From Streptomyces sp. NBC_01231 (lineage in GTDB: Bacteria; Actinomycetota; Actinomycetes; Streptomycetales; Streptomycetaceae): a stretch of 64,000 nt of DNA. The notes under the pieces are model-generated. The model was not told the DNA's origin and did no database searches. It saw only the letters and a program-made list of their open reading frames with translations. Positions 1 through 64,000 of this stretch are shown here, in pieces (the first letter of the stretch is position 1; each line of letters starts with the position of its first letter). The stretch is taken from contig CP108521.1 of assembly GCA_035999765.1 (NCBI GenBank), positions 9,982,001-10,046,000 on the forward strand. Reading direction: 5' to 3'. Made by a program: the position numbers and the translations under genes.

Positions 1-1
1 C

Positions 2-832
2 GTCATCAGCGTCGGTCAGGCCGTCGTCCTCGGAGCAGTCGAGGGGGTGACCGAGTTCCTGCCCGTCTCCTCCACCGGCCATCTGAAGATCGTCGAGGGG
101 CTGATGGGGATCCCCGTGGACGATGACGCCGTCGTCGGGTTCTCGGCCGTCATCCAGGTCGGAGCGATCGCCGCCGTGCTCGTGTACTTCTTCAAGGACA
201 TCGTGCGGATCGTCTCCGCCTGGGGCCGCGGGCTGGCCAACCGGGAGGAGCGCTACCACCACGACTACAAGTTCGCCTGGTGGGTCATCTACGCCACGAT
301 CCCGATCGTCGTCGTCGGTCTGGCGGCCAAGCCGCTGATCGAGGGGCCGCTCGCCTCGCTGTGGGTGGTGGCAGGCTCGCTGATCGTCGGCAGCGGCGTG
401 ATGTGGGCGGCGGACCAGATGGGACGCCACAAGCGCGGCGAGGACGACACCTCCCTCAAGGACGCGATGCTGGTCGGCGGCTCCCAGATCCTCGCCCTGC
501 TCTTCCCCGGCTTCTCCCGCTCCGGCGCCACCATGTCCACCGCGCTGATCCTCGACCTCGACCGGGTGGCCGCCACCCGGCTCTCGTTCTTCCTCGGCAT
601 CCCCGCCCTGACCGGCGCCGGTCTGTACGAACTCAAGGACGCGCTGGGGACCGGGGCGGGCGCCGCCCCGCTCGCGGTCGGGACCGTCGTCTCCTTCGTC
701 GTCGCCTACGCGTCGATCGCCTGGCTGTTGAAGTTCGTGGCCAAGCACTCCTTCAACGCCTTCGTGGTCTACCGGATCATCGTCGGCGTGCTGCTGTTCG
801 GACTGCTGGCCACGGGCGGGATGAGCAGCTGA
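2..832 (+). CDS. uppP: Undecaprenyl-diphosphatase UppP (BacA), 5' end outside window
   Basis: Dephosphorylates undecaprenyl diphosphate to regenerate the lipid carrier for peptidoglycan and other wall polymers; integral membrane enzyme. The frame is open from base 2, so the start lies just upstream; a GTG at 47 is internal because the family motif [15 protein letters not shown] begins before it. The second family motif, [11 protein letters not shown], lies near 510-540, and hydrophobic segments fill the rest. Length (at least 276 residues) is near normal for the family. Loss in other bacteria raises bacitracin sensitivity. It is followed by an unrelated operon with its own promoter. Confidence 0.95.
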
Positions 833-905
833 CCGTCCTCGTACGCGGTGGGGTGTGAGCGCGCATTCAGGCCTCGCACCCCATGAAAATCTTCTTTCGG
901 ACACC

Positions 906-943
906 TTGACAGGGACCTCACGCCACCCGGAGTATCACTCCCG
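906..943 (+). promoter_or_regulatory. Promoter and candidate GntR operator of the asparagine operon
   Basis: A TTGACA hexamer (906-911) lies 18 bases before GAGTAT (930-935), and the GTG start of the regulator follows 7 bases later, so the transcript may be leaderless. The -10 region sits inside a perfect dyad GGAGT-ATC-ACTCC (929-941). Its core GT-N3-AC matches the core of FadR-subfamily operators. Regulator binding here would block its own operon. A GGAG at 929-932 could alternatively be a ribosome binding site. Confidence 0.6.
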
Positions 944-1674
944 TGAACCTGTCAGACAGCCAGACAGCCAGTCAGGGCCCGCGGCGCGTCAGTGCCATGG
1001 AAGCGGTGCTCGGACACCTGCGTGCCGCCATCGAGCGCGGCGAGTACGCGATCGGCGACAAGCTCCCCTCCGAGGCGGAGCTGTGCCGCACCCTCGAGGT
1101 CTCCCGGCCCGTGCTGCGCGAGGCTCTCCGGGCCCTGCAGACCATGGGGCTGACCGTGTCCAAGACCGGCAAGGGCACCTTCGTCCTCGCCAACGCCGTC
1201 GAAGACCCCACCTTCGGCGACTACGCGGCCAGCGACCTGCTGGAGGTGCGCCGTCACGTGGAGATCCCGGTCGCCGGGTACGCGGCGCGCCGGCGCACCC
1301 CGGAGAACCTCGACCACCTGGCCCACCTCCTGGCCCGGATGGAGGGGGAGACCGACACCACGGCCTGGGTCGCGATGGACACGCTGTTCCACCTCGGAGT
1401 GGCCGAGGCCGCCCAGAACCCGGTCTTCCGCCGAGTCATCGAGGAGATCCGCGACGCCCTGGCCCGCCAGTCGGCGTTCCTCAACGAACTGGGCGGCCGT
1501 CGCGAGCAGTCCAACCGCGAGCACCGGGCGATCGTCGAGGCACTGATGGACGGTTCCGAGACCGACGCGGTGGACGCCATGGCCCACCATCTCGACCGCG
1601 TCGAGACCACCCTCACCCACATCGTGCGCCCCCAGCGCGCGGACACCCCCCTGGAAGGCGGACCCGAGGCGTGA
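943..1674 (+). CDS. GntR family regulator, FadR subfamily (FCD domain)
   Basis: Transcription factor of 243 residues. The N-terminal winged helix (about residues 15-80) shows [28 protein letters not shown], condensed here as the typical GntR pattern, followed by GKGTFV. The C-terminal FCD ligand domain has metal or effector histidines in FHLGVAEAA and REHRAIVEA. It is the first gene of an asparagine/glutamine catabolic operon and overlaps the permease start by 4 bases, so it probably controls that operon in response to an amino or organic acid. The ligand cannot be read from sequence. Confidence 0.9.
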
Positions 1675-3113
1675 GCGAGCAACACCTCCAAGAGGCGACC
1701 CGCAAACAGACCGCGCACGTCGACGCCGGAGACGCGGGCTACAGCAAGTCCCTGAAGTCCCGGCACGTCAACATGATCGCCATCGGTGGCGCCATCGGCA
1801 CCGGCCTCTTCCTCGGTGCCGGCGGCCGCCTCGCCGACGCCGGCCCCTCCCTGTTCATCGCCTACGCGGTCTGCGGGATCTTCGCCTTCCTGGTCGTCCG
1901 CGCCCTCGGCGAACTCGTCCTGTACCGGCCCTCGTCCGGCGCCTTCGTGTCGTACGCCCGGGAGTTCCTGGGCGAGAAGGGCGCCTACACCGCGGGCTGG
2001 ATGTACTTCCTGAACTGGGCGACCACCGGCATCGCCGACATCACCGCGGTGGCCACCTACACCCACTACTGGGGCATGTTCTCCGACATCCCGCAGTGGG
2101 TGATCGCGCTGATAGCCCTGGCCGTGGTCCTCACGGTGAACCTGATCTCGGTGAAGATCTTCGGTGAGCTGGAGTTCTGGTTCGCCATCGTCAAGGTCAG
2201 CGCCCTCGTGATCTTCATGTGTATCGGCATCTTCCTGCTGGTCACCCAGCACCCGGTGGACGGCACCAACCCCGGCCCGGCCCTGATCACCGACAACGGC
2301 GGCGTCTTCCCCAACGGCCTGCTGCCCATGCTGCTGATCATCCAGGGCGTCGTCTTCGCCTACGCCTCCGTCGAGCTGGTCGGCGTCACCGCCGGTGAGA
2401 CGGAGAACCCCGAGAAGATCATGCCGAAGGCGATCAACTCGATCATGTGGCGCGTGGGCGTCTTCTACGTCGGCTCGGTCGTCCTGCTGTCGATGCTGCT
2501 GCCGTGGAACAAGTACACGTCCGGTGAGAGCCCCTTCGTGACCGTGCTGTCCAACATCGGCATCCCGGCGGCCGGCGGTGTGATGAACCTCGTCGTGCTC
2601 ACCGCGGCCATGTCCTCGCTCAACTCCGGCCTGTACTCCACCGGCCGCATCCTGCGCTCCATGGCGATGTCGGGCTCGGCCCCCAAGTTCACGGGCGTGA
2701 TGAGCCGCAGCCAGGTCCCGTACGGGGGCATCCTGCTCACCAGCGGCATCTGCGTCCTCGGCGTCGGCCTCAACTTCGTCGTCCCCGCCGACGCCTTCGA
2801 GATCGTGCTGAACTTCGCGGCGATCGGCATCCTCTCCACCTGGGGCATGATCATGGTCTGCCACCTGGTGTTCTGGCAGAAGACCCAGAAGGGCGAACTC
2901 TCCCGCCCCGGCTACCGACTGCCGGGATCCCCCTGGACCGAACTCGTGACGCTGGCGTTCCTCGCCTCCGTCCTGGTCCTCATGTACGCCGACGGCGGCG
3001 CCGGACGCACCACCGTGCTGTGTCTGCCGCTGATCGTCGGGGCCCTCGTCGTCGGATGGTTCGCCGTCCGGCGCCGGGTCGCACGAACGTCCACAACCGG
3101 AACCGGCGCGTGA
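1671..3113 (+). CDS. ansP: L-asparagine permease (APC superfamily)
   Basis: Amino acid:proton symporter of 480 residues, expected to have 12 membrane helices. The first helix carries [16 protein letters not shown], the signature of the amino acid transporter family. Long stretches ([50 protein letters not shown]) closely resemble E. coli AnsP as I remember it. The GTG start at 1671 overlaps the regulator stop (GTGA), implying translational coupling. The downstream asparaginase, aspartase and glutaminase support asparagine as substrate; other neutral amides remain possible. Confidence 0.9.
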
Positions 3114-3145
3114 CCCACGCGCCGCTCCCTGAGAAGCAGGCAGTG

Positions 3146-4171
3146 ATGTACAGCAGTTCCGTCGCGGACGCACCCCTGATCCGCGAGCCCCTCCACGCTC
3201 CCGTCGCCCACCTGATACGCGGCGGGGTCGTCGAGGGCATCCACTACGGCTCCGTCGTCGTCCTCGACGCCGACGGCGGGGTCCGGTTCCAACTCGGCGA
3301 CATAGAGGCCGCCTTCTACCCGCGCTCGGCCCTCAAACCGGTCCAGGCCGTCGCCCTGGTCCGGGCCGGGCTCCCGCTCGACGGCGAACTGCTCTCGCTC
3401 GCCGCCGCCAGCCACTCCGGCGAGGAACGTCACCTCGCCGGCAGCCGGCACATCCTGGAGCTGGCCGGGCTCTGCGAGGCCGATCTGCGCAACGTGCGTG
3501 ACCTGCCCTTCGACCCGGTCGTCCGCGACCACTGGATCCGGGCGGGCCGACTGCCCTCCCGGCTCGCCCAGAACTGCTCCGGCAAGCACGCGGCCATGCT
3601 GTACGTCTGCAAGCTCAACGGCTGGTCCCTGGACGACTACCTCGACCCCGGGCACCCGCTCCAGCAGGCCATCGCCGAGATCGTCGAGGACCTCACCGGA
3701 CAGCACATCGCCCAGGTGACCGTCGACGGCTGCGGCGCGCCCCTGTTCTCCGTCTCCCTGCACGGCCTGGCACGGGCCGCCGCCCGTATCACCACCGCCG
3801 CCCCCGGCACCCCGGAGGCGCGGGTGGCCGACGCGATGCGTGAGCACGCCGAGATGGCGTCCGGCTCCGGCCGGGACGTCGCCGCCCTGATGCGGGCCGT
3901 ACCCGGCCTGCTCACCAAGGACGGCTTCGAGGGCGTGCAGGTCGCCGCCCTCCCGGACGGCCTGTCCGTCGCCGTGAAGATCGCCGACGGCGCCGACCGG
4001 GCCCGCGTCCCGGTCACCGCGGCCGCCCTCGCCCGAGCCGGCGTCGACCCGGCGGCGCTCACCGAGTTCGCGGGCGAGCCGCTGCTCGGCGGCGGCCGTC
4101 CCGTCGGCCGGGTCCGCCCGGTCCGTGCACTCGACCCGGTCATCCCCTCCGTCACGCACAGCCCCGTCTGA
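3146..4171 (+). CDS. L-asparaginase (asparaginase II family, PF06089-like)
   Basis: Hydrolyses L-asparagine to aspartate and ammonia. About 341 residues with conserved features of this family: a VxxGxxEGxHYGSVVVLD opening, FYPRSALKPVQA, AASHSGEERH, NCSGKHAAML and VDGCGAP. It is not the classical type I/II asparaginase fold. ATG 3146 is chosen because GAGAAG lies 9-10 bases upstream; a GTG at 3110 overlaps the permease stop (GTGA) and would add 12 residues. There is no signal peptide, so it acts in the cytoplasm on imported asparagine and feeds the next gene, aspA. Confidence 0.88.
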   Translation: MYSSSVADAPLIREPLHAPVAHLIRGGVVEGIHYGSVVVLDADGGVRFQLGDIEAAFYPRSALKPVQAVALVRAGLPLDGELLSLAAASHSGEERHLAGSRHILELAGLCEADLRNVRDLPFDPVVRDHWIRAGRLPSRLAQNCSGKHAAMLYVCKLNGWSLDDYLDPGHPLQQAIAEIVEDLTGQHIAQVTVDGCGAPLFSVSLHGLARAAARITTAAPGTPEARVADAMREHAEMASGSGRDVAALMRAVPGLLTKDGFEGVQVAALPDGLSVAVKIADGADRARVPVTAAALARAGVDPAALTEFAGEPLLGGGRPVGRVRPVRALDPVIPSVTHSPV

Positions 4172-4211
4172 CTCCGCGTACAGCCTCGTCCGAGAGAAGG
4201 CGCCCACAGCC

Positions 4212-5624
4212 ATGACCGCCGCAGCCACCCGCAACGAACACGACCTGCTCGGCGACCGTCACGTCCCCGCCGAGGCGTACTGGGGCATCCACACCCTGCG
4301 CGCCACCGAGAACTTCCCCATCACCGGCACCCCGATCTCCGCCTACCCGCACCTGATCGACGCCCTCGCCGCCGTCAAGGAGGCCGCCGCCCTGGCCAAC
4401 CTGGAGCTGGGGCTTCTGGACGCGAGGAAGGCCGCCGCCATCGTGGAGGCATGCCGCGAGATCCGCGACGGCAAGCTGCACGACCAGTTCGTCGTCGACG
4501 TCGTCCAGGGCGGCGCCGGCACCTCGACCAACATGAACGCCAACGAGGTCGTCGCCAACCGGGCGTTGGAGCTGCTCGGCCACGCCAAGGGCGAGTACCG
4601 GCACCTGCACCCCAACGAGGACGTCAACCTCGGCCAGTCGACCAACGACGTCTACCCGACCGCCGTCAAGATCGCGACGGTCTTCGCGGTACGTGGCCTG
4701 CTCGAGGCGATGTCCGTCCTGCAGGACGCGTTCGCCCGTAAGGCCGTCGAGTTCCACGACGTGCTCAAGATGGGCCGCACACAGTTGCAGGACGCGGTGC
4801 CGATGACGCTCGGCCAGGAGTTCTCCGCGTACGCCGTCATGACCGACGAGGACCGCAGCCGTCTCGCCGAGGCCGTCGAGCTGATCCATGAGATCAACCT
4901 GGGCGCCACGGCGATCGGGACGGGGCTCAACGCCCCCGCCGGATACGCCGAGTCGGCCCGCCGCCACCTCTCCGCGATCACCGGACTCCAGCTGGTCACC
5001 GCGGCCAACCTGGTCGAAGCCACCCAGGACTGCGGCGCGTTCGTCCAGATGTCCGGCGTGCTCAAGCGGATCGCCGTCAAGCTCTCCAAGAGCTGCAACG
5101 ACCTGCGCCTGCTGTCGTCAGGACCCCGCGCGGGACTCGGAGAGATCAACCTGCCGCCCGTGCAGGCCGGTTCGTCCATCATGCCCGGCAAGGTCAACCC
5201 GGTGATCCCCGAGGTCGTCAACCAGGTCGCCTTCGAGGTGATCGGCAACGACGTCACCATCACGATGGCCGCCGAGGCCGGACAGCTCCAGCTCAACGCC
5301 TTCGAGCCGATCATCCTGCACTCCCTGTCGGAGTCCATCACCCACCTGCGCGCCGCCTGCCTCACCCTCGCCGAACGCTGCGTGGACGGCATCACCGCCA
5401 ACACCGAGGCGCTGCGCGCGAGCGTGGAGAACTCCATCGGCCTGGTGACCGCCCTCAACCCGCACATCGGTTACACCGCCGCCACCGACATCGCCAAGGA
5501 GGCACTGAACAGCGGCCGCGGAGTCGCCGAACTCGTCCTGGAGAAGGGGCTGTTGCCCGCCGCGACCCTCACCGACCTGCTGCGCCCGGAGATCCTCGCG
5601 GGCAGTGGCGCACCGCAGGCCTGA
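4212..5624 (+). CDS. aspA: Aspartate ammonia-lyase
   Basis: Converts L-aspartate to fumarate and ammonia. 470 residues, normal for the aspartase/fumarase superfamily. The signature loop GSSIMPGKVNP is intact, and GGAGTSTNMNANEV, HPNEDVNLGQSTNDV and the Q-rich TQLQDAVPMTLGQEF segment are all present. The start at 4212 has GAGAAGG about 12 bases upstream, 40 bases after the asparaginase stop. In this operon it completes the route asparagine to aspartate to fumarate plus two ammonia. Fumarase II is the main alternative, but the asparaginase context favours aspartase. Confidence 0.92.
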   Translation: MTAAATRNEHDLLGDRHVPAEAYWGIHTLRATENFPITGTPISAYPHLIDALAAVKEAAALANLELGLLDARKAAAIVEACREIRDGKLHDQFVVDVVQGGAGTSTNMNANEVVANRALELLGHAKGEYRHLHPNEDVNLGQSTNDVYPTAVKIATVFAVRGLLEAMSVLQDAFARKAVEFHDVLKMGRTQLQDAVPMTLGQEFSAYAVMTDEDRSRLAEAVELIHEINLGATAIGTGLNAPAGYAESARRHLSAITGLQLVTAANLVEATQDCGAFVQMSGVLKRIAVKLSKSCNDLRLLSSGPRAGLGEINLPPVQAGSSIMPGKVNPVIPEVVNQVAFEVIGNDVTITMAAEAGQLQLNAFEPIILHSLSESITHLRAACLTLAERCVDGITANTEALRASVENSIGLVTALNPHIGYTAATDIAKEALNSGRGVAELVLEKGLLPAATLTDLLRPEILAGSGAPQA

Positions 5625-5661
5625 GCCCGGGGACGAGCACCAGGACCGGCCCGGAGGCACA

Positions 5662-6594
5662 ATGGCGATCATGACTTCGTCCATGACCTTCCAGCCGGTC
5701 CTGGAGCGCATCGCCGCCGAGATCGAACGGGCCCCCGGCCGCGGGAGCCCCGCCGACTACATCCCGGCGCTCGCGGCCCGCGACCCGCGCAGCTTCGGCA
5801 TGGCCGTGGCGGAGCTGGACGGCACGGTGTACGGGGTGGGGGACTGGCGGGAACCGTTCTCCACGCAGTCCCTCACCAAGGTCTTCACCCTCGCGCTCGT
5901 CCTGGCCCGCGAGGGCGACGAACTCTGGGAACACGTGGGCCGCGAACCCTCCGGCAATCCCTTCAACTCCCTGGTCCAGCTGGAGTACGAGAACGGCATC
6001 CCGCGCAACCCGTTCATCAACGCGGGCGCCCTCGTCGTCACCGACCGGCTCCACACCCGTACCGCGGACGCGGCAGGCGAACTGCTGGCCTTCCTGCGCT
6101 CGGAGTCCGGCAACCCCGCCCTGGACTTCGACCGGGAGGTCGCCGCCTCCGAGTCCGCGCACGGCGACCGCAACGCGGCACTGGCCCATTTCATGGCGGC
6201 CTACGGCAACATCGGCAACCCGATCCCGGTCCTGCTCGACCAGTACTTCCGGCAGTGCTCGATCACCGCGTCCTGCGCCGACCTCGCTCTGGCCACCACG
6301 TTCCTGGCCCGCCACGGCATCCGCGCCGACGGCGGCCGACTGCTCACCCAGAGCCAGTCCAAGCAGGTCAACGCGGTGATGCTGACCTGCGGGACGTACG
6401 ACGCGGCCGGCGACTTCGCCTACCGTGTCGGCCTGCCCGGCAAGAGCGGTGTGGGTGGTGGCATCATCGCGGTCGTCCCGGGCCGCTGCACGCTGTGCGT
6501 GTGGAGCCCGGGGCTGGACGAGCGGGGCAACTCGGTGGCCGGCGTCGCCGCCCTGGACCGCTTCACGACGCTGACGGGGGTGTCGGTGTTCTGA
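5662..6594 (+). CDS. glsA: Glutaminase A
   Basis: Hydrolyses glutamine to glutamate and ammonia. About 310 residues with the serine-dependent glutaminase motifs: QSLTKVFTLAL (SxxK-like catalytic serine and lysine), YENGIPRNPFINAGALV, and PGKSGVGGGIIAVVPG near the C terminus. The start is ATG 5662 behind GGAGG at 5653-5657; spacing is short (4 bases), so ATG 5671 is also possible. It is the last gene of the amide-catabolism operon, 37 bases after aspA, giving the operon enzymes for both amide amino acids. Confidence 0.92.
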   Translation: MAIMTSSMTFQPVLERIAAEIERAPGRGSPADYIPALAARDPRSFGMAVAELDGTVYGVGDWREPFSTQSLTKVFTLALVLAREGDELWEHVGREPSGNPFNSLVQLEYENGIPRNPFINAGALVVTDRLHTRTADAAGELLAFLRSESGNPALDFDREVAASESAHGDRNAALAHFMAAYGNIGNPIPVLLDQYFRQCSITASCADLALATTFLARHGIRADGGRLLTQSQSKQVNAVMLTCGTYDAAGDFAYRVGLPGKSGVGGGIIAVVPGRCTLCVWSPGLDERGNSVAGVAALDRFTTLTGVSVF

Positions 6595-6628
6595 GCCGGC
6601 GCCGTGAACAGGCGTTGTGCGCAGGCGT

Positions 6629-7393
6629 TCAGTCCAGGAACTCGTCCAGCAGCGGCAGCAGCAGGGCGGTGCGCCGCATCAGGTCCATATGGGTCGTCGC
6701 GGGCAGCACCGCCAGCCGCGCCCCGGGAATCAGCCGCTGCATCTCGGCGGCGTGCTCCACCCGTACGAAGTCGGTGTCGCCGACCACCAGCAGCGTGGGC
6801 GAGGACAGCGCCCGCAGGTCGTCGGCCCTCCAGGGCAGCGGGGCGTGGGCGGCGCCCGTGCACTTGGCGAGGAGGTTCTGGAAGTGCTCGGGATGCGGGG
6901 CGGTCGCCGCGTAGGCGTCGGCCATCTCCTGGAAGTCGTCCTGGCTCGGCAGCCGCGGGGAGGTGTAGTCGGGGGTGCGGACCTCGTCGTGGTAGCCGTC
7001 CTGGGAGTACTGGGTGGCGGCGAGCACCAGACGTCCGACACGTTCCGGATGCCGCGCGGCGACCTCCAGCGCGGTCAGTCCACCCAGACTGAACCCGAAG
7101 AGGTCGGCCTGCGGGATGCCGAGTTCGTCCAGCAGCGCCACCACGTCCGAGGCCAGGAGCGGCACCGTGATCTCGCGGTCGATGTCGGCGGTGTGTCCGT
7201 GGCCCTGCAACTCGGGAGCCACGACGGGCCGGGAATCGGCCAGCGTGGGCAGTAGCGCCGCGAACGTGAGATCCACGGTGAGGACACCGCCGTGCAGCAG
7301 CACCAAGGGACGCTTCATCCCGTCCTCGACGCCGTGCCGCTCGTAGTACATCTCCAGGCCGTTGACCTTGGCGTATCCGGTGCTGCTCGGCAC
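6629..7393 (-). CDS. Alpha/beta hydrolase
   Basis: Hydrolase of about 254 residues with the alpha/beta fold: oxyanion strand LVLLHGGVLT, nucleophile elbow GFSLGG, acid loop LLVVGDTDFV and catalytic histidine in PATTHMDLM. The substrate is unknown; the YxKVNGLEMYYERHG opening is like many esterases and C-C hydrolases. GTG 7393 is chosen because GAGG lies about 11 bases upstream; in-frame starts further up give an arginine-rich, unlikely N terminus. It is convergent with glsA and divergent from the glycosyltransferase pair. Confidence 0.82.
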   Translation of the reverse strand: MPSSTGYAKVNGLEMYYERHGVEDGMKRPLVLLHGGVLTVDLTFAALLPTLADSRPVVAPELQGHGHTADIDREITVPLLASDVVALLDELGIPQADLFGFSLGGLTALEVAARHPERVGRLVLAATQYSQDGYHDEVRTPDYTSPRLPSQDDFQEMADAYAATAPHPEHFQNLLAKCTGAAHAPLPWRADDLRALSSPTLLVVGDTDFVRVEHAAEMQRLIPGARLAVLPATTHMDLMRRTALLLPLLDEFLD

Positions 7394-7589
7394 GGGAACC
7401 ACATCCTCTTTCCAGCGGGGGCCGCGTCGCCTCCGGCGGAGTCCGCGTCGCGGTCGGACAACAGTGAGACCGGCCCGGCGCGCGGAACTCATCGGCGCCT
7501 CACGTGCCAGTCACACTCAGGCCCCCGCCCGGAGATCGGCAGGTCGCTTTCCGGCCACCCGACGTTGACACGCTTCCCGAGTGTCGCCC

Positions 7590-8978
7590 ATGGCCTTTCC
7601 CGTCGATCTCCGCCGCTGCCAGATACTCGGCCTGGTCGGAACCGCCTTCCTCGCGGCGGGAGGTGAGAGCGCGGGAGCACTGCCCGCGCGGGAGCTGCTC
7701 GCCCCGTCCTCCGCGCACGCCGCGCTGGGCCTGGTCGGCGCGTACTTCGGCGTCGTCCTGCTGATCGCGGCCTGGGTCCTGCTGGGGCGGTTGATCCGGG
7801 GACCCGAGCCGCCCGGCCCGCGCGCCCTGATGGCGGTCCTGGTGATCTGGGCGGCGCCCCTGCTGCTCGCGCCGCCGCTGTTCAGCCGGGACGTGTACAG
7901 CTACCTGGCGCAGGGCGCCATGGTCGACGCGCACATGGACGTCTACGCGCACGGGCCCGCCCGGCTCGGCGGTCCGCTCGCCGCCGAGGTCTCCCCGCTG
8001 TGGCGGCACACCGGAGCCCCGTACGGCCCGGTCTTCCTCGGTGTGGCCTCCGCCCTGTCCGGGCTGACCCGGGGCGAGCTCCCGGCCGGCCTCTTCGGGA
8101 TGCGGCTCGTCGCACTGCTCGGCGTCGGGCTGATGGCGGCCGCGCTGCCCCGGCTCGCCCGGCACAGCGGCGCCGACCCCGCCGCCGCGCTCTGGCTCGG
8201 CGCCCTCAACCCGCTGGTCCTGCTGCATCTGGTGGCCGGCGCCCACAACGACGCCATCATGCTCGGCCTGCTCGGCTTCGGCCTGGTCGCGGCACTGGGC
8301 CGGTGGCCGGTGCTGGGCGCCGTACTCGTCACCCTCGCCGCGCTGGTCAAGGCACCCGCCGCGCTCGGGCTCGCCGCGGTCGTCGTCCTCCACATACGCG
8401 GAGGCGTCGGCCGGACGAGGGCCCTCGCCACGACCGCGGTCGCGGCGGTGGTCACCACGGTCGCCGCGACCGCTCTCGCCGGCACGGGCTACGGCTGGGT
8501 GCGCGCCCTCGACACCCCTGTCTCCTCGCAGAACTGGGCCCTGACCAGCCTGCTCGGTCGCGCCACGGCGGCGCTGCTGGAACGACTCGGCAGCGACCTG
8601 GCACCCCTGGCCGTCCCCGCCTGGCACGCCTTCGGCATGGTGGCCGCCGTGGTCTCGGTCCTCGTCATATGGCTGCGGCTGCGTCCTCGGCCGGTGTACG
8701 CGCTGGGTCTCAGCCTGGCAGCCGTGGCCGTCTTCGGGCCCGCGATCCGCCCCTGGTACGCCCTGTGGGGGCTGTTCCTCATCGCCGCCGCCGCACCCAG
8801 TTCCTCGGTACGGCACCGGGTGGCCGCCGTGACGGGGGTGCTCGCCCTCGCCGCCCTGCCCAGCGGCGGCCCCGCCGACACCGGGCAACTGGTCCTCGCG
8901 GTCTGCGGCGGACTGCTCGCCGTGGTCGTCCTGTGGCAGGCCCACCAGGCGGAACTGGCGCCGGGGCGTACGGCATGA
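7590..8978 (+). CDS. mptB: Polyprenol-phosphomannose-dependent mannosyltransferase, MptB-like
   Basis: Multi-pass membrane glycosyltransferase (GT-C fold) of 462 residues. Family markers are the early acidic loop PLFSRDVYSYLAQGAMVDAHMDVY, where the aspartate after SR is catalytic in GT-C enzymes, a proline-rich GAPYGPVFLGVA loop, HNDAIMLGLLGFGL and IRPWYALWGLFL. In mycobacteria and corynebacteria MptB starts the alpha-1,6 mannan of lipoglycans; in Streptomyces the acceptor is less certain. A GTG at 7581 is an alternative start; neither has a clear ribosome site. It overlaps the next glycosyltransferase by 4 bases (ATGA). Confidence 0.8.
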   Translation: MAFPVDLRRCQILGLVGTAFLAAGGESAGALPARELLAPSSAHAALGLVGAYFGVVLLIAAWVLLGRLIRGPEPPGPRALMAVLVIWAAPLLLAPPLFSRDVYSYLAQGAMVDAHMDVYAHGPARLGGPLAAEVSPLWRHTGAPYGPVFLGVASALSGLTRGELPAGLFGMRLVALLGVGLMAAALPRLARHSGADPAAALWLGALNPLVLLHLVAGAHNDAIMLGLLGFGLVAALGRWPVLGAVLVTLAALVKAPAALGLAAVVVLHIRGGVGRTRALATTAVAAVVTTVAATALAGTGYGWVRALDTPVSSQNWALTSLLGRATAALLERLGSDLAPLAVPAWHAFGMVAAVVSVLVIWLRLRPRPVYALGLSLAAVAVFGPAIRPWYALWGLFLIAAAAPSSSVRHRVAAVTGVLALAALPSGGPADTGQLVLAVCGGLLAVVVLWQAHQAELAPGRTA

Positions 8979-10381
8979 CACCGCCCCGCACCGACCGCAA
9001 TCGGCTGCTGCTCCTGCTCGCCCTCGCCACCACCGTGACCGTGTTCACCGCGACCGTGCCGCTGCTGCGCGACTGGTTCGACCTGCGCGTCTACCACGGG
9101 GCCGTCGACCACTGGATCCACCACGGGGGCCGGATCTACGACTACCGGGTGCCGGGGACGCCGTACGGCTTCACCTACCCGCCGTTCGCCGCCGTTGCCA
9201 TGGCGCCGATGGCGCTGCTCGGCCTGCACACGGCGATCGCCGTAGCCCTGCTGCTCAACCTGGCGGCCCTGGCCGTGGTGCTGCGCATCCTCACCGGACC
9301 CGCCTGGCGGCGCTACGGCTGGTACGGCTGCGCCCTGGGCGCCTGTCTGCTCGCACTCTTCGAACCACTGCGCGACACCATCAGTTTCGGCCAGGTCAAC
9401 CTCCTGCTGCTGGCCCTCGTGCTGAGCGACGCCCGGCTACTGGCCACCGGCCGGGAACGGCGGGCCGGGGCCGGGATCGGTCTCGCCGCCGCGATCAAGC
9501 TGACGCCCGCGCTCTTCATCGTCCTGCTGCTGCTCGCCGGCCGACGGCGGGAAGCGGCCCGCGCCACAGCCGTCGCCGCCGGAGCGACCGCGTTCGCCGC
9601 CTGGGTGGCCCCGGACGCCTCCCGCCACTACTGGACCGAGGCGATGTGGGACACGACCCGGGTGGGCCGCCTGGACTACGTCTCCAACCAGTCCCTGCAA
9701 GGGATCCTGGCCCGGCTCGGCGAACCGGACCGCGCGGTGTGGGCGGCGTCGGTGCTGCTGGTCCTGTGCGTGTGGGCGATCCGGAGCCGGCAGGCGGTGG
9801 CGGCGGGGGAGTGGCCGACCGCGTTCGCGCTCACCGGCCTCACCGCGTGCCTGGTCAGCCCGATCACCTGGGTGCATCACCTGGTCTGGCTGCTGCCGTC
9901 CTTCGCGGTCCTGGTCCGCGCCGGGCACCCGCGGGTCGCGGGCGCCCTGTACGCCGTGCTGTGCACCAGCGTGGTCTGGCTGTGGGTCGACGACGCGTCC
10001 GGCGTCGACGGATTTCTCGGCGGCAACGCCTACACGTGGATCACGCTCGGACTGCTGCTGTGGCTCCCGGTAGGTCAGCTCCGCCCCGCACGGCCGGACC
10101 CGAGCCGCAGCGCCAGCGCGACCGCACCGGCGCCGAGCGCGGCGGCACCCACGATCGCGCCCGTGTCCGGCCAGCCGCGCCTGTCCTCCTCGGCCGACGG
10201 CACAGCGGTCGGCGGCGCAGCGACGGGAGGGACCGCCGTGGCCGGCGCGCCCGCTGCGGGGCGAGGCCGCGCCCGGAGCGCGTCGAGCGATCCCACCGGG
10301 TCGACCCTTCCGGCGGCGGCGAAGCCCCAGTCGAGCAGCGCCCGGGTCTCCTCGTACACGGCGAAGCGCCCGCCCGACTGA
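8975..10381 (+). CDS. GT87-type membrane glycosyltransferase (alpha-mannosyltransferase-like)
   Basis: Integral membrane protein of 468 residues of the DUF2029/GT87 group. Early DWFDLRVYHGAVDHW contains the acidic GT-C motif; GTPYGFTYPPFAAV, GQVNLLLLALVL, SNQSLQGILARL and SPITWVHHLVWLLP match the family. It is translationally coupled to the MptB-like gene and probably uses the same polyprenol-linked sugar pool. The recognisable family part ends near 10075; the last 100 residues are Ala/Pro/Ser-rich and are encoded opposite the 3' end of the carboxypeptidase gene, a convergent overlap of 307 bases. Confidence 0.75.
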   Translation: MTPPRTDRNRLLLLLALATTVTVFTATVPLLRDWFDLRVYHGAVDHWIHHGGRIYDYRVPGTPYGFTYPPFAAVAMAPMALLGLHTAIAVALLLNLAALAVVLRILTGPAWRRYGWYGCALGACLLALFEPLRDTISFGQVNLLLLALVLSDARLLATGRERRAGAGIGLAAAIKLTPALFIVLLLLAGRRREAARATAVAAGATAFAAWVAPDASRHYWTEAMWDTTRVGRLDYVSNQSLQGILARLGEPDRAVWAASVLLVLCVWAIRSRQAVAAGEWPTAFALTGLTACLVSPITWVHHLVWLLPSFAVLVRAGHPRVAGALYAVLCTSVVWLWVDDASGVDGFLGGNAYTWITLGLLLWLPVGQLRPARPDPSRSASATAPAPSAAAPTIAPVSGQPRLSSSADGTAVGGAATGGTAVAGAPAAGRGRARSASSDPTGSTLPAAAKPQSSSARVSSYTAKRPPD

Positions 10382-11277
10382 GGGTTCAGTACCGTCACGA
10401 CCAGCGTGCGTCCGTCTCGGCGGGCTGCGGCGACGAGTGTGTTTCCGGCGTGGCTGGTGTAGCCGTTCTTGACGCCGATGAGCCCTGGATACGGCCGCAC
10501 CCCGTTCGCGCCGCTCAGCAGCCGGTTGGTGTTGCGGATCGGGTACGACCATCCGCCGCCGCCCGGGAAACGGGCCGCGACCGTGCCGCAGTACCACGCG
10601 AACTCCGGATTGCGCAGCCCGGCCCGGCCGAAGACGGCGAGGTCGTACGCCGAGGACACCTGGCCCGGTGTGTCGTACCCGTCGGGCGACACCACACGCG
10701 TGTCACGGGCGCCGAGGGCGCGGGCCCTGGCCTGCATCCGAGCGGCCGTGGAACGCCAGCCGCCGCTCAGCTCGGCCAGCACGTGCACGGCGTCGTTGCC
10801 CGAGTTGAGGAAGACCCCGCGCCACAGGTCCAGGACCTGGTAGGTGCGCCCCGCGCGAAGGCCGACCAGGCTGCTGCCGGCCCCGATCCCGGCCAGCTCC
10901 CGCGCGCGGACCGTGTGCCGGAGTCCGCGCGGGAGGGACGGCAGCACGGTGAGGGCGAAGAGGGTCTTCAGGGTGCTGGCGGGCGGCAGCCCGCGGTGCG
11001 CGTTGTGCGCGGCGAGCACGTCGCCGGTCCGGGCGTCGGCCACCAGCCACGCCAGCGCGGAGACGTTCGGTACCTCCGGGGCTCCGGTGTGGGTCCGGGC
11101 GTGGGTGCCGGAGCGGTACAGCAGGGCGGGCTGGGGGGCCGCGGCGTGCGGGCCGCCCGGTGCATCGGGACCCGCCCTGCCGCGAGCCGCCACGGCAGCC
11201 GGCGCGACGGCGAGCAGGCCCGCCACGCAGATCGCGCAGGCGGACACCACCGTCCGGGAGGTAAATCCGATCGTCAT
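10075..11277 (-). CDS. D-alanyl-D-alanine carboxypeptidase (S11, DacA/DacC type)
   Basis: Trims D-alanine from peptidoglycan stem peptides outside the cell. 400 residues: an N-terminal hydrophobic signal (about residues 10-32), the SxxK motif STLK (Ser101, Lys104), SGN in FLNSGNDAVHV and KNG in GVKNGYTSHAG where KTG is usual. A Pro/Ala-rich linker leads to a C-terminal hydrophobic anchor ending in Arg-rich residues. ATG 11277 begins just before the signal peptide; the open frame continues 66 bases upstream to 11343. Its 3' end overlaps the glycosyltransferase on the other strand. Confidence 0.87.
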   Translation of the reverse strand: MTIGFTSRTVVSACAICVAGLLAVAPAAVAARGRAGPDAPGGPHAAAPQPALLYRSGTHARTHTGAPEVPNVSALAWLVADARTGDVLAAHNAHRGLPPASTLKTLFALTVLPSLPRGLRHTVRARELAGIGAGSSLVGLRAGRTYQVLDLWRGVFLNSGNDAVHVLAELSGGWRSTAARMQARARALGARDTRVVSPDGYDTPGQVSSAYDLAVFGRAGLRNPEFAWYCGTVAARFPGGGGWSYPIRNTNRLLSGANGVRPYPGLIGVKNGYTSHAGNTLVAAARRDGRTLVVTVLNPQSGGRFAVYEETRALLDWGFAAAGRVDPVGSLDALRARPRPAAGAPATAVPPVAAPPTAVPSAEEDRRGWPDTGAIVGAAALGAGAVALALRLGSGRAGRS

Positions 11278-11497
11278 ACTGCCAACGTAGGAACGGACCA
11301 GCCGAACCCGGCGCTTCCCAGGCCGAGAGGGGCCGGCGAGCACCCGGATGCCGCACGCCCGGTCGACGTCGAGTCACTGTCGAGTGGTCCACGTCGGGCC
11401 GGTGTCGGCCGGTGTCGGGTCGACCGCGAAGCGTACGGAACGGGCGCGTACGGAACGGGGCGGGACGGGAACGGGGCGCGTCGGAAACGGGAAGCGG

Positions 11498-12646
11498 TCA
11501 GCCGGTCGGCAGGGTCGGCAGGGTCGGCTGAATCCTGCGCAGGAACGTCGCGTTGTCCGGGGTCTCGCGCATCCGTTCCAGCAGCGTCTCCAGGTTGGTC
11601 TGGCCGTCCCGGGTCTGCAGGGCGCGGCGCAGGCCGTGCACGGTCGCCAACTCGGCCGGGGACAGGAGGAGTTCCTCGCGGCGGGTGCCGGACGGGTTGA
11701 TGTCGAGGGCCGGGAAGACACGGCGGGAGGCGAGCTCACGGCTGAGGCGCAGCTCCATGTTGCCGGTGCTCTTGAGCTCCTCGAAGTAGAAGTCGTCGGC
11801 GCGGGAGCCGGTCTCCACCAGGGCGGTGGCGAGGATGGTGAGGGAGCCGCCCTCCTCGGCCAGCCGGGCGGCGCCGAAGAACCGCTTGGGACCGATCAGC
11901 GCGGTCGCGTCGACGCCGCCGCTGAGGGTGCGGCCACCGGCGGCGGCCGCGTTGTTGTGGGCCCGGCACAGCCGGGTGAGGGAGTCGAGGAGGATGACGA
12001 CGTCCTCGCCCGCCTCGACGAGCCGCTTGGCCCGCTCGATCACGAGCTCGGCGAGGGCGATGTGCTGCTTGGGTGCCTTGTCGAAGGTCGAGGCGTACAC
12101 CTCGCCGCGCACGGAGCGCCGCATGTCGGTGACTTCCTCGGGACGTTCGTCGAGCAGCACCACCATCAGCCGGGCCTCGGGGTGGTTGCCGGCGACGGCG
12201 GCCGCGATCTGCTGGAGCAGGACCGTCTTGCCGGTCTTGGGCGGGGCCACGATGAGCCCGCGCTGGCCCTTGCCGACGGGGGCGAGCAGGTCGGCGACGC
12301 GGCCGGTCAGGCCGGCTGCCGGGTGTTCGAGGCGAAGCCGCTCGCGGGGGTGCAGGGGAGTCAGGTCACGGAAGTGGCGGCGGCCCCGCTGCTCGTCGGG
12401 CACTCGCCCGTTGACCCGGGCGACCTCGGTCAGGGTGCGCTGGGCGCCGCGTACGCCGTCGACGAGGTCGCCCTTGCGCAGGCCGTACCGGCGGATCAGC
12501 TGGGGAGGGACCTGGAGGTCGGAGGGCGAGGGCAGCAGGTCCGGGGACCGCAGGTGCCCCTTCCCGTTCGCGTCGATGTCGAGGACGCCGGTGGCGACCC
12601 GGGCCGGGAGCTGTTGTACAGGAGGGTGTTCGAGTGTGGTGGTCAT
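11498..12646 (-). CDS. rho: Short paralogue of transcription termination factor Rho
   Basis: RNA-dependent ATPase/helicase of 382 residues. It keeps the RNA-binding cold-shock-like domain ([14 protein letters not shown], about residues 20-100), Walker A APPKTGKT with Lys140, Walker [11 protein letters not shown], the Q-loop region and GTGNMEL-like [10 protein letters not shown]. It lacks the N-terminal helical domain and the long Arg/Asp-rich insertion usual in the main actinobacterial Rho, so it is probably a second copy. ATG 12646 has AAAGGA 9 bases upstream. It stands alone behind a leader of roughly 240 bases rich in pyrimidines. Confidence 0.85.
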
Positions 12647-13057
12647 GAGGGGTGGTCCTTTCACGGACGGAAGTGCATGAGACATGCGAAGGAAGGAAGG
12701 GGCGAAACCGCGAGGGAGGCGGAGAGAGCACGCCTCGGCGGCGGGAACAACACCTCGGGTACGGCAGTGGAGCCCTCGAAGAGGTGATGTGAGGAAGTCG
12801 ATGTGCCGGCCGGTGAATCGGCGGGCCGCTCGACTGTCTGAAGAGAACTGGCACCGGCGCCCGGGCAACGGGCGTACACAAGTGCTAGCCACAATGTAGC
12901 ACGCGGTTCGCGGTCACGTCTGTGAGTTGGCGCTCAGTGGGCGCCGACAGGCCACTCGACGAGGTACAACTAGCCGCCAGAACACAGAAGTTGGGTGATC
13001 GCCCGCACCGGGGCGATCACCCTGACTCTGGTATGGCCGCGGCGACGGCGCGGACGC
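12647..13057. other. Gene-free stretch upstream of the Rho paralogue
   Basis: No convincing gene. On the minus strand, roughly 12666-12760 is C/T-rich and G-poor just before the rho-like start, as expected of a rho-utilisation region. An inverted repeat GTGCTA-N9-TAGCAC lies at 12882-12902 and may mark the promoter or an operator. The far end holds the terminator hairpin at 12993-13022. Confidence 0.5.
12993..13022 (-). terminator. Strong hairpin, terminator of the SnoaL-like gene
   Basis: Perfect 12-base arms GGGTGATCGCCC and GGGCGATCACCC separated by 6 bases, located 36 bases after the stop of the SnoaL-like gene. There is no T tract, as is common for GC-rich actinomycete terminators. It may also insulate the rho-like promoter. 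Confidence 0.7.
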
Positions 13058-13468
13058 TCAGCCGAGCCGCGCCTGCGCCTCCTTGGCGATCTGCTCGAAC
13101 TGGGCGCCCATGGCCGCGGACAGGGCCTGGGCGCCCGACAGCGGTCGGACCATGACCGTGAACTCGTCGATCAGCCCGTCCTCGTCGAGGTGGATGAAGT
13201 CGCAGCCGTCGATCTCGCGCTCGTCCACCTTCGCCGTGAAGACCAACGCGTGGTCACGGCCGTCCGCGCCGCTCAGCTCCCGCACATAGCGGAAGTCCTC
13301 GAAGACCCGGACGACGCCGCGCAGGATCGCCGCGGTGATGGCCTTGCCGGCGTACGGCTTGAACACCACCGGACTGGTGAAGACCACGTTCTCGGCCAAC
13401 AGCGCCTCGGCGGCAGCGAAATCGCCTGCCTCGATCGCCTTGCGGAATGCGTGCACCGGCGTCTCCAT
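13058..13468 (-). CDS. SnoaL-like / NTF2-fold protein
   Basis: Small cytoplasmic protein of 136 residues with the NTF2-like cone fold pattern: helix AFRKAIEAGDFAAAEALLAE, NVVFTSPVVFKPYAGKAI, VRELSGADGRDHALVFTAKVD and CDFIHLDEDGLIDEFTVMVRPL. Members of this superfamily are cyclases, isomerases or ligand-binding proteins; no specific function can be assigned. ATG 13468 is used; a TTG two codons earlier is possible. It is divergent from a PadR regulator over a 57-base spacer containing a dyad, so it is the likely target of that regulator. Confidence 0.8.
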   Translation of the reverse strand: METPVHAFRKAIEAGDFAAAEALLAENVVFTSPVVFKPYAGKAITAAILRGVVRVFEDFRYVRELSGADGRDHALVFTAKVDEREIDGCDFIHLDEDGLIDEFTVMVRPLSGAQALSAAMGAQFEQIAKEAQARLG

Positions 13469-13485
13469 AGTCAATTAGTTGAGTA
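13468..13485. promoter_or_regulatory. Candidate PadR operator between SnoaL-like and padR genes
   Basis: Near-palindrome TAGTCAATTAGTTGAGTA abutting the SnoaL-like start. On the minus strand its core reads CAACTAATTG, one base different from the CAACTAGTTG core of the dyad in front of the fadH-padR operon at 25967-25986. Confidence 0.5.
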
Positions 13486-13525
13486 GGTGCGGAGTAGATT
13501 AGTCACCTCCTGCTAGCGTGTCCAT

Positions 13526-14089
13526 ATGTCTTTGAAGTACGCCGTCCTCGCCGCCCTGCTGGAGGGGGAGGCCTCGGGCTACGAGCTGTCCAAGGTGTTC
13601 GACGTGTCGCTCGCGAACTTCTGGCCGGCCACGCCTCAGCAGCTCTACCGGGAACTGGAGCGCCTCACGCGGGACGGTCTGGTCGAGGCCCGGGTGGTGC
13701 AGCAGGAACGTCGGCCCAACAAGCGGATGTTCACGCTCACCGCGGCCGGCCGGCGGGAGCTGGCCGACTTCGCCGTGGAGCCGGTCCGGCGGCCCACGGC
13801 TCTCCGCGACGAACTGATGATCAAGATCCAGGCCCTGGACGGTACCGACCCGCGGGCGAGCCACGCCCTGGTCGAGGAGCGCATGGCATGGGCCCGCGGA
13901 AAACTCGACCGCTACGAGCGTGTGCGCGAACGGCTTCTCGCCGGGCGTACGGAAGAGGAACACCTGCGGGACGCCGAGCATGTCGGTCCCTATCTCACTC
14001 TCACGGCGGGCATCGCCCTCGAGACGGAGAACGTGCGCTGGTGCGAGCGCGTTCTCACGATCCTCGGGCAGCGCGCTCCCCTAAGCTGA
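13526..14089 (+). CDS. PadR family transcriptional regulator
   Basis: 187 residues. The N-terminal winged helix (SLKYAVLAALLEGEASGYEL, FWPATPQQLYRELERL, GLVEARVV) is classical PadR, followed by a helical C-terminal dimerisation domain as in the larger subfamily with Vir-C-like tail. No ribosome site is visible; TAGCGT at 13514-13519 lies 6 bases before the ATG, so the mRNA may be leaderless. It is divergent from the SnoaL-like gene and 5 bases upstream of a methyltransferase gene. Confidence 0.88.
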   Translation: MSLKYAVLAALLEGEASGYELSKVFDVSLANFWPATPQQLYRELERLTRDGLVEARVVQQERRPNKRMFTLTAAGRRELADFAVEPVRRPTALRDELMIKIQALDGTDPRASHALVEERMAWARGKLDRYERVRERLLAGRTEEEHLRDAEHVGPYLTLTAGIALETENVRWCERVLTILGQRAPLS

Positions 14090-14094
14090 CGCGG

Positions 14095-14820
14095 ATGTTC
14101 AGCCCCGAAGGCCCCCGACTCCGCGAACTCGCCGTGCAGGCCCTGTCGTCCGTCGAGCGCGGCTACGACCTGCTCGCCCCCAAGTTCGACCACACCCCGT
14201 TCCGCACCCCCGACTCGGTGCTCGATGCCGTCGCGTCGGCGCTGCGCCGCACCGGCCCCTTCGACACCGGGCTCGACCTGTGCTGCGGGACCGGCGCCGG
14301 GGTCGACGTGCTGGCACGGGTGTGCCGACGCGGGGTGACCGGTGTCGACTTCAGCGCCGGCATGCTCGCGGTGGCCCGGGCGCGGGTACGGCCCGCCGGT
14401 CCCCGAGTCTCCTGGGTGCGCGCGGACGCCCGCGCGCTGCCCTTCGGGCCCGCCTTCGATCTCGTCGTGAGCTTCGGGGCGTTCGGGCACTTCCTGCCAC
14501 GCGAACTGCCGGGCCTGTTCGCGCAGGTCCACTCGGTGCTCCGGCAGGGTGGGGCCTTCGCCTTCCCCGTCGTCGCCCCACCGCGCCCCGCCTCCCGCGC
14601 CTACTGGATGCTGCTGGCCTTCGACACGGTGATGCGGGTGCGCAACACGGTGTGGCGGCCGCCGTTCGTCATGTACTACCGGGCCTTCCGGATGGGCGAC
14701 GTGCGACGGGAGTTGGAGCGTGCGGGCTTCAGGGTCGAGCTCCAGCCCTTGCCCGAGTTCGGGCAGCGACGGGACGGCAGCCCACGGGTCCGGATGGTCG
14801 TGGCCCGTAGGCTGCCCTGA
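14095..14820 (+). CDS. Class I SAM-dependent methyltransferase
   Basis: 241 residues with the Rossmann methyltransferase core: motif I LDLCCGTGAGVD, GVDFSAGMLAVARAR, VRADARALPF and DLVVSFGAFGHF. The C-terminal part (YWMLLAFDTVMRVRNTVWRPPFVMYYRAFRMGD) carries aromatic residues likely lining a substrate pocket. The substrate is unknown. It begins 5 bases after the PadR stop without a clear ribosome site and is probably translated by coupling. Confidence 0.85.
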   Translation: MFSPEGPRLRELAVQALSSVERGYDLLAPKFDHTPFRTPDSVLDAVASALRRTGPFDTGLDLCCGTGAGVDVLARVCRRGVTGVDFSAGMLAVARARVRPAGPRVSWVRADARALPFGPAFDLVVSFGAFGHFLPRELPGLFAQVHSVLRQGGAFAFPVVAPPRPASRAYWMLLAFDTVMRVRNTVWRPPFVMYYRAFRMGDVRRELERAGFRVELQPLPEFGQRRDGSPRVRMVVARRLP

Positions 14821-14856
14821 CCCTCGCGCACCCGTGGCCGGACTGGAGGGAAGGTC

Positions 14857-15825
14857 TCAGACGAACGACCGCAGCCAGCGCACCTTGGCCGCCTCCTGGT
14901 AAGGGCCGCCGCCCTCGTGGTCGTTGAAGTCGTACACCTCGATCTCCTTCTCGTCGTGCGCCCAGGCGTTGAAGGCCGCGAAGACGGTGGAGGGCGGGCA
15001 GGTCTGGTCCTCCAGGGCCGCCGAGAACAGCGCCGGGGCGGTGGCCCGCTCCGCGAAGTGCACGGCGTCGAAGTAGGAGAGGGTGCGCAGGGCCTCCTCG
15101 GTGTGGCCGCGGTGCGTCTTGAGGTACAGGCCGATCTCACGGTAGGGGTGACGGTCCGTCAGCGTCGCCGCGCGCGGGTAGTCGCAGAGGAACGGCACGT
15201 CCGGCGCGACCGCCGCCAGACCAGGAACCAGGCCGCCCACCGCGATCGAGATGCCGCCGCCCTGGCTGCCGCCGAGGACGACCGTGCGCGCGGGGTCCGC
15301 CAGCGGATGCGAACGAGCCGCCTCCACCGCCCGCACCCCGTCCGTGAACACCCGGCGGTAGTAGTAGTTCTCGGGGGCGTCGATGCCCCGGGTCATGAAA
15401 CCGGGGTAGGCGGGCGCCCCGCCCACCGGGTCCGGGGTGCCGCCACCGCCGCCCCAGGCGCTGCCCTGGCCGCGGGTGTCCATCACGAAGTGCGCCCGGC
15501 CCGTCGACGCCCACAACAGGTGCTCGTGCGGCAGCCCCCGCCCGCCGCCGTACCCGACGAACTCCACGACCAACGGAACCGGCGCGGAGACCTCGGCGGG
15601 GATCGTGAACCAGCCCTTCACCGGGTGGCCGCCGAACCCGGCGAACGTCACGTCGTACACCTTCACCGTGGACAGCCCCGTGTCGACGAACTCGAAGCGG
15701 GCGTCCAGATCGTGCGAACGGGCCTCGTCGAGCGTCTTGGACCAGAACGTGTCGAAGTCCGAGGGCGCGGTCGACGCGCTGCGGTACTCCCGGAGTTCGT
15801 CGAGGGGAAGGTCGAACAGGGCCAT
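14857..15825 (-). CDS. Acetylxylan esterase / cephalosporin-C deacetylase (CE7 family)
   Basis: 322-residue alpha/beta hydrolase. CE7 marks are the opening LFDLPLDELREY, RGQGSAWG (RGQ motif), the nucleophile GGSQGG and the terminal catalytic EGGG/H region in FNDHEGGGPYQ, plus LEDQTCPPSTVFAA supplying the acid. Members deacetylate short xylo-oligosaccharides and cephalosporin C in the cytoplasm; there is no signal peptide. ATG 15825 is the only good start; GGCGGTTCC upstream is a weak ribosome site. Confidence 0.9.
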   Translation of the reverse strand: MALFDLPLDELREYRSASTAPSDFDTFWSKTLDEARSHDLDARFEFVDTGLSTVKVYDVTFAGFGGHPVKGWFTIPAEVSAPVPLVVEFVGYGGGRGLPHEHLLWASTGRAHFVMDTRGQGSAWGGGGGTPDPVGGAPAYPGFMTRGIDAPENYYYRRVFTDGVRAVEAARSHPLADPARTVVLGGSQGGGISIAVGGLVPGLAAVAPDVPFLCDYPRAATLTDRHPYREIGLYLKTHRGHTEEALRTLSYFDAVHFAERATAPALFSAALEDQTCPPSTVFAAFNAWAHDEKEIEVYDFNDHEGGGPYQEAAKVRWLRSFV

Positions 15826-15929
15826 GGAACCGCCTTGGGTGAAGAGTGAGTGCGGATGATCACACCGTACGTGCGTGGCAGGACGTATCGCCAGATCTTT
15901 ACCCCTGAGAGAGCGAGGGTTCCTGGCAC

Positions 15930-15956
15930 AGGCCTGGTCGATCGGGGGTCAGGCCT
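15930..15956 (-). terminator. Hairpin at the 3' end of the membrane protein gene
   Basis: Inverted repeat AGGCCTG (15930-15936) and CAGGCCT (15950-15956) with a 13-base loop, overlapping the stop codon of the Rv1733c-like gene. It could end transcription before the esterase gene. Only 7-base arms, so moderate support. Confidence 0.35.
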
Positions 15957-16530
15957 TGCGGTGTGTCCACTGCGGCTCGGTCAGGGCCCAGTCCCGTTCC
16001 CACTCGGCCAGCCTGCGCCGGGCGGCCGCGCCGCGGACCACGGAGTGGCCGAAGAGCACGAGGGCGATCGCGCCACCCGCGGCGCACCCGCCGATGGCCA
16101 GGGTGTGCTGCCAGACCGCGGTCTCATTCGGCGGCGGGGAGACGCTCCGGCCGCGGGAGTCGAACCACACACTGACGGTCTCCCCGCGGTGCGTGCCCGC
16201 CGGGACCCGCGCCGTCGCCGTCCGGGTCCCGCTCCCGGGCTCGGTCCAGCGCACGGTCACCCGGTAGGTGTGTTCCCGGGCACTCACCGAGGGAAGCGAG
16301 TCGGGTGTCTTGCCGATGACCTCCGCGCGTACCTGATGACGTTCGGCACGCTGTGCCACGGCCACCGCGCGCGCCTCGTCATGGGCCCACCAGCCCGCGA
16401 CCGCTCCGACCAGCGGCGCGCCCACGAGGAGCAGGACCGCGACGGCCAGTACCGTCCAGGCCTCCACCATGTCCGACCGGCGCCGCAACGGATTGCGCCG
16501 CCAGCGCCAGCCGCGCGCCCGGGTTCGCAT
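15949..16530 (-). CDS. Rv1733c-like membrane protein
   Basis: 193 residues with two membrane helices: one near residues 22-48 (EAWTVLAVAVLLLVGAPLVG) and one near 145-165 (HTLAIGGCAAGGAIALVLFG). Between them lies an extracytoplasmic part of about 95 residues with a YRVTVRWTEPGSGTRTATARV strand pattern and a WFDSRGR segment, as in the Rv1733c family of actinomycetes. Function unknown. ATG 16530 has GGAGGT a few bases upstream. The tail WERDWALTEPQWTHR is typical of the Streptomyces members. Confidence 0.75.
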   Translation of the reverse strand: MRTRARGWRWRRNPLRRRSDMVEAWTVLAVAVLLLVGAPLVGAVAGWWAHDEARAVAVAQRAERHQVRAEVIGKTPDSLPSVSAREHTYRVTVRWTEPGSGTRTATARVPAGTHRGETVSVWFDSRGRSVSPPPNETAVWQHTLAIGGCAAGGAIALVLFGHSVVRGAAARRRLAEWERDWALTEPQWTHRKA

Positions 16531-16747
16531 ATCGACCTCCGCACCGCGCACACCCGCGAGTGCCCACACGGATCCAGTATCCCTCCGTCGGCAAGGTTCA
16601 GCAGCGGCCCGCCCGTACACCGCCGGTCCGGAGTGCCCAGCGGGGACACGGCGAAACGCCGGGCGGGGCGGAGAGCGGGGAAACCGGCCACGAGGCCATG
16701 GGGCCCACACTCGCGTCCGTCACCTGGGACGCCGACACCCGCGCCCG

Positions 16748-17555
16748 TCAGCCGAAGCGTTCGATCCGGATGTGGTCCACGGGCTGACCGGCCGCGACAA
16801 GGAGCCGTGAGGCGTGCTCGGCGAAGGCGTTGGACCCGCACACATAGGCCTCCCACCCGCCAGGAGGCTGCTCGGCCAGGAGAGGCGCCACATGTGCGGC
16901 CGACATACGTCCGGCCGGCACCCCCGGCGGCGCGCTCCGCGTGAACACCGGCGTCGTCTCCGCACCCAGCTCCCGCGCGTAGATGAGGTCCTCGGGGCTG
17001 CGGGCCGACACCAGCATCCGCAACGGCACGGACAGACCGCGCGAGCGGTGATGCCGCACCATCGACATCAGCGGTACGACTCCGGAGCCGGCGCCGATCA
17101 GCAGCGCGGGCCGGTCTCCGGGCCAGGCGAAGAAGCCGCTCAGCGGGCCGCGCAGCTCGACCTCGTCCCCGGGCTCGGCCACCGAGTGGAACCAGCCGGA
17201 GACCTCGCCGTCCTCGACATGGTCGAGGGTCAGCTCGATGTGGCCCGAGTCATCGGGTGCGGACGCGATCGAGTAGTGGCGCTGGGCCGCATAGCCGTCC
17301 GCGGCGGTCAGCCTCAGCAGCAGGTGCTGGCCGGGCAGATGCCCCGCCCAGGCGGGCACGGCGAAGCGGAACGTGGAGGCGTGCGGGGTCTCGCGGCGGA
17401 TCTCGGCGAGCGTGGCGGTCTGCCACACCGCGGCGGCCTGGTCGCTCACGGCGATCCGTCCGGGCACGGCGAAACGGCTCGGCGGCACGAAGGCGGGGGA
17501 AGCGGGCGACACGGGGGACGGGCGGGACGGGCAGGACGGGTGGGAAGTGGTCGTC

Positions 17556-17563
<8 letters not shown>
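16748..17563 (-). CDS. FNR-type FAD-binding oxidoreductase
   Basis: 271 residues. FAD-binding motif RHYSIAS, then PLSGFFAW, GAGSGVVPLMSM for NAD(P) binding, and a C-terminal YVCGSNAFAEHASRLL as in ferredoxin-NADP reductase-like flavoproteins. There is no 2Fe-2S domain. GTG 17563 overlaps the stop of the upstream molybdopterin oxidoreductase gene by 8 bases, so the two are made together, and this protein probably passes electrons to it. Confidence 0.85.
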
Positions 17564-18161
<598 letters not shown>

Positions 18162-18397
18162 ACGGTTCCAGCGTGCCGGGGGTGATGGCTGACGCGTTCA
18201 ACCGTACGTGCCCGTCGGACCTTCCCCGGCCACGGCCCGCTCCGGGATCGTGACGGCCGTATGAACTGTTCGGTGCGCCGGGAATAGCGGGGCGCCGGTC
18301 TTCCTTGCCGCCTGTGGCAGTGACCGGTGGTCCGTACAAGCGTCCGGTGGCTGGTACGACCCGATGGTCCCGAGGACAGCGAAGGAGAGTGGGAGCA

Positions 18398-19324
18398 GTG
18401 CCCAAGGCGTACGTCTTCACGCGGTACGGCGGCCCGGAGGTCGAGGCCTTCGCCGAGGTGGACCGGCCTGTCCCCGGTCCCGGCCAGATCGTGGTCGCGG
18501 TGCGTGCCGCGGGAGTGAACCCGGTCGACTGGAAGCAGCGCACCGGCTACCGCCGCCCCGGTGAGAGCGGCGAGCGGGTGTTCCCGGTCGTGTTCGGCAA
18601 CGAGGTCGCCGGGGTCGTCGAGGCGACCGGCGACGGCGTCGCCGGGTTCGCGGTCGGCGACGAGGTCTTCGGCAACACGGTGGCCGGGGGGTACGCCGAG
18701 TACGCCCTGCTGCCCGTGGCGGTGGCCGCCCACAAGCCGGCCGAGCTGTCCTTCGCCCGAGCGGCGACCCTGCCCGTCGCCGCCGCGACGGCCTACGACG
18801 GCGTCCGCCAGCTCGCCCTGCCCGCCGGGTCGACCCTGCTGGTCACCGGAGCGGGCGGCGGTGTCGGCGCGGCGGTCGTCCAGATCGCCCGGGCGGTCGG
18901 ACTGAGCGTCGTCGGCGTCGCGAGCGAGGGCAAGAAGGACTTCGTCGAGGCGCTCGGAGCCGTGCACGTGCCGTCCGGTCCGGGCTGGGCCGAACGGGTG
19001 CGGGCGGCGGCGCCCGACGGTGTCGACGCGGTGTACGACCTCGTGGGCGGCGAGGTGCTGGCCGACGCGGCCCGGCTGCTCACCGACCCGGCCCGGCTGA
19101 TCACCGCCGGAGCCCCGGCCGAGGAGGCGGAGCGGTACGGCGGCGCCCGCGTGGCCCGGGAACGCACCGCGGCAGTCCTGGATGCGGTGGCCCACCTTGT
19201 GGTGAACGGCGAGCTCGAACCGCACATCACCCGGACGTTCCCCCTGGACCGGGCCGGCGAGGCGCTGCGCACGGTCGAGGACGGCCACGCCCGCGGCAAG
19301 GTCGTGATCGAGGTCGCCCGATGA
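18398..19324 (+). CDS. NADP-dependent quinone oxidoreductase-like protein (zinc-free MDR)
   Basis: 308 residues of the medium-chain reductase superfamily. N-terminal GroES-like part PGPGQIVVAVRAAGVNPVDWK, GNEVAGVVEATGDGV; nucleotide-binding GAGGGVGAAVVQIA; no zinc cysteines, as in quinone oxidoreductases and enoyl reductases. GTG 18398 has GGAGA 9 bases upstream. The downstream GNAT gene starts inside its stop (ATGA), so they form an operon. Confidence 0.88.
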   Translation: MPKAYVFTRYGGPEVEAFAEVDRPVPGPGQIVVAVRAAGVNPVDWKQRTGYRRPGESGERVFPVVFGNEVAGVVEATGDGVAGFAVGDEVFGNTVAGGYAEYALLPVAVAAHKPAELSFARAATLPVAAATAYDGVRQLALPAGSTLLVTGAGGGVGAAVVQIARAVGLSVVGVASEGKKDFVEALGAVHVPSGPGWAERVRAAAPDGVDAVYDLVGGEVLADAARLLTDPARLITAGAPAEEAERYGGARVARERTAAVLDAVAHLVVNGELEPHITRTFPLDRAGEALRTVEDGHARGKVVIEVAR

Positions 19325-20049
19325 CCACGGACAGCACCCCGCACGTCCTCGACAACCCCGCCCGCGCCGCGCTGACCGGCCCGCACGCCCACTTCGCCGA
19401 GCAGCGGGGCCGTGTGCTGCGCTATCCGGTCGACGTCACGCCGTGGCTGGCCCTTCCCGACGAGCCGGACAGCGACGACTGGGCGGACGCCGCGACGCTC
19501 GCGGGACCCGGCAACGACGTCCCACTGCTCGGATTCCAGGGGCAGGTCCCGGACGGCTGGGAGGTCACGTTCCAGATCGAGGGCGTGCAGTTCGTGGACG
19601 ACGGACTGGCCGCGGCCCCGGACCCGGAGGCGGTCCGGCTCGGACCGGCCGACGTGCCCGAGATGCTCGACCTGGTCGCCCGCACGCAGCCCGGCCCGTT
19701 CCTGCCGCGTACCATAGAACTCGGCCCCTACCTGGGCATACGGCGAAACGGCGCCCTCGTCGCCATGGCGGGGGAACGGCTGCATCCTCCGGGCTGGACC
19801 GAGATCAGCGCGGTCTGCACCGACCCCGCGGCCCGCGGCGAGGGTTTCGCGACCCGGCTGATCCGCGCCGTCGCCCACGGCATCCGGGAGCGCGGCGAGA
19901 CCCCGTTCCTGCACACCGGCGCCGGCAACACCCACGCCATCCGGCTCTACGAGTCCCTGGGCTTCCGGCTGCGCCGCACCACGGCGTTCGGGGCGGCCAG
20001 GGCGCCACAACGGCTGCCGGAGGGACGTACGGCGGTGCCGGTGGCGTAG
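19321..20049 (+). CDS. GNAT family N-acetyltransferase (FR47-like)
   Basis: 242 residues. The C-terminal GNAT core shows EISAVCTDPAARGEGFATRLIRAV (acetyl-CoA loop RGxG/A) and FLHTGAGNTHAIRLYESLGFRLRR. The N-terminal 110 residues with DDWADAATLAGPGNDVPLLG are typical of the FR47-like subgroup. Acceptor unknown. It overlaps the oxidoreductase stop by 4 bases. Confidence 0.85.
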   Translation: MTTDSTPHVLDNPARAALTGPHAHFAEQRGRVLRYPVDVTPWLALPDEPDSDDWADAATLAGPGNDVPLLGFQGQVPDGWEVTFQIEGVQFVDDGLAAAPDPEAVRLGPADVPEMLDLVARTQPGPFLPRTIELGPYLGIRRNGALVAMAGERLHPPGWTEISAVCTDPAARGEGFATRLIRAVAHGIRERGETPFLHTGAGNTHAIRLYESLGFRLRRTTAFGAARAPQRLPEGRTAVPVA

Positions 20050-20082
20050 GGCGGCGGGCCGTGTCCCGAGGGCCGGGAGCTT

Positions 20083-20526
20083 TCAGTCGCCCTCGGCCCC
20101 AGTGCTCGACCACGCGTTGTAGCGGACGAGGCAGGCGGCGAACCGATCCAGATCCTCCTGTGTCCAGTCCGTGAGCCGCTCCTGGACAGCGGCCCGTCGG
20201 CTCACGGTGACCTGGGCGAGGATGCTCCGGCCCGCCTCCGTCAGATACAGGACCTGCACCCGGTGGTCCTCCGGGTCCCGGCGCCGCTCGACCAGCCCGG
20301 CGCGCTCCAGAGCGGTCACCTGGCGGCTGACGGTGGACTTGTCCAGGGCGTAGTGCGCGGCCAGGTCGGTGGCACGGCAGCCGCCGCTCTCCTCCAGGTG
20401 CCCGAGCAGGGTGTACGACACCAGCGACAGCTGGGGATGCATGCGCCCGGCGGATGCCCGGGCCCGGCGGGCGAACGCGGTCATCTCGCGCTGGATGGTC
20501 TCCACCGCCGCTTCGGTTCGGTTCAC
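20083..20526 (-). CDS. MarR family transcriptional regulator
   Basis: 147 residues: winged helix with SLVSYTLLGHLEESGGCRATDLAAHYALDKSTVSRQVTALERAGLV and the wing DPEDHRVQVLYLTEAG. GTG 20526 is preceded by GGAGGT. A dyad with a TATTAT -10 lies 22 bases upstream, so autoregulation is likely. The ligand is unknown; the neighbouring oxidoreductase-acetyltransferase operon and the PrmC-like gene are candidate targets. Confidence 0.88.
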   Translation of the reverse strand: MNRTEAAVETIQREMTAFARRARASAGRMHPQLSLVSYTLLGHLEESGGCRATDLAAHYALDKSTVSRQVTALERAGLVERRRDPEDHRVQVLYLTEAGRSILAQVTVSRRAAVQERLTDWTQEDLDRFAACLVRYNAWSSTGAEGD

Positions 20527-20547
20527 GGCACCTCCCTCACCGGTACT

Positions 20548-20564
20548 GGTTGCATAATACAACC
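20548..20564. promoter_or_regulatory. Candidate MarR operator over the marR promoter
   Basis: GGTTG-CATAATA-CAACC, a dyad typical of MarR proteins. On the minus strand it encloses TATTAT, a plausible -10 element placing the start of transcription about 20 bases before the regulator's GTG. The half TTGCATAAT also occurs in the fadH promoter dyad. Confidence 0.6.
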
Positions 20565-20608
20565 CGAATGGTACGAGCCGTCCGTGGGCGGCCGTTGGGG
20601 TAATGTGA

Positions 20609-20764
20609 CCGTCCGGTCGGGGGTGGTCCCGGCCGGACGTGTCGAGGAGGTGAGACCCATTACCGCTGTGTCAGCTCGGGTGCTCTCCCCTCGAACCGGC
20701 GCGGATCACCGTCGGTAGGTGACCGCGGGAGCACCTCACGGCTCCCGAAAGGTTTCCGGCTTCC
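20609..20764 (+). promoter_or_regulatory. Structured leader of the PrmC-like gene, possible attenuator
   Basis: After a possible -10 (TAATGT, 20601-20606) comes a hairpin with arms GTCCGGTCGGG and CCCGGCCGGAC (20609-20636, one G-T pair). Next are a 9-base perfect Shine-Dalgarno (20645-20653) and a short reading frame. Then GGGAGC (20727-20732) can pair either with GCTCTCCC at 20682-20689 or with GCTCCC at 20741-20746, two mutually exclusive stems. This is the layout of a translation-coupled attenuator. Confidence 0.45.
20659..20718 (+). CDS. Possible 19-residue leader peptide with ATT start
   Basis: The site AGGAGGTGA (20645-20653) is a full match to the 3' end of 16S rRNA and stands 5 bases before ATT at 20659. 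The frame then reads TAVSARVLSPRTGADHRR to a TAG stop. A GTG at 20650 is too close to the Shine-Dalgarno. If translated, ribosome position on this peptide would decide between the two hairpins downstream. Speculative but hard to explain otherwise. Confidence 0.35.
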   Translation: MTAVSARVLSPRTGADHRR

Positions 20765-21574
20765 ATGCCTCCACTCTCTTCGCTCACCCCGTCCTTCTCC
20801 TCACCGTCGTCCCGTGCCTCCGTCGTCGCCGCACTGCGGGGCGCAGGTTGTGTCTTCGCCGAGGACGAGGCGGAGTTGATCCTGGCCGCCGCCCGCACCC
20901 CGGACGAGCTGGCCGACCTGGTGGACCGCCGGGTGACCGGTCTGCCTCTCGAACTCGTCCTGGGATGGGCCGAGTTCCGCGGACTGCGCGTCGCGGTGGA
21001 ACCCGGCGTCTTCGTGCCCCGTCGCCGTACCGAGTTCCTCGTCGAGCGGGCCCTCGCCCACGTCCCGGACGCGTCCGTCGTCGTGGACCTGTGCTGTGGT
21101 TCGGGCGCGGTCGGTGCCGCGTTGGCCGCCGCGCTCGGCCCCGTCGAACTGCACGCGGCCGACATCGAACCGGCGGCGGTGCGTTGTGCCCGCCGCAATC
21201 TCCGTGAAGCCGGGGGCCACGTCCACGCCGGCGACCTGTTCGAGGCGCTGCCCGTCGACCTGCGCGGCCGGGTCGACATCCTCGCGGCCAACGTGCCGTA
21301 CGTCCCCACCGACGAGGTCGGGCTGCTGCCCGCCGAGGCACGCGAACACGAGCCGCTGCTCGCCCTCGACGGCGGCACGGACGGTCTGGACGTCCTGCGC
21401 CGGGTCGTCACGCAGGCACCGGGGTGGCTCGCGCCGGGCGGCTGCCTCCTGATCGAGACGAGCGAACGCCAGGCCCCGGCCGCCGTCGAGGCGTTCATAC
21501 ACGGCGGCCTCAGAGCCCGGCTGGCCGTGTCGGGGGAGTGGTTCGCCCACGTCGTGATCGGAACCATGTCCTGA
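20765..21574 (+). CDS. PrmC/HemK-like protein N5-glutamine methyltransferase paralogue
   Basis: 269 residues. PrmC-like N-terminal helices (RRVTGLPLELVLGWAEFRGLRV, FVPRRRTEFLVE), motif I VVDLCCGSGAVGAAL and ADIEPAAVRCARRN. The catalytic NPPY of PrmC, which cradles the glutamine amide, is NVPY here (AANVPYVPTDEV). This matches an actinobacterial side branch annotated as putative protein glutamine methyltransferase; the substrate may not be release factors. ATG 20765 follows a structured leader. Confidence 0.8.
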   Translation: MPPLSSLTPSFSSPSSRASVVAALRGAGCVFAEDEAELILAAARTPDELADLVDRRVTGLPLELVLGWAEFRGLRVAVEPGVFVPRRRTEFLVERALAHVPDASVVVDLCCGSGAVGAALAAALGPVELHAADIEPAAVRCARRNLREAGGHVHAGDLFEALPVDLRGRVDILAANVPYVPTDEVGLLPAEAREHEPLLALDGGTDGLDVLRRVVTQAPGWLAPGGCLLIETSERQAPAAVEAFIHGGLRARLAVSGEWFAHVVIGTMS

Positions 21575-21702
21575 GGAGTGCCGTGGACGGCGGTCGGGGG
21601 GTGCGGGTCAGGCCGCCGGACATCGGTTCGGGGCCGGATCGGGGTCGCAGTCCGAGTGACGCAGGACCCGGCGTCGAGTCCGCCCGTCCGACCTGTCGGT
21701 CG

Positions 21703-23841
21703 TCACTGCCCTGCGGTCCTCTGCTCCTCCGTCTGCACGCGTGCGATGAGCAGTGCCACGTCGTCGGAGTTGTCCGGCTGGTGCAGGGTGCGCAGGAGTA
21801 GGTCGCAGACCTCCTCCAGAGTGCGGTCGGGGCCGTCCAGAAGGGCAAGGAGGGCGTTGAGGCGCTCGTCGAGCGGGTGCTGCCGGGTCTCGACGAGGCC
21901 GTCGGTGTAGAGCACCAGCCGGTCGCCGGGCTCGAGGTCGACGGTGGTCGTCGAGAAGGCGACCCCGCCCACCCCGAGCGGCGCGCCGGCGGGCAGGTCG
22001 AGCAGCTCCGGGGGACGGCCCGCGCGCAGCCGGGCCGGCGGCAGATGCCCGGCGTTGGCGATCCGGCACTGCCGCAGCCGCGGATCGTGGACGGCGTACA
22101 CACAGGTGGCGATGGAGCTGTCCAGGCTCTCGGTGATCCGGTCCAGATGTTCCAGGAGCCGGGCCGGATCGAGGTCGAGGGAGGCGAGGGTATTCGTGGC
22201 GGTACGCAGCCGGCCCATGGTTGCGGCGGCGTTGATGCCGCTGCCCATCACGTCGCCCACGACGAGCGCGGTCTTGCCGCCGTCCAGCGGGATCACGTCG
22301 AACCAGTCGCCGCCGACCTCGGCGGTCGAGCCCGCGGGCTGATAGCGGGAGGCGACCTCCAGACCCCCGGTCACCGGCGGGTGGCTGGGCAGCAGGCTGC
22401 GCTGCAGGGTGAGGGCGGTGTCGCGGGCGTTCTGGTACCAGCGCGCGTTGTCGATCTGCACGGCCGCGCGGGATGCCAGCTCCCGGGCCAGCAGCAGATC
22501 GTCCTCGTCGAACGGCAGGGGGTTACGGGTGCGCTTGAGGTCGAGGGCGCCGAGCACCTCGCCGCGGGCGATCAAGGGAACGGCCAGGTAGGAGTGGACG
22601 CCCGCCCGGGCCAGCAGCTCGGCCGCCTCCGGGGTGCGTGCGATGCGCGGCAGGACCTCGGCCCCGACCTGCGGCACCAGGATCGGGCTGCCCGTGCGCA
22701 CGCACTCGGTGACCAGACGGTCCGGTGCGTACCGGGTGACCTGTCCCGGCGGGTCGGCGGCGGCGAGGGCGTCCGGGGCGCGGTCCGCCTCGACGGCCAG
22801 GGCGCGGATCGTGGCCGGTTCGGTGGGGCCGAGGGTGCTGCGTCGGCCCTGGACGACCGACTCCAGCAGGTCCACGGCGGCGATGTCGGCGAGTTCCGGC
22901 ACCGCCACGTCGGCCAGCTCCCGCGCGGTGCGCTCCAGGTCGAGCGTGGTCCCGATACGGGCGGAGGCGTCGGCGACGAGGGCGAGGCGCCGTCGCGCGG
23001 CCTCCGTCTCGACGGCGGCCCGGTGCTGTTCGGTGACGTCCACGACGGAGACGGCCACCCCCAGTACATGGGCCAGCGAGTCCTCCAGCCGGTACAAGGA
23101 GATCGTCCAGGCGTGCTCCTCGTCCGGGTCGGCCGGAGTGAGACCGGCGACCTGCTGGTCGACGACCGGTCGGCCGGTCTCCAGCACCCGCAGGGCCGCC
23201 GCCTCGACGGAGCCGACGTCGACCTGCGGCAGGACCTCGCCCATGGTGCGCCCGATCTGCTCCGCGGCCGGCACCCCGTTGATCCGCTCCAGCGCCGGGT
23301 TGACGGAGACGTACCGCAGATCGGTGTCCAGGACGGCCAGTCCGATGGGGGACTGCGAGACCATCCGGCTCGACAGCGCCACGTCCTGTTCCAGCTGCCT
23401 CACGGTCGACTGGTCGACGGCGAGCCCCAGGGCGTAGATGTCCCCCTGGTCGTCCAGCAGCCGCATGTTGCGGAACTCCACGAGGCGCGTGCTGCCGTCC
23501 TTGCGCCGGACGGGGAAGGCCCCGGCCCAGCCCTGTCCGGTGTCCATCACGTCGGCGAACAGTTTGACGACCAGGTCGACGTGTTGCTCGTGCACCATGA
23601 TGCGGGCCGCGAACTGGCCGAGTGCCTCCGAAGCCCGTTAGCCGAACAGCTCCTCGGCCTGCGGGCTCCACAGCACGATCCGTCCCTCGGTGTCCAACAC
23701 CACCGAGGCCATGCCGAGCACGTCGAGCAGCCCGCTCGGCCGCACCGGGGGCCGCACCGGCTTCTTGCCCTCCGGTGCCGGAATCCCGGCTCCTCCGGCT
23801 GCTCCCATGCCACGCACCGCCTTCGCCCGACCTCGTGGCAC
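21703..23841 (-). pseudogene. PAS-GAF-SpoIIE phosphatase interrupted by an in-frame stop
   Basis: The frame runs from GTG 23841 and encodes a PAS domain (LDVLGMASVVLDTEGRIVLW, SPQAEELFG), where TAA at 23638-23640 interrupts it. The same frame continues at once with RASEALGQFAARIMVHEQH, then a second PAS, a GAF domain and a complete PP2C/SpoIIE phosphatase (GGDWFDVIPL, GDVMGSGI, NSDDVALLI). The usual residue at the stop is tyrosine, so one base change (TAC or TAT to TAA) explains it. Restart at ATG 23598 would give a 631-residue protein with a truncated first PAS but no good ribosome site. Could also be a sequencing error. Confidence 0.65.
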
Positions 23842-24069
23842 GCCGTTTCCCCCGTGCCGACTCCTCTGTTCTATCGCGTTCGAGTGACACCGCGTCGCCA
23901 TAGTCGGCTTCTTCCACCATCCCTCAACACGGTGACGGCCGTCCGGTGAAGTGACCTCGGAGGTGTCCGGGCCGACAACCACCGTTCTTTCATTGGTCTG
24001 TACATGACCATCTCGACGGGCCAGACTGTCCGCCGAACCCGCCCCACCCCCCACCGAGGAGTCGTCTCC

Positions 24070-24945
24070 ATGCCCCTGCGCGCCCGGCGCCGTCGTCGCA
24101 CGGTCCTCGCCACGCTCGTGTCCCTGACCGCCGCGACCCTGCTGTCCTCCGCCCCGCCGGCCTCCGCCGCCGACACCTGGACCGAGGTGGGCTCCGACCG
24201 GGCCGACCCGCTGACCGAGAGCCAGGGCCTCGCCTCGGTCGAGGTCCCGGCCGGCGCCGCCAACCGGTACACGGGGATCGGCACCGTCCCCCTCGCCCTG
24301 AGCAGCCGGGGCTGGAACCACGTGGGAGACCCCGACGTCTCGTACGACGGCCACTACATCGAGCCCTACCAGCGGGACTCCGGCACCGCGAAGATGTTCC
24401 GGGTCCAGTCGCCCGACGGCACCTGGTCCGAGTACGTGCACACGCTCAGTTCCGGGGAGGCGCTGAACAACTCCTGGGCCGCGGTCTCGCCCGGCGGGCA
24501 GTGGATGCTCTCGGGGGAGTGGGGCACCATGAACCGCCTGCTCGTCTTCCCCACCCCGGGCGTCAACCCGAGCACCTCGCCGTCGGCGAACCTCCCACAG
24601 GCGAGCACGGTCCGGCTCGACCACGACGTACGTGACGTACAGGGCTGCGACTTCGTCAGTGCCACCCGGCTGCTGTGCTCCTCCGACGACCCGGCGGGCA
24701 CCCTCTTCGGCGTCACGAAGCCACTGCTCCAGATCGACCTCTCGGCCGAACCGAACGGCACCTCCGATGTCACCGGCAAGGTCACCGCCCTGCGGCAACT
24801 CCCGCTGCGCAGCTCCTGCTCCGGCAGCTTCGAGGCGGAGGGGATCGACTACGACCGCCGCACCGGCACCCTGCGCGTGATCGTCGTATCGCCGGGATTC
24901 TGCGTGCTGACGGACAGCAAGACGTACCGGTTCACCCGGGGGTGA
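24070..24945 (+). CDS. Secreted protein of unknown function
   Basis: 291 residues with a clear Sec signal peptide: RARRRRRT, a hydrophobic stretch LATLVSLTAATLLSS and a cleavage site PASA-AD near residue 35. The mature part has repeated strand-like elements (WNHVGDPDVSYDGHYIEPY, WAAVSPGGQWMLSGEW, ALRQLPLRSSCSGSFEAEG) suggestive of a beta-propeller but no enzyme motif I recognise. Two cysteine pairs may form disulfides. ATG 24070 has GAGGAG 9 bases upstream; the ATG at 24004 would put 22 residues before the signal. Confidence 0.75.
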   Translation: MPLRARRRRRTVLATLVSLTAATLLSSAPPASAADTWTEVGSDRADPLTESQGLASVEVPAGAANRYTGIGTVPLALSSRGWNHVGDPDVSYDGHYIEPYQRDSGTAKMFRVQSPDGTWSEYVHTLSSGEALNNSWAAVSPGGQWMLSGEWGTMNRLLVFPTPGVNPSTSPSANLPQASTVRLDHDVRDVQGCDFVSATRLLCSSDDPAGTLFGVTKPLLQIDLSAEPNGTSDVTGKVTALRQLPLRSSCSGSFEAEGIDYDRRTGTLRVIVVSPGFCVLTDSKTYRFTRG

Positions 24946-25003
24946 GCCCTGCCGCGCGGTCGGCGGCCGGCCTCGGAGTCCTGGTGTTCCGCCCCGTGCC
25001 CGG

Positions 25004-25228
25004 CTACTCGGTGCCCGTGCCGTTCCAGTCGTAGGGGCCGCCGCCGCGCCACTCGATCAGCGTGGGGTCGTCGACGGCCGTGTCCTGCGCGGGCAGGCCT
25101 GCCTGGTGCAGGAACTCGAGCACGTCGAAGAGGCTGTACGCGACGCCTGCGCGCTCGCCGCGAACGGTCACCTGTCGCCCGCCGTCCGGCGAAGGCGCGA
25201 GCACGATCACGGGCGGGTCCTCGTCCAT
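25004..25228 (-). CDS. Small conserved hypothetical protein
   Basis: 74 residues, acidic, no membrane segment. It shows an alternating strand pattern (PPVIVLAPSPDGGRQVTVRG), a helix SLFDVLEFLHQAGLP and the tail IEWRGGGPYDWNG, which I associate with a small family conserved in Streptomyces. No function known. Convergent with the secreted protein gene. Confidence 0.6.
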   Translation of the reverse strand: MDEDPPVIVLAPSPDGGRQVTVRGERAGVAYSLFDVLEFLHQAGLPAQDTAVDDPTLIEWRGGGPYDWNGTGTE

Positions 25229-25358
25229 AGCACCACCATGCGCCGAGCTGGGCCTTCACGCAGCTCTGCGGGCGCCGAACCGGTACAACCGGGGGAGAAG
25301 TCCTGCGGTGGGGCCGGTGGGGCCGGTGGTGTCACACCGGATCGGTTCCGCGGCCAGT

Positions 25359-25414
25359 GCTCCGCCGGTAGTGCCCCGCAGGCAGTGCTCCGGAGGCGGC
25401 TCCGCCGGTAGTGC
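25359..25414. repeat. Direct repeat in an intergenic GC-rich patch
   Basis: GCTCCGCCGGTAGTGC occurs at 25359-25374 and again at 25399-25414, inside a patch of related GC-rich words between 25300 and 25430. Otherwise nothing gene-like between 25229 and 25500. Confidence 0.6.
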
Positions 25415-25500
25415 TCCGCCTCGGCTGGTGATTGTCTGGGGGTGGGCGGTCACGTGGGGCGTCCGTGCGCCGCGCCGCCGCCGTGAGAGGAGCGATCACG

Positions 25501-25905
25501 ATGGACGGTCACCGACCGCATCCGGAATCGGTCTCGGTGGAGATCAGCGGGTGCAGCAAGCACGACGCCCGGATCGTGTTCGACGCCCTGTGCGGGTGCT
25601 ACGCGTCCGACCGGCGCGCCGAGGACGTCCCCGAGGACCACTCGGAGACCCGTCCGACGGTGTGGCTGGGCACCTTCGACGTCACCGAGGCGCACGAGGA
25701 GGCGCATGAGGAGGCGCGCGAGGAGGCGCGCGAGGGCGCCGCCCCCGGCCGGCTCTCCTCCTCCGTCGTCGCCGACCTGCAAGGCGGGTACTGGGCGGTC
25801 GACCGCTTCCGCACCACCCTGGGCTCCCTGTTCTCCGTGCACGACCTGTCCACGGTCTCCGGAGATCAGGAGAAGGAACTGCACGTACTGCTCGAGAGCA
25901 GGTAG
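25501..25905 (+). CDS. Hypothetical protein with acidic EAHEEA repeat
   Basis: 134 residues. N-terminal VSVEISGCSKHDARIVFDALCGCY and C-terminal DLQGGYWAVDRFRTTLGSLFSVHDL look folded and conserved. Between them, about residues 62-77, is a short repeat (EAHEEAHEEAREEAREGA) encoded by 12-base units. ATG 25501 has AGAGGAG 8 bases upstream. No family recognised. Confidence 0.7.
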   Translation: MDGHRPHPESVSVEISGCSKHDARIVFDALCGCYASDRRAEDVPEDHSETRPTVWLGTFDVTEAHEEAHEEAREEAREGAAPGRLSSSVVADLQGGYWAVDRFRTTLGSLFSVHDLSTVSGDQEKELHVLLESR

Positions 25906-25966
25906 TCCGCGCCGAGCGTCCCGTCCCGCCGGGTGTCGCGACGTGGTTCGGATCACCCCTCCCCGG

Positions 25967-28060
<2,094 letters not shown>

Positions 28061-28091
28061 GGCCGCGGAACGCCGTCCCTAGGATGACCCC

Positions 28092-28643
28092 ATGTCACTC
28101 CCGCACGCGATCCTCGTCGCTCTGCTCGAGAAGCCGTCGTCCGGCCTCGAACTGACCCGCCGGTTCGACAGGTCGATCGGCTACTTCTGGTCGGCGACGC
28201 ACCAACAGATCTACCGCGAGCTGGGAAGACTGGAGGCCGAGGGTCATATCCGCACCCTCCCCACCGAACAGCCGGCGCGCGGGCAGAAGAAGAGCTACGA
28301 GGTCCTGCCCGCGGGCCGCGCGGAACTGGCCCGCTGGAGCGCCGCCGCCCAGGATCCGAAGCCGCTGCGGGACGTGCTGCTGCTGCGGCTGCGGGCGGCG
28401 GCCGTGGTGGGCACCGCCGGCATCGAGGCCGACCTGCGCCGCCATCTCGACCTGCACCAGCGGCAGTTGGCCGAGTACGAGGAGATCGAGCAGCGCGACT
28501 TCCCGCCCGGCAAGGACACCCCGCAGGACCGGTTGAGGCACCTCGTGCTGCGGGCGGGCATCGACCTCGAGACCTTCTGGACGCGGTGGCTCACCCACGC
28601 CCTGGACGAACTCGCCGACCTGCCCGCCGATCAGAGCCGGTAG
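28092..28643 (+). CDS. PadR family transcriptional regulator
   Basis: 183 residues with the PadR winged helix (SLPHAILVALLEKPSSGLELTRRFD, FWSATHQQIYRELGRLEAEGHI) and a helical C-terminal domain ending in DLETFWTRWLTHALDEL. It is 31 bases after fadH, a pairing I recall as common in actinomycetes, and is the likely ligand of the dyad at 25967-25986. TAGGAT six bases before the ATG could also give an independent leaderless transcript. Confidence 0.88.
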   Translation: MSLPHAILVALLEKPSSGLELTRRFDRSIGYFWSATHQQIYRELGRLEAEGHIRTLPTEQPARGQKKSYEVLPAGRAELARWSAAAQDPKPLRDVLLLRLRAAAVVGTAGIEADLRRHLDLHQRQLAEYEEIEQRDFPPGKDTPQDRLRHLVLRAGIDLETFWTRWLTHALDELADLPADQSR

Positions 28644-29170
28644 GGCTTCGAACGGCGGCGCAGGAACCAGACCGTGGCCACGGCGCCCGTCGCCACCAGG
28701 GCGCCGCCGGCCGCCAGCGTGAGCGTGCCGTAGTCCTTCGCGGCGCCGCCCAGCCCGCCCATGACGCCGCGCGAGGGCGAGGCGGTGGGGGAGACCGTGG
28801 GCGTGGGGGCCGCGGAGACGATGACGGCCTGGCTGCCCGCCTGCGCCCCGTCCCTGTTGCAGACCACGATCACCGTGTACGTCCCCGGACTCACGTTGGA
28901 CCACAGCGCCGACTGGGTGGCGTTGGTGCCGGACAGCTCGGCCTGGCGGCCCTGCGCGAAGTTCGTCTGGCTGCTGGTGAGCAGGGACGCCCTGCCGAAG
29001 CCGTTGTTGTTGCTGACGCAGGCGCTCGTCGTGACCGAGACCGTGGCTCCGTTGGTGCTCACGGAGATCCCCGAGGCGGCCGCGGCCGGCCCCGCGGTCA
29101 GGGTGAGCGGAAGCACGGCGGCGGCCGCGCCGGTCAGGCAGGAGCGGAGGATTTGCTGACTGATGTGCAT
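28631..29170 (-). CDS. Secreted, membrane-anchored small surface protein
   Basis: 179 residues. Signal peptide (LTGAAAAVLPLTLTAGPAAAA), a compact Ig-like extracellular part with a cysteine pair (SACVSNN, VVCNRDG), a Pro/Thr/Ser linker (TPTVSPTASPS) and a C-terminal membrane helix (TLTLAAGGALVATGAVATVW) followed by Arg/Lys. ATG 29170 has GGAGGG 7 bases upstream. The stop overlaps the end of the convergent padR by 13 bases. Function unknown; no sortase signal. Confidence 0.75.
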   Translation of the reverse strand: MHISQQILRSCLTGAAAAVLPLTLTAGPAAAASGISVSTNGATVSVTTSACVSNNNGFGRASLLTSSQTNFAQGRQAELSGTNATQSALWSNVSPGTYTVIVVCNRDGAQAGSQAVIVSAAPTPTVSPTASPSRGVMGGLGGAAKDYGTLTLAAGGALVATGAVATVWFLRRRSKPYRL

Positions 29171-29430
29171 GGGTCTGCCCTCCGGCGGCACGGTCGGCGG
29201 TACATCCCTTGCGCCGCCATGGGGTCGGGGAGCGCCGTGCTGCCTCAGGGAGAGCCAATGCGCTCACGGCCCCCCTCGCACGTGGACCGCCGCCGCACAG
29301 GTGACGCGGCGACACCGCGCGCCCCGGTGACGGCGGCCGGGCCGCCCCCCGCGACGGAGGCGGCAGTCGCCTGCCGGCCGTCGTCGGACCGACGTTCGGC
29401 AGCGGTCGGACCTGCGACCGGCAGGCGGCG

Positions 29431-29450
29431 TCGGACCGGCGCCGGTCCGA
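29431..29450 (-). terminator. 20-base perfect palindrome after the SDR gene
   Basis: TCGGACCGGCGCCGGTCCGA, self-complementary over its full length, 17 bases past the SDR stop on that strand. It likely folds as a terminator hairpin. The surrounding 29171-29466 has several other CGTCGG/CCGACG words but no gene. Confidence 0.55.
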
Positions 29451-29466
29451 TCTCGTCAGAGCGCCG

Positions 29467-30228
29467 TCAGACCGCCGACCAGCCGTCGTCGACCGGCAGG
29501 ATCGTGCCGTTGATGTGGGCGGCCGCCTCCGACGCGAGGAACACGATGGCGGAGGCCTGCTCCTCGGGCTGGGCCAGCCGGCCCATGTTGACGAAGTGCG
29601 GGTGGATGGCCGTCGGCCCGTGCGCGCCCGGTTCCGCATCCATGGCGATGGGGGTCACCGTGCCGCCCGGGGCGATGGCGTTCGCCCGGATGCCCTGCTT
29701 GCGGTACATCACCGCGAGGTTCTTCGTCAGCCCCACGATGCCGTGCTTCGAGGCCGTGTACGCGGCGCCCGCCGCGCTGCCCCGCAGGCCCGCCTCGGAG
29801 GCGGTGTTCACGATGACGCCCTTGCCGGCCGCCAGCATGTGCGGCAGCACCGCCCGCGTGAGCAGGAAGGGCGCGGTGAGGTTGACCCGGATGACCCGCT
29901 CCCACTCCGCGTCGCTCACGTCCGCCAGCGCCGACATGCGGTCCATGATCCCGGCGTTGTTCACCAGGACGTCCACCCCGCCTAAGCGCTCCACCGCCGT
30001 CTCGGTTAACCGCTCGACGACGGCCTGCTCGCTGAGGTCGCCGGTCACGGCCACGGCGGTGCCGCCCGCCTGCTCGATCTCCTTGATCACCGCGGTGGCG
30101 CCCGCTTCGTTGAGGTCGGCCACCAGGACCCGGTCGCCCTGCGCGGCGAAGGCCAGTGCGGTGGCACGTCCGATGCCCGAACCCGCCCCGGTGACGATGA
30201 CACCGCGCCCGTCAGTACCGCCGTTCAT
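29467..30228 (-). CDS. Short-chain dehydrogenase/reductase with two TTA codons
   Basis: 253-residue classical SDR: cofactor loop GAGSGIG, acidic ADLN after strand 2 (NAD preference), NNAG, catalytic YTASK and the C-terminal ILPVDDGW. Substrate unknown. Two leucines (complement of 29983-29985 and of 30007-30009) are coded by TTA, the rare codon read by the bldA tRNA in Streptomyces, so translation may be limited to late growth. It is divergent from a TetR gene over a 132-base spacer with a dyad. Confidence 0.88.
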   Translation of the reverse strand: MNGGTDGRGVIVTGAGSGIGRATALAFAAQGDRVLVADLNEAGATAVIKEIEQAGGTAVAVTGDLSEQAVVERLTETAVERLGGVDVLVNNAGIMDRMSALADVSDAEWERVIRVNLTAPFLLTRAVLPHMLAAGKGVIVNTASEAGLRGSAAGAAYTASKHGIVGLTKNLAVMYRKQGIRANAIAPGGTVTPIAMDAEPGAHGPTAIHPHFVNMGRLAQPEEQASAIVFLASEAAAHINGTILPVDDGWSAV

Positions 30229-30280
30229 GAGGTGCTCCCTCCGCATGTCCTCGGACACGGCGCCCGGGGCCGTCCCCACC

Positions 30281-30299
30281 CTAAGACTTAGTGTCTTGG
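30281..30299. promoter_or_regulatory. Candidate TetR operator between SDR and tetR
   Basis: Dyad AAGAC-TTAGT-GTCTT (30283-30297), extended by matching outer bases, in the shared promoter region of the divergent SDR and TetR genes. Size and spacing fit TetR-family operators. Confidence 0.55.
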
Positions 30300-30360
30300 A
30301 GTGACATAAACTCGTGGGAGAGAATTCCGGAGGCGTGATCACCATCAGCCGGAGGAACCG

Positions 30361-30999
30361 ATGACCGCACCTCGCGGACGCATGGGACGACCACCCCTCA
30401 CCGAGGAACGCAAGGCCGAGATCCGGCTGCGGATCGCCCGGGCCGCGGTGGACCTGTTCGTCGCCCAGGGCGTCGTGGCGACCACCGGCGAACAGATCGG
30501 ACAGGCGGTCGGCGTCTCCGCGCGGACCGTGTGGCGGTACTTCCCGAGCAAGGAGAGCTGCGTACGGCCGCTGCTCTCGGCGGGGATCGACCTGATCGCC
30601 GCCCGTCTGCGCGACTGGCTCCCCGGGCAGCCCCTGGAGCAGCTTTTCGACGACGAGTTCGCCGACGCCCATGGCTTCACCGGCGGCCCGGACCGCGCCA
30701 CCGTCGGAGCCCTGGTCCGGCTCACCCGCACCGAACGCGGACTGCGCGCCGTATGGCTCCAGACATACGACGAGGCCGAACCGGCGTTCGCCAAAGCCCT
30801 GGCCGAGCGGGCCGGGCTGCCCGCCGACGACCTGCGGCCGACGATCCGGGCGGCGATGTTCAACGCGGCGCTGCGCGCGGCCGTCGAGCACTACGCGTGG
30901 CGCACCGACACGACGACGGGGGACGCCGCGACGGCGGAGGCCGAGCTGGTGGCAACCCTGTGCTCGGCGCTCGCCGTCGCGGCGGAAGGACTCACGTAG
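30361..30999 (+). CDS. TetR family transcriptional regulator
   Basis: 212 residues. N-terminal helix-turn-helix (RIARAAVDLFVAQGVVATTGEQIGQAVGVSARTVWRYFPSKE condensed) is characteristic; the ligand domain is variable and helical. GGAGGA at 30351-30356 precedes the ATG. It is divergent from the SDR gene, which it probably represses together with itself. Confidence 0.9.
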   Translation: MTAPRGRMGRPPLTEERKAEIRLRIARAAVDLFVAQGVVATTGEQIGQAVGVSARTVWRYFPSKESCVRPLLSAGIDLIAARLRDWLPGQPLEQLFDDEFADAHGFTGGPDRATVGALVRLTRTERGLRAVWLQTYDEAEPAFAKALAERAGLPADDLRPTIRAAMFNAALRAAVEHYAWRTDTTTGDAATAEAELVATLCSALAVAAEGLT

Positions 31000-31099
31000 G
31001 GGTGAGGGGCGGGTCAGCCCTACGTGTACGTGGCGACGCGGACCTTCCGGTACACGTACCTGGCGTGGTCGGCCCTCGCGGCACCTGTACCCGGCGGGG

Positions 31100-31510
31100 T
31101 CAGACCTTCCGGTAGGTGTACGCCTCGGCGGCCGCCGCCTCCACCGCCGCGACGTCGGCTCCGGTGGCCGCCGTGACGACCGCGGCCACCGCGCCCTCGA
31201 CGAAGGGGGCGTCCACCAGCCGTGTGCCGTCCGGGAGTTCGTCACCTTCCGCGAGCAGGGCCTTCACGGTGAGCACCGAGCTGCCGAGGTCGGTGAGGAC
31301 GGCGACTCCGGCGCCCCGGTCGACGGAGGCGGCCGCCGCGGCGATCAGCTCCGCGCTGGTCCCGAGGCCGCCCCCCTCGGTGCCGCCCGCAGGAGCGACG
31401 GGTACGTCGGTGCCGCCGCCCGCGAGGTCCTTCGCCAACCGGGCCACCGACGCGGCGACTTCCGCGCTGTGCGACACCAGCACGATCCCGACCGGCTTCG
31501 CGTCACTCAC
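31100..31510 (-). CDS. dhaM: Dihydroxyacetone kinase phosphotransfer subunit DhaM
   Basis: 136-residue EIIA-like (mannose type) domain. The opening VGIVLVSHSAEVA contains the histidine phosphorylated by the PTS; GGGLGTSAELI and VLTDLGSSVLTVKALL are family motifs. It is the short form without fused HPr or EI domains, so it depends on general PTS proteins encoded elsewhere. GTG 31510 overlaps the dhaL stop by 8 bases. Confidence 0.9.
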   Translation of the reverse strand: MSDAKPVGIVLVSHSAEVAASVARLAKDLAGGGTDVPVAPAGGTEGGGLGTSAELIAAAAASVDRGAGVAVLTDLGSSVLTVKALLAEGDELPDGTRLVDAPFVEGAVAAVVTAATGADVAAVEAAAAEAYTYRKV

Positions 31511-32111
31511 CGGTCGCCTCCGCCACCTCGACGAGTCCGGCGATCAGCAGCGACGCCGAGGTGGCGCCGGGGTCCTGATGCCCGATGCTGCGTTCCCCGA
31601 GATAGCTCGCCCTGCCCTTGCGGGCCTGCAACGGGGTGGTTGCCTCGGCGCCCGCCTCGGCGGCCGCCCGGGCCGCGGCGAAACCGTCGGCGAGCGCGTC
31701 GACGGCAGGCACCAGCGCGTCGATCATGGTCTTGTCGCCGGGCGCGGCACCACCGAGCGTCATGACCGCGTCCACCCCGGCGCGCAGCGCCTGGGCGAAC
31801 TGTTCCTCACTGACCTCGGCGGCGTCCCCGAGGGCCTTGCCGGTGCGGCGCAGCAGGGTCCCGTACAGCGGCCCTGAGGCCCCGCCCACCGTCGAGATGA
31901 GCTGACGTCCGGCGAGGGTGAGCACCCCACCGGGCGTGCCGGGTGCCTCCTTGCCCAGCGTCGCGGTCACGGCGGTGAACCCGCGCCGCAGATTGCTGCC
32001 GTGGTCGGCGTCCCCGATGGGAGAGTCGAGGGCGGTGAGCCGTTCCGCCTCACGTTCGACGGACGCGGCGGTCGCCGTCATCCAACGGCGGAAGAAGTCG
32101 GCGTCGAGCAC
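31503..32111 (-). CDS. dhaL: Dihydroxyacetone kinase subunit DhaL (ADP-binding)
   Basis: 202 residues, all-helical nucleotide-binding subunit. LDSPIGDADHGSNLRRGF supplies the metal-binding aspartates, GGASGPLYGTLLRR and PGDKTMIDALVPA the phosphate loop, and GHQDPGATSASLL the C terminus. It carries tightly bound ADP that is rephosphorylated by DhaM and used by DhaK. GTG 32111 has GGAGA a few bases upstream. Confidence 0.92.
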   Translation of the reverse strand: MLDADFFRRWMTATAASVEREAERLTALDSPIGDADHGSNLRRGFTAVTATLGKEAPGTPGGVLTLAGRQLISTVGGASGPLYGTLLRRTGKALGDAAEVSEEQFAQALRAGVDAVMTLGGAAPGDKTMIDALVPAVDALADGFAAARAAAEAGAEATTPLQARKGRASYLGERSIGHQDPGATSASLLIAGLVEVAEATGE

Positions 32112-32158
32112 TGGATCTCCTTGCGTGGTCGGTACGTTGCGATCTCTTGCCCGCCCGG

Positions 32159-33151
32159 TCAGATGCCCCAGCGCAGTCCCGGGGTCTTCACCGGCGCGTC
32201 CCAGAGCCTGAGCAGTTCCTCGTCGATCTGGCACAGGGTGACCGAGGCGCCGGACATGTCGAGCGAGGTGACGTAGTTGCCGACGAGGGTGCGGGCGACG
32301 GCGACCCCGCGCTCCGTGAGCACCCGCTGCACCTCGGCGTTGAAGCCGTACAGCTCCAGCAGCGGCGTCGCCCCCAGGCCGTTGACGAGGACGAGCACGG
32401 GATCGCGCGGGTTGATGTCGTCCAGGATCGCGCCGACCGAGAAGTCGGCGATCTCCCGAGAGGTCATCATGGACCGCCGCTCCCTGCCCGGCTCGCCGTG
32501 GATGCCGATGCCCAGCTCCAGTTCACCGGCCGGCAGGTCGAAGGTGGGGCTGCCCTTGGCGGGCGTGGTGCAGGCGCTGAGCGCGACACCGAAGCTGCGG
32601 GAGTTCTCGTTCACCTGTCGGGCCACCGCCTCCACCCGCTCCAGCGGCTGCCCCTCGTCCGCGGCGGCCCCGGCGATCTTCTCCACGAACAGCGTCGCGC
32701 CCGTGCCGCGCCGCCCGGCCGTGTACAGACTGTCCGTCACCGCCACGTCGTCGTTGACGAGCACCTTGGCGACCTGGATGCCCTCGTCCTCGGCGAGTTC
32801 GGCCGCCATGTCGAAGTTGAGCACGTCACCCGTGTAGTTCTTCACGATGAACAGCACCCCGGCCCCGCTGTCCACGGCGGCCGCTGCCCGCACCATCTGG
32901 TCCGGCACCGGCGACGTGAACACCTCGCCCGGGCAGGCCGCCGAGAGCATGCCGGGCCCCACGAACCCGCCGTGCAGCGGCTCGTGCCCCGACCCGCCAC
33001 CGGAGACCAGTCCGACCTTCCCGGCCACGGGAGCGTCCCGCCGTACGATCACCCGGTTCTCGACGTCGACGGTCAACTCGGGATGGGCCGCCGCCATACC
33101 GCGCAGCGCGTCGGCGACCACGGTCTCGGGAACGTTCATGAGCATTTTCAT
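32159..33151 (-). CDS. dhaK: Dihydroxyacetone kinase substrate-binding subunit DhaK
   Basis: 330 residues. GLVSGGGSGHEPLHGGFVG binds the substrate, and His218 in GIGIHGEPG is the residue that forms the hemiaminal bond with dihydroxyacetone. Together with DhaL and DhaM it converts dihydroxyacetone to its phosphate using PEP. AGGAGG lies 5 bases before ATG 33151. First gene of the dhaKLM operon. Confidence 0.95.
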   Translation of the reverse strand: MKMLMNVPETVVADALRGMAAAHPELTVDVENRVIVRRDAPVAGKVGLVSGGGSGHEPLHGGFVGPGMLSAACPGEVFTSPVPDQMVRAAAAVDSGAGVLFIVKNYTGDVLNFDMAAELAEDEGIQVAKVLVNDDVAVTDSLYTAGRRGTGATLFVEKIAGAAADEGQPLERVEAVARQVNENSRSFGVALSACTTPAKGSPTFDLPAGELELGIGIHGEPGRERRSMMTSREIADFSVGAILDDINPRDPVLVLVNGLGATPLLELYGFNAEVQRVLTERGVAVARTLVGNYVTSLDMSGASVTLCQIDEELLRLWDAPVKTPGLRWGI

Positions 33152-33264
33152 GGGTACCTCCTGGTGAGGCCGGCAGATGAGCCTCTGAGCTGTGTTTCTA
33201 CAGGTCAGTATCAGTGTTGCTGATGGTCGGACGGGCGTGTACGGGTGGTCCGGTCCTGCCCGCG

Positions 33265-34443
33265 TCACCGGAGCGCCTCGCTGCTCCGGCCGGCCGCTAT
33301 CACTCCGCGCAAAGGGAACGCGATGAGCAGCGCGATCGCGACGAGGAGGCCGCTCGCCCAGAGCGGGCCGAGGGTTCCGGCTGCGGTGCTGAGAGTGGTC
33401 GCGGCGATGAAGGGCCCGACGGCGGCACCGACGTTGAGTGCCGCGGTCGCATAGGAGCCCGCCATGGTGGGGGCTTGTGCCGCCTCGTACAGGACCCGTG
33501 TGATCAGCGTGCTGCCGAGCGCGAACGACAGCGCGCCCTGGAGGAACACCAGGACGAGCAGGGCGGACGGCTCTTCCGCGAGCACGGCCAGGGCCGGCCA
33601 GCCGATGAGCAGGAGCGGGCCGCCGACGGCGATGACCAGGGCGGGGCGCTGGTCGGACAGCCGTCCGGCGACGGTGACGCCGACGAAGGAGCCGGCACCG
33701 AAGAGCACCAGGACGACGGAGACCCACAGCTCGCCGAGCCCGGCGCTGTCGGTCACGACGGGGGCGAGGAAGGTGAAGCTCGCGAAGGTGGCCGCGTTGA
33801 CCAGCGCGCCCAGCAGCATGACCAGGACCAGCCGCGGACTCTGGAGCTGTGCGAGTTCCGATCGCAGGGCCGGCCCGTCGGTCTCGTCCTCCCGCGTACG
33901 GCGCGCTGGAATGCCCTTGAGGATGCCGATGGCAGCGGGCAGGCACAGAGCGACGACAGCCCAGAAAGTGGCCCGCCAGCCGAGCAGCGTGCCAAGCAGC
34001 GAACCCCCTGGGACGCCGGCGATCGTGGCGACCGTGGTGCCGGACAGCAGGACGGCGAGCGCACGTCCCTTCCGGTCGGGAGAGACCAGCGTGGCAGCGG
34101 TCGTCAGAGCCACGGCGAGGAACCCCGCGTTCGCGAGCGCCGCGGCGACCCGCGTCGCGACCAGCACGGGGAAACTGGAGGTGGCAGCGGCCACGGCGTG
34201 GGCTGCCGAGAACACGAGGACGAACCCGAGCAGGCTGGGCCGACCGGGCCAGTTGCGGGCGAGCCCGGCCATGAGCGGGGCTCCGACGATCATTCCGACC
34301 GCGAAGGCCGAGGTGAGCAGGCCTGCTGTCCCGACGGTGACGTCGAGGTCCGAGGCGATGTCCGGCAGGAGGCCGGCGAGCATGAACTCCGAGGTGCCCA
34401 TGGCGAAGACCGCCAAGGCGAGGAGGTACAGCGGGAGAGGCAT
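33265..34443 (-). CDS. cmlR: Chloramphenicol exporter, MFS family (CmlR/Cml type)
   Basis: 392 residues, the length I recall for the Streptomyces lividans chloramphenicol resistance protein, and very similar over its whole length (MPLPLYLLAL, AMGTSEFMLAG, FASFTFLAPVVTD, MAGSYATAALNVGAA). Twelve membrane helices are expected. It should act as a proton-driven drug exporter. No chloramphenicol biosynthesis genes are nearby. ATG 34443 has only a weak ribosome site; the long upstream region holds a possible leader peptide. Confidence 0.9.
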   Translation of the reverse strand: MPLPLYLLALAVFAMGTSEFMLAGLLPDIASDLDVTVGTAGLLTSAFAVGMIVGAPLMAGLARNWPGRPSLLGFVLVFSAAHAVAAATSSFPVLVATRVAAALANAGFLAVALTTAATLVSPDRKGRALAVLLSGTTVATIAGVPGGSLLGTLLGWRATFWAVVALCLPAAIGILKGIPARRTREDETDGPALRSELAQLQSPRLVLVMLLGALVNAATFASFTFLAPVVTDSAGLGELWVSVVLVLFGAGSFVGVTVAGRLSDQRPALVIAVGGPLLLIGWPALAVLAEEPSALLVLVFLQGALSFALGSTLITRVLYEAAQAPTMAGSYATAALNVGAAVGPFIAATTLSTAAGTLGPLWASGLLVAIALLIAFPLRGVIAAGRSSEALR

Positions 34444-34798
34444 CGAGTGGCTCCGAGGTGAGGAGAAGCACGAGAAGGTCGTCTCGTCACCGCGGTCAGC
34501 ACCCAAGGGCGCACGCATCCGGCCGCAGAACACGGCGCAGGGCAGGGCTACGAACTCAGGGGTTCAGGGGGCTGACGGGGTGGCCGAAAGCCCCCAACTC
34601 GTCTGACTCAGGGCTCGACATGGCCCGCACGTTACCCGACGGACGCCCGGCGCGCTCAGTGCCCGGGCGCGGCCATACCAAGGGAAGGCCCAGCCGTCCA
34701 GGGGGTTGCTCCCCGCCTTCCGCTTGGGCTGCCCGCACCCCCGAAGCTGATGCCTGCCGGAGTGATCGGACGCCGGTGCGTGCCTAGCGTGGTGTCAC
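34444..34798. other. Divergent regulatory region of cmlR and a serine hydrolase gene
   Basis: 355 bases without a standard gene. On the minus strand it carries the candidate 21-residue leader frame (34556-34621) with an internal hairpin (GGGGGCT 34567-34573, AGCCCCC 34589-34595). On the plus strand TAGCGT at 34785-34790 may be the -10 of the hydrolase gene. Nothing else recognised. Confidence 0.5.
34556..34621 (-). CDS. Possible leader peptide of cmlR
   Basis: ATG at 34621 opens MSSPESDELGAFGHPVSPLNP, 21 residues, ending 112 bases before the cmlR start. TAACGT lies 7 bases before the ATG, so it may be leaderless. A 7-base-pair hairpin lies within its 3' half. Chloramphenicol-stalled ribosomes on such a peptide are a known way to induce resistance genes; here it is inferred from layout only. 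Confidence 0.35.
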   Translation of the reverse strand: MSSPESDELGAFGHPVSPLNP

Positions 34799-36007
34799 AT
34801 GCCGACCTTCTTACTGACTTCCGAGCCCGGCAGGCGTACCCGCCTCGCGGCTCTGGTGGTGGCCATCGTGCTGGCCACCGCTCCGGTGGCGACCGCGCAG
34901 ACGCCGGTCTCACGCTCCCCGGCCGACTGCGGTACGCACGACGAGGTGCGCCGGGCGCTGCGCGTCCTCACCGACCGCGACGGCATCACCGGTGCCGCGG
35001 CCCTGGTGACCGACCCCACCGAGGACGCGCCCTGCGGGCGCTGGGCCGAGGCCGACGGGACGGCCGACCTGCGCACCGGACGCCGTATGAACGCCGCCGA
35101 CCGGCTGCGCGTCGGCAGCGTGACCAAGACGTTCACCGCGACGCTCGTCCTGCAGCTGGTCGCCGAACACCGTCTCTCGCTCGAGGACCCCGTCGACCGC
35201 TTCCTGCCCGGTCTGATCCACGGGCACGGCTACGACGGCCGCCGGATCACCGTACGGCAACTCCTGCAGCACACCAGCCAATTGCCCGACTACGTCGACG
35301 CTCCTGAATGGGAGCACCCGGAGGAGGTGCGGTACCGCCACTTCGAGCCGCGCGACCTCGTCGCGCGCGCCCTCGAACTGCCGCGCCCGCACGGCGCGTG
35401 GCACTACGCCACCACCAACTACCTCGTCCTCGGCATGATCGTCCGCGAGGTCACCGGCCGTACCCCCGAGGCGGAGATCACCCGCCGCATCATCACCCCC
35501 CTCGGGTTGCGCGACACCTACTGGCCCGGCGACGACACCCGCGTCCAAGGACCGCATTCCCACAGTTACTTCACCGCCGCCGACGGTCGGCGCGTCGACG
35601 GCACCGCCTGGAACATGACCTTCGGCGGGGTCGGCGGCGCACTGGTCTCCACGCCGGCCGACCTGACGCGTTTCGCCACCGCCCTGTTCGACGGCCGTCT
35701 GCTGCCTACTGCCCAACTGGCGCTGATGCAGCGGACGGTGGCCGCCGACCCCGACCGGCTGTGGCCCGGCGCCCGCTACGGGCTGGGCCTGATCTCCTCG
35801 CCGCTGTCCTGCGGAGGGACATGGCTGGGCCATGGCGGGACGGTGCCCGGCGGCCATCGGGCGCTGATCGCCGTCGGCCCCGATGGCCGGAGCGTCGCCG
35901 TCGCCCTGAACGAGGTGCCCGCCTCGCTCCAGGCCGAGCTCGACTTCCTGGACCTCGTCGACAAGTCCCTCTGCGGGAACAGCTCTTCGGAAAGGAAGTC
36001 CGCATGA
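34799..36007 (+). CDS. Secreted serine hydrolase (S12, beta-lactamase class C fold)
   Basis: 402 residues. Signal peptide (RLAALVVAIVLATAPVATA), then SxxK in GSVTKTF, the YxN motif as YATTN and HGG near the C terminus (LGHGGTVPG), the three motifs of S12 D-alanyl-D-alanine carboxypeptidases and class C beta-lactamases. A paired Cys (SPADCGT, DAPCGRW) may form a disulfide. TAGCGT eight bases before the ATG suggests a leaderless message. It is overlapped by the next secreted peptidase gene (ATGA). Confidence 0.87.
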   Translation: MPTFLLTSEPGRRTRLAALVVAIVLATAPVATAQTPVSRSPADCGTHDEVRRALRVLTDRDGITGAAALVTDPTEDAPCGRWAEADGTADLRTGRRMNAADRLRVGSVTKTFTATLVLQLVAEHRLSLEDPVDRFLPGLIHGHGYDGRRITVRQLLQHTSQLPDYVDAPEWEHPEEVRYRHFEPRDLVARALELPRPHGAWHYATTNYLVLGMIVREVTGRTPEAEITRRIITPLGLRDTYWPGDDTRVQGPHSHSYFTAADGRRVDGTAWNMTFGGVGGALVSTPADLTRFATALFDGRLLPTAQLALMQRTVAADPDRLWPGARYGLGLISSPLSCGGTWLGHGGTVPGGHRALIAVGPDGRSVAVALNEVPASLQAELDFLDLVDKSLCGNSSSERKSA

Positions 36008-37683
36008 CCGGCTCCGCCTCTCCTGCCACCCCGTCCCTCGGCGACACTTCTCCCGGCACCCTGTCCGTTGCCGACACGTCCGCCGCGGCCGTACGCATCG
36101 CCGGCCCGCGTCCACGCGGCTCAGCCGGCGGCGGCCTGACCCGGCTCGTGTCGCGCACCGCGGCAGGGGCCGCCCTCTGTCTCCTCGGCGCCCTCACTCT
36201 CGCCACGTCGCCCGCCGCGGCCGAACCCGCCCGCGCGACCGCGGACCCTCTCGCCCGCTACCACCACCAGCACCTCGCCTGGAAGAGCTGCCTGCTCGGA
36301 CCCGACGACGAAACAGGCAAGGAACTCCAGCAGGCGGGCGCCCAATGCGCCGACGTCACCGTCCCGTTGAACTACGACGACCCGGACGGTCGCACGGTCA
36401 CCGTCGCGATCTCGCGGATCCGGGCCACCGACACCGCCCGTCGCGTCGGCGCGCTGCTGCTCAACGGCGGCGGCCCCGGCGGGCAGACGATCGGCGACCC
36501 GCCGTGGGTGCGCACGTCGATGAAGCAGGTCGGTGAGCGCTACGACGTGGTGGGCGTGGACCCCCGTTTCGTCGGCCGCAGCACACCGCTGGACTGCAAG
36601 TGGCCCACCGGTTCCTTCATACGCGGCCCGGGGGCCGACCGCGCCGGGTTCGATCGCGCGGCGGCGTTCGCCGAGGAACTCGCCGGCCGCTGCCGGACCT
36701 ACGAGGGCGACGTGCTGCCGTACGTCACCACCCGGAACACCGCGCGCGACATGGACGTCATCCGGGCGGCGCTCGGCGAGCGCGGAATCTCCTACCTCGG
36801 CTACTCGTACGGCAGTTACCTCGGCCAGGTGTACGCCACGATGTTCCCCGGCCGCACCGACCGGGTCGTGCTCGACGGTGTCGTGGCCCCCGACCGCTAC
36901 GGCCCCCGGCTGCTGCGCGGCACGGAATCGGCCAACCGGCACGCCCTTGAGGGCTGGGCCGCCTGGGCCGCCGCCCGCCACACCACTTACGGCCTGGGCC
37001 GCACTCCGCGCGCGGTTCTCGCGGCGGTGGACCGGATCCAGACGGCGGCCGGACGCACGCCCCTGCCGATCGGCGACCACCGGGTGGACGAGCACGTGCT
37101 GCCCGTCGTCGTCCTGAACGGCCTCTCGCAGGACAACGACACCGCGTACGGCGTTTTCGCACAGGCCGTACGGGACCTGCGGCGCGCCGCCGACGGGCAC
37201 GCGGTCACCCCCTCGCCCTGGCTGGCCGACGCGCTCGACTTCCTCCAGACCGGCTCCGACTCCTCCTACGGCAGCGTTCAGTCGGCGATCCTGTGCGGTG
37301 ACGTGGCCGCACCGCGTGACCCGGAGACGTACTGGCGGGATGTCCAACGCGCCCGCACCCAGGACGCGTTGTTCGCTCCCGTCACGAACAACATCACACC
37401 GTGCGCGTTCTGGGACCCGCCGCGCGAGCGCCCGACCACGATCCGGGACGACCTGCCGGCTCTGCTCGTCAACGCGACCGGCGACCCGCGCAGCACCTAC
37501 GAGAGCGCGCGGACGGTACGCCGCATGTGGCCCTCCTCCCGCCTGATCACCCTCCGCGGCGCGGACCAGCACGCCGTGTACGGCGTGTTCGGCAGTGCCT
37601 GTGTCGATACGACCGTCAACACCTACCTGGCCACGGGCCGTCTGCCGTCCTCGGACCTCACCTGCGACCGGACGTCCCGATGA
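36004..37683 (+). CDS. Secreted tripeptidyl aminopeptidase-like alpha/beta hydrolase (S33)
   Basis: 559 residues. A 45-residue N-terminal extension precedes a hydrophobic signal (GAALCLLGALTLATSPAAAEP). The mature enzyme opens with WKSC and VPLNYDDPDGRTVTVAISRI, has the oxyanion NGGGPGG, the nucleophile elbow GYSYGSYLG, the acid LLVNATGDPRSTYESA and histidine in GADQHAVYG, as in Streptomyces Tap/Slp peptidases. It probably removes N-terminal peptides from secreted proteins. Coupled to the S12 hydrolase. Confidence 0.85.
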   Translation: MTGSASPATPSLGDTSPGTLSVADTSAAAVRIAGPRPRGSAGGGLTRLVSRTAAGAALCLLGALTLATSPAAAEPARATADPLARYHHQHLAWKSCLLGPDDETGKELQQAGAQCADVTVPLNYDDPDGRTVTVAISRIRATDTARRVGALLLNGGGPGGQTIGDPPWVRTSMKQVGERYDVVGVDPRFVGRSTPLDCKWPTGSFIRGPGADRAGFDRAAAFAEELAGRCRTYEGDVLPYVTTRNTARDMDVIRAALGERGISYLGYSYGSYLGQVYATMFPGRTDRVVLDGVVAPDRYGPRLLRGTESANRHALEGWAAWAAARHTTYGLGRTPRAVLAAVDRIQTAAGRTPLPIGDHRVDEHVLPVVVLNGLSQDNDTAYGVFAQAVRDLRRAADGHAVTPSPWLADALDFLQTGSDSSYGSVQSAILCGDVAAPRDPETYWRDVQRARTQDALFAPVTNNITPCAFWDPPRERPTTIRDDLPALLVNATGDPRSTYESARTVRRMWPSSRLITLRGADQHAVYGVFGSACVDTTVNTYLATGRLPSSDLTCDRTSR

Positions 37684-37725
37684 GAGCCGGCCCAAGAGGT
37701 CGGAGCCGTCGCCCTGCTGTCCGGT

Positions 37726-38982
37726 TCAGCGCAGTGCGGCCACGAACTTCCCCAGCCGGGCGATCCCCTCGCGGAGCTCGTCCGCCGACGCCGCGTAGGA
37801 GAGACGGACGTGCGTCTCGGCGGTGTGCACGCCGAAGTCCCTGCCCGGGGTGAGGGCGACGTGCGCCTCCTGGAGCGCTCGTTCGCAGAACTCCCAGGAG
37901 GTGAGGCCGGTGCGGGCGACGTCGAAGTAGACGTAGAAGGCGCCGTCGGGCGGAACCGGGACCGGCAGTCCGATCCGTGCCAGGCCGTCGAGGACGAGCG
38001 CGCGCCGCTCGGCGAACTCGACGCGGCGGGCCTCGCAGACCGCGAGCGACTCGGGGGTGAAGCAGGCCAGAGCGGCGTGCTGGGCGGGGGCGGACGCGCA
38101 GAGGAAGTAGTTCTGGGCCAGGCGCTCCATCGCCGGCACGAGCGCCTCGGGGACGACGCACCAGCCGAGCCGCCAGCCGGTCATGCCGAAGTACTTCGAG
38201 AAGCTGTTGATGACGACGGCGTCGGGGTCCGACGACAGCGCGCTGCGCGGGGGCCCGCCCCGAGTGCCGTGGTCGCTCAGGTCGAGGTAGATCTCGTCGA
38301 CGATGCGCCAGGCGTCGCGCTCGCGGGCGAACGCGCAGATCGCCGCCAGTTCGTCGGCCGGGACGGAGGTGCCGGTCGGGTTCGACGGGGTGGCGATCAT
38401 GACGCCGCGTGTCCGGTCCGTCCAACTCGACCGCACCGACGAGGCGTCCAGCTGGAAGCGGGTGGCGGCGGTGGTGGGAACGAGCGTGACGTCGGCGCCG
38501 AAGCTCTCGACGATCTGCCGGTTGCAGGGGTACGACGGGTCCGCGATGAGTACCTCGTCGCCGGGGTCGACGAGGGCAGCGGTGGCCAGTACCAGGGCGG
38601 CCGAGGCGCCGGCGGTCACGACGACCCGGGCGGGATCGACGTCGACGCCGTGCTGATCCTCGTAGAACCGTGCGATGGCCTGCCGCAGGGCGGGCATACC
38701 GAGGGCCGCGGTGTAGGTCAACGGCCGTCCGTCCATGGCCTCGCGCATCGCGTTCAGTACGGCCGGGGGTGCTCCGAAGTCCGGTTCGCCGAGGCTGAGT
38801 TTGACGACGTGGTGCCCCTGGGCCTCCAGCATCGCGGCCTGCTTGCCGAACTCCATGGCATAGAACGGGGCGACGGCCTGGGCGCGTCGCGAGATCCGTA
38901 CGCCGCTGTCGCCGCTGTCGCCGCTGACGCTGATGCCGCTGTTGCCGACCGCCACGGGGCCGGTGCTCGTGAGGTGGTTCAT
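37726..38982 (-). CDS. Class I/II pyridoxal-phosphate aminotransferase
   Basis: 418 residues of the aspartate aminotransferase fold. LSLGEPDFGAPP, TAGASAALVLATAAL, ATPSNPTGT, the PLP lysine in NSFSKYFGMTGWRLGW and the carboxylate-binding arginine in HVRLSYA are all present. Substrate is not certain. The N terminus (residues 10-27) contains a small Ser/Gly repeat (SGISVSGDSGDSG). AGGAAG lies 6 bases before ATG 38982. It lies 2 kb from the NRPS cluster and could serve it, but need not. Confidence 0.85.
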   Translation of the reverse strand: MNHLTSTGPVAVGNSGISVSGDSGDSGVRISRRAQAVAPFYAMEFGKQAAMLEAQGHHVVKLSLGEPDFGAPPAVLNAMREAMDGRPLTYTAALGMPALRQAIARFYEDQHGVDVDPARVVVTAGASAALVLATAALVDPGDEVLIADPSYPCNRQIVESFGADVTLVPTTAATRFQLDASSVRSSWTDRTRGVMIATPSNPTGTSVPADELAAICAFARERDAWRIVDEIYLDLSDHGTRGGPPRSALSSDPDAVVINSFSKYFGMTGWRLGWCVVPEALVPAMERLAQNYFLCASAPAQHAALACFTPESLAVCEARRVEFAERRALVLDGLARIGLPVPVPPDGAFYVYFDVARTGLTSWEFCERALQEAHVALTPGRDFGVHTAETHVRLSYAASADELREGIARLGKFVAALR

Positions 38983-39254
38983 GTCGTCTTCCTGGTTCGC
39001 CGGTGAGTTGGTTGCGGCACGGGAAACGTGCCGGTCGCACCCGAGGCGGGGCTCGGATCCGGGCGGATCCACCGCTCGGATCCTCGCACGCGGACCAGTG
39101 TCCGTTCACCCGTCGCGACGAGCGCCCCGTCCCGAAGGGCCGGCCCTTGCCGTCCGCGGGCCGCACCGCGGACGACCCCGGCAGCGTTGCCGGTCCCGAA
39201 GCTGCCGGATTCCGTACATGCCCCCGCAGACCTGCCGGTGACAGGATCCTGGCC

Positions 39255-40841
39255 ATGACCGATGACGGGGGAGTGAGGTGCCGTGCCCAGTACAAGCGCA
39301 CCCTGTGGTGTTTCGTCGGGGTCGGGGCGGCGGGGGCGATCCTGGCCGCCGCGCGCACGGCGTACCGGGGCGGGCTCCCGGACGTGTGGACGGGCGTCGG
39401 CACACTGCTCGCCCTGGTGGGCGTCGTGTCGCTGCACGCGGTCACCGCGCGGGTGGACGCCGACGCGTACGGCCTGCGCCGGCGGACGCTGGTGCGCCGC
39501 AGCAGCGTGTCCTGGCCCGACATCGCCGACCTGCGCGTACGCCTGAAGTACGCGAACACCCCCCGGGTCCAGGAGACCCGACGGGTCAGCCTGGTGCTGC
39601 GCGACGGACGGGAACAGCTCCTGCCCCTGCCCCGCAGTTGGACTCCCGACGACCCGGACTTCGACACGAAACTGGCCGCGCTGCGCGCACTGCACCGCCG
39701 TTACGGAACTCCGGAGTCAAGTCATGTCCCCGTCATCTCGTACCGCACCGCCGGCCGTGGCTGGGCCGGGTCTCTGAGCCTGTGTGTGCTGCTGCTGGCG
39801 GTCGCCGCCGTGGTCGCCTGGTTCGTGCCGCACACCGCGTCTCAGGAGCGGGAGTGGAGGTCCGCCGCCCCGTGCACCGCCGAGACGCCCGCCCCTGAGC
39901 GCGGGGAGTGCCTGAGCACCCGGCCGGCCGTGATCGCCCGGACCGAGGTCCACCGGCCCAAGCGGTCCAGCTGGCTGTACTTCTCCGACAGCCGGCCGCT
40001 GGAGCGGCTCGGGGTCTCACGGGAGGCCGCGCGCGAGTTCCGGCCCGGCGACAAGGTCGAACTGACCCTCTGGCGCGGTCAGGTCAGGGAGGTCGCCGGA
40101 ACACGCCATGTGTGGCGCGAGCACATCACCGGCGCCGGGGACGTGGCGGTCCTCGCGGCCGGGTTCGCCCTCGCCGCGGGCTACCCCGCGGCCCAGACGC
40201 TGCTGCGCCTGCGGGGGCGTCGGCTGCCCGACGACGAGGTCCTCCCCTCGGCGCTTCCGTTCGCGGGCGCGCTCGTCGGTACGGCGCTGTGGCTGCTGCC
40301 GCTGTGCTACCTCCGTCCCACGACCCTGCTCAGCTCTCCCACGGCGATCTCCTGGACGGCCGCGGGGGCACTCGCCACCTCGGCCCTCCTCGTCCGGGCC
40401 TGGCGCGCCACCCGCGTCCGTACGCCCGCGGGGTCCGGTACGTCCGAGGAGCCGGCCGAAGCGGACGGCGAGGAGGTGTTCCTGGCCGCCCGCTTCCTGG
40501 AGCACACCGACTACAACCCGTACGGCTTCGGCACCCACATCGTCCTCGGAGGCGGCGGTCCACCCGCGGTGACGCCCCACCCCGGGCCGGACCGGTTCGC
40601 GGCGAAACCGATTCCCGTGGAACGGCTCACCGTCAGGAACGTGAGGCGCCCCCGGGGCAGTGACGGCGACATCGTCCCCAGAAGCTGGCACATCGCCGAA
40701 CTCGACGACGCGGGCACCCTGATCCGCCTCACGGCGGCCCCGGCCGACCTGACCCGCATTCTGCGCGAACTGGGCCCGGCCCTGCCGTCGAGCCGTGTCA
40801 CGCCGCCGCCCTGTGGACGGACGGGGGCGTCCCACTCCTGA
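39255..40841 (+). CDS. PH-domain membrane protein of unknown function
   Basis: 528 residues. Two N-terminal helices (WCFVGVGAAGAILAAA, GVGTLLALVGVVSLHAV) are followed by a bacterial PH-like segment (VDADAYGLRRRTLVRRSSVSWPDIADLRV), a further helix near 175-195, and a pair near 300-375. The C-terminal 150 residues are soluble. No enzyme motif seen. AGGA about 8 bases upstream supports the ATG. Convergent with the 2-oxoacid dehydrogenase operon. Confidence 0.7.
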   Translation: MTDDGGVRCRAQYKRTLWCFVGVGAAGAILAAARTAYRGGLPDVWTGVGTLLALVGVVSLHAVTARVDADAYGLRRRTLVRRSSVSWPDIADLRVRLKYANTPRVQETRRVSLVLRDGREQLLPLPRSWTPDDPDFDTKLAALRALHRRYGTPESSHVPVISYRTAGRGWAGSLSLCVLLLAVAAVVAWFVPHTASQEREWRSAAPCTAETPAPERGECLSTRPAVIARTEVHRPKRSSWLYFSDSRPLERLGVSREAAREFRPGDKVELTLWRGQVREVAGTRHVWREHITGAGDVAVLAAGFALAAGYPAAQTLLRLRGRRLPDDEVLPSALPFAGALVGTALWLLPLCYLRPTTLLSSPTAISWTAAGALATSALLVRAWRATRVRTPAGSGTSEEPAEADGEEVFLAARFLEHTDYNPYGFGTHIVLGGGGPPAVTPHPGPDRFAAKPIPVERLTVRNVRRPRGSDGDIVPRSWHIAELDDAGTLIRLTAAPADLTRILRELGPALPSSRVTPPPCGRTGASHS

Positions 40842-40882
40842 GGAAGCGGGGAGGCGGGCGCGGCGGTCGACCGTCGGACGCC

Positions 40883-43168
40883 TCACCCGGTCGGCGCGTC
40901 GATTCCGTCGACGACATGACGCAGGAAGCCGGCCGCGGTGCCGCCGTCGCAGACCCGGTGGTCGAAGGTGAGCGACAGCTGGACCACCTTGCGCACCTCC
41001 AGGCGGCCGTCCACCACCCAGGGACGGTCGAGGAGGCGGCCCACGCCGAGCATCGCGGCCTGCGGATGGTTGAGGATCGGAGTGGCGCCGTCGACTCCGA
41101 AGACGCCGTAATTGTTGAGGGTGAACGTGCCGCCGGTGCGGTGTTCCGAGGGGAGCGTGCCCCGGCGGGCCAAGGCGGTCAGGCGCCGCAGTTCGGCAGT
41201 GAGGTCGTCGGGCGACAACCGCCCCGCGTCCCGGACGACGGGCACGACCAGACCGTTCGCGGTCTGCGCGGCGATACCGAGGTGCACCGCTGGTGGGCGG
41301 ACGATCTCCCCGCGCTCGGCGTCGACCCGGGCGTTGAGCTCGGGGAAGGCGGCCAGCCCGGCCAGGCACGCCCGAGCGAGCAACGGCAGCAGCCCGATGC
41401 CCAGGCGGTCCCGGGCGGCGAGCAGGCCCGTGGCGTCCGTGTCGGCCCAGATGGTCACGGCGGGGGTGTCCCGGTGACCGCGGACGAACTTCTCGGCGGA
41501 GGCGTCCAGGGGGACGCGCGTCTGTGCCCCGACGGCACCGGTCGCGCGACGCCGGTCGCCTGCCGGGGTGGTCCCGCCGCCCGCTCCCGCGCGGGCGCCA
41601 CCCCCGACTCCGTTCGTCGCTGCCAGGGACCATCGCTGCGCCGCGTTCGTCCCGTAACCGGTGAGCACGGCACCGGAGCCGGCCGCCGTGACCGTGACCG
41701 TGTGCGGGTCGGCGGAGGCGGCGTTCCGGACGGTGGGTTCGGCACCCGAGTCGGCTTTCTCAACGCTGAGTTCGGCGCCGACGTCGGCATTCCTGATGGT
41801 GGGTTCGGCGCGCGGGACGTCCTTCCCGACTGTGCGTTCGGCACCCGCCTCGGCTTCCCGTTCCGGGAGTGCGGCACCCGAGTCGGCTTCCCCGCCCGCG
41901 TCCGCTTCCGTCACCGTGAGCAGCGGTGCCCCCACCCGTACGACCTCGCCCTCCGCGCAGTGCAGGGCCGTCACCTTCCCGGCGTACGGACTCGGCAAGG
42001 TCACAGCGGACTTGGCCGTCTCCACCTCGACCACGACCTGGTCGTGCTCGACGCTGTCGCCCACGGCGACCTTCCACTCCAGCACCTCGGCGTCCGCGAG
42101 CCCCTCACCCAGGTCCGGCAGTCGGAACGTCCGGCCGGTCGCGGCCTGGGCGGACCGTGCCAAGTCGGCGCGGTGAGACGGTCGTTCGGCACCGTCGGGC
42201 ACCAGTCGACGCAGGCCGGCGAGCACCCGCTGCACGCCCGGCAGGTGGGCGCTCTCCAACAGCGGTGGCGGATAGGGGATGTCGAAACCGGTGACCCTCA
42301 ACACCGGCGCCCGCAGGGCATCGAAGCACGCCTCCTGGACCCGCGCCGCGATCTCGGCGCCCACGCCGGCGAAGCCCTGGGCCTCATGGACGACCAGGCA
42401 CCGGCCGGTCCGCCGCACCGAGGCGGCCGTCGTACGGTCGTCCAGCGGGACGAGGGTGCGCAGGTCCAGGACCTCCACGTCCAGGCCCTCGGCCGCCGCC
42501 CGCTCGGCTGCCTCCAGGGCCACGGCGACCGACGGGCCGTAGGCCACCAGCGTCACGTCCCGCCCGGCGCGGCGGACCGCGGACGTGCCGAACGGCGCCG
42601 TGCGGACGGGGAGTTCGACGTTCTCCCTGGTCCAGTAGTGACGCTTGGGCTCGAGGAAGACCACCGGGTCCGGATCGTCGATCGCCTCGCGCAGCAGTGA
42701 GTACGCGTCCTCGGCCGTCGCCGGGGTCACCACCTTCAGGCCCGCCGTGTGCGCGTAGTACGCCTCGCTGGAGTCGCTGTGGTGCTCGACCCCGCCGATG
42801 CCGCCGCCGTAGGGGATGCGGACGACCAGCGGCAGGGGCAGGGCCCCCCGGGTACGGTTGCGCATCTTGGCGATGTGGGAGGCGATCTGCTCGAACGCAG
42901 GGTAGGCGAACGCGTCGAACTGCATCTCCACCACGGGCCGGAACCCGGCCATCGCCATGCCGACCGCGAGCCCGGCGATACCGGCCTCGGACACCGGTGT
43001 GTCGAAGCAGCGCCGGTCGCCGAACACGTCCCTCAGACCGTCGGTGACCCGGAAGACGCCGCCGAGACGGCCGACGTCCTCGCCGAAGACGACCACCCGG
43101 TCGTCCGCGTCGAGCGCGTCCCGCAGGGCGGTGTTGAGGGCCCGCGCCATCGTCATGTCGGCCGCCAT
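40883..43168 (-). CDS. Fused branched-chain 2-oxoacid dehydrogenase E1-beta / E2 acyltransferase
   Basis: One uninterrupted frame of 761 residues. Residues 1-325 are E1-beta (transketolase-type: VVVFGEDVGRLGGVFRVT, EMQFDAFAYPAFEQI, GIGGVEHHSDSSEAYYAH). Residues 355-430 are a lipoyl domain with Lys386 in ETAKSA. A degenerate Ala/Glu/Gly repeat linker follows (about 430-510). Residues 565-761 are the E2 catalytic domain with His737 in DHRVCDGG. These are normally two proteins. The peripheral subunit-binding domain that docks E1/E3 cannot be found. ATG 43168 follows the E1-alpha stop by one base, with GGAGG 9 bases before it. Confidence 0.88.
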   Translation of the reverse strand: MAADMTMARALNTALRDALDADDRVVVFGEDVGRLGGVFRVTDGLRDVFGDRRCFDTPVSEAGIAGLAVGMAMAGFRPVVEMQFDAFAYPAFEQIASHIAKMRNRTRGALPLPLVVRIPYGGGIGGVEHHSDSSEAYYAHTAGLKVVTPATAEDAYSLLREAIDDPDPVVFLEPKRHYWTRENVELPVRTAPFGTSAVRRAGRDVTLVAYGPSVAVALEAAERAAAEGLDVEVLDLRTLVPLDDRTTAASVRRTGRCLVVHEAQGFAGVGAEIAARVQEACFDALRAPVLRVTGFDIPYPPPLLESAHLPGVQRVLAGLRRLVPDGAERPSHRADLARSAQAATGRTFRLPDLGEGLADAEVLEWKVAVGDSVEHDQVVVEVETAKSAVTLPSPYAGKVTALHCAEGEVVRVGAPLLTVTEADAGGEADSGAALPEREAEAGAERTVGKDVPRAEPTIRNADVGAELSVEKADSGAEPTVRNAASADPHTVTVTAAGSGAVLTGYGTNAAQRWSLAATNGVGGGARAGAGGGTTPAGDRRRATGAVGAQTRVPLDASAEKFVRGHRDTPAVTIWADTDATGLLAARDRLGIGLLPLLARACLAGLAAFPELNARVDAERGEIVRPPAVHLGIAAQTANGLVVPVVRDAGRLSPDDLTAELRRLTALARRGTLPSEHRTGGTFTLNNYGVFGVDGATPILNHPQAAMLGVGRLLDRPWVVDGRLEVRKVVQLSLTFDHRVCDGGTAAGFLRHVVDGIDAPTG

Positions 43169-43169
43169 C

Positions 43170-44384
43170 TCAGTGATCCTCCAACTCGGCCCGCAGCAAC
43201 GTCTGTTGAGCGGACAGCTGGGGGGTGGGCGCGGCGAGGACGTGGTCAAAGAGGCCCAGGGGGTCCAGGACCGGGTCCACGGAGAGCCGTTCGCGTACCT
43301 CGGCGGCGTACTCCTCAGCCTCGGCGACCACGGCCTTGACGTCGGCGTCGGTCAGCAGGCCGCACTCGAACAGTGCCGCTTCCAGCCGGGCGATCGGATC
43401 GCGGCCCCGCCAGTCCTCGGCCTCGGCGGCGGGCCGGTAGCGGGACGGGTCGTCGGCGCTGGTGTGCGGGCCCACGCGGTACGTGTGCGCCTCGACCAGC
43501 CACGGCCCGCCGCCCGCCCGCGCGTTCTCGACGGCCGTGCCGAGCACCGCGAGGACGGCGGCCGCGTCGTTGCCGTCGACCTGCTCCGAGCGAACGCCGT
43601 AGCCGACTCCCTTGTACGCCAGGCTCGGTGCCGCGCACTGGCCGGACATCGGTACGGAGATCGCGTACCCGTTGTTCTGCACCAGGAAGACCACGGGGGC
43701 CCGCAGCACGCCCGCCAGATTGACGGCCTCGTGGAAGTCGCCCTCGCTGGTGGCGCCGTCACCGACGAGCGCGAGCGCGACCGTGTCCGTGCCTTTGAGG
43801 TGTTCGGCGTGGGCGAGCCCGGTGGCGTGCGCGGTGTGTGTGGCCAGCGGGGTGCACTGGGGGGCGGTGCGGTGCCGTACGGGGTCGTAGCCGCAGTGGG
43901 CGTCGCCGCGCAGCAGGGTCAGCGCCTCGACGGGGTCGATCCCACGGCTGATCAGCGCGACGCAGTCGCGGTAGGTGGGGAACAACCAGTCCGTGGCCCG
44001 CAGCGCGAGGGCGGCGCCGACCTGACACGCCTCCTGCCCGAGGCTGGACGGATGGACCGCGAGCCGTCCCTGCCGGGCGAGCGCCGTCGCCTGCTCGTCG
44101 AAGCGGCGTCCGATGACCATCTTCCGGTACGCCGCCAGCAGCGCGTCCGGCGACGGGGCGGTGTAGGTCCGGGTCTCCTTCCGCTCCGGTTCACGCTCCG
44201 GCTCCGGCTCCCGCTTCTCGTTGTCCGACGAGTCGAATTCCAGAATTTTGCCATTCGATGACGGAGACGATGACTGATTCGATGACCGATTTGGTGCAAG
44301 AAAGGTAACCGGAACCGATGAAGGAAGCCAAGTGGAGCCGTCTTCCCCGTCCTTGGCAGCCGTATGCGTCGGCGTATCCATCAT
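43170..44384 (-). CDS. Branched-chain 2-oxoacid dehydrogenase E1-alpha
   Basis: 404 residues. ThDP-binding motif GDGATSEGDFHEAVNLAG ... QNN is intact, as are SSLGQEACQVGAALAL, PTYRDCVALISRG and the phosphorylation-loop-like HTSADDPSRYR. With the fused E1-beta/E2 it should decarboxylate 2-oxoacids from Val, Leu and Ile to acyl-CoA. The first 75 residues are Ser/Asn/Glu-rich and unlike the family, and their DNA (44230-44384) is distinctly A+T-richer than the surroundings. First gene of the leftward operon beside the NRPS cluster. Confidence 0.9.
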   Translation of the reverse strand: MMDTPTHTAAKDGEDGSTWLPSSVPVTFLAPNRSSNQSSSPSSNGKILEFDSSDNEKREPEPEREPERKETRTYTAPSPDALLAAYRKMVIGRRFDEQATALARQGRLAVHPSSLGQEACQVGAALALRATDWLFPTYRDCVALISRGIDPVEALTLLRGDAHCGYDPVRHRTAPQCTPLATHTAHATGLAHAEHLKGTDTVALALVGDGATSEGDFHEAVNLAGVLRAPVVFLVQNNGYAISVPMSGQCAAPSLAYKGVGYGVRSEQVDGNDAAAVLAVLGTAVENARAGGGPWLVEAHTYRVGPHTSADDPSRYRPAAEAEDWRGRDPIARLEAALFECGLLTDADVKAVVAEAEEYAAEVRERLSVDPVLDPLGLFDHVLAAPTPQLSAQQTLLRAELEDH

Positions 44385-44627
44385 TTTCCCGTCAACCTTT
44401 CGTGAACGGTGAGTGCGCCTTGGATGTTCTATGGATCTGACGCTTTCTCAACCACCGCACCGATAAGAGGAGATGAAGCGGACCTGAACATTCCGCAGGT
44501 AGGTGAGGTGACCGTGGGTGCGTGTCAACTTGCGTTCAGGAAAAGGTAATCCCAGAGTCACCCGCTCGTTCCGCCCGCCCGGTTCCAATTGGTCAGCGAA
44601 ACGCGGCACTGCGGAAGGCAAGGAAAG
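44385..44627. promoter_or_regulatory. Bidirectional promoter region of the NRPS cluster
   Basis: 243 bases between the divergent dehydrogenase and cysteate synthase-NRPS operons. It is less G+C-rich than the genes. It contains the palindrome CCAATTGG (44585-44592), TTGAGA on the minus strand near 44455, and AAGGAAA before the cysteate synthase ATG. No regulator gene of the cluster and no clear promoter consensus could be fixed here. Confidence 0.5.
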
Positions 44628-45935
44628 ATGTCCCGAGTACGCCCGGGAACACGTCACTACACGGTTGTCTGTTCCTCATGCGGAACCCGCTACGAGGATG
44701 ACGGACTCGTCCTCGACTGCTCCCGTCGGCACGAACCGGCATTCCTGCGTACCGAGTACGACGGAACCGGCGCCCAAGCCGGTGTCGGCACCGGACTGTT
44801 CCGACATGCCCCGCTGCTGCCGGTCACGCGGACCTTCCCGGACGTGCCCGGCCCGGTCGTGCACCGCGCCCAACGACTCGGCCGCCGCATCGGCCTCGAC
44901 CGACTGTGGGTCGCCTTTTCCGGCCACTGGCCGGAACGCGGGGCGCAGCTGCCGACCTGCACCTTCAAGGACCTGGAGGCGTACACGGTGCTCGGCCGGC
45001 TGCCCGCCGCGCCGCCGGTCCTCGTCATCCCGTCGGCGGGCAACACCGCCGCCGCCTTCGCCTGGGCCGCCACCCGTCACCGCGTGCACTGCCTGCTCGT
45101 CGTGCCCGCCCCGGCCCTGGAGCGGATGCGCTTTCCCGCACCGCTCGACCCCTGCGTACGTCTCGTGGTCCTCGACGGCGCCGCCACCTACAGCGACGCC
45201 ATCGCCTGCGCCGAACTGCTCGCCGCGCTCCCCGGCCATCACGCCGAGGGCGGTTCGCGCAACGTCGGCCGCCGGGACGGCCTGGGCACCGTCATGCTGG
45301 CCGCCGCCGAGGTTCTCGGGCGACTTCCGGAGACGTATGTACAGGCCGTCGGCAGTGGTACGGGGGCCATCGGCGCCCACGAGGCGGCGCGTCGCGTCCG
45401 CGCGGACGGTGAGCCGCTGCCGCGCCTGCTGATGTGTCAGAACGCGCCCTTCGCACCGTTGTACGACGCTTGGCGCTCTGCCGACCCGGCCCCGGTCCCG
45501 GTCCCGGCACATCGCGAACACGAGCCGCTGGCCCGCGAACTGACCAACCGCCGCCCGCCGTTCGCCGTTCGTGGCGGTGTCCGTGACGTGCTGACCGAGA
45601 GCGGCGGCGACGTGCGATGTACGGACAACGAGGCCGCGCTCTCAGCCCTGGCCCTGTTCGAGGAGGTCGAGGGCATCGACATCGAGCCGGGCGCCGGGGT
45701 CGCCCTGGCCGCCCTGGCCGACGCCGCCCGGACCGGGCAGGTCCGACGGGACGAACTGGTGCTCCTCAACATCACCGGCGGCGGCCGGGCCCGTCAGGCC
45801 CAGGACATCGCCCTGGTCCCCGCCGAACCGTGGCTGCGCGTGGCGTGGCCCGGTCGCGACGAGGGTCCGCGCTGTGTCGCCCGACAGGTGGAACGAATAC
45901 TGACGGGCGCCGCCGCCGTCACGGAGGGCCGATGA
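44628..45935 (+). CDS. Cysteate synthase-family PLP enzyme
   Basis: 435 residues, fold type II (threonine synthase relative). It opens with a zinc-ribbon-like [12 protein letters not shown]. The PLP lysine lies in TCTFKDLEA, preceded by [11 protein letters not shown]; then [53 protein letters not shown] and LLNITGGG. These blocks match methanogen cysteate synthase (phosphoserine plus sulfite to L-cysteate) from memory far better than threonine synthase. ATGA overlap with the first NRPS gene implies it makes a building block for it. Another nucleophile is possible. Confidence 0.8.
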
Positions 45936-48900
45936 CCGTCGTACTGGAGCTGTCCGCCGCCCAGCGCTCGATGTGGTTCGGCCAGCGGCTCGACCCCGCC
46001 GGGGCCGCCTACAACGTCGGTGAGTACACCGAGATCCACGGCCCCGTCGATCCGGCGCTCCTCCGGGCGGCCGTGCGGGCAGTGGTGGACGCGACCGACA
46101 CCCTGCGAGTCCGCTTCGCGGCGGACGACGACACCGTCCGACAGATCGTCGAGGACGCTCCGGAGTGGGACCTGCCCGTCGTCGACGTCTCCGGCGACCC
46201 CGAACCCCGGAGCACCGCTGGACCCCGGAGCACCGCTGGACCCCGGAGCACCGCTGGACCCCGGAAGGCCGCTGGTCCCCGGAACACCGCCGGGCCCCGA
46301 AGCGCCGCCGGACCGCGAACCGCCGCCGAGGCGTGGACGGCCGCCCAGGCCTGGATGGCCGAGGACTTCGCCACCCCCTTCGCGCTCGACCGCGCCCCGC
46401 TCTTCCGGTACGCCCTGCTGAGGCTCGCGGACGATCACTGGATCTGGTACCAGCGCTACCACCACATCGCCGTCGACGGCTACAGCTGCTCCCTCGTAGC
46501 GCGCCGGGTGGCCGACGCCTACACCGCCCTCGTCGCCGGCGAGACCCCCGCCCCAGCACCGGCGTCCCTCGCCGCGCTGGTCGCCGAGGACGCGGCCTAC
46601 CGGGTGTCCGAACGGCACACGGCGGACCGGGACCACTGGACCCGCGCCCTCGCCGACCGCCCCGAGCCGCCGAGCCTGTCCGCCCGGCCACCGCGCGTCG
46701 CCGACCGCTTCCACCGCCGCACCGGTCATCTCCCGGAAGCGGCGGGGGAGTCGGTCCACGCCGCCGCCGAACGCACCGGCACCCGCTGGTCGCGGGTCGT
46801 CCTCGCGGCCACCGCCGCCTACCTGCACCGGCTCACCGGAGCCTCGGACGTAGTGCTCGGCCTCGCCGTCACCGCCCGGGAGAGCGACACCGAACTGGCC
46901 GTCCCCGGCATGGCGTCCAACGTGCTCCCGCTACGGCTGACGGTACGTCCCGACACACCCGCCCACGACCTCGTACGGCAGACCGCGAGGGCCACCCGCG
47001 ACCTGCTGGCGCGGCAACGGCACCGTGGCGAGGACCTGCGCCGGGACCTGGAGTGGCCGCACGACGGCCGGCGTTTCTTCGGGCCGGTCGTCAACATCAT
47101 GGCGTTCGGGCTGGAGTTGCGTTTCGCCGGACACCCGACCACCCGCCACAACCTGTCCACCGGCCCGGTCGAGGACCTTGCCGTCAACGTGTACGACCGC
47201 GCCGACGGCCACGGCGTACGCATCGATCTGGACGCGAGTCCCGAGCACTACACGGATGCCGAACTCGCCGCCCACCACCGGCGTTTCGCTCACTTCCTGA
47301 AGCGGTTCGCCATCGCCGCGGAACAGCCCGGATCCCCGGTCGGCCGGGTGCCGACGGCGCTGCCCGAGGAGCGTGCGGCGGCACACATCGAGGGGGCTCG
47401 GGCGAGCGCAGGCGCCATGACCGTGCCGGGACTCCTCGCGGCCCGTGTCGCCGCCGACCCGGACGCCACGGCCGTGGTGTACGGCGAACGCGCAATCAGC
47501 TACAGGGAGTTGGACCAGCGCGCCAACCGGCTCGCCCACCGGCTGCTGAACCTCGGTGTCCGGCCCGAGGACCGGGTCGCGGTCCTGATGCGCCGGTCCG
47601 ACACCCTGGTCATCGCGCTGCTGGCCGTGCTCAAGGCAGGCGGTGCCTATGTGGGCCTCGATCCGCGCGCCCCGGCCGCCCGCACCCGGAGGATCCTCGC
47701 CGAGACGGGCGCCGCCCTCCTCTTGACCGACACCTCGCCCACCGAGACGTACGAGGGCGTCGTCCCGGTCGCCGCCGACGATCCGACCCCCGGCGACGAG
47801 GCGGACACGGACCCGGGCGTCCGTCCGCGCCCCGCCCAACTCGCCTACGTCAGCCACACGTCCGGCTCCACCGGCATCCCCAAGGGTGTGGCCGTCACCC
47901 ACGAGGACATCACCGCCCTCGCCACCGACTCGGCGTTCGCCGACGGCGCCCACACCCGGGTCCTCGTGCACTCGCCGACGGCGTTCGACGCCTCGACGTA
48001 CGAGATGTGGGTACCGCTGCTCACCGGCGGCACCGCCGTGGTCGCCGGTGCCGCTCGGGATGTCGACGCCTCCTCCATAAGAGAGTTGACGGTACGTCAC
48101 AAACTGACGGTTCTGTGGCTGACCGCCGGGCTGTTCCGGCTGGCCGCCGAGGATGACCCGGGCTGCTTCGCCGGGCTCCGGCAGGTGTGGACCGGCGGCG
48201 AGGCCGTTCCGGCCGCCGCGGTACGCCGGGTTCTGGAAGCGTGCCCGGAGCTCACGGTCACCGATGGCTACGGACCCACCGAGACGACGACGTTCGCCAC
48301 CAGCCGCCCTTGCCCCGCGGGCTCGCCGGTGCCGGACCCGCTGCCCATCGGCCGCCCCCTCGACGGCATGCGCGCCCACGTGCTCGACGGCGCGCTCCAG
48401 CCCGTTCCGCGCGGCACGGTGGGCGAGTTGTACGTCGCCGGCCCCGGCGTGGCCCGCGGCTACCTGGGCCGGCCCGCCGCGACCGCCGAACGGTTCGTCG
48501 CCGACCCGTACGGGCCGCCGGGCGATCGGATGTACCGCACCGGCGACCGCGTCCGGATGACACCGGACGGCGAACTGGAGTACCACGGCCGAGCCGACGG
48601 CCAGGTCAAGCTGCGCGGGTTCCGTATCGAGCCCGGCGAGATCGAGGCGGCCCTCACGGCCCGCCCGGAGGTCGCCCAGGCGGTCGCCCTGGTCCGCGAG
48701 GACCGTCCGGGGGACCCGCGCCTGGTGGCGTACGTCGTCGGGGACGCGGCGGACCCGGACGGCCTGCGCGACCATCTCGCCGGACACCTTCCCGAGTTCA
48801 TGGTGCCCTCCGCCCTCGTGATCCTGGACCGGCTGCCGCTGACCGCCAACAGCAAACTCGACCGGGCCGCACTGCCCGCACCGATCTCGGCGAGCGCACG

Positions 48901-51900
48901 GAGCGACTCCGCGCGCACCCCGCACGAGGAGCTGCTGTGTGCCCTGTTCGCCGACGTCCTGGGCCTGCCGGACGTCTCACCCCACGACAGCTTCTTCGCC
49001 CTCGGCGGGCACTCCCTGCTGGCCCTGCGGCTCATCGGCCGGATCCGCAGCGCCCTCGGCGCCGAACCGACGCTGCATGAGGTGTTCCGTACACCGACTC
49101 CGGCCGGGCTGGCCCGGTCGATGACCACAGGGTCGGCCGTGCGGCCGGCGATCCCCCGGCCGACCGCACGGACGGGGGTCGGGGAGCCGCCCCTGTCGTC
49201 CGCGCAGCGGCGGTTGTGGTTCCTGCACCGGCTGGAAGACGCCGGAGCCGCCTACCACATCCCGCTCGCGCTACGGCTCACCGGCGGCCCCCTCGACGCG
49301 GACGCCCTGCGTGCCGCGCTCGCCGACCTCGTCGCCCGCCACGAGATCCTGCGCACCGTCTACCCCGACACCGACGGCATTCCGAGTCAACTCCTCCTGG
49401 GGCGCGCCTCCGCGCGGCCCGGGCTAACCGTCGAGAGCGTCACCGAGGCCGAACTGGCCCATCGCCTCGTCGAGTTGGCGGCCCGGGAATTCGACCTGGC
49501 CGAGGACCTTCCGCTGCGCGCCCACCTCCTCGCCCCCGGCGCCGACGACCACGTACTCCTGCTCGTCCTGCACCACATAGCCGCCGACGGATGGTCCCTC
49601 GCGCCCCTCCTGCACGACCTGTCCACCGCCTACCGGGCCAGGCTCGTGGGGCAGCCGCCACAGCAGTCGCCCCTGCCCGTGCAGTACGCCGACCACAGTG
49701 TCTGGCAGCGCGACGTCATCGGCCGACTCGAGGAACAGCAACTCACCTACTGGAAGTCGGCGTTGAATGGGAATCCCGACGAGCTGACGCTCCCCGCCGA
49801 CCGCCCTCGGCCGCCCCGTGCCACCCACCGTGGCGGGGACGTTCCCGTCCGGCTGGACGCCGACCTGCACCGACGCCTGCGCGCACTGGCCACCGAGAGC
49901 GGCACGACCGTGTTCATGGTCGTACAGGCAGCACTCTCCGCCCTGCTCACCCGGCTGGGCGCGGGCACCGACATCCCGCTCGGCACCCCGGTCGCCGGCC
50001 GCTCCGACGACATGCTCGACGATCTGGTCGGCTGCTTCGTCAACACCCTCGTCCTGCGCACCGACACCTCTGGCGACCCGACCTTCCGGGACCTGCTGGA
50101 CCGGGTCCGGGACACCGACCTGGCCGCCTACACACACCAGGATCTGCCCTTCGAGCACCTGGTCGAGGCCCTCAACCCGCCCCGGACACTCGCCCGGCAC
50201 CCGCTCTTCCAGGTGATGCTCGCCTTCCGCCCCACCGTCGCCGCCCGCCTCGACCTGCCGGGCCTCGAGGCGCGGACGGTGCCCGTGGAGACCGGCGCCA
50301 CGAAGATCGACCTGACGTTCAACCTGGGCGAGTGCCGCACGTCCGACGGCGCGCCGGACGGAATCGAGGGCGTCCTCCAGTACAGCGCCGATCTCTTCGA
50401 GCGGCGCACCGCCGAGGAGCTGGCCGCCCGTCTGGAGAGACTGCTGCGGGCCGCGGTCGACGATCCGGGCCGGACGATCGGCGCACTCGACATCCTGGCC
50501 CCGGACGAACGCCACCGTCTGCTGGCCGAGTTCAACGACACGACACGGGAGATCCCGGACACCACGTTCCCCCGGCTCTTCGAGGCATGCGCCGCCGAAA
50601 GCCCGGACGCGGTCGCGGTGACGGACGCGGAGACCTCGCTCACCTACCGCCAACTGGACGCCCGAGCCGACCGGTTGGCGCGCACGCTGGTGTCGCACGG
50701 CGCCGGTCCTGGGCGGACCGTCGCCTTCTCACTGCCCCGTTCCGTGGACCTGGCGGTCGCCATGCTCGCCGTCCTCAAAGCGGGCGCCGCCTATCTGCCG
50801 CTCGACCCCGAGCATCCCGCCGAGCGCACCGCCCACCTGCTCTCCGACGCGGCCCCCGTGTGCGTGATCGCCCGGGACCGAATCCCCGCCGACGTGCCGG
50901 TCGTCCACCCCGACGCCTCCCCGGACGACCCGGACCTGCCCCTCAGCATGGCCCGCCCCGCAGACCCCGCCTATCTGATCTACACCTCCGGCACCACCGG
51001 CCGCCCCAAGGGTGTCGTCGTGGAACACCGCAACCTCACCGCCTACGTGGCCCGGTGCGTCGAGGCGTACCCGAGCCTGCACGGTGCCTCTCTGTTGCAC
51101 GCCACCATGTCCTTCGACGCCACCGTGACGACCCTGCACGGGGCGCTCGCCGCCGGCGGCCGCGTTCACATCGCCGCGTTTCACGAGGCGGGCGCCGCGC
51201 CCCTGTCCGACGGCTACACCTTCCTCAAGGCCACCCCCAGCCATCTCCCGCTGCTGCCCGCCCTGCCGCACGACCTGTCGCCCACCGAGGAGTTCATGCT
51301 GGGCGGCGAGGCGCTGGTCGGCGAGGCCCTGCGCGCCTGGCGCCACGACCACCCGGACATCCGGCTGATCAACCACTACGGCCCCACCGAACTCACCGTC
51401 GGCTGCACCGACCACCGCATCGAGCCCCATGAGACCCTTCCGACCGGCCCGGTGCCCATCGGCCGACCCATGTGGAACACCCGGGCCCATGTGCTGGACG
51501 CCCACCTGAACCCGGTACCGGTCGGGATCGAGGGCGAGCTGTATGTGGCCGGCGCCCATGTGGCTCGCGGCTACTGGAGACGGCCCGGGCTGACCGCCGA
51601 ACGGTTCGTCGCCGACCCCTTCGGGCCGGCCGGCGAGCGAATGTACCGCACGGGCGACCTGGCCGTGCGCCGCGCCGACGGGGTCCTGGAACTGCGGGGG
51701 CGGGCCGACGGCCAGTTGAAGATCCGGGGGCTCAGGATCGAGCCTGGCGAGGTGGAGGGCGTACTCACCGCTCATCCCGGAATCGCCCAGGCCGCGGTGG
51801 CGGTACGTGAGGACACGGCAGGCGTCCGGCGCCTCGTCGGGTACGTCGTCGCCGCATCCGGCACCGCCGTCGACCGCGCCGCCCTCCTGGTGCACACCGG

Positions 51901-53716
51901 CCGCCACCTTCCCACGCACATGGTCCCCGAGGCCGTCGTGGTGCTGGACGCCCTGCCCATGACGCCGAACGGCAAGCTGGACCGCACCGCCCTGCCCGAG
52001 CCGCCCGCGGAGCGGGACACACCCCCGGGACGGACGGAGCCCCGCACCCCGCAGGAGGAGACCCTCCGGAAGCTGTTCGCCGACGTCCTCGACGTCCCGC
52101 CGGACGAGGTGGGTGCCGACGACGGATTCTTCGACCTCGGCGGTGACAGCATCACCTCGATCCACCTGGTGAGCCGAGCGATGACCGAGGGACTGCGGCT
52201 GACCCCGCGTGATGTCTTCGAACGGCGGACCGTCGCCGGGCTCGCGGCACTGGCAGCCGCCCGACCGGCCTCCGCACGGCAGGCGGAGCCTGAGGCGGCG
52301 GTGGGCGAGCTGCTCCTCACTCCGGCCATGCACCGCTTCCTCGACCGAGGCGGCCCGATCGACTCGTTCAGCCAGGCGGCCTTGCTCGTCACCCCCGCCG
52401 ACGCGGACGAGAAGCGGCTGACGACCGCACTCCAGGCCCTGCTGGACCACCACCACGCCCTGCGGATGCGGCTCACGGCCGCCGATCGGACGGCGACCGT
52501 CCCACCGCCCGGAAGTGTCGACGCGAGCGCCCTGTTGCAGCGCATCGAGGTGCCGGACGGGGACTTCGCGCCCGCAGTGGAAAAGCTGGGCAACACAGCT
52601 CCCGACCTACACCCGGAAGAAGGAAGGCTGCTGGACGCGGTCTGGTTGGACGCCGGACCGGGCTGCCCCGGTCGCCTCATGCTGACGGTCCATCACCTCG
52701 CCGTGGACGGCGTGTCCTGGAGCCTACTGCGCTCCGACCTGGCCGCCGCCTGGCGCGACGAGAAGCTGTCCGTGCCGGGCACCTCCTTCCGGGAGTGGGC
52801 CCGATTGCTGCGCAGTGAGGCCGATACGCCGACGCGGGTGGCCGAACTGGCCGTATGGCAGAAGCAGTTGGACGCGCCCGACCCGCAGCTCGGGGCGCGG
52901 CGGCTGGACCCGGCACGGGACGTGGCCGGCGCGATGCGTCACCTCACCCGGGAACTCCCGGCCGAGAGCACCACCTTGTTGCTGACCATCGTGCCCGCGG
53001 CCTTCCGCGCCGGACCCGACGACGTGCTGCTCGCCGGGCTGGCCGCCGCGTTCGTCCGCCGGCGACGCCCGGCAGACGGCCACCCGGCTCTGCTCCTCGA
53101 CATCGAGCGGCACGGCCGCGAGGAGATCGCCGACGGTGTGGACCCGTCCCGGACCGTCGGCTGGTTCACGAGCGTCGTGCCCGCCCGGCTGGACCTCGCC
53201 GGCGTCGACCTCGACGACCCGGCCGACGTCCTCAAACGCGTCAAGGAACAGCTGCGGTCCGTACCCGACCACGGCATCGGCCACGGCCTGCTCCGCCACC
53301 TCAACCCCGCCACCGGACCGGCCCTCGCCGCGCTCCCGGTCCCGCAGATCGGCTTCAACTACCTCGGCCGCACGCCCACGGAACCGACCGACGACTGGTC
53401 GACGGCGCCCGAAGAACTTCCCGGGCTGTCCCCTCTGGGCGCTGCCCACGACCCGGGCCTGCCCGTGGCGCACGGTCTGGAGATCACCGCCGTGACCGAC
53501 GCCGCCGGCCGACTCGCCGCCACCTGGTCCTGGGCGCCCGGCGTCTGGTCGGAGGGTGACGTGCGCACCCTCGCCGACCTGTGGTGCGAGGAACTGGCCG
53601 CCCTGGCCGACGGTACCCGGGCGGGCGGGCACACCCCGTCCGACCTGCCCCTGGTGTCCCTGTCCCAAGCAGAGATCGACGAACTCGAAGCCGAGTTCGG
53701 AAGCGAGTGGAGGTAA
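45932..53716 (+). CDS. NRPS 1: C-A(Val-like)-T-C-A(Asp-like variant)-T-E
   Basis: 2594 residues. C1 about 5-450 (HHIAVDG near 177); A1 495-985, pocket DAYWWGGTFK, Val-like; T1 with Ser1028 (GGHSLL); C2 1085-1530, LCL type, HHIAADG; A2 1535-2020, pocket DATKMGHVGK, close to Asp codes (DLTKVGHVGK) but Leu to Ala; T2 with Ser2073 (GGDSI); epimerase 2120-2560 ([18 protein letters not shown]). The tail [17 protein letters not shown] is a donor docking helix. A C domain at the N terminus with no upstream module implies an acyl or peptide starter from elsewhere. The start overlaps the cysteate synthase stop. Confidence 0.93.
46205..46312 (+). repeat. Six 18-base tandem units inside the first C domain of NRPS 1
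   Basis: Unit CCCCGGAGCACCGCTGGA; the first three copies are identical, the next three diverged. They code for PRSTAG-like hexapeptides inserted in the N-terminal lobe of C1, ahead of the HHxxxDG motif. In frame, so the protein stays open. Confidence 0.9.
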
Positions 53717-53722
53717 CTCACG

Positions 53723-61588
<7,866 letters not shown>

Positions 61589-61639
61589 CGCCGCCCGAAG
61601 GAGACGGCGACACCTACACACACAGACGGTGAGACGCAC

Positions 61640-64000
61640 ATGAGGACGCAGCCCGCGCAGGTCGACGTACTGCCCCTGACCCCGCTCCAGGAAGGCCTGC
61701 TCTTCCACGCCCTGTACGAGCACGAACGCGACGCCCGCGACGTCTACCTGGTCCAGCTGGTCTTCGACCTCGACGGCACCGTGGACGCGGGCCGGTTGCG
61801 CGCCGCCGCCCAGGCCCTGCTGGACCGGCACCCGACCCTCCGGGCGGCCTTCCGGCGCCGGCGCGGCGGCCGGCCGGTGCAGGTCGTACCCCGCCGGGCG
61901 GTGCTGCCGTGGCGCGAGACCGACCTGACCGGCACCGAGCCCGAGGCGGCGTGGTCCCGCCTGCTCGACGAGGACCGGGACCGGGGATTCGACCCAGCCA
62001 CCCCGCCACTGATCCGGTGCACCCTGGCCCGCACCGGCCCGACCCGGCACCGGCTGCTCCTCACCCACCACCACATCCTGCTCGACGGGTGGTCGGTCGC
62101 CGTCCTGCTGCGCGAACTCCTCGCCCTGTACGAGTCCGGCGGTGACCCCGCCGCCCTGCCCCCGGCTCCGCCCTACCGCACCTTCCTGGACTGGCTGGGC
62201 CGCCGGGACCGTCCCGTCGCCGAGGCCGCCTGGCGGGACGCGCTGGCCGGACTGACCGAACCGACCCGTCTTGCCCCGCACGCCGTCGACGGCCGCGGCT
62301 CGGGCGAACTCGCCCAGTCCCGGGCCGAGTTGACGACAGAATCCGGCACTGCCCTGACCGCGCTGGCCCGGAGCCTGGGCGTCACCGTCAACACCCTCGT
62401 CCAGACCGCCTGGGCGATCCTGCTGAGCCGGACGACGGGACACGACGACGTCGTCTTCGGTGCCACCGTCTCCGGCCGGCCGGCCGAGCTGCCCGGTGTC
62501 GAATCGATGGTCGGCCTGTTCATCAACACCATCCCCACTCGCGTCCGACTGCGCCCCGACGAGCCGTTGAGCGGTCTGCTGCGGCGCGTGCAGGAGGGAT
62601 ACGTCCGCCTCCTCGACCACCACCACCTCGGGCTCGCCGACATCCAACGGGCGGCCGGCGTCCCCGAACTCTTCGACACACTGGTCGTGTTCGAGAACTA
62701 CCCGATGGACGACAGCACGGACGGGAACACGGACGGGAGCGCCTCGGGCCGGGGTGACGGCCTGTGTGTCGTCGGCACGGGCGGCCGCGACGCGACCCAC
62801 TACCCGGTGACCCTGGTCGCGCTTCCGGGCCCCCGGCCGCGCTTCCGGCTCGCCTACCGGCCCGATCTCTTCGACGCCGACTGGGCCGATGCCACGCTGG
62901 CCCGTCTCGTACGGCTCCTGGAGTTGATGGCCGCCGACCCGGAACTCCCGCTCGGCCGCCTCGGACTCGCGCCCCGCGAAGAACACCGAGCCCTGACGCC
63001 CGCCCCCACCCCAGCGCCCGCGACCCGCACCCTCACCGACCTGTGGACGGCCCAGGCCGCCGCCACCGCGGACGCCGAGGCGGTGCTGGACCACGGCGAC
63101 TCGCTGACGTACCGCGAACTGGACTCCCGCGCCGAGCGGTTGGCCCGTCGGCTCGCCGCCCTCGGGTCCGGCCCCGAGCGGATCGTCGGCATCGCGCTGC
63201 CCCGCACGGCGGATCTGGTCACCGCCGTCCTCGCCGTCCTGAAGTCCGGCGCCGCCTATCTGCCGCTCGACCCCGCCTATCCGCCCGACCGTCTCGCCCA
63301 CATCGTGGACGACGCCAGGCCGGTCGTCGTCCTCGCGACCAGCCGGACGGCTGCGGTGTTGCCCTCGGGGACCGCGACGCTGCTTCTCGACGAACCCGTC
63401 GAGCAGGTTGATCTGGCTGACCGCCAAGGCCCTTTGGCAGGGGGTAACTTGTCGCCCGACAATCTCTCCTGCGTCACCTACACCTCCGGCTCCACCGGTC
63501 GGCCCAAGGGAGTGGCGGCCACCCATCGAAGCGTGGCCGAGTTCGTCGCGTGGACGCACACCGCGCTCGGCCCCGAGCGGTTGGCCAAGGTGCTGTTCTC
63601 GACCTCGCTCAACTTCGACGTGTCCGTGTTCGAGATCTTCTCGCCGTTGCTGTGCGGTGGCCGGATCGAGATCGTCGAGAATCTGCTGGCCCTCACCGCG
63701 CAGGGCCGTGAAGGCCGGGATGGCTCGGACCACTGGGACGCGAGCCTGATCAGCGGGGTGCCGTCGGTCATGGCCACGGTCGTCGCCGACCGCCCGGACG
63801 TCTCCGCGCGGGTGGTCGCGCTGGGCGGCGAGCCCGTTCCCGAGCAACTGCTCGCCGACCTCGAAGCGACCTTCCCGGGAGCCCGGATCGTCAACTTCTA
63901 CGGGCCGACCGAGGCGACCATCTACGCGACCGCCTGGCAGTCCGACCTCGACCCGTGTCATAAGGACGGCCCGCCGCCGCTCGGTCACCCCCTCGCCCGC
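61640..64000 (+). CDS. NRPS 3, partial: C-A... (runs off the window)
   Basis: 787 residues are visible and the frame is open at the window end. C5 about 8-450 is DCL type ([26 protein letters not shown] near 144), fitting the epimerase at the end of NRPS 2. A5 starts near 460 with [11 protein letters not shown] and reads pocket DVFSAGFIY up to position 331, which I cannot assign. ATG 61640 follows GGTGAG by 6-7 bases, 51 bases after NRPS 2. At least this module and an offloading domain remain outside. Confidence 0.9.
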   Translation, partial: MRTQPAQVDVLPLTPLQEGLLFHALYEHERDARDVYLVQLVFDLDGTVDAGRLRAAAQALLDRHPTLRAAFRRRRGGRPVQVVPRRAVLPWRETDLTGTEPEAAWSRLLDEDRDRGFDPATPPLIRCTLARTGPTRHRLLLTHHHILLDGWSVAVLLRELLALYESGGDPAALPPAPPYRTFLDWLGRRDRPVAEAAWRDALAGLTEPTRLAPHAVDGRGSGELAQSRAELTTESGTALTALARSLGVTVNTLVQTAWAILLSRTTGHDDVVFGATVSGRPAELPGVESMVGLFINTIPTRVRLRPDEPLSGLLRRVQEGYVRLLDHHHLGLADIQRAAGVPELFDTLVVFENYPMDDSTDGNTDGSASGRGDGLCVVGTGGRDATHYPVTLVALPGPRPRFRLAYRPDLFDADWADATLARLVRLLELMAADPELPLGRLGLAPREEHRALTPAPTPAPATRTLTDLWTAQAAATADAEAVLDHGDSLTYRELDSRAERLARRLAALGSGPERIVGIALPRTADLVTAVLAVLKSGAAYLPLDPAYPPDRLAHIVDDARPVVVLATSRTAAVLPSGTATLLLDEPVEQVDLADRQGPLAGGNLSPDNLSCVTYTSGSTGRPKGVAATHRSVAEFVAWTHTALGPERLAKVLFSTSLNFDVSVFEIFSPLLCGGRIEIVENLLALTAQGREGRDGSDHWDASLISGVPSVMATVVADRPDVSARVVALGGEPVPEQLLADLEATFPGARIVNFYGPTEATIYATAWQSDLDPCHKDGPPPLGHPLAR

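What the first reader, a model, noticed from the sequence alone, without database searches (positions are those of the whole stretch)
44628..53716. NRPS operon with its own cysteate synthase and a modified Asp pocket: predicted L-cysteate incorporation
Seen: the PLP enzyme at 44628-45935 shares many sequence blocks with methanogen cysteate synthase ([41 protein letters not shown]) and overlaps the NRPS 1 start by 4 bases. The second A domain of NRPS 1 reads DATKMGHVGK. Known: Asp pockets read DLTKVGHVGK; the lysine and histidine bind the side-chain acid. Inference: Leu to Ala enlarges the pocket to take the sulfonate of cysteate, the sulfur analogue of Asp, and the E domain then gives the D form. 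A sulfonated nonribosomal peptide made from dedicated cysteate would be new to my knowledge.
Basis: partly seen in the sequence, partly recalled or inferred. Interest (0 to 1): 0.92.

Follow-up and report, generated by a model that had tools for sequence, protein, structure and literature searches.

The report
Streptomyces cysteoamide-type cysteate peptide cluster
This stretch encodes a bacterial assembly line that very likely makes its own sulfur-acid amino acid (cysteate) and builds it into a small peptide; the reading is sound, but such a system was already published in 2018 from Streptomyces lincolnensis (cysteoamide).

Summary
The PLP enzyme at 44628-45935 is a cysteate synthase (CS): TIGR03844 368.4 bits, cut-off 324.9, inside the CS clade and apart from threonine synthases. 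A2 of NRPS1 reads DATKMGHVGK. The newness claim fails: a cysteate-containing nonribosomal peptide of S. lincolnensis was published in 2018 (title only), and a later paper describes a lactone of phenylacetate, Val, cysteate, Thr, beta-hydroxyleucine and beta-alanine, citing it (passage). The window cluster has five A domains in fitting order, a 2-oxoacid dehydrogenase, a P450 and a thioesterase; S. lincolnensis L4 has the orthologous cluster with five identical codes and one CS. Beyond that: in the Asp-type pockets read here (best places of three searches over 392 Streptomyces genomes, plus CS neighbourhoods), Ala for Leu at position 236 occurred only in CS genomes, in three backgrounds. A Ser variant occurs both in CS clusters and in two genomes without CS. 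This suggests a readable cysteate code and further unassigned cysteate peptides.

The parts
40883..43249 (-). E1-beta / lipoyl / E2 acyltransferase fusion of a 2-oxoacid dehydrogenase (start codon not settled); likely makes the acyl-CoA (phenylacetyl) starter
   Evidence: Pfam Transket_pyr, Transketolase_C, Biotin_lipoyl, 2-oxoacid_dh; present in orthologous clusters
43170..44384 (-). E1-alpha of the same 2-oxoacid dehydrogenase
   Evidence: Pfam E1_dh 240 bits; below the cut-offs of pyruvate dehydrogenase equivalogs; conserved with the cluster
44628..45935 (+). Cysteate synthase (O-phosphoserine + sulfite to L-cysteate, by family; reaction recalled)
   Evidence: TIGR03844 above cut-off; PDB 9k3c; tree
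45932..53716 (+). NRPS1: C-A1-T-C-A2-T-E
47417..48901 (+). A1, code DAYWWGGTFK (valine, recalled)
50561..52021 (+). A2, code DATKMGHVGK, predicted L-cysteate
51119..51121 (+). Codon GCC of Ala236, the residue that is Leu in most related Asp/Asn-type pockets read
52292..53713 (+). E domain after the cysteate module (predicts D-cysteate); limits approximate
   Evidence: Condensation-family stretch of NRPS1 (4 stretches) with HHLAVDG at 52691
53723..61588 (+). NRPS2: C-A3(Thr code DFWNVGMVHK, recalled)-T-C-A4(DAMLIGAVCK)-T-E
61640..64000 (+). NRPS3: C-A5(DVFSAGFIYK)-T-TE; continues beyond the window (L003:640-4827)

Best explanation
A cysteoamide-type gene cluster. Cysteate synthase makes L-cysteate from O-phosphoserine and sulfite (by family). 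NRPS1 module 1 loads valine, acylated by its first C domain with phenylacetate supplied by the divergent E1/E2 2-oxoacid dehydrogenase. Module 2 (A2, small residue 236) loads cysteate and its E domain epimerises it. NRPS2 adds Thr and a leucine that becomes beta-hydroxyleucine (P450). NRPS3 adds beta-alanine and its thioesterase closes a lactone. Shown here: gene order, families, pocket codes, orthology with S. lincolnensis. Inferred: every substrate and the product.
For: CS above the curated cut-off and inside the CS clade. Five A domains with codes in the order Val, Asp-like, Thr and two unassigned, then TE, against the lactone of phenylacetate, Val, cysteate, Thr, beta-OH-Leu and beta-Ala in PMC13260306 (passage). 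S. lincolnensis L4: orthologues at 77-92% identity for E1/E2, CS, three NRPSs and P450, five identical codes, one CS over the cut-off in the genome. A2 code identical in 18 of 18 named orthologous loci where it is covered (2 more loci do not cover it) and in 12 of 12 orthologues of the genus sample. Phenylacetyl-CoA joined to L-Val by a starter C domain is described for JBIR-78/95 (passage in PMC11546977).
Against: The 2018 paper could not be read, so that its cluster is this one is inferred from species, CS count and residue order. The E1 parts score below pyruvate dehydrogenase cut-offs and no listed model names phenylpyruvate. A4 and A5 were matched to Leu and beta-Ala by position only. Variants exist: G193 and G228 showed no A domain with the A4 code and no P450 match in the 39.8 kb read; A1 differs in L007, L014 and by one residue in L021, and A3 in L007.
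Confidence: 0.93

Rival explanations
1. A2 activates ordinary aspartate and the CS product serves something else.
For: K278 and H322 are those of Asp pockets (recalled); the discodermin A domain that takes cysteate is predicted as Asp (passage in PMC12858407), so a code alone cannot tell.
Against: Ala236 Asp-type pockets occur only in CS genomes in the sets read. The Leu236 twin DLTKMGHVGK was 4 of 4 in genomes without CS; one more lies in a CS genome (G140) but on another contig (C2) than its CS (C1). CS overlaps NRPS1; cysteate is a residue of the published peptide.
Confidence: 0.05
2. The PLP enzyme is a threonine synthase or makes another beta-substituted alanine.
For: Weak similarity to threonine synthases (69.2 bits).
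Against: Well over the CS cut-off; the tree places it in a clade with Bacteroidota and an archaeal CS, while Streptomyces threonine synthases lie on a separate long branch (the archaeal row is long and its place unsure).
Confidence: 0.03
3. Small residue 236 is a mark of shared ancestry of these NRPS families and not a cysteate determinant.
For: 12 of the 16 DATKMGHVGK rows are one orthologous cluster; Ser236 is also found in two genomes without CS over the cut-off (G067, G198); G187 has Ile236 beside CS; the sign test on independent pairs has no power (3 pairs on starred branches).
Against: A236 occurs in three backgrounds (MGHVGK, VGAVNK, IGAVNK) on separate tree branches, each in a genome with CS; G346 and G353 carry DLTKVGAVNK and DATKVGAVNK in one NRPS cluster.
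Confidence: 0.25

Closest known systems
Cysteoamide / cysteate-containing peptide of Streptomyces lincolnensis (Wang et al. 2018, J Org Chem 83:7102; title seen in a reference list, content only through a passage of PMC13260306)
   Same: Residues fit the five modules; S. lincolnensis L4 has the orthologous cluster with five identical A-domain codes and one CS.
   Different: No difference in module order or codes found against L4; proteins of the shared genes are 77-92% identical, and the UvrA-like gene next to the window's P450 gave no match in the L4 stretch.
JBIR-78/JBIR-95 (Kibdelosporangium; Takeda et al. 2017, seen as references and a review passage)
   Same: Phenylacetyl-Val start; cited among described cysteate enzymes.
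   Different: Heptapeptides; not compared by sequence here.
Cysteate synthase of PDB 9k3c/9k3o and model TIGR03844 (organism not shown by the call)
   Same: Same family by curated cut-off and over nearly full length.
   Different: Here beside an NRPS; the family's known role in coenzyme M synthesis is recalled.
Discodermin (Entotheonella)
   Same: Cysteate in a nonribosomal peptide, taken by an A domain predicted as Asp.
   Different: Its authors found no candidate genes for cysteate in that genome.

Membership tests
Cysteate synthase (TIGR03844) | Score over the curated equivalog cut-off | tested here: met
   368.4 vs 324.9 bits
Cysteate synthase (TIGR03844) | Groups with cysteate synthases, not threonine synthases | tested here: met
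   46-row tree, CS clade of 36 rows at 100/99, four Streptomyces threonine synthases outside
Cysteate synthase (TIGR03844) | Makes cysteate from O-phosphoserine and sulfite | not testable with these tools
   needs an assay
Cysteoamide cluster | Five modules in the order Val, cysteate, Thr, (OH-)Leu, beta-Ala, then thioesterase | tested here: inconclusive
   Five modules and TE met; Val, Asp-like and Thr codes fit; A4 and A5 assigned by position only
Cysteoamide cluster | Orthologous cluster in S. lincolnensis | tested here: met
   (strain L4)
Cysteoamide cluster | Gene-by-gene match with the cluster printed in the 2018 paper | not tested
   paper not held
Threonine synthase | Score over a threonine synthase cut-off | tested here: not met
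   best 69.2 vs 303 bits

The most novel reading that the evidence does not exclude
A small residue at position 236 (Ala, sometimes Ser) of an Asp-type pocket is a general, repeatedly evolved cysteate code. With a cysteate synthase in the cluster it predicts sulfonated nonribosomal peptides in at least four further Streptomyces cluster types seen here (G109/G363/G121, G116, G346/G353, G023; perhaps G349/G303), which predictors may call Asp.
Probability: 0.6. Interest if true: 0.5.

Novelty: already known. Interest (0 to 1): 0.35.

Why it matters
The window itself is a further copy of a published pathway, so its own novelty is low. Its use is as the anchor of a rule: comparing Asp-type pockets with and without cysteate synthase points to one residue that may tell cysteate from aspartate, which would let sulfonated peptides be found by sequence and tested by a single swap.

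Tried and rejected
Threonine synthase was rejected. The aminotransferase at 37726-39072 looked like a partner of the E1/E2 genes, but no match to it was found in the stretches of S. lincolnensis L4 and G313 read, so it is left out of the cluster; the same holds for the UvrA-like, beta-lactamase-like and MFS genes. Sulfopyruvate/sulfoacetyl-CoA as starter was considered and dropped once phenylacetate was seen as the starter. A link between the CS-like subfamily (105-144 bits in seven genomes) and Ser236 pockets was considered from G067 and G198. In G067 the CS-like gene lies about 20 kb from the DSTK domain, between A domains whose codes resemble those of G029, and G029 showed no DSTK code in 39.8 kb. 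The link was not kept; G067 and G198 stand as exceptions.

Rows dropped before counting. In the A-domain tree six cysteoamide-type copies were left out and G376's DITK domain was entered once. Rows of G121 and G363 were labelled as CS clusters although their A domains lie on other contigs than CS. In the CS tree six of 30 genus loci and nine of 26 named loci were left out (copies, fragments and the window itself under another id). The domain lists are the best-scoring places of each search, not all A domains. No control search was run from the DATKIGAVNK domain of G023.

Full report
What is there. The window is 64 kb of an 11.3 Mb single-contig chromosome; the named relatives of its CS at 75-88% identity are Streptomyces, with one record titled only Actinobacteria bacterium. 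The frame at 44628-45935 encodes 435 residues and passes the NCBIfam cysteate synthase model TIGR03844 with 368.4 bits against 324.9. The closest solved chain is titled cysteate synthase (9k3c, 297 bits); threonine synthases reach 44.6. Its stop overlaps the NRPS1 start by ATGA. Downstream lie NRPS1 (C-A-T-C-A-T-E), NRPS2 (C-A-T-C-A-T-E) and NRPS3 (C-A-T-TE), then a cytochrome P450 and a UvrA-like protein. Upstream and divergent are E1-alpha and an E1-beta/lipoyl/E2 fusion.

Pocket codes. Read by alignment: A1 DAYWWGGTFK, A2 DATKMGHVGK, A3 DFWNVGMVHK, A4 DAMLIGAVCK, A5 DVFSAGFIYK. The meanings Val (A1), Thr (A3) and Asp for DLTKVGHxGK are recalled. Ala236 of A2 is at 51119-51121.

Known system. 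Wang et al. [quoted passage not shown] lincolnensis; I saw the title in the reference list of PMC12858407, and the paper is not held. [quoted passage not shown] This fits the five modules, the 2-oxoacid dehydrogenase, the P450 and the thioesterase. A review passage (PMC11546977) describes a starter C domain joining phenylacetyl-CoA to L-Val in JBIR-78/95. S. lincolnensis L4 has orthologues of the E1/E2 genes, CS, three NRPSs and P450 at 77-92% identity, five identical codes and one CS over the cut-off in the genome. Searches of the open library for cysteate synthase with nonribosomal peptide or with biosynthetic gene cluster gave 0 papers each, so that library's own wording would have suggested novelty.

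How widespread. A scan of genome contigs gave 26 loci; 20 of them are this cluster or pieces of it, and A2 reads DATKMGHVGK in 18 of 18 where it is covered, while A1 differs in L007 and L014 and by one residue in L021. In the genus sample 23 of 392 genomes have CS over the cut-off, and G288 is just below at 320.1 bits; 12 of these 24 carry the cysteoamide-type A2 domain.

The residue-236 rule. The 90 A domains read (30 given as loci, 60 fetched) were typed. DATKMGHVGK: 16 of 16 in CS genomes. Of the 71 domains from genomes without CS, 0 had Ala or Ser at 236; 2 had Gly, in another pocket (DGSKLGVVNK), and 1 had Ile (DITKMGHVGK, G376). DLTKMGHVGK was 4 of 4 without CS there. Two further searches started from DATKVGAVNK and DSTKIGHVGK; 60 loci, partly overlapping the first set, were typed. 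Of 50 from genomes without CS, 2 had Ser236 with the TK pocket (DSTKVGHVGK in G067 and G198) and none had Ala236 with it; one, DAATVAAVCK, is not of this pocket type. One DLTKMGHVGK and one DLTKMGHIGK there lie in the CS genome G140, on another contig than its CS. Seen from CS: of the 24 genomes, 21 have an Ala236 or Ser236 Asp-type pocket, within about 25 kb of CS except in G363 and G121, where it lies on another contig; G187 has DITKMGHVGK beside CS; G093 and G288 showed no A domain in the stretches read, about 25-40 kb on each side. G346 and G353 hold both DLTKVGAVNK and DATKVGAVNK in one cluster. Among named loci, L023 (CS 55% identical) has one A domain of another kind in its 21 kb.

Limits. 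On the A-domain tree (96 rows, code columns left out) Ala/Ser236 sits on about five separate branches by my reading, all labelled as CS clusters in the rows used; the tool's own count, with Gly included, is 6 changes. G067 and G198 were found later and are not in it. The sign test on independent pairs is without power: 3 pairs on starred branches, median p 1. CS clusters were sought on purpose and read more fully than others, so more distant small-236 pockets in genomes without CS may have been missed; the two Ser cases show this. Ala236 is therefore the safer mark. The CS tree (46 rows) puts the window enzyme with its orthologues inside a clade that also holds Bacteroidota and an archaeal sequence (100/99), apart from Streptomyces threonine synthases and a CS-like group; the tool warns that some long branches there may join falsely.

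Verdict. What may be new is the comparative rule and the set of further CS-bearing clusters. I found no paper holding the codes DATKMGHVG, DATKIGAVN, DATKVGAVN or DSTKIGHVG in the library, which lacks most subscription journals, so I cannot say the rule is unpublished.

Noticed in passing
L190 (G346) and L193 (G353): An NRPS cluster beside a cysteate synthase carries both DLTKVGAVNK and DATKVGAVNK pockets, a natural Asp/cysteate comparison within one cluster.
   Followed up: partly
G067:C1:8311839-8313227 (L263) and G198:C65:710-2203 (L256): DSTKVGHVGK pockets in genomes without a cysteate synthase over the cut-off; exceptions to the residue-236 rule.
   Followed up: partly
L055-L060: A Streptomyces PLP-enzyme subfamily scoring 107-144 bits against the cysteate synthase model, below its cut-off and above threonine synthases, some near NRPS genes; function unclear.
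   Followed up: partly
G093 (L194, L077, L078, L195) and G288 (L196, L081, L082, L197): Cysteate synthase with no NRPS adenylation domain found in the 79 and 66 kb read around it; possibly another sulfonated metabolite.
   Followed up: no
L064-L065, L202-L203 (G023): A diverged cysteate synthase with a DATKIGAVNK pocket and E1-alpha / E1-beta relatives (62-69%) about 20 kb away; perhaps another phenylacetylated cysteate peptide.
   Followed up: partly
L003:10464-12044 (about window 71464-73044): Acyl-CoA dehydrogenase-like gene downstream, conserved at 85-86% beside the S. lincolnensis and G313 clusters; role in the pathway unclear.
   Followed up: no
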